Both the position numbers and the translations under genes were made by a program. From Scleroderma bovista (taxonomy: Eukaryota; Basidiomycota; Agaricomycetes; Boletales; Sclerodermataceae), in NCBI GenBank assembly GCA_037178675.1, contig JAYMGJ010000368.1, positions 1 to 20,713 on the forward strand: a DNA stretch of 20,713 bases, in the 5' to 3' direction. Positions 1-20,713 of the stretch are shown in pieces; positions within the stretch are counted from its first letter, which is position 1, and each line of letters begins with the position of its first letter. The notes below the pieces were generated by a model, which searched no databases, had not been told where the DNA came from, and worked only from the letters and a program-made list of their open reading frames with translations.

Positions 1-413
1 GGAGCTATTCAAAATATCGGAATGCCAGCACTGGGCGCCTAAAGATGACATTTGGGCGCTAAAAATCATTTCTTCTCTTTCTCCTTCATTTCTCCGTCAT
101 TCTTCGGCTTCTTTGATCATTCTGGTATGGGAGTTGGACTGCAGACGTGTGCATTCCTTTCTCATACCACAATTGACGTTATTCCTTCAGTTTCTTCTGC
201 TTCTTGGCGGTCCTGGTGCAATAGATGACTGTCTGCATTGGCATTCGTCTCTCGCATCAGGATAGTCTTCTTGTGCGATAGATGGCTACGATGAGGGTCC
301 GTCATGCTTATCCTTTGCATAAGGATCATTCGATATAGGTGTTATCTTCCATGTTCACTGTACCAAACCTGTTTGGTGCGTGACAGCGCCCTCGCCTTGA
401 GGAGCGCATCACG
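1..413. other. Upstream Copia flank without recognisable gag or 5' LTR
   Basis: I see no gene here. A Copia element should have gag (with a CCHC zinc knuckle) and a 5' LTR matching the 3' LTR at 4278-4516 before its protease, but neither the LTR sequence nor a zinc knuckle is visible. The frame of the pol reading is open only from about 384 (TGA at 381-383). Either gag and the 5' LTR lie further left, outside the window, or this copy lost them. The tract is rich in pyrimidine runs (for example around 70-115) and carries no long open frame. Confidence 0.5.
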
Positions 414-3400
414 ATGTATGAGGAGGATGCCATCTCCCTTGGGGATGATGAACCCTTCGCCCATGAGCCCTTCGCCAATGACGAGTTCGATGAGATCGAT
501 GCGATGGGCGCGGAGGCCAGCCTTTTCAGGCAAGTACCTTCTGCACGTGTGCTGATTGACACTGACACGCTCCCTTTACATGTGCACTATACACCGTCAC
601 TGTATATAGCGAGTAGTCACTACAATATGTCATGTCGTATCTCGAGAAATGCATATATCTGTTCGTGTTCACATGAAACAAATGCACGCTGTGCTGGCTG
701 TAAGGGAAAAATGGTCGACGATAGCGAACTATCTGGTGCCTTCTGGCTCCTAGACTCTGGCGCATCACGCCACTTCACCAGTGACATAGGCGATTTTGCC
801 TCTTACAACGCGCTAAAGCGAGCACACTACGCCAAAACAGCAAATGGTGTAGCACTAATCGCTGGCATTGGCACGGTATTACTCCAGTGCCTAGACCACA
901 ACTCAGGGGATGAGAAAGTCATTACACTCACCCAAGTGCTCCATATTCCAGGCACTACTGCACACCTTATTTCTATGGGCGAAATGCTCCAGCGTAACTA
1001 CAAAGTCACTGGCGATAAGCGAGGCATTAGCCTCATTCATAAAGCTGAACGCCTATGGTTTGGGCCAGACCCAGAAGATGATCACAACATCATTTTCAGG
1101 ATTAGATCTATCCCGATAATTAGATCTAACTATATTGCCTCTGTGAGCAAAGTCGATTACAACATTATGCACCGGAGATTTGGGCACCCCTCGAAGGAAG
1201 TACTCCGACGCACGCAGAAACATACGCAGCGCTTCCCAGCAATCCACTTTCCTACTGAGGACTGTGTTTGCCCTGGATGTGCTCTTGGCAAGATGCCCAA
1301 TCGAGCTTTCCCAGAGAATGAAAGACGTGCCTCCAAGCCCTTCGAGCTGGTGCACTCTGACCTGAAATCCTTCCCGGTTACATCGTACCGGAAGTTTAAA
1401 TATGTTATCACCTTCTACGATGACTATACTTCTCATGCCTGGACTATGCCTCTTTGCTCCAAAGCTGCAGCGATTACAGCTGCCAAAGATTTCCTCGAAA
1501 TGGTGCGCGTCCAACATGATACGCATGTCGTTGGATGGATGTCCGATGCCAGCAGAGAATATAAATCCGATCTGTTTGATCGAGCACTCCTTGAGAAAGG
1601 AATTAAAATATATCAAAGTGCTCCAAGAACCCCCATGCAGAATGGCCGCACCGAGCGTTTAGGGTGCACTCTCATGGATAAAGCTGAGTCTATGCGGCAT
1701 CAAGCCTGCATCCCTGACTCCTGGTGGGAATTTGTGTTCGCTCACGCAACCCACATTTACAACCGTACTCTGGTAGCTCGCCTGCGATGGCGCACCCCCC
1801 ATGAAATGCTTAAGGGGGAGATGCCTAACATCGACCACCTATGTGTGTTTGGCTGTGGAGCATTTGTATACCTCCCAGCAACGGCTAGAGCAAATAAGAT
1901 GGCTCCCAAGTCAGAGCTTATGACTTATGTCAGTGTTGTCCCTGGCAATGAGCGCAATTTCTTGTTTATGCACTCCACCAATGCAGTATTTACCGCTGCT
2001 CACGCCGTTTTTGACGAGCGTCACTTCCCTCACTGCCCCAAAAACAGGCGCGAACCTCTCGAGAACCCTTTCGGAAGGGCAAATCCGAAACCAGCCACTG
2101 ATTGACCAGGGAATCCCCCTGATGATATTGACAGTGATGATGATGTGGAACACGACCATGGCTACCCACATCCCCAAGCACAGGATGATGATCCAAAGTG
2201 CGAGGACCCTGAGGCTCCTGAGGAAGAGCCTAACCAAATAAATCCTCCCCGTATGCCATCTCCAGTGCCTCCACCGGCACCGAGAATGCCTTCACTGGCA
2301 AGAAATCCGCCACCTCCGGCACCGCAGCGCCCTGGCCGAGCTGAACACCGCCAGAATGTGCCACAACCCCCTGCAGTTAATATACCTGCCCGCCCCCAAC
2401 GTGAACGTAGAGTGCCATTGCGCCCCGGTAACGTGTATGGTGAGCGGCGACACCCTGTTGAGCAACTCCGGGATATCGAAAGTGCCTCTCGATGGCAAGA
2501 AACAGTGGGTGAGGGCCCTAGGCCCCCACAACCGGACACACCAGACCATATCCCTGGTGGTTTCCCCGACACCTCTGCAACGCTCAGTGAGGAAGATGTG
2601 CAAAAGATGTGCGAGGAAGGGGGAGCAAACCTAGTCTGTTATCTGATGGGCAAAGCCCTCGAAACCCGCGACCCTCAATATGAGAGCGTCCGCAACTGGT
2701 CCTATAAGGACATTGCTCACTTACCCCAAGCTGAGCAGAAACTCTGGCAACTTGCTTGCCAAGAAGAGCTCGACGTGCTGCGAAAACGCAAGGTCTTTGA
2801 GCTAGTTGACCGTCCCCAAGACCAGAAGGTCATTAAGAATCGATGGGTCTTTGATGTGAAGTCGGATGGCCGCAAGAAAGCCCGCTTAGTAGCGAAAGGC
2901 TTTTCCCAGGTTGAGGGATTAGATTTTGACCAGGTCTTCTCACCAGTCGTGCACTTTGAAACAGTGCGCCTCATGCTTGCGCTTGCCGCACTTGAAAACT
3001 GGTACATTACTGGACTCGACGTCTGGAGTGCCTACTTGTATGGCAAGCTCAACGAAGAGATCTATATGGAACAACCTGAAGGGTTTGCAGTTCCCGGGCA
3101 AGAGCGCAAAGTGCTCCGCCTCTGGCGTGCCCTCTATGGCCTCAAACAGGCCGGCCTAGCTTGGTGGCGCACACTCGATGAGTCTCTCAAAGAGCTCGGG
3201 TTTGAGCGCCTTAAGTCTGAAGCAGGCATCTTCTTCTACAAGAAGAAAGGCACCAACATTGTCATTGGTATTATCTACGTTGATGACACTTTATTCTGCG
3301 GCACAAGACTGTTGTTGATGCGATCAAAGCGCAGTTCATGCACAAATGGGAGTGCAGAGACCTTGGAGAACCTAAGGAGTTCCTCCAAATGCGAATCACT

Positions 3401-4231
3401 CGCAAAGGTCATGCTATCCACTTGGACCAATGCGCGTACCTCCAAAAGGTCATCGAACGCTGCGGCATGCTCAATGCAAAGTCCGCAAGCACCCCACTGC
3501 TGGCTGGCTACTATGCTGCCAAAAATACAGAGCCTCTTGATGCGGAACTCCGCTCCCGTTTCCAGACGGTTATTGGGTCCCTCCTGTATCTTATGTTAGG
3601 CACTAGGCCCGACATTGCCTTTGCAGTCACACATCTCTCACGCCATGCCGCGAACCCATCCCAGGACCACCTGTCCAAAGCACTTTATATCTGTCGCTAC
3701 TTGATTGGTACACCTAATTACTCCCTAGTGTACAATGGTGGATCCGGTGCTGGCCTGATTGCATGCACGGACTCAGATTGGGGATCAGACCCTACCTCTT
3801 GCCTCTCACAGACAGGTTTCTACCTGAAGCTTGCAGATGGCTTGATCAGCTGGACTTCTCGTGCGCAGAAGACTATTGCGTACTCGTCTACTGAGGCTGA
3901 ATACATGGATTTGAGTGATTGTGCTCGCCAAGTCACCTGGATTCGGAGTTTACTCGGTGAGCTTGGCTACAAGCTGAAAGCTATCCCGATTTGCAGTGAT
4001 AATCAGGGGTCCATATTCATGGTGTCCAACCCTGTAACGGAGCCTCGCTCCAAGCACATTGACATCCACTACCACGGAATCCACAAGTCAGTCGTGAAAG
4101 GTAATGTGGAACTATTCTTCATTGATGGTGCTGAGAATCCCGCCGATCTGCTCACCAAGAACTTACCCCACGAGAAATTCGCAAAGTTCAGAGCTCAACT
4201 AGGCTTACAGTTTCCCTCTGGCAGCATCTAG
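414..4231 (+). pseudogene. Copia pol polyprotein (protease-integrase-RT-RNase H), broken
   Basis: The first open segment (414-2105) carries the aspartic protease motif LLDSGASRH (Asp at about residue 114), a GAG-pre-integrase HHCC zinc site (HRRFGH near 253-258, CPGC near 286-289) and the integrase core with Asp316, Asp378 and Glu414, which keeps the canonical DD35E spacing. The second segment (2145-3599) has a Pro-rich linker and the RT core (NRWVFDVK, LVAKGFSQ, active-site YVDD encoded at 3276-3287). The third (3338-4231) has the RT thumb and RNase H (TDSDWGS, SSTEAEY, SDNQGS, KHIDIHYH). Segments one and two share a frame and are separated by a TGA at 2103-2105 in the acidic/Pro-rich linker. 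Segments two and three differ by one base near 3302-3311, just after YVDD. Catalytic residues look intact, so the damage appears recent. Gag is missing in this window. Confidence 0.9.
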
Positions 4232-4268
4232 CGCCTTATTCGCTAAAGTGCTCTATGTGCAGCACAGC

Positions 4269-4277
4269 GAGGGGGAG
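4269..4277 (+). other. Polypurine tract of the Copia element
   Basis: GAGGGGGAG lies directly against the TG that starts the 3' LTR, the expected place and composition for the plus-strand primer of reverse transcription. Confidence 0.8.
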
Positions 4278-4516
4278 TGTTGAAGTTGCACGTGCACCCG
4301 GTGTAAACCGTCAATGAAGTGCACACAAGACTGCGACCCATATTAGTGTAGACTTAGTAATAGTCCTCTTTAGAGTAGATGTTACATGTCACACGTCACA
4401 CGTCACAGTCACGCGTCACACTATTTGTTGTATATAAACAGTGTTCATCGCTTATATAATATAACAGCTCTTAGCCAGCTACCGCTACCATCTCTGGTTG
4501 TGCACTCCACCCAACA
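4278..4516 (+). repeat. 3' LTR of the Copia element
   Basis: The 239-bp LTR starts TGTTG and ends CAACA, a perfect 5-bp terminal inversion. The start is fixed by the polypurine tract immediately before it. It contains a TATA box and a cluster of CGTCA motifs. The matching 5' LTR is not in the window, so LTR divergence cannot be used to date the insertion. The five bases after it are GGTGA, the expected right-hand target duplication, which cannot be confirmed without the left flank. Confidence 0.8.
4387..4438 (+). promoter_or_regulatory. LTR promoter: CGTCA cluster and TATA box
   Basis: TATATAAA occurs at 4431-4438 inside the LTR. Just upstream (4387-4420) the motif CGTCACA/CGTCACAC is repeated three times at short intervals. 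CGTCA is the half-site of CRE-type bZIP factors (established for the bZIP family). Use of these sites by a host activator is inference. Confidence 0.5.
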
Positions 4517-4798
4517 GGTGAGTTGGAGTAGCAGTTCCTCTACGTATATAGGTATTGCTTCAACACTCCTGAACTCCAGCCAACTCCAGCCTCCACCCTA
4601 TCTCATCCCCTTGGTCCTATGTCTGCTCCTAACAAGTCTCCTACTTGCATAAGAGCAAAAGCCACCTCTGTCCCAGACTCAATGCTAGACCCCTTAGGGC
4701 TTATCCCACCTCTGGGATGTCCTTTGCTCCGGACAAGCTGCACTAACTCCAGACTACTTTCCTGTGGTCTGGACTTACTCCATACGACCTGGACTTCA
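4517..4798. other. Intergenic remnant between LTR and hAT, with imperfect tandem repeats
   Basis: No coding capacity is recognisable. From about 4738 it holds a CTGGACTTACTCCATA-like motif that recurs on the far side of the hAT element at 8151 and, more weakly, near 8206. When the hAT is mentally removed, the pieces line up as roughly three imperfect tandem units of about 50-65 bp, each with TGCACTAACT or a GGACTTAC-type core. Confidence 0.45.
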
Positions 4799-4806
4799 CT
4801 CCCAAT
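4799..4806. repeat. Left 8-bp target-site duplication of hAT (CTCCCAAT)
   Basis: CTCCCAAT directly abuts the left terminal inverted repeat and is repeated without mismatch at 8128-8135 beyond the right one. Eight base pairs is the target duplication length of the hAT superfamily. Confidence 0.93.
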
Positions 4807-4822
4807 TAGAGAACTGCACGGG
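4807..4822 (+). repeat. hAT left terminal inverted repeat
   Basis: TAGAGAACTGCACGGG matches the reverse complement of 8112-8127 at 14 of 16 positions. It begins right after the target duplication. Confidence 0.9.
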
Positions 4823-4920
4823 TAAACCCGCGGGTACTCGACCACTGACCTGTACCCGACCCATGGTTGACCCATACCCATGACGGGTAATACCCACTGC
4901 AGTTATACCCACGGGTTTTC
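4815..4920. repeat. hAT left subterminal GGGTA/TACCC repeats
   Basis: Short ACGGGTA, CGGGTA, GTACCCG, ACCCATA and TACCCAC words in both orientations are packed into about 100 bp. hAT transposases typically bind short repeats next to the termini (family knowledge), so these are the likely binding sites. Confidence 0.7.
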
Positions 4921-4970
4921 CATATCATTGTAGATCATTTTAGCAACAATAAATCTCAGGCTATGACTAT

Positions 4971-7873
4971 CTACCCATCAATTGCATCCCATCCATCTGC
5001 TAATTCAACTTCAGTGGGCTCCGAGCTTCCATCCATGGGCCCCACATCATCTAAGAGAGATACCTTGCACATGTCATCATCGTTGACGAGTCCTAAATGG
5101 CTCCAATTACCAAGACAGAGGAGGGCACAAGTGGTTTGTGCAGAGAGACGATTGTGATTGTGTGATAAGAGAACACGGCCACGGCTAAACAGACATTTGA
5201 CATCGACTGAAGTTGCTACAAGAAAAAATAAGTTGATATGAAAGACGATACTGTGCAGATGTACCTGGGATAGTTAAATAATCTATTGCCATGCATGCAA
5301 GTCGTGGATAAATGATGTGGTGTTCGTGCCACCATGCCAATGCATTGGACACATTCTCAACCCCTGTTGAAAGAAATGTATCGAGTTCATTTGTAGCTAG
5401 GGAGAACGTAGGCTTGTTGAGTGTTGGAAGATCATCAAAGATATTTCCGGTCCCAAAACTGTCCTAGATGAGAATAGTGAGCTTTGAACAACTAGAAAGA
5501 TGTATCAAATAAACTCACTACACCCTCATCACATGAGTTGTCCTCTAGAGTGTCTCCAGGAAGACACTGGGACATGTACAAAGTATTGAATGTGTTGCGA
5601 ATGAGATTCTGCACAGTTGCAACCCAGTCTGGTGTCCAGCCAGCTTGTTTGAAATACTAGAGCTTGTAACGAGGGTGTAACACTGTAGGAAACAGGTCAA
5701 CAGGACTGAGCACTGTGGAAAAATGTATGTGGGATCAAGTTCTTCCTTCTTGAGCAGGCCAGTGGTAAATGTTGTGTCAATATAGTCCATAATGGGGATT
5801 ACCATGGCAAGGTTGGGTGTTGAACAAGAGAAGTACAATGTGGCATCCTTGAGGACCTGTAACAGCAGGTAAAGGCATGGTGTGGACACATGATGGGAAC
5901 GACTGACCTTCAGCACGTCTCGCACCTGTCTCAGCAACTCCCACTCCTTCTCATCAAGAGCATAACTGCTCAGCCCCAATTTGTGCTTATCTGTGATTGT
6001 GTCAATGGCAACTTCATGTTCAACTGCAAAATCTGACAAGTTCCACCGAGTTGAAACGTCATGCGGCATAATTTTTTCAGGTAGCCCAAGTTCTTTCAGA
6101 GTCGCTTTCCAAGCTGGAAGGAGGATCATAGTGGAGTGAATGATCTTGAATGCAATTTTACGGATCTAAAAGGGAGTATACAGGTGAGAATAGGTCTACT
6201 ATACCATTGGGTATCACTGACCTTGACAAGTGCCAGCTTCACCGGATGAATATTACCCTCCAATCTGGCACATTCATTTGCCGTCAAGAGAGATATCTCA
6301 TCGACCCATCCATCAACATCATCAGCATCATTGCTCCCATCCCCAGACCTCTCCCAACTGTTCATCTGCAAATCATCTGTGTCGGCCCCTTCAGCAAGCG
6401 TCATCAATTCGTCTGTGTCTTCTTCACCACTGTCTCATATGTCAAACTCTTTTGTTACTGTTTTGGCTACTAAATTTATAACGTGGAGTAGACACCATGT
6501 CTGGGTCAAATCCCCCCCAAAGTGTGCAATCAGACCTGCAAGCTCATCTGTCATTGTATCGTTTGATGAAGTGTTATCGGTGGTCACGCTCAAGATCTGT
6601 GTATTGTTACTTATATGCCCAGACTGTCTAACCCTTCACACACCTTGTCAGCTACTCTGAACATTTCCAAGACTGCAGCAAACTCTTCTGCAAGAACTTT
6701 ACCTGAATGTGACTATCAAACATAAGCGGACAACTACAATGGTAAGAATATAATATGTACCTTCACAACCTCAATGAAGTCAAGTACCATTACTAACAGC
6801 TTACCCTCCTGTGCCAGGTGGACAGTTATAGCTATGAATGCCCAGTGGTTTGGGGAGGTCCAGGCATCTGTTGCGAAGTTCAATTCGCCATCATATGCCT
6901 TGACATGCTGGTAAGTCAAAAACTTGTTGATTGATTTGCAAACTTACCTGCAGCATCATAGCAACCCGCTTTCGTGTCCTTGCAAATATGAGTCATACAT
7001 CACGTGAAACGGTAGTGGGATGTGGTAAGTAATATCCTGGTCGTCCTGTTTTCATCAATGACTGAAAACCTCTGTCTGTGATAATGTCAAATGGACGCAG
7101 GGATTCGGAGACCCAGCGAACAATTTCCGCCCTGTTGAAGGAACTCATCAATAGCTACAACAATGAAATAGTATATACCTACTTTGTCTCAAACTTCATA
7201 TGCTGCAGGTGCAAGAATCCTTTTTTATTTCGCCCAAAGATGAGAGCGACTGACCCATTTCTAATGTGCTCTTTGACACCAGCATGGGCATCCTCCAAGG
7301 TATCCACATTAAGGATTGTGTGGTATACATCCTTGCCCCAACAGGACTGAACATGTTCCCTCATGTTACTCGTTGAACCTCTGTCAGCTGTATTGAGGAA
7401 TCGGCACACAGTGTGCTTGCAACCCTTTGCCAAGCACTGGAAGACATGGTACCACTGTTCCTTTGCATATTCAATGCTGGGAGTGGGAAAAAAGAATGCA
7501 TACACTGGTGAGGTCCATCCCCTCATTAATCTCGCTGTTATCCATCAGAAGTTGATATTAACATAATCTGTAGGACCCTACTGAGTTCAGCATCAGCGCT
7601 CTCCATTGGCTTTTTAGAGGTACCATCTTCTCGTGTCCGCATCATGGGTGTGGCATCAACCACATTGTCACCATGGTACAAGGTGTCTCCATCCTCCATC
7701 TGTTCTGTCACTTGTTGCTCTGGGAGTACAGTCGTCGTCCTTCGGTTACTCTTCTTTTGTGGTTGTTCCCTGTTACTATCATCATCAACTGTTACCTTTT
7801 GCTTTGCTGTGGCACGAGCATCAGTCATTGCCAATGCCCTTTCACTAGGACGAGAGACTCGTTTGGAGCTCAT
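4971..7873 (-). pseudogene. hAT transposase gene, multi-exon, broken
   Basis: Reading down the minus strand: start at 7873 with a basic N-terminus; a BED-like zinc-finger exon (7183 to about 7526: WTSPVYAFF, C-x4-C and H-x5-C); a segment with TKAEIVRWV and RGFQSLMKTGRPGYY; TDAWTSPNH (6762-6907); then SHSGKVLAEEF (6644-6712); then the catalytic-type TTDNTSSND (from 6596); then VSTRWN and ATLYFS; and finally the hATC domain (WWHEHH, PRLACMAIDYLTIP, TSVDVKCLFSRGR) ending at a stop at 4971-4973. Introns I can place by frame and splice sites include 7132-7182, 6908-6947, 6713-6760, 6597-6643, 5464-5518 and 5216-5264. Damage: TGA at 6993-6995 and 6435-6437, TAG at 5657-5659, and loss of a stretch before the LHPRYKL motif near 5690-5710. 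The exon 1/exon 2 junction near 7530-7590 is unresolved. Confidence 0.88.
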
Positions 7874-8009
7874 GGTAGGAGGACGTGGAAGTGCCAGACG
7901 CCGCTCATTTTCATGTTCTACATTTTGTACAATGAAAATTTATAGGTCTTGTCCATATAAGAAGTTATGACATTCTCACCACCGTGCAGCCCTGTTGTTG
8001 GGTGGCTGC

Positions 8010-8120
8010 AGTTAGCTCACAGGTACCAGCCACGGGTACCGGGTACTCAAGTGCCAACCCATACCTGACCCGTGCAGTACCCAGACCCATGACCCATGTG
8101 GGTAACCCATACCCATGCAG
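8010..8120. repeat. hAT right subterminal GGGTA/TACCC repeats
   Basis: Mirror of the left subterminal cluster, with several ACGGGTA, CGGGTAC, CCCATACC and GGGTAACCCATA words in about 110 bp inside the right end. Confidence 0.7.
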
Positions 8121-8127
8121 TACTCTA
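8112..8127 (-). repeat. hAT right terminal inverted repeat
   Basis: Reverse complement reads TAGAGTACTGCATGGG, matching the left end at 14 of 16 positions, and it is followed at once by the second CTCCCAAT. Confidence 0.9.
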
Positions 8128-8135
8128 CTCCCAAT
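8128..8135. repeat. Right 8-bp target-site duplication of hAT
   Basis: CTCCCAAT, identical to 4799-4806. Confidence 0.93.
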
Positions 8136-8447
8136 GCTCCCTAGTGCCTAGACTTACTCCATATGACCCAGACTTGATTCTCTGCACTAACTAGCACCCA
8201 CTAGTATCTGGACTTACCTCCTCATGCAACCCTGAACCTTCTAGTAAGATTGTTGAGGAGAACTGGTCTTGACACCAACATGTCTTAGTATTCTAATATA
8301 TATCAGTCATACACCCTTGTTACACATATCATGTGGGTATATGATAAATGCTAGTAGAACCCTACTTTGACCCTAACTGACTTACACAAAACAACATAGA
8401 ATAGTCCACCAGCAGTCTACCACTGAACTACACCTCAGAATGGTTAC
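8136..8447. other. Intergenic; continuation of the tandem repeat split by hAT, then 3' flank of the minus-strand gene
   Basis: The first 110 bases continue the imperfect repeat seen at 4738-4798 (CTAGACTTACTCCATATG at 8149-8166 and CTGGACTTACC near 8207). From about 8260 the sequence is AT-rich, without a gene, and would be the 3' untranslated region and downstream flank of the gene ending at 8448. Confidence 0.45.
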
Positions 8448-9130
8448 TCATTTGAATTTATTAGCTAAAAAAAGTTAGATCAGATATAATTGAAAACCAG
8501 CAACTTACACATGCGGTTCCTCAGAGTGATATCCAAAATGAGGTTTTGTATCATACCATATTCATGTTCATGTTCCTGAAGCACCTGCTGAAGATCCTGA
8601 AAAACATTGTCTTGTGTTCCAGAGTCCTCATACTGCTTCACAGAAAGTGCAATAACATCCTGAGAATTGCCTCTTCCATGTAAATAGAAGTAGGAGTACT
8701 CATAAACAATAAGGCATCCTTTGATCATTAAATTAAGTAGGAGAGGAATATAATCTGCTCACCAACACCATGGATTATGCACTGATGCACAGGGGAAATA
8801 ACAGATGAAGGCAACATCAAGGGAAATTGGACAGATTTTCCAATATCAAGTTTGTCCTGGTTATGGTGAGATACAGGGAAGAAAAAAATAAAGAAATTCA
8901 TCTTACAAACTATAAATAAAATAAAATGTATCATGAAGAAAAATGCTAATAACACACCAATGGCTGATTGTCAAGATGAGAAAAACCATCCACTGATGAA
9001 AATAAAACTAACCATCTAAAGGATTGAAAATAGGGAAATGAGACAAAATGCCAAAAAATACAAGACATAACCAACATCCTAATGGCATATCAGACTACAT
9101 TATGATATCATATAGATATTAACTTACTTG
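8448..9130 (-). CDS. C-terminal exons of the GTPase/micro-exon gene
   Basis: On the minus strand I can chain exons with correct splice sites and an unbroken frame: a CAA triplet (9128-9130), a possible 7-nt exon (9072-9078), then 8958-8992 (35 nt), 8763-8856 (94 nt), 8509-8670 (162 nt) and 8448-8464 with the stop TGA. Introns are 8857-8957, 8671-8762 and 8465-8508, all GT-AG. The encoded tail reads GFSHLDNQPL, DKLDIGKSVQFPLMLPSS, PVHQCIIHG, then NSQDVIALSVKQYED and a Gln/Glu/His-rich, probably helical stretch (QDLQQVLQEHEHEYG), ending NKFK. I do not recognise a domain. Phases agree across all four junctions, which is strong evidence for coding. That this is the end of the GTPase gene at 11987-13746, rather than a separate gene, is inferred from shared strand, the phase-0 array between them and the lack of any start codon context here. 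Confidence 0.65.
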
Positions 9131-9196
9131 CTGTAAGAAAATAAAGAAATTTGATGTTAGAACTGATGAGGATATGAATTGGAGATTACAACTGAC

Positions 9197-11895
9197 TGTC
9201 TATGCAGCAACAAGAGCAAAATTGGAGTGAAGACAATGAGAACAGACCCAGCTGCACCTGCCATGAAATCACTTACTTCCTGTCAAGCCAATAGGACCAG
9301 AGTGGGAGTGAGAACAGTGAGAACAGACCCTGCTGCAGCTGCCATGAAATCACTTACTTCCTGTCAAGCCAACAGGACCAGAGTGGGAGTGAAGGCAGTG
9401 AAAAAAGACCCAGGTGCATCTGCCATGAAATCACTCACTTGCTGTCAAGCCAACAGGACCAGAGTGAAGGTGGATGCAGTGAGAACAGGCCCAGTTGCAC
9501 CTGCCATGAAATCACTCACTTCCTGTCAAGCCAACAGGACCAAAGTGGAAGTGAAGGCAGTGAGAACAGGCCCAGCTGCATCTGCCATGAAATCACTCAC
9601 TTCCTGTCAAGCCAACAGGATCAGAGTGGGAGTGAAGGCAGTGAGAACAGGCCCAGATGCACCTGCAATGAAATCACTCACTTCCTGTCAAGCAAACAGG
9701 ATTAGAGTGGAGGGGAGGCAGTGAGAATAGGCCCAGCTGCACCTGCCATGAAATTACTCACAAACTATCAAGCCAACAGGACCAGAGTGGGGGTGAATGC
9801 AGTAAGAACAGACCCAGTTGCACCTGCCATGAAATCACTCACATACTGTCAAGCCAACAGGACAAGAGTGGGAGAAAATGCAGTGAGAACAGGCCCAGTT
9901 GCACATACCATGAAATCACTCACCAACTGCCAAGCCAACAGGAACAGAGTGGGAGTGAAGGCAGTGAGAACAGGCCAACTGCACCTGGCATGAAATCACT
10001 CACTCGCTGTCCAGCCAACAGGACCAGAGTGGAAGTGATGGCAGTAAGAACAGGCCCAGCTGCACTTAAAGCCATGAAATCACTTACTTCCTGTCAAGCC
10101 AATAGCACCAGAGTGGGAGAAAAGGCAGTGAGAACAGGCCCAGTTGCACCTGCCATGAAATCACTCACTTGCTGTCAAGCCAACAGGAGCAGAGTGGAAG
10201 TGAAGGCAGTGAGAACAGGCCCAGTTGCACCTGTCATGAAATCACTCACTTGCTGTCAAGCCAACAGGACCAGAGTGGGAGTGAAGGCAGTGAGAACAAG
10301 CCCAGCTACACCTGCCATGAAATCACTCACAAACTGTCAAGCCAACAGGAGCAGAGTGAGAGTGAAGGCAATGAGAACAGGCCCAGCTACACCTATCATG
10401 AAATCACTCACTTGCTGTCAAGCCAACAGGACCAGAGTGGGAGTGAAGGCAGTGAGAACAGGCCCAGCTGCCCCTGCCATGAAATCACTCACAAACTGTC
10501 ATGCCAACAGGACAAAAGTGGAAGTGAAGGCAGTGAGAACAAGCCCAGCTACACCTGCCATGAAATCACTCACTCGCTGTCAAGCCAACAGGACCAGGGT
10601 GGGAGTGAAGGCAGTGAGAACAGGCCCAGCTGCACCTGCCATGACATCACTCACAAACTGTCAAGCCAACAGGAGCAGAGTGGGAGTGAAGGTAGTGAGA
10701 ACAGGCCCAGTTTCACCTGCCATGAAATCACTCACTTGCTGTCAAGCCAACAGGACCAGAGTGGGAGTGAAAGCAGTGAGAACAAGCCCACATGCACATG
10801 CCATGAAATCACTCACTTGCTGTCAAGCCAACAGGACCAGAGTGGGAGTGAATGCAATGAGAACAGACCCAGTTGCACCTGCCATGAAATCACTCACATA
10901 CTGTCACACCAACAGGACCAAAGTGGGAGTGAATGCAATGAGAACAGGCCCAGTTACACCTGCCATGCAATCACTCACAGTCTATCAAGCCAACAGGACC
11001 AGAGTGGGAGTAAAGGAAGTGAGAATAGACCCAGGTACACTGCCATGAAATCACTCACATACTGTCAAGCCATTAGGACCAGAGTGGGAGTGAATGCAGT
11101 GAGAACAGGCCCAGTTGCACATGCCATGAAATCACTCACATCCTGTCACACCAACAGGACCAGAGAAGGAGTGAATGCAGTGAGAATAGAACCAGCTGCA
11201 CCTGCCATGAAATCACTCACTTCCTGTCGAGCCAACAGGACCAGAGTGGGAGTGAAAGCAGTGAGAACAGGCCCAGTTGCTACTGCCATGAAATCACTCA
11301 CAAACTGTCAAGCCAGCAGGACCAGAGTGGGAGTGAAGGCAGTGAGAACAGGCCCAGTTTCACCTGCCATGAAATCACTCACATCCTGTCACACCAACAG
11401 GACCAGAGAAGGAATGAATGCAGTGAGAATAGAACCAGGTGCACCTGCCATGAAATCACTCACTTCCTGTCAAGCCAACAGGACCAGAGTGGGAGTGAAG
11501 GCAGTGAGAACAGGCCCAGTTGCACCTGCCATGACATCACTCACAAACTGTCAAGCCAGCAGGACCAGAGTGGGAGTGAAGGCAGTGAGAACAGGCCCAG
11601 TTGCACCTGCCATGAAATCACTCACAAACTGTCAAGCCAACAGGACCAGAGTTGGAATGAAGGAAGTGAGAAGAGGCCAACTGTACCTGCCATGAAATCA
11701 CTCACTTGCTGTCCAGTCAACAGGACCAGAGTGGGAGTGAAGGCAGTGAGAACAGGCCCAGCTGCACATTCCATGAAATCACTCACTTGCTGTCAAGCCA
11801 ACAGGACCAGAGTAGGAGTGAAGGAAGTGAGAACAGACCCAGTTACACTGCCATGAAATCACTCACCAACTGTCAAGCCAACACAACCAGAGCAA
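9197..11895 (-). repeat. Tandem array of ~81-bp units, each a 77-81 nt intron plus a 3-nt micro-exon
   Basis: Thirty-four triplets recur with spacings of 81 bp (26 times), 80 bp (6 times) and 84 bp (once). Plus-strand positions of the first bases include 9197, 9277, 9358, 9439, 9520, 9601, 9682, 9762, 9843, 9924, 10004, 10088, 10169 and so on to 11626, 11706, 11787 and 11867. On the minus strand every triplet is preceded by CAG (31) or TAG (3) and followed by GTGAGT (30), GTAAGT (3) or GTCAGT (1). The remainder of the unit is pyrimidine-rich towards the acceptor (TTCTCACTGCCTTCACTCCC) as in an intron. Triplets on the minus strand are GAA 8, CAA 8, TTT 7, TAT 3, TTG 2, CGA 2, GAT 2, ACT 1, ACA 1: no stop codon. 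All three minus frames of the unit contain stops, so the rest cannot be coding on that strand. The repeat is seen directly; splicing of each unit is inference. Confidence 0.9.
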
Positions 11896-11986
11896 TGATT
11901 CATGTAACATAATGTGCTTAGACTGAATTGATTACCTATAAAATATTGTGTGATATTAATGGCACCACCTGGTATAAGTGTCCTAC

Positions 11987-13746
11987 CTGTTTGAATGGCA
12001 TCCATTGGAGTATTTCAAGTTCCAGAAGTCTTTTGTTAAAATAATTGTCCTTTGCCAATCTCATGATGTTTCTGCAAACCATTAAAATATCATCTACTAC
12101 CTTCCACTACATCAGACAGCCCTCTCACCTAACAGCAAATTCAATATTCATATCAAAATTGACTTGTTGTGCTGATACCACTAGCTTCTGTAGTTCAACC
12201 TCATCAAGTGCATTTGTGGTGCATCTGATGAGTGGTCCACAATCTGCAGCTTCGTTGTTCATACCTACATAAAGCAGCACCATTAGCATACTTACATGAA
12301 AGGTCCAGGCATCATAACTCACTACCCAGTGACAAATAATCCTTTGGTGGGTACTTGCACTCATCCAATTGGGTTTTTATTTTTCTTCTAACCTCACTCA
12401 ACATTTGTGGTGCCAAGCTTCCAGCCTTGAGCATTGCCTCTTTCATTTGCATACCTTCATCTCTGAGCCTTCCAATTGCCTGCCCCTCCATTGCATCAGC
12501 CTTTGTCAACAGCACAATTACTGGCACTACATAATAATCATTCTGAGTCATTTATTACAAATCATAATGGAGATTTTCACCATGTTCAGTATTGCATCCA
12601 TTGAAGAACTGCTCTTCTGCAGCCACAATTGCCCTCTCAGACTCACACATTGGAATACAAAACCTGGATCCTGATTTTTAGCTACTTATTTAGATTCGAT
12701 AATGTAGTCTCACCAGACAGCATGGATCCGCTCTGCTAACTGCCTTTTCGTCGCTCGGTCTGCGATGAATTTCTTCATCAACTCTAATTCACTCACAGAG
12801 CCTGACTCGAATCCTCGTGAGTCATGAAAGACGAAACGTGGATTGCTCTGGAAAATCAACTCATTTTCGATGTCATGGTATCCCCTCTGGGCATTATTAG
12901 CTTGTTGGCGACACATCCCAGCATCATCAAACGCACCTCCACTGATCCCTGCACAACCATAGGATCAAGCTGGGAATATTCGTGCATTAGTACCTTTCAA
13001 TATTGTGCAGCGAGACGTCCTACCTTTTCGCCTTTGGCATTGAACACTTCGGGGAGCTCTGTGGTATTGCAAACACGCTGTAAGAGTGTCGTTTTACCAG
13101 CATTGGATCTGCCAATGACGAGGACTCTAAAACGACCAATACGGTCGAAGTGCTTTCTAACGGTCCCAGGATCCATGTGAAGCATATCATCGGCACCTAG
13201 AGAAGAGTCGGTCACCATGCCACTAATGTAGGGCCAGTTCATGATATTGGACATAAGTACCCACCTACGCTGGAACCCGGGTTACGCTGCTCAGTGCTTC
13301 TGATGTCCGCAGAATCCATGTGAAGCACATCATCAGCACCTGGAGAGAAGAGTTAGTCGCTACCTTGGTAATGTACGCCATGATATTGGACACAAACACT
13401 TACCTGCACTGGAGACCGGCTGCTGAGTCATTCTGACATCCGCAGGGTCTATGCGAAACATATCGTCAGCACCTGGAGAAAAGAATCGGCAGCTTGTTAT
13501 TCGGTTCATGATATTGGACATAAGTACACACCTGCAGTGGAGCCCGCGTCACGCTGCTCAGAGTTTCTGACGTCCATAGGATCTATGTGCACATCGTCAG
13601 CACCTGGATAGAGTCGGTGACCACACTGATGATGTGCGTTATCCAGTCAACTATATATACTCACTTGCTCTGGGGTTTGAGCCACGCTTCTTCGTATTCC
13701 TGCATGGCAGAGAAGCCAAAACTTTGCTAACGACTCTAGGAACCAT
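11987..13746 (-). CDS. P-loop GTPase (G domain) gene, 11 exons
   Basis: The exons are 13665-13746, 13532-13603, 13404-13472, 13265-13339, 13024-13196, 12937-12948 (12 nt), 12714-12886, 12581-12663, 12326-12526, 12129-12264 and 11987-12071. All introns are GT-AG (50-75 nt) and the frame is open for 387 codons. The start is ATG at 13746-13744 in CAACCATGG context. Residues: N-terminal basic peptide (1-27), four ADD-x-HMDP-like repeats, then the G domain with G1 GRSNAGKTT, NCNTTE-type segment VCNTTELPEVF, ERGYHDIENELIF, G3 VFHDSRGFE (DxxG), FCIPMCE, G4-like LLTKAD, KYPPKDY, and STQQ-like SAQQVNFDMNIEFAV. This is a TRAFAC-type G-domain protein of a kind I associate with multicopy Agaricomycete families; its cellular role is unknown. 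It shows no stops or frameshifts, unlike all its neighbours, which suggests it is functional. The last exon ends after LQWMPFKQ in phase 0 and no stop follows, so the message must continue through the array. Confidence 0.85.
13197..13664 (-). repeat. Tandem exon-intron duplication at the GTPase 5' end (periods 131, 133, 143 bp)
   Basis: Exons starting at 13603, 13472, 13339 and 13196 all begin GTGC(T/C)GA(C/T)GAT and encode ADD(V/M)-x-(H/R)-(M/I)-D-(P/S)-x-x-(V/I)-R. The introns after the first three share ACTTATGTCCAATATCATG or close variants near their start and CGA(C/T)TCTT(T)TCTCCAG-like ends. All three duplicated exons are in phase 1 at both ends (72, 69 and 75 nt), so each extra copy keeps the frame. 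The fourth copy runs straight on into the G domain, so it is the founder copy or the boundary of the duplication. Confidence 0.88.
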
Positions 13747-14148
13747 GGTTGTTACAAAAAGTGGTGTGTCGAGTGGTGGGGGGTGTGTGGTGGTTGGATT
13801 GAAAGCGTTGCAAGGACGACACTGAGGACAATCTGTGACGAACAGCCTTGCTGATTGCACCGCATCGATGGGCGCAACGTGCATTCCGATTCTACTCAGA
13901 TGTGACATCCACCGCATGATCAGACCTTGAGGGTCCCAAACTCCACCACCTAACGGCTCCTTCTCATGCCTGCAATGTACACGCTCGTACTTGCCACACC
14001 ATCGTCAACATCTGATTTGATCAAGAGCTCCTCGAGGTGTCTGTGTCATCGACAGTTACCGGCTCCAATCGCCGCCAGTCACATCCACTCGCCACACCCG
14101 TACCAAGTTGGCGGCCTTCTGACTCTACTCCTCAGCTGTTCTCAGTTT
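13747..14148. promoter_or_regulatory. Upstream region of the GTPase gene
   Basis: No gene is visible. Just upstream of the ATG, on the minus strand, is a C/A-rich stretch (CCACCACACACCCCCCACC near 13776-13795) like the pyrimidine/CA-rich 5' leaders common in basidiomycete promoters. I do not see a convincing TATA box. Placement of the promoter here is inferred from position only. Confidence 0.35.
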
Positions 14149-14568
14149 CTATCGAATCGCTTGAACCATCCACGCGTTCGGGCAGGGCATTCGACGCATT
14201 CGATACTGCGTTCGACTCACTCGCGAGCCTAGTCCAGCCCTCTCAGGTGTTCCAGTCGCACATTCTGCCTGCTCCCCCTCAAGCAGGAATCCCTGTGCTT
14301 CAGACACGTCTCCATTTGCGTTCTCATCATGCTGGCATCTTTTTTCAAACTGTACTGTCTTTTGCTTGAAACGCGATGGGTCTCCGCATGCTATCTCATC
14401 GCCGTGATTGACTCCACTGGCCTCGTTTACCGGTTCAACATCCTGTATGGCCGTCTTGTCAACCGCCTCGACAACCATTGACATCTCAACCACTTCCAGC
14501 GCCCCGTCCATTCCCTCTGCCGTCACGATGATCGCCGCCTCGCTCGCATCCGAGTGCCTTCCCCCCAT
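14149..14568 (-). CDS. Hypothetical acidic ORF, weak support
   Basis: A 139-codon open frame starts with MGGRHSDASEAA and is rich in Glu, Asp and Ala (EVVEMSMVVEAVDK, HGDEIACGD). It has no domain I recognise, an upstream in-frame TAA directly before the ATG, and a Ser/Pro-rich ORF of similar size on the opposite strand (14037-14369). It could be an unspliced fragment of a decayed gene or chance. Treat as a placeholder. Confidence 0.2.
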   Translation of the reverse strand: MGGRHSDASEAAIIVTAEGMDGALEVVEMSMVVEAVDKTAIQDVEPVNEASGVNHGDEIACGDPSRFKQKTVQFEKRCQHDENANGDVSEAQGFLLEGEQAECATGTPERAGLGSRVSRTQYRMRRMPCPNAWMVQAIR

Positions 14569-14583
14569 TTAGGAACCTCTCCG

Positions 14584-14975
14584 ATGTCTCTTGCAGTTCT
14601 TGTGGCATTTATCGGGTATCTTATAGCGTATTTGACATACCATGTAAGTCTTCTTTCTCTGACGTTGTCGCTGCGACGTCAACGTCTTCAAATGTAGAAA
14701 TGATTGCATTGCCATGAATCGCATCTACGCATTCGATGCCGTCGCCCATCACCGACGTGTGCAGGTCTTCACGTTTGGCACGTCGTTGTCGACATCCTCG
14801 GTTGCCTCGATCTTTGTCGTGGAGATCTTCAATACATGGTAAGCCTTCTTTGCTGACTGCCCTCTGCAGGTTGAACTGGGCCTCTGCGACACGCAACTGT
14901 CACGATCTGCGGACTGGCCCCTCCCTTGTCACCGCCCTCACTCGCGAGCGTCACAAACACATTCCTTTGTGCTAA
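14584..14975 (+). CDS. Candidate small signal-anchor protein, weak support
   Basis: ATG at 14584 opens a strongly hydrophobic segment (MSLAVLVAFIGYLIAYL) that ends at a good donor (GTAAGT at 14644) followed by a CTGACG branch-like motif. In phase 0 an acceptor TGTGCAG ending at 14764 leads to VFTFGTSLSTSS and FVVEIFNT up to another GTAAGC donor, with a CTCTGCAG acceptor only 31 nt later, leading to a stop at 14973-14975. The 31-nt intron is unusually short and the 121-nt one long, so the model is doubtful. A minus-strand ORF (14621-14896) with three EDLH motifs overlaps and is equally unproven. Confidence 0.2.
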
Positions 14976-15402
14976 GTTCTCGTGTCCGATAACCTCGCTG
15001 CCGCATCTCCATCACCGCGCCCTGTGACCAACATGCCTACTATATTTACATTACAGTAGTGACCTCTGACAATTTTCAATTATGTAGTTCACAATGAATG
15101 GATACAGTTAGTCTCTCTTCGATGTCATTCAGGAGCTGGAATGTATGAATTGTGATTGTGATTGTGATACATAAATGACAGAAAGGTTAGATAAAACAGA
15201 CTGGGTAGTATGTATAATCAAGAACGGAAAGCGACGAGAGGTGGACAGACGCTACTATGTAGGTGACTATGACACGACGGTATACGACGGCGAAGCCAAG
15301 ATGATAGAGGGAGAAGTGAACATATACCATGGTAGCACATATCCGCAAAGGGATGCATGTCCAAATGGTAACAAAGGATCACATCAGACCTGGAGTCCCT
15401 GA
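14976..15402. other. Intergenic; 3' flank of the EPL1 pseudogene
   Basis: No supported gene. It holds a short GTGATT triplication near 15151-15168. A 75-codon plus-strand ORF at 15175-15402 lies exactly where the 3' untranslated region of the minus-strand EPL1 copy is expected, and I see no reason to call it a gene. Confidence 0.4.
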
Positions 15403-18356
15403 TCAGTAACCTCCCTGTGAACTCAGTACAGGTTGCTGATGCTGAATAGACGGCGACGACATCTTCATCGCTGGCGTTGGCGGAGGACGAGGCGGGGTTT
15501 GATGCGGTGGTAGGGCTAGTGTGACACTGGGCAGAGGGGATGGACTATTATGTTGTAGGCGCGGAGACAGCGAAAGGGCAGGATATTGGCCTCCCGTGTA
15601 CCAAATCCCCCGTTGTCGCCTGGACCGCCCCCATAATGCCCGGTCGCCGTTTGCTGATAGTGTACGAGTAGGAAGAATACCGGGAGAACTGTGAGGGCTA
15701 GACAACCCCGTAGCACCACCCACGTCTTGCCCGGTCCCGAGCGTCGGTGTCTGCTGCATCGGTGACCCATTCCACTCTCTCCCAGGAGGAGGCTTCAGAT
15801 TTACATTGATCCCTGCACCCAATTGCATATTGAAATGTGTCCCGTTAGGTACCAGGTATGCCTGAATCTGCCGACCAGGCGTTGGCTGAATCGCTGAAGT
15901 CGGATCTTGACCTGGAGCAAGCGCCATCCTCGAGTTTTGCGTCGGTTGCGGCGAAAGGCCATTAGGCTGTCGAGGGGCCTGCATATAAGCACCATTTGGG
16001 ATCACATACCCGTTAATTGGGCTGTGATACCCGTTCAAGGGAAGCAAGATAGGCTGCTGGATATCGACTTTCTGTCGTGGAGGAGACCCAGTTGCCATTT
16101 GTACACCTGTTGTTGGTGCAGCGCTGACCTCTGGTGTTTGCTGCGTACTTCCGTTAGAGGTCGGTCCATTGACGACAGGTGCACCATTCGGTATATACGA
16201 AGCTTTCACTGCATCTCTGTCCGTAGACAAGGGGAGGGTAGGCGATGCGCTGGGCGTGGGAGTGGGTGAGAAATCTGCATTTGATTGCTGATGGGATGAT
16301 TGATGAGGGGGTAGTACAGGAGCCGAATTTGATGTCGCAGGAGGGTGAATATTCCCGCCAGATCTTCGCATATGAGGAATGGTGGCAGGAGGTTGCATGC
16401 CCTTCATGTATGCCCGCATGGATATCGGCATGCCATTCGGGACGGAGGGTAGCGGTACGCTGGTAGGCATTTGTCAGGAGGTTGCAAAGGGCGAGATGCC
16501 ATTTGTAAATCCGCGCTGGACATTCTGTGTGTTTTTGTGAACTGGCAGGGTAGCAGCGATCCGAAATGGGGCGACAGCATACAGACGGCCATCTTGCAAG
16601 ACGTAAATCGTAGCGTCATTATTGATCTTGTTCGGTGAGCAACGTCGTCATATGATGCAGATACCTCGGGTCATAGTCATCCACGAGCATACGGTCCTGT
16701 TCCTCCGCCCCTCTGGAGTCACAGCGGGATCACCATCCTGGTTAAAGCGCCAACGTTCTTGAAGACGACGTGCCATCTCCTCATCCTCTGCATTATTGAA
16801 TATCTCCTCAGAGATCGACAAAACCGCGGCGTCGTCGCATCGATGTGATGTCATCATCATGAATACCAAGCTTGTGCAAAGCATCTCGCCTGTGAAGCGA
16901 GATGCCGCCAAGACGTGTCAAGCGGCAGCGAAGATAGCGAAGATGCTCAAGCTTCTTGTCTGTCTTCCACGCCGTCTGGCGATGGAGTACTCCGAGAGGA
17001 CGGAGGAATGAGTTTCTAGTGGCGTCAAGGGTGTGGTAGCGTAAGCCGTTGGTAAAGGTTCTGCATCGAACAGATTAAAACGTGAAGAGGTGTTATTGCA
17101 AGTGAAACACACCTCCATGACATCCCTTGTAACCGTGGTCCCCCTCCTTGCGACACGCAAGATCACGTTTCATGGCCGCATTAATAAGACTGAGTCACTC
17201 CTTCGGTCGGATAACGGCTTCCATAGCTACTATTGGCGGCGCCACATCACTATCTCTAGCACGAAGCTCGAGACCCGGTAGATGACTGAAAGGACGCTGT
17301 CAGGCAACTTGAATCAGTGAAAGAGAGATTCGACGCACCCAACGGCCTCGGTCCTGGGCTTCGTCACCACGTGCTCCTTATCATGTAACAATCCGCCGTC
17401 GTCTTCCATGCTCAGCGATGGGAACTTGCGTTCAAGTTCAGCAAACTCGAGCCTTTTCTCGCATCGTCCTTTGTCAAGTTTTCGCGTTCAAGTAATAATT
17501 TGGCCAGGCCATGGACTTGTGCAAGCTCCACTTGCAAACAGAATAGTTTGTCGGAAGAAGTGGCTTGAGATGCGCGAATCTTCCAGACGGACTTGACTTC
17601 TAGGTGTCCATCTCGTCAAACTATAAAGAAGGGTCATCGTCTCTGAGCTGGAAAACCCGAGCGGACTGACATTCAGTGTTGGGGTGATTCTATGGCTACC
17701 CCGCTCAGTCTTTGCGCCAATGTGGATAGACTGCCATTGCTAAGCGCAGTAGTCGTGCTGGTGGAGGCATCCGAGCTGGTAACGGCAATGAAAAGACACC
17801 TCGGTAGTCTGAGAACGGGGGAAAAGCATGCAACATTCCATGCTCTATTAACAGGGGACCGGTCACCATTTACATGCGATGGGCAACAGAATACGTACGG
17901 TATAAAGGAACGGGGTCTTGTCATGGGTGACCTTCTCAAAGATCCCCATTACGAGTTCAAACTCATCTTCCGAGATGGTAACAAGCTGAGCACAGGTTCC
18001 TTGTCTTTCGCCTTGGCACTGGGTCGTCGTTCCAGATGTTGAAAGGATACCTCGTGCACAGGTGCCTTCTCCACGCGCTTCCTCGTTGTTGCTATCGAGC
18101 CACTCCTTGTCCGGTTCATTCACGGAATAGGAGAAGCCACCGATGATGTCACTTGCAGTAGACTCATCGACTGTGTCTGAGAATCGTGTGTATGCGTCGG
18201 ACTACTTTCAGTGAGCGGGACGGTAGATCGCACAAATGCAGCAGGAGCCTTGTGGGGGACGGCGATGCGCGTGGTCCGGCTGACGGACTGGTGGCGGTGC
18301 GATGAGGCCAATACGTGATCTTCTCGCCTACAATTCTTCCCGTCACCAGACAACAT
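15403..18356 (-). pseudogene. EPL1: Enhancer of polycomb-like protein 1 (EPL1), copy 1, broken
   Basis: EPL1 is the scaffold subunit of the NuA4/Piccolo histone acetyltransferase. On the minus strand, landmarks appear in the right order: FSDTVDESTASDIIG (from 18186), NEPDKEWLDSNNEEARGEGT, TISEDEFELVMGIFEKVTH (the EPL1 domain), FSDYRGVF and MPPPARLLRLAMAVYPHW (about 17720-17840), PTLN with an intron before FDEMDT, LEFAELERKFPSLS (about 17400-17450), LPGLELRARDSD (about 17250), SISEEIF and RRLQERWRF (about 16730-16820), YVLQDGRLYAVAPF (about 16570-16610) and the Pro/Ser/Gln/Asn-rich tail with repeated PNG motifs, ending QPVLSSQGGY at 15406. Damage includes a TAG after FDEMDT, a TGA near 17195, frameshifts near 16690 and 16635, TGA at 16474-16476, and a 30-bp in-frame deletion relative to copy 2. 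Introns are kept, so it arose by DNA duplication, not retrotransposition. The N-terminal edge (18180-18356) is assigned only by weak similarity. Confidence 0.8.
17144..18179. repeat. Left arm of a ~1.04-kb inverted repeat (EPL1 copy 1)
   Basis: Its reverse complement aligns with 19637-20713 along the whole length, with scattered substitutions and small indels. The 88 bp next to the spacer (CAGACACAGTCGATGAG through GGCTCGATAG on the minus strand) are identical. Homology stops sharply at 18179. The outer limit is set only by the end of the window. Confidence 0.9.
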
Positions 18357-18692
18357 GAACTACGTTTCTGGCATCATAATCAGCTTCATTGCTCTTAGCA
18401 TGTGAGTCTACTGCTCCTCCTAAAATATATCATGTGCTGACGGACTTGTAGTATGTTGTACCTTGTCAGGCGAGTCACGTCTCTTGCCCGGTGCGAGCCA
18501 GGCACTCTGACAGCTTCCACAGCACGCATTATACCCATCCAGACGTCCGCGTCAGGAGTGGGGCGGAAGCCAAATCTCATGTGCCAGACGTTCCAAACGG
18601 GGAACAACAAGACTATCATGACATCTAGATATCCTAACTACTCCTATCATCCTGTAGGAGTGGTTGCAATGTATGCAGACCCCAAGTCTTAG
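18355..18692 (+). CDS. Small two-exon protein with N-terminal hydrophobic segment
   Basis: Exon 1 is 18355-18401 and exon 2 is 18452-18692, giving about 95 residues. The 50-nt intron has a GTGAGT donor, a GCTGAC branch-point motif and a TTGTAG acceptor, all textbook for basidiomycetes, and joins in frame (AT|T, Ile). The ATG lies in CAACATG context. The N-terminus (NYVSGIIISFIALSIMLYLV) is a likely signal peptide or signal anchor, followed by a basic VRRVTSLAR and a Thr/Ser-rich tail with two cysteines (residues in ARCEPG and LMCQTF) and two N-glycosylation-type sites (NKT, NYS). I do not recognise the family. It sits in the spacer of the EPL1 inverted repeat, divergent from copy 1. Confidence 0.5.
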
Positions 18693-19636
18693 ACCCGTTC
18701 TTCTTGTGCACCATAGGTACTCTGTCGGTTCGCTGCTAATCAAAGCAATAAGCGGGACCTCATCTAAAATATATAATTAAGGAACAGTTGGCGCCAGCAC
18801 GTCATGCCGTGTTTGTGGCTATACATACGTGTCTGCAAATCGCAGACAGGGTTGCCCTGCGTGTCGACGCCACGACCATGACCACCGTTGACGGCGTGAC
18901 CACCACCAGATCGCAATGACTACAGTGACCACGGCCACCACCACAACTATGAGTAACGCCACCGCCAGCCACCACCACCTCAACTTCAACTCGAGGCCTT
19001 GACCACCACTACCACGATCGACGTTGCACGATGTCCACCTCAACTCCATCACTGCCCCCTCAACCTCAAGCTCGATAGGTCCTCATCCCTCGAAGTGTCC
19101 GTGGCCAATAAGTACATTCCACGCCTATCTATCAATCAGTCCTAAACGCACAGCAACCGGCAACGATGGATGTCGGCACAGGCCATCAACACCACCCCCG
19201 TGCAGCTAGCGACACAACGACGGCGACGATAGCCACCACCAGTGCAGGCAGCAGCACGACGACGACGACGCTTGGCAGCCAATGCTGCTCAGCAACAGAC
19301 GTCGACGATGACACCGCCGTTTGCTAACGACAACCATCCCCTCCCTCCAGCGCATCGACATCGACCAGCCCACCACCACCGCCACCACATCGCCACCACC
19401 ACCACCACCACCACCACCATGGCCACTAACGCAACGGCGACAGCCCCATTGCGCCAGCATGACAACGACGAAGGCCGGTCACCCCTCCACCCGCATCGGC
19501 CACCACCTTCACCATGCAGACGATAAAGGCCAGCCCCATTACCATCACCCTCACACAAACAATGGCCCCACCACCATGTCGACGACGGCCCTACCACAGC
19601 ATGACCTCACCACCAGACGACGACGCGACCATTACC
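18693..19636. other. Spacer of the EPL1 inverted repeat: AT-rich patch and CCA/ACC-rich low-complexity DNA
   Basis: No supported gene. An AT-rich patch (AAAATATATAATTAAG, about 18768-18783) is followed from about 18870 by CCACCA/GACCACC-rich sequence. The purest part is nine CCA triplets at 19393-19419. Long open frames in this tract on both strands are composed of Thr/Pro/His or Trp/Gly/Val runs, as expected from the trinucleotide bias, and are not taken as genes. Confidence 0.6.
19393..19419. repeat. (CCA)9 microsatellite
   Basis: Nine uninterrupted CCA units, the core of a wider CCA-biased tract. Confidence 0.95.
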
Positions 19637-20713
19637 CAGACACAGTCGATGAGTCTACTGCAAGTGACATCATCGGTGGCTTCTCCTATTCCGTGAATGA
19701 ACCGGACAAGGAGTGGCTCGATAGGAACAACGAGGAAGCTCGTGGAGAAGGCACTTTCAACATCTGGATCAACAGCGCAGTGCCAAGACGAAAGGCAAGG
19801 GACCGGACTGTGCTCAGCCTGTTACCATCTCGGAAGATGAATTCGAACTCGTGATGGGGATATTTGAGAAGGTCACCCATGATAAGACCCCGTTCCTCCA
19901 TGCCGTACGTATTCTGTTGCTCATCGCATGTAAATGGTGACCGATCGCCTGTTAATAGAGCATAGAGTCTTGCATGCCTTTCCCCCCCCTTCTCAGACTA
20001 CCAGGGTGTCTTTTCTTCGCTGTTACCAGCATCCACGTTTGCTGCTTTTGCAGTACCAGCTTGGATGCCTCCACCAGTACGACTACTGCGCCTGAAAAAG
20101 GCAGTCTATCCACATTGGCCGAACGCAGTACTGAGCTGGGTGGCCATAGAATCATCCCAACACTTGAATGTCAGTCCGCTCTGGTTTTTCAGCTCCGACA
20201 CGACGACCCTTCTCATAATCACTTTATAGTTCGACGAGACGGACGCCAACAATAAATGCTTCCGTTGCTGAGAGATCCAGTCCGTCCGGAAGACTCGCGC
20301 CTCTCAAGCCACTTCTTCCGACAAACTATTCCGTTTGCAAGTTGGCCTGGCCAAATCATTACTCGAGCGCGAAAACCTGAAAAAGGACAATGCGACTCGA
20401 AAAGCCTCGAGTTCGCCGACCTTACACGCGAGTTCCCATCGCTGAGCACGAAAGACAACGACGCATTGTTACACGACAAGGAGGACGTGGTGAAGAAACT
20501 CAAGGCCAAGGCCGTTGGGTATGTCGAATCTCTCTTTCCCTGATTCAAGTTGCCTGATAGTGTCCTTTCAGTCGTCTACCGGGTCTCGAGCTTCGTGCTA
20601 GAGATAGTGATGTGGCGCTGCCAATAGTAGCTGTGGAAGCCGTTATCTGGCCGAAGGAGAGACTCAGTCTTATTAATGCAGCCATGAAACGTGATCTTGC
20701 GCGTCTCAAGGAG
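19637..20713 (+). pseudogene. EPL1: EPL1 copy 2, N-terminal part, broken, runs off the window
   Basis: Plus strand. DTVDESTASDIIGGFSYSVNE and DKEWLDRNNEEARGEGT (19641-19760), TISEDEFELVMGIFEKVTH (about 19826-19884), an intron-like stretch from GTACGT near 19903, FSDYQGVFSSLLPASTF and VPAWMPPPVRLLRLKK (about 19993-20090), a frameshift near 20120 into GGHRIIPTLE, an intron ending TTTATAG at 20229, FDETDANNKCFRC, TGA at 20269-20271, EIQSVRKTRASQATSSDKLF, LTREFPSLSTKDNDALLHDK, then an intron GTATGT...TTTCAG (about 20519-20571) into RLPGLELRARDSD and NAAMKRDLARLKE at the window end. It begins abruptly at 19637 inside the EPL1 domain, without the first exon. The C-terminal half lies beyond the window. 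Confidence 0.82.
19637..20713. repeat. Right arm of the inverted repeat (EPL1 copy 2)
   Basis: Reverse-complement partner of 17144-18179. It reaches the window edge and probably continues. The arms are separated by 1457 bp. Confidence 0.9.

Follow-up and report, generated by a model that had tools for sequence, protein, structure and literature searches.

Tandem copies of an intron in a Scleroderma bovista GTPase gene family as predicted chains of one-codon exons

Why should a GTPase gene of the basidiomycete Scleroderma bovista contain a minisatellite, each unit of which looks like an intron plus a single codon? The window analysed here is one whole contig (JAYMGJ010000368.1, 20,713 nucleotides) of a 51.8-Mb genome assembled in 850 contigs. 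A pattern search of the window for [CT]AG-NNN-GT[AGC]AGT identified 34 sites on the minus strand, running from 11869 to 9197 and spaced by 81, in some cases 80 and in one case 84 nt, which leaves introns of 77, 78 and 81 nt, while TRF reported a period of 81, 33 copies and 86% matches. The 34 units from which the original prediction started, each with precisely 3 nt between acceptor and donor, are thereby borne out. The array (9197..11869, minus strand), also recognized by the intron profile described below, comprises 34 predicted one-codon exons, with first bases at 11869, 11789, 11708, 11628, 11547, 11466, 11385, 11304, 11223, 11142, 11061, 10981, 10900, 10819, 10738, 10657 and 10576 (units 1–17) and at 10495, 10414, 10333, 10252, 10171, 10090, 10006, 9926, 9845, 9764, 9684, 9603, 9522, 9441, 9360, 9279 and 9199 (units 18–34). 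It has GTPase exons on one side and a conserved C-terminal domain on the other; inspection by eye places the end of the last GTPase exon (12071-11987) in phase 0, and the downstream exons form an open frame, again as had been proposed.

The GTPase part of the gene is predicted, based on its homologues and on the MMR_HSR1 match, to comprise exons 13472-13404 and 13339-13265 (repeated N-terminal exons), 13196-13024, 12969-12937, 12886-12714, 12663-12581, 12526-12323 (start set by eye), 12264-12129 and 12071-11987, all on the minus strand. The Pfam search of this part identified MMR_HSR1 above the cut-off, with neither NACHT nor Ank among the 12 families listed, and the C-terminal domain of the window gave no Pfam match for NACHT or Ank. 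Among the best 120 of 602 GTPase homologues the nearest belong to Scleroderma (81% for P0001), followed by those from Pisolithus and Astraeus. The motif GADDxxxxMD opens three successive exons (window 13196-13472, minus strand), and the N-terminus seems from the sequence to have grown by exon duplication as well.

An AG|GT junction (11934..11937, minus strand), in form a zero-length exon, lies downstream of the last GTPase exon and ahead of the array; the original prediction missed it. The string [ACT]AGGT[AG]AT[TC], i.e. AG|GTRATY with no base between, occurs upstream of the array in 20 of the 30 loci analysed below. Known recursive splice sites subdivide very long introns; the site described here resembles them in having AG|GT with nothing between, but the parts of the intron that it delimits are about 51 and 66 nt long. 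The RNA-like contig P0011, discussed below, has no residue from this site between WMPYLQ and the following tail, and a single intron would give the same result. On the other side of the array five further micro-exons of 3 or 6 nt, also overlooked at first, are predicted on the minus strand (9130-8907), with introns that lie outside the repeat. The triplets CAA (9128..9130) and GAT (9076..9078, coordinates by eye) are the same in all 25 loci with a C-terminal anchor (the 30 loci less L013, L024, L031, L032 and L033). Inspection of the same 25 loci by eye revealed AG-3 nt-GT at the positions of ATG (9013..9015) and TTT (8907..8909), whose codons vary between loci, and AG-6 nt-GT at that of CCATTG (8958..8963) in every case. 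The C-terminal domain follows on the same strand, with a first exon that has counterparts in relatives (8763..8856), a second exon (8509..8718, last base by eye) and a predicted last exon encoding SNKFK and the stop (8448..8464, by eye), with a similar ending in the models P0126 and P0129. The predicted gene thus contains 39 consecutive micro-exons of 3 or 6 nt and 12 other exons.

A search of the same genome with the array DNA yielded at least 78 matches, merged by eye into about 40 places, 30 of which, including the window, were analysed with a profile built on the intron interior, without the terminal GT and AG. It recovered 1203 intron cores, with 15 to 76 in each locus, and the 1098 junctions that separate adjacent cores. 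In 29 of the 30 loci GTPase exons precede the array on its strand; the sequence of the remaining one (L014) opens within the array, at the contig end, with the C-terminal domain following. This domain follows the array in 26 of the 30 loci, and 3 of the other 4 stretches stop within about 230 nt of the array. Exons of 2 or 4 nt or a stop were seen in a few loci (L009, L012, L016, L020, L025 and L026), which are perhaps in decay.

The gap between neighbouring cores is 3 nt at 1077 of the 1098 junctions, of which 1072 read AG|NNN|GT and 5 read AA..GT; the 21 junctions of other lengths include some model-boundary artefacts, and 180 of 1094 introns have a length other than 78 nt. In introns of exactly 78 nt (n=914) variation affects 0.1-0.7% of copies at the four end bases, 4.9% in the interior columns (median; the mean is 9.4%) and 46-65% in the triplet columns. 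The exact string AG-N3-GTGAGTGATTTCATGG is found 582 times genome-wide, compared to 0 hits for the backwards control, 2 for the N2 version and 3 for the N4 version. A single stop (TGA in L020) was found among the 1072 triplets, where shuffling of the three columns within each locus (1000 shuffles) gave a mean of 154 and a minimum of 131, and the 582 exact strings contain TAA or TGA in 2 cases (both TGA) and TAG in none. These triplets are not independent, since copies share ancestry; counting rare triplet types, which guards in part against recounting inherited copies, gives a milder deficit (1 stop in 56 copies, with stops making up 9.4% of one-step changes). NAG triplets number 10 versus 366 for NAA, GTN occurs 8 times and C at the third base 4 times (all out of 1072); a NAG triplet would create a second, competing acceptor. 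Judged from these counts, the triplet palette is one acceptable to both the splicing machine and the reading frame. The constant 3-nt exon on which the original prediction also relied holds as far as the length itself is concerned, but its constancy was dropped as evidence, because, per base, the triplet has no fewer indels than the introns. Serial one-codon exons would explain the intact splice ends, the scarce stops, the avoidance of NAG and the place of the array in the gene. If, on the other hand, the whole array were a single long intron extending from 11987 to a downstream exon, the triplets would be absent from the mRNA and the splice signals would be relics or decoys, a situation that predicts neither the stop deficit nor the NAG deficit.

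Protein models and contigs from related fungi bear on the same question. The Pisolithus tinctorius model P0107 joins WFPNTK directly to the C-terminal domain, and P0064 has almost nothing between the two, as expected for one long intron. However, the RNA-like contig P0108 (1695 nt), which represents the same gene and is identical to P0107 in 353 of 354 residues through WFPNTK, continues exactly at the join for another 44 residues, predominantly Q, E, Y and R, where the model goes straight to the C-terminal domain. A second RNA-like contig, P0011 (2346 nt), encodes the GTPase without introns and, after WMPY, a tail of about 80 residues in which K, S, E, L and W are frequent, likewise contrary to a direct join. 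Its tail is followed by VSDFMAGPAGC..., which corresponds to a translated array intron of the window's genome (identity of up to 84% in 25 residues, E 1e-11, whereas the reversed control reached no better than E 0.61). P0011 carries the source code 'lgn', which we take to denote assemblies of public reads, and it reads as a message with the preceding introns removed and one array intron retained. The composition of its tail scores +32.0 bits with the P0011-type arrays and -51.7 with the rest (at most -75.8 for windows of the P0011 GTPase), while the tail of P0108 scores +44.6 with the remaining arrays and +1.7 with the P0011-type. Each of the two tails thus fits the palette of one array subfamily, and we infer that they are built from one-codon exons. 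It is very improbable that the array is one long intron.

No message spanning both the tail and the C-terminal domain was found (18 candidates, none significant), and inspection by eye of 72 proteins related to the C-terminal domain revealed no array-type tail. The ends of two Pisolithus models, P0083 and P0084, resemble the translation of an intron of this kind (at best 65% in 20 residues, E 2.5e-5), which suggests that the repeat unit is probably older than the split of the genera. The structure model obtained for P0011 is weak (mean pLDDT 65.6), with the tail predicted as long helices at about 53-73 and no alignment depth in that region; Foldseek searches with this model returned GTPase folds at low TM.

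Could the array instead encode a protein of 27-residue repeats on the opposite strand? The window contains plus-strand frames of 458 and 529 codons, one antisense frame runs through the entire array without any stop in L009, L034 and L036, and the variable triplet is a single codon also in one plus-strand frame. Nonetheless, the lengths of the 180 introns that depart from 78 nt fall into residue classes of 73, 54 and 53, so that no plus-strand frame is kept, and in L029, L030, L032 and L040 the antisense strand stays open for at most 151 to 208 codons, each of its frames containing at least 40 stops. Antisense coding also leaves unexplained the conserved AG/GT ends and the micro-exons downstream of the array, and is hardly credible as an explanation. 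An antisense frame is open practically throughout the array in L009, L012, L034 and L036 (592-1024 codons; 805 in L012, with one stop), and these four loci are related or neighbouring. Such long frames are allowed by the near-identity of the 81-nt units and constitute a trap for annotators. One antisense frame matched the Pfam family Aft1_HRA above the cut-off, which we regard as a chance hit of repetitive sequence, as no single stretch passes alone.

Both the long-intron and the antisense readings thus fit much worse than serial one-codon exons, the central claim of the original prediction, which is supported by the splice ends, the stop and NAG deficit, the place in the gene and the relatives' RNA-like contigs, the splicing itself being predicted. 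Based on the sequence, the array very probably consists of 34 acceptor-codon-donor units inside the GTPase gene that are spliced as a chain of one-codon exons and that, together with the five additional exons of one or two codons, encode a hypervariable tail of about 40 residues before the conserved C-terminal domain.

If the units are copies of one another, how do their codons come to differ? Among 743 micro-exons with 78-nt introns on both sides, pairs from the same locus with 0-1 mismatches in the 156 nt of flanking introns differ in the codon in 77% of cases (n=2877), and pairs of the same class from different loci in 86% (n=3452), compared to 91% for random pairs. The triplet in the 0-1 mismatch class shows a mean difference of 1.63 bases, while 3-base windows within the introns differ on average by 0.006-0.112 bases (pairs with at most 4 mismatches elsewhere; sample of 6000 within-locus pairs). 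Such nearly saturated codon differences between almost identical introns would be expected if the triplet were spliced as proposed and mutated in place by a targeted, high-rate process. Against this, a locus uses one synonymous codon almost exclusively: Arg (CGA or AGA) is pure in 20 of 23 loci, Leu in 20 of 22 and Ala in 8 of 9, whereas shuffling gave means of 6.0 (maximum 12), 5.1 and 1.1 pure loci, respectively. Moreover, 8 of the 30 loci contain duplicated blocks of units with unchanged codon order, in which the introns show mean differences of 0.11-4.2, compared to 2.4-13.0 in other pairs. The synonymous purity within loci and the blocks that keep their codons argue that the codons are not made anew, but are inherited tokens, and make mutation in place an unlikely source of the diversity.

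Near-identical introns between unlike codons would also be left behind if, with the same splicing, introner-like sequences had been inserted between the codons of a formerly ordinary exon. Introner elements are near-identical introns that occur in many copies per genome, scattered over unrelated genes; the arrays share with them the many near-identical introns per genome, but they are tandem, and all 30 belong to one gene family (GTPase seen upstream in 29). Insertion is also difficult to reconcile with the differing number of units (15 to 76 introns), with the duplicated blocks and with the loci L038 and L039, which are 99.7% identical upstream and whose codon strings differ by one CAT unit, i.e. 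one histidine. An origin by insertion is therefore improbable, and the L038/L039 pair illustrates the growth by one amino acid per duplication that the original prediction envisaged. Other paralogues (L009/L012, L025/L037 and L026/L033) possess unlike tails despite 98-99% upstream identity, although their upstream parts might themselves have been homogenised. The predicted proteins of the GTPase family are likely to gain, lose or swap amino acids singly in this fast-changing tail. Analysis of the codon order for helical periodicity gave a z of 0.39 at 100 degrees and weaker peaks near 50 and 90 degrees.

These observations can be accommodated in a model in which serial one-codon exons are combined with copying of whole units. 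Splicing would be largely sequential, intron after intron, because a 3-nt exon is too small for the 3' and 5' splice complexes together, and the codon just joined would become the exon side of the next donor. The array would change in length by whole units or blocks, so that a unit equals a residue and the frame is always kept. Conversion would homogenise the introns, selection for a diverse, stop-free and splice-compatible string would keep the codons unlike, and the units would be copied and exchanged as tokens. We are thus somewhat inclined to regard the array as a protein-writing intron minisatellite, where an 81-bp unit consists of a standard intron and a codon, each copy adds one amino acid in frame to a rapidly evolving receptor tail, more than 1000 one-codon exons per genome have homogenised introns but codons kept different, and exon skipping could multiply the diversity further. 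As its most likely role, the tail may serve this expanded family of GTPases in recognition or interaction, evolving fast and acting in the manner of the repeat regions that vary in fungal NLR genes.

We found no report of such arrays in the open-licence literature. The array genes nevertheless exhibit, as far as published descriptions go, the same kind of gene structure as the NACHT-ANK (nank) genes of the truffle Tuber melanosporum, in another phylum and another protein family. The latter are described as having dozens of 3-bp exons, and alternative splicing has been suggested to diversify their recognition domain (Iotti et al. 2012, as cited in PMC4986451, PMC3689799, PMC10197012 and PMC9815663). 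According to these descriptions, both systems are expanded fungal families with dozens of 3-bp exons per gene (here counted at the DNA level: 34 in the window and 1077 in the 30 loci), and diversification of a C-terminal recognition region has been proposed for both. The nank genes are described as ascomycete NLRs with NACHT and ankyrin repeats, whereas the array gene encodes a basidiomycete GTPase with neither domain in the Pfam search and has one intron repeated as a minisatellite, a comparison that for Tuber relies on the published descriptions of exons. As far as those descriptions go, the novelty lies in another phylum, in a family of GTPases, in one intron repeated throughout the array and in introns and codons that evolve separately. 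Single 3-nt exons are known elsewhere in fungi, according to the available part of PMC5639578.

Flatworm micro-exon genes are characterized in the accessible text of PMC7653826 by consecutive micro-exons (<70 nt) with lengths divisible by three, and defined by at least 7 exons, at least half of them micro-exons, in runs of at least 4. The predicted array gene, with a run of 39 micro-exons and 12 others, falls within this definition, which concerns structure only and implies no kinship: the flatworm genes are animal, and arrays of near-identical introns with one-codon exons are not mentioned in that text. For the repeats of fungal NLR proteins (the nwd family of Podospora), the same kind of source (PMC4986451, in part) describes concerted evolution, few hypervariable positions and differences in repeat number. 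The array genes also show similar repeats, hypervariable positions and differing repeat numbers, but the repeat described for nwd is the protein itself, while that of the array is a predicted intron with one protein codon per unit.

One-codon exons are at the limit of the presumed capacity of the spliceosome, and a genome with about 40 places where 15 to 76 such introns follow each other provides a natural test of sequential splicing. As the copied DNA (the intron) is separate from the expressed letter (the codon), tandem duplication and conversion could make a protein longer and alter it with the frame intact. Together with the truffle genes, as far as these are described, the arrays suggest that codon-sized exons have been used for rapid diversification more than once in fungi. 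Gene finders often miss such arrays: the public models P0001, P0005 and P0014 of relatives end immediately ahead of the array with VI.., translated from the zero-length site, while the partial protein models P0121-P0124 of relatives begin just after it.

The search of the window for structured RNA gave no Rfam match at the gathering score, and that of a plasmid collection gave no match. Beside the gene, at 384-4231 on the plus strand, there are long open frames whose integrase and reverse-transcriptase-like motifs suggest, by eye, a Ty1/copia-type retroelement, and just 3' of the gene, at 5545-7939 on the minus strand, there are open frames with the look of a broken hAT-type transposase, including a zinc-finger-like part. 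Near the right end of the window an inverted repeat was observed, in which the sequence DTVDESTASDIIGGFSYSVNEPDKEWLD is common to two opposite open frames, 17863-18201 (minus strand) and 19312-19854 (plus strand).
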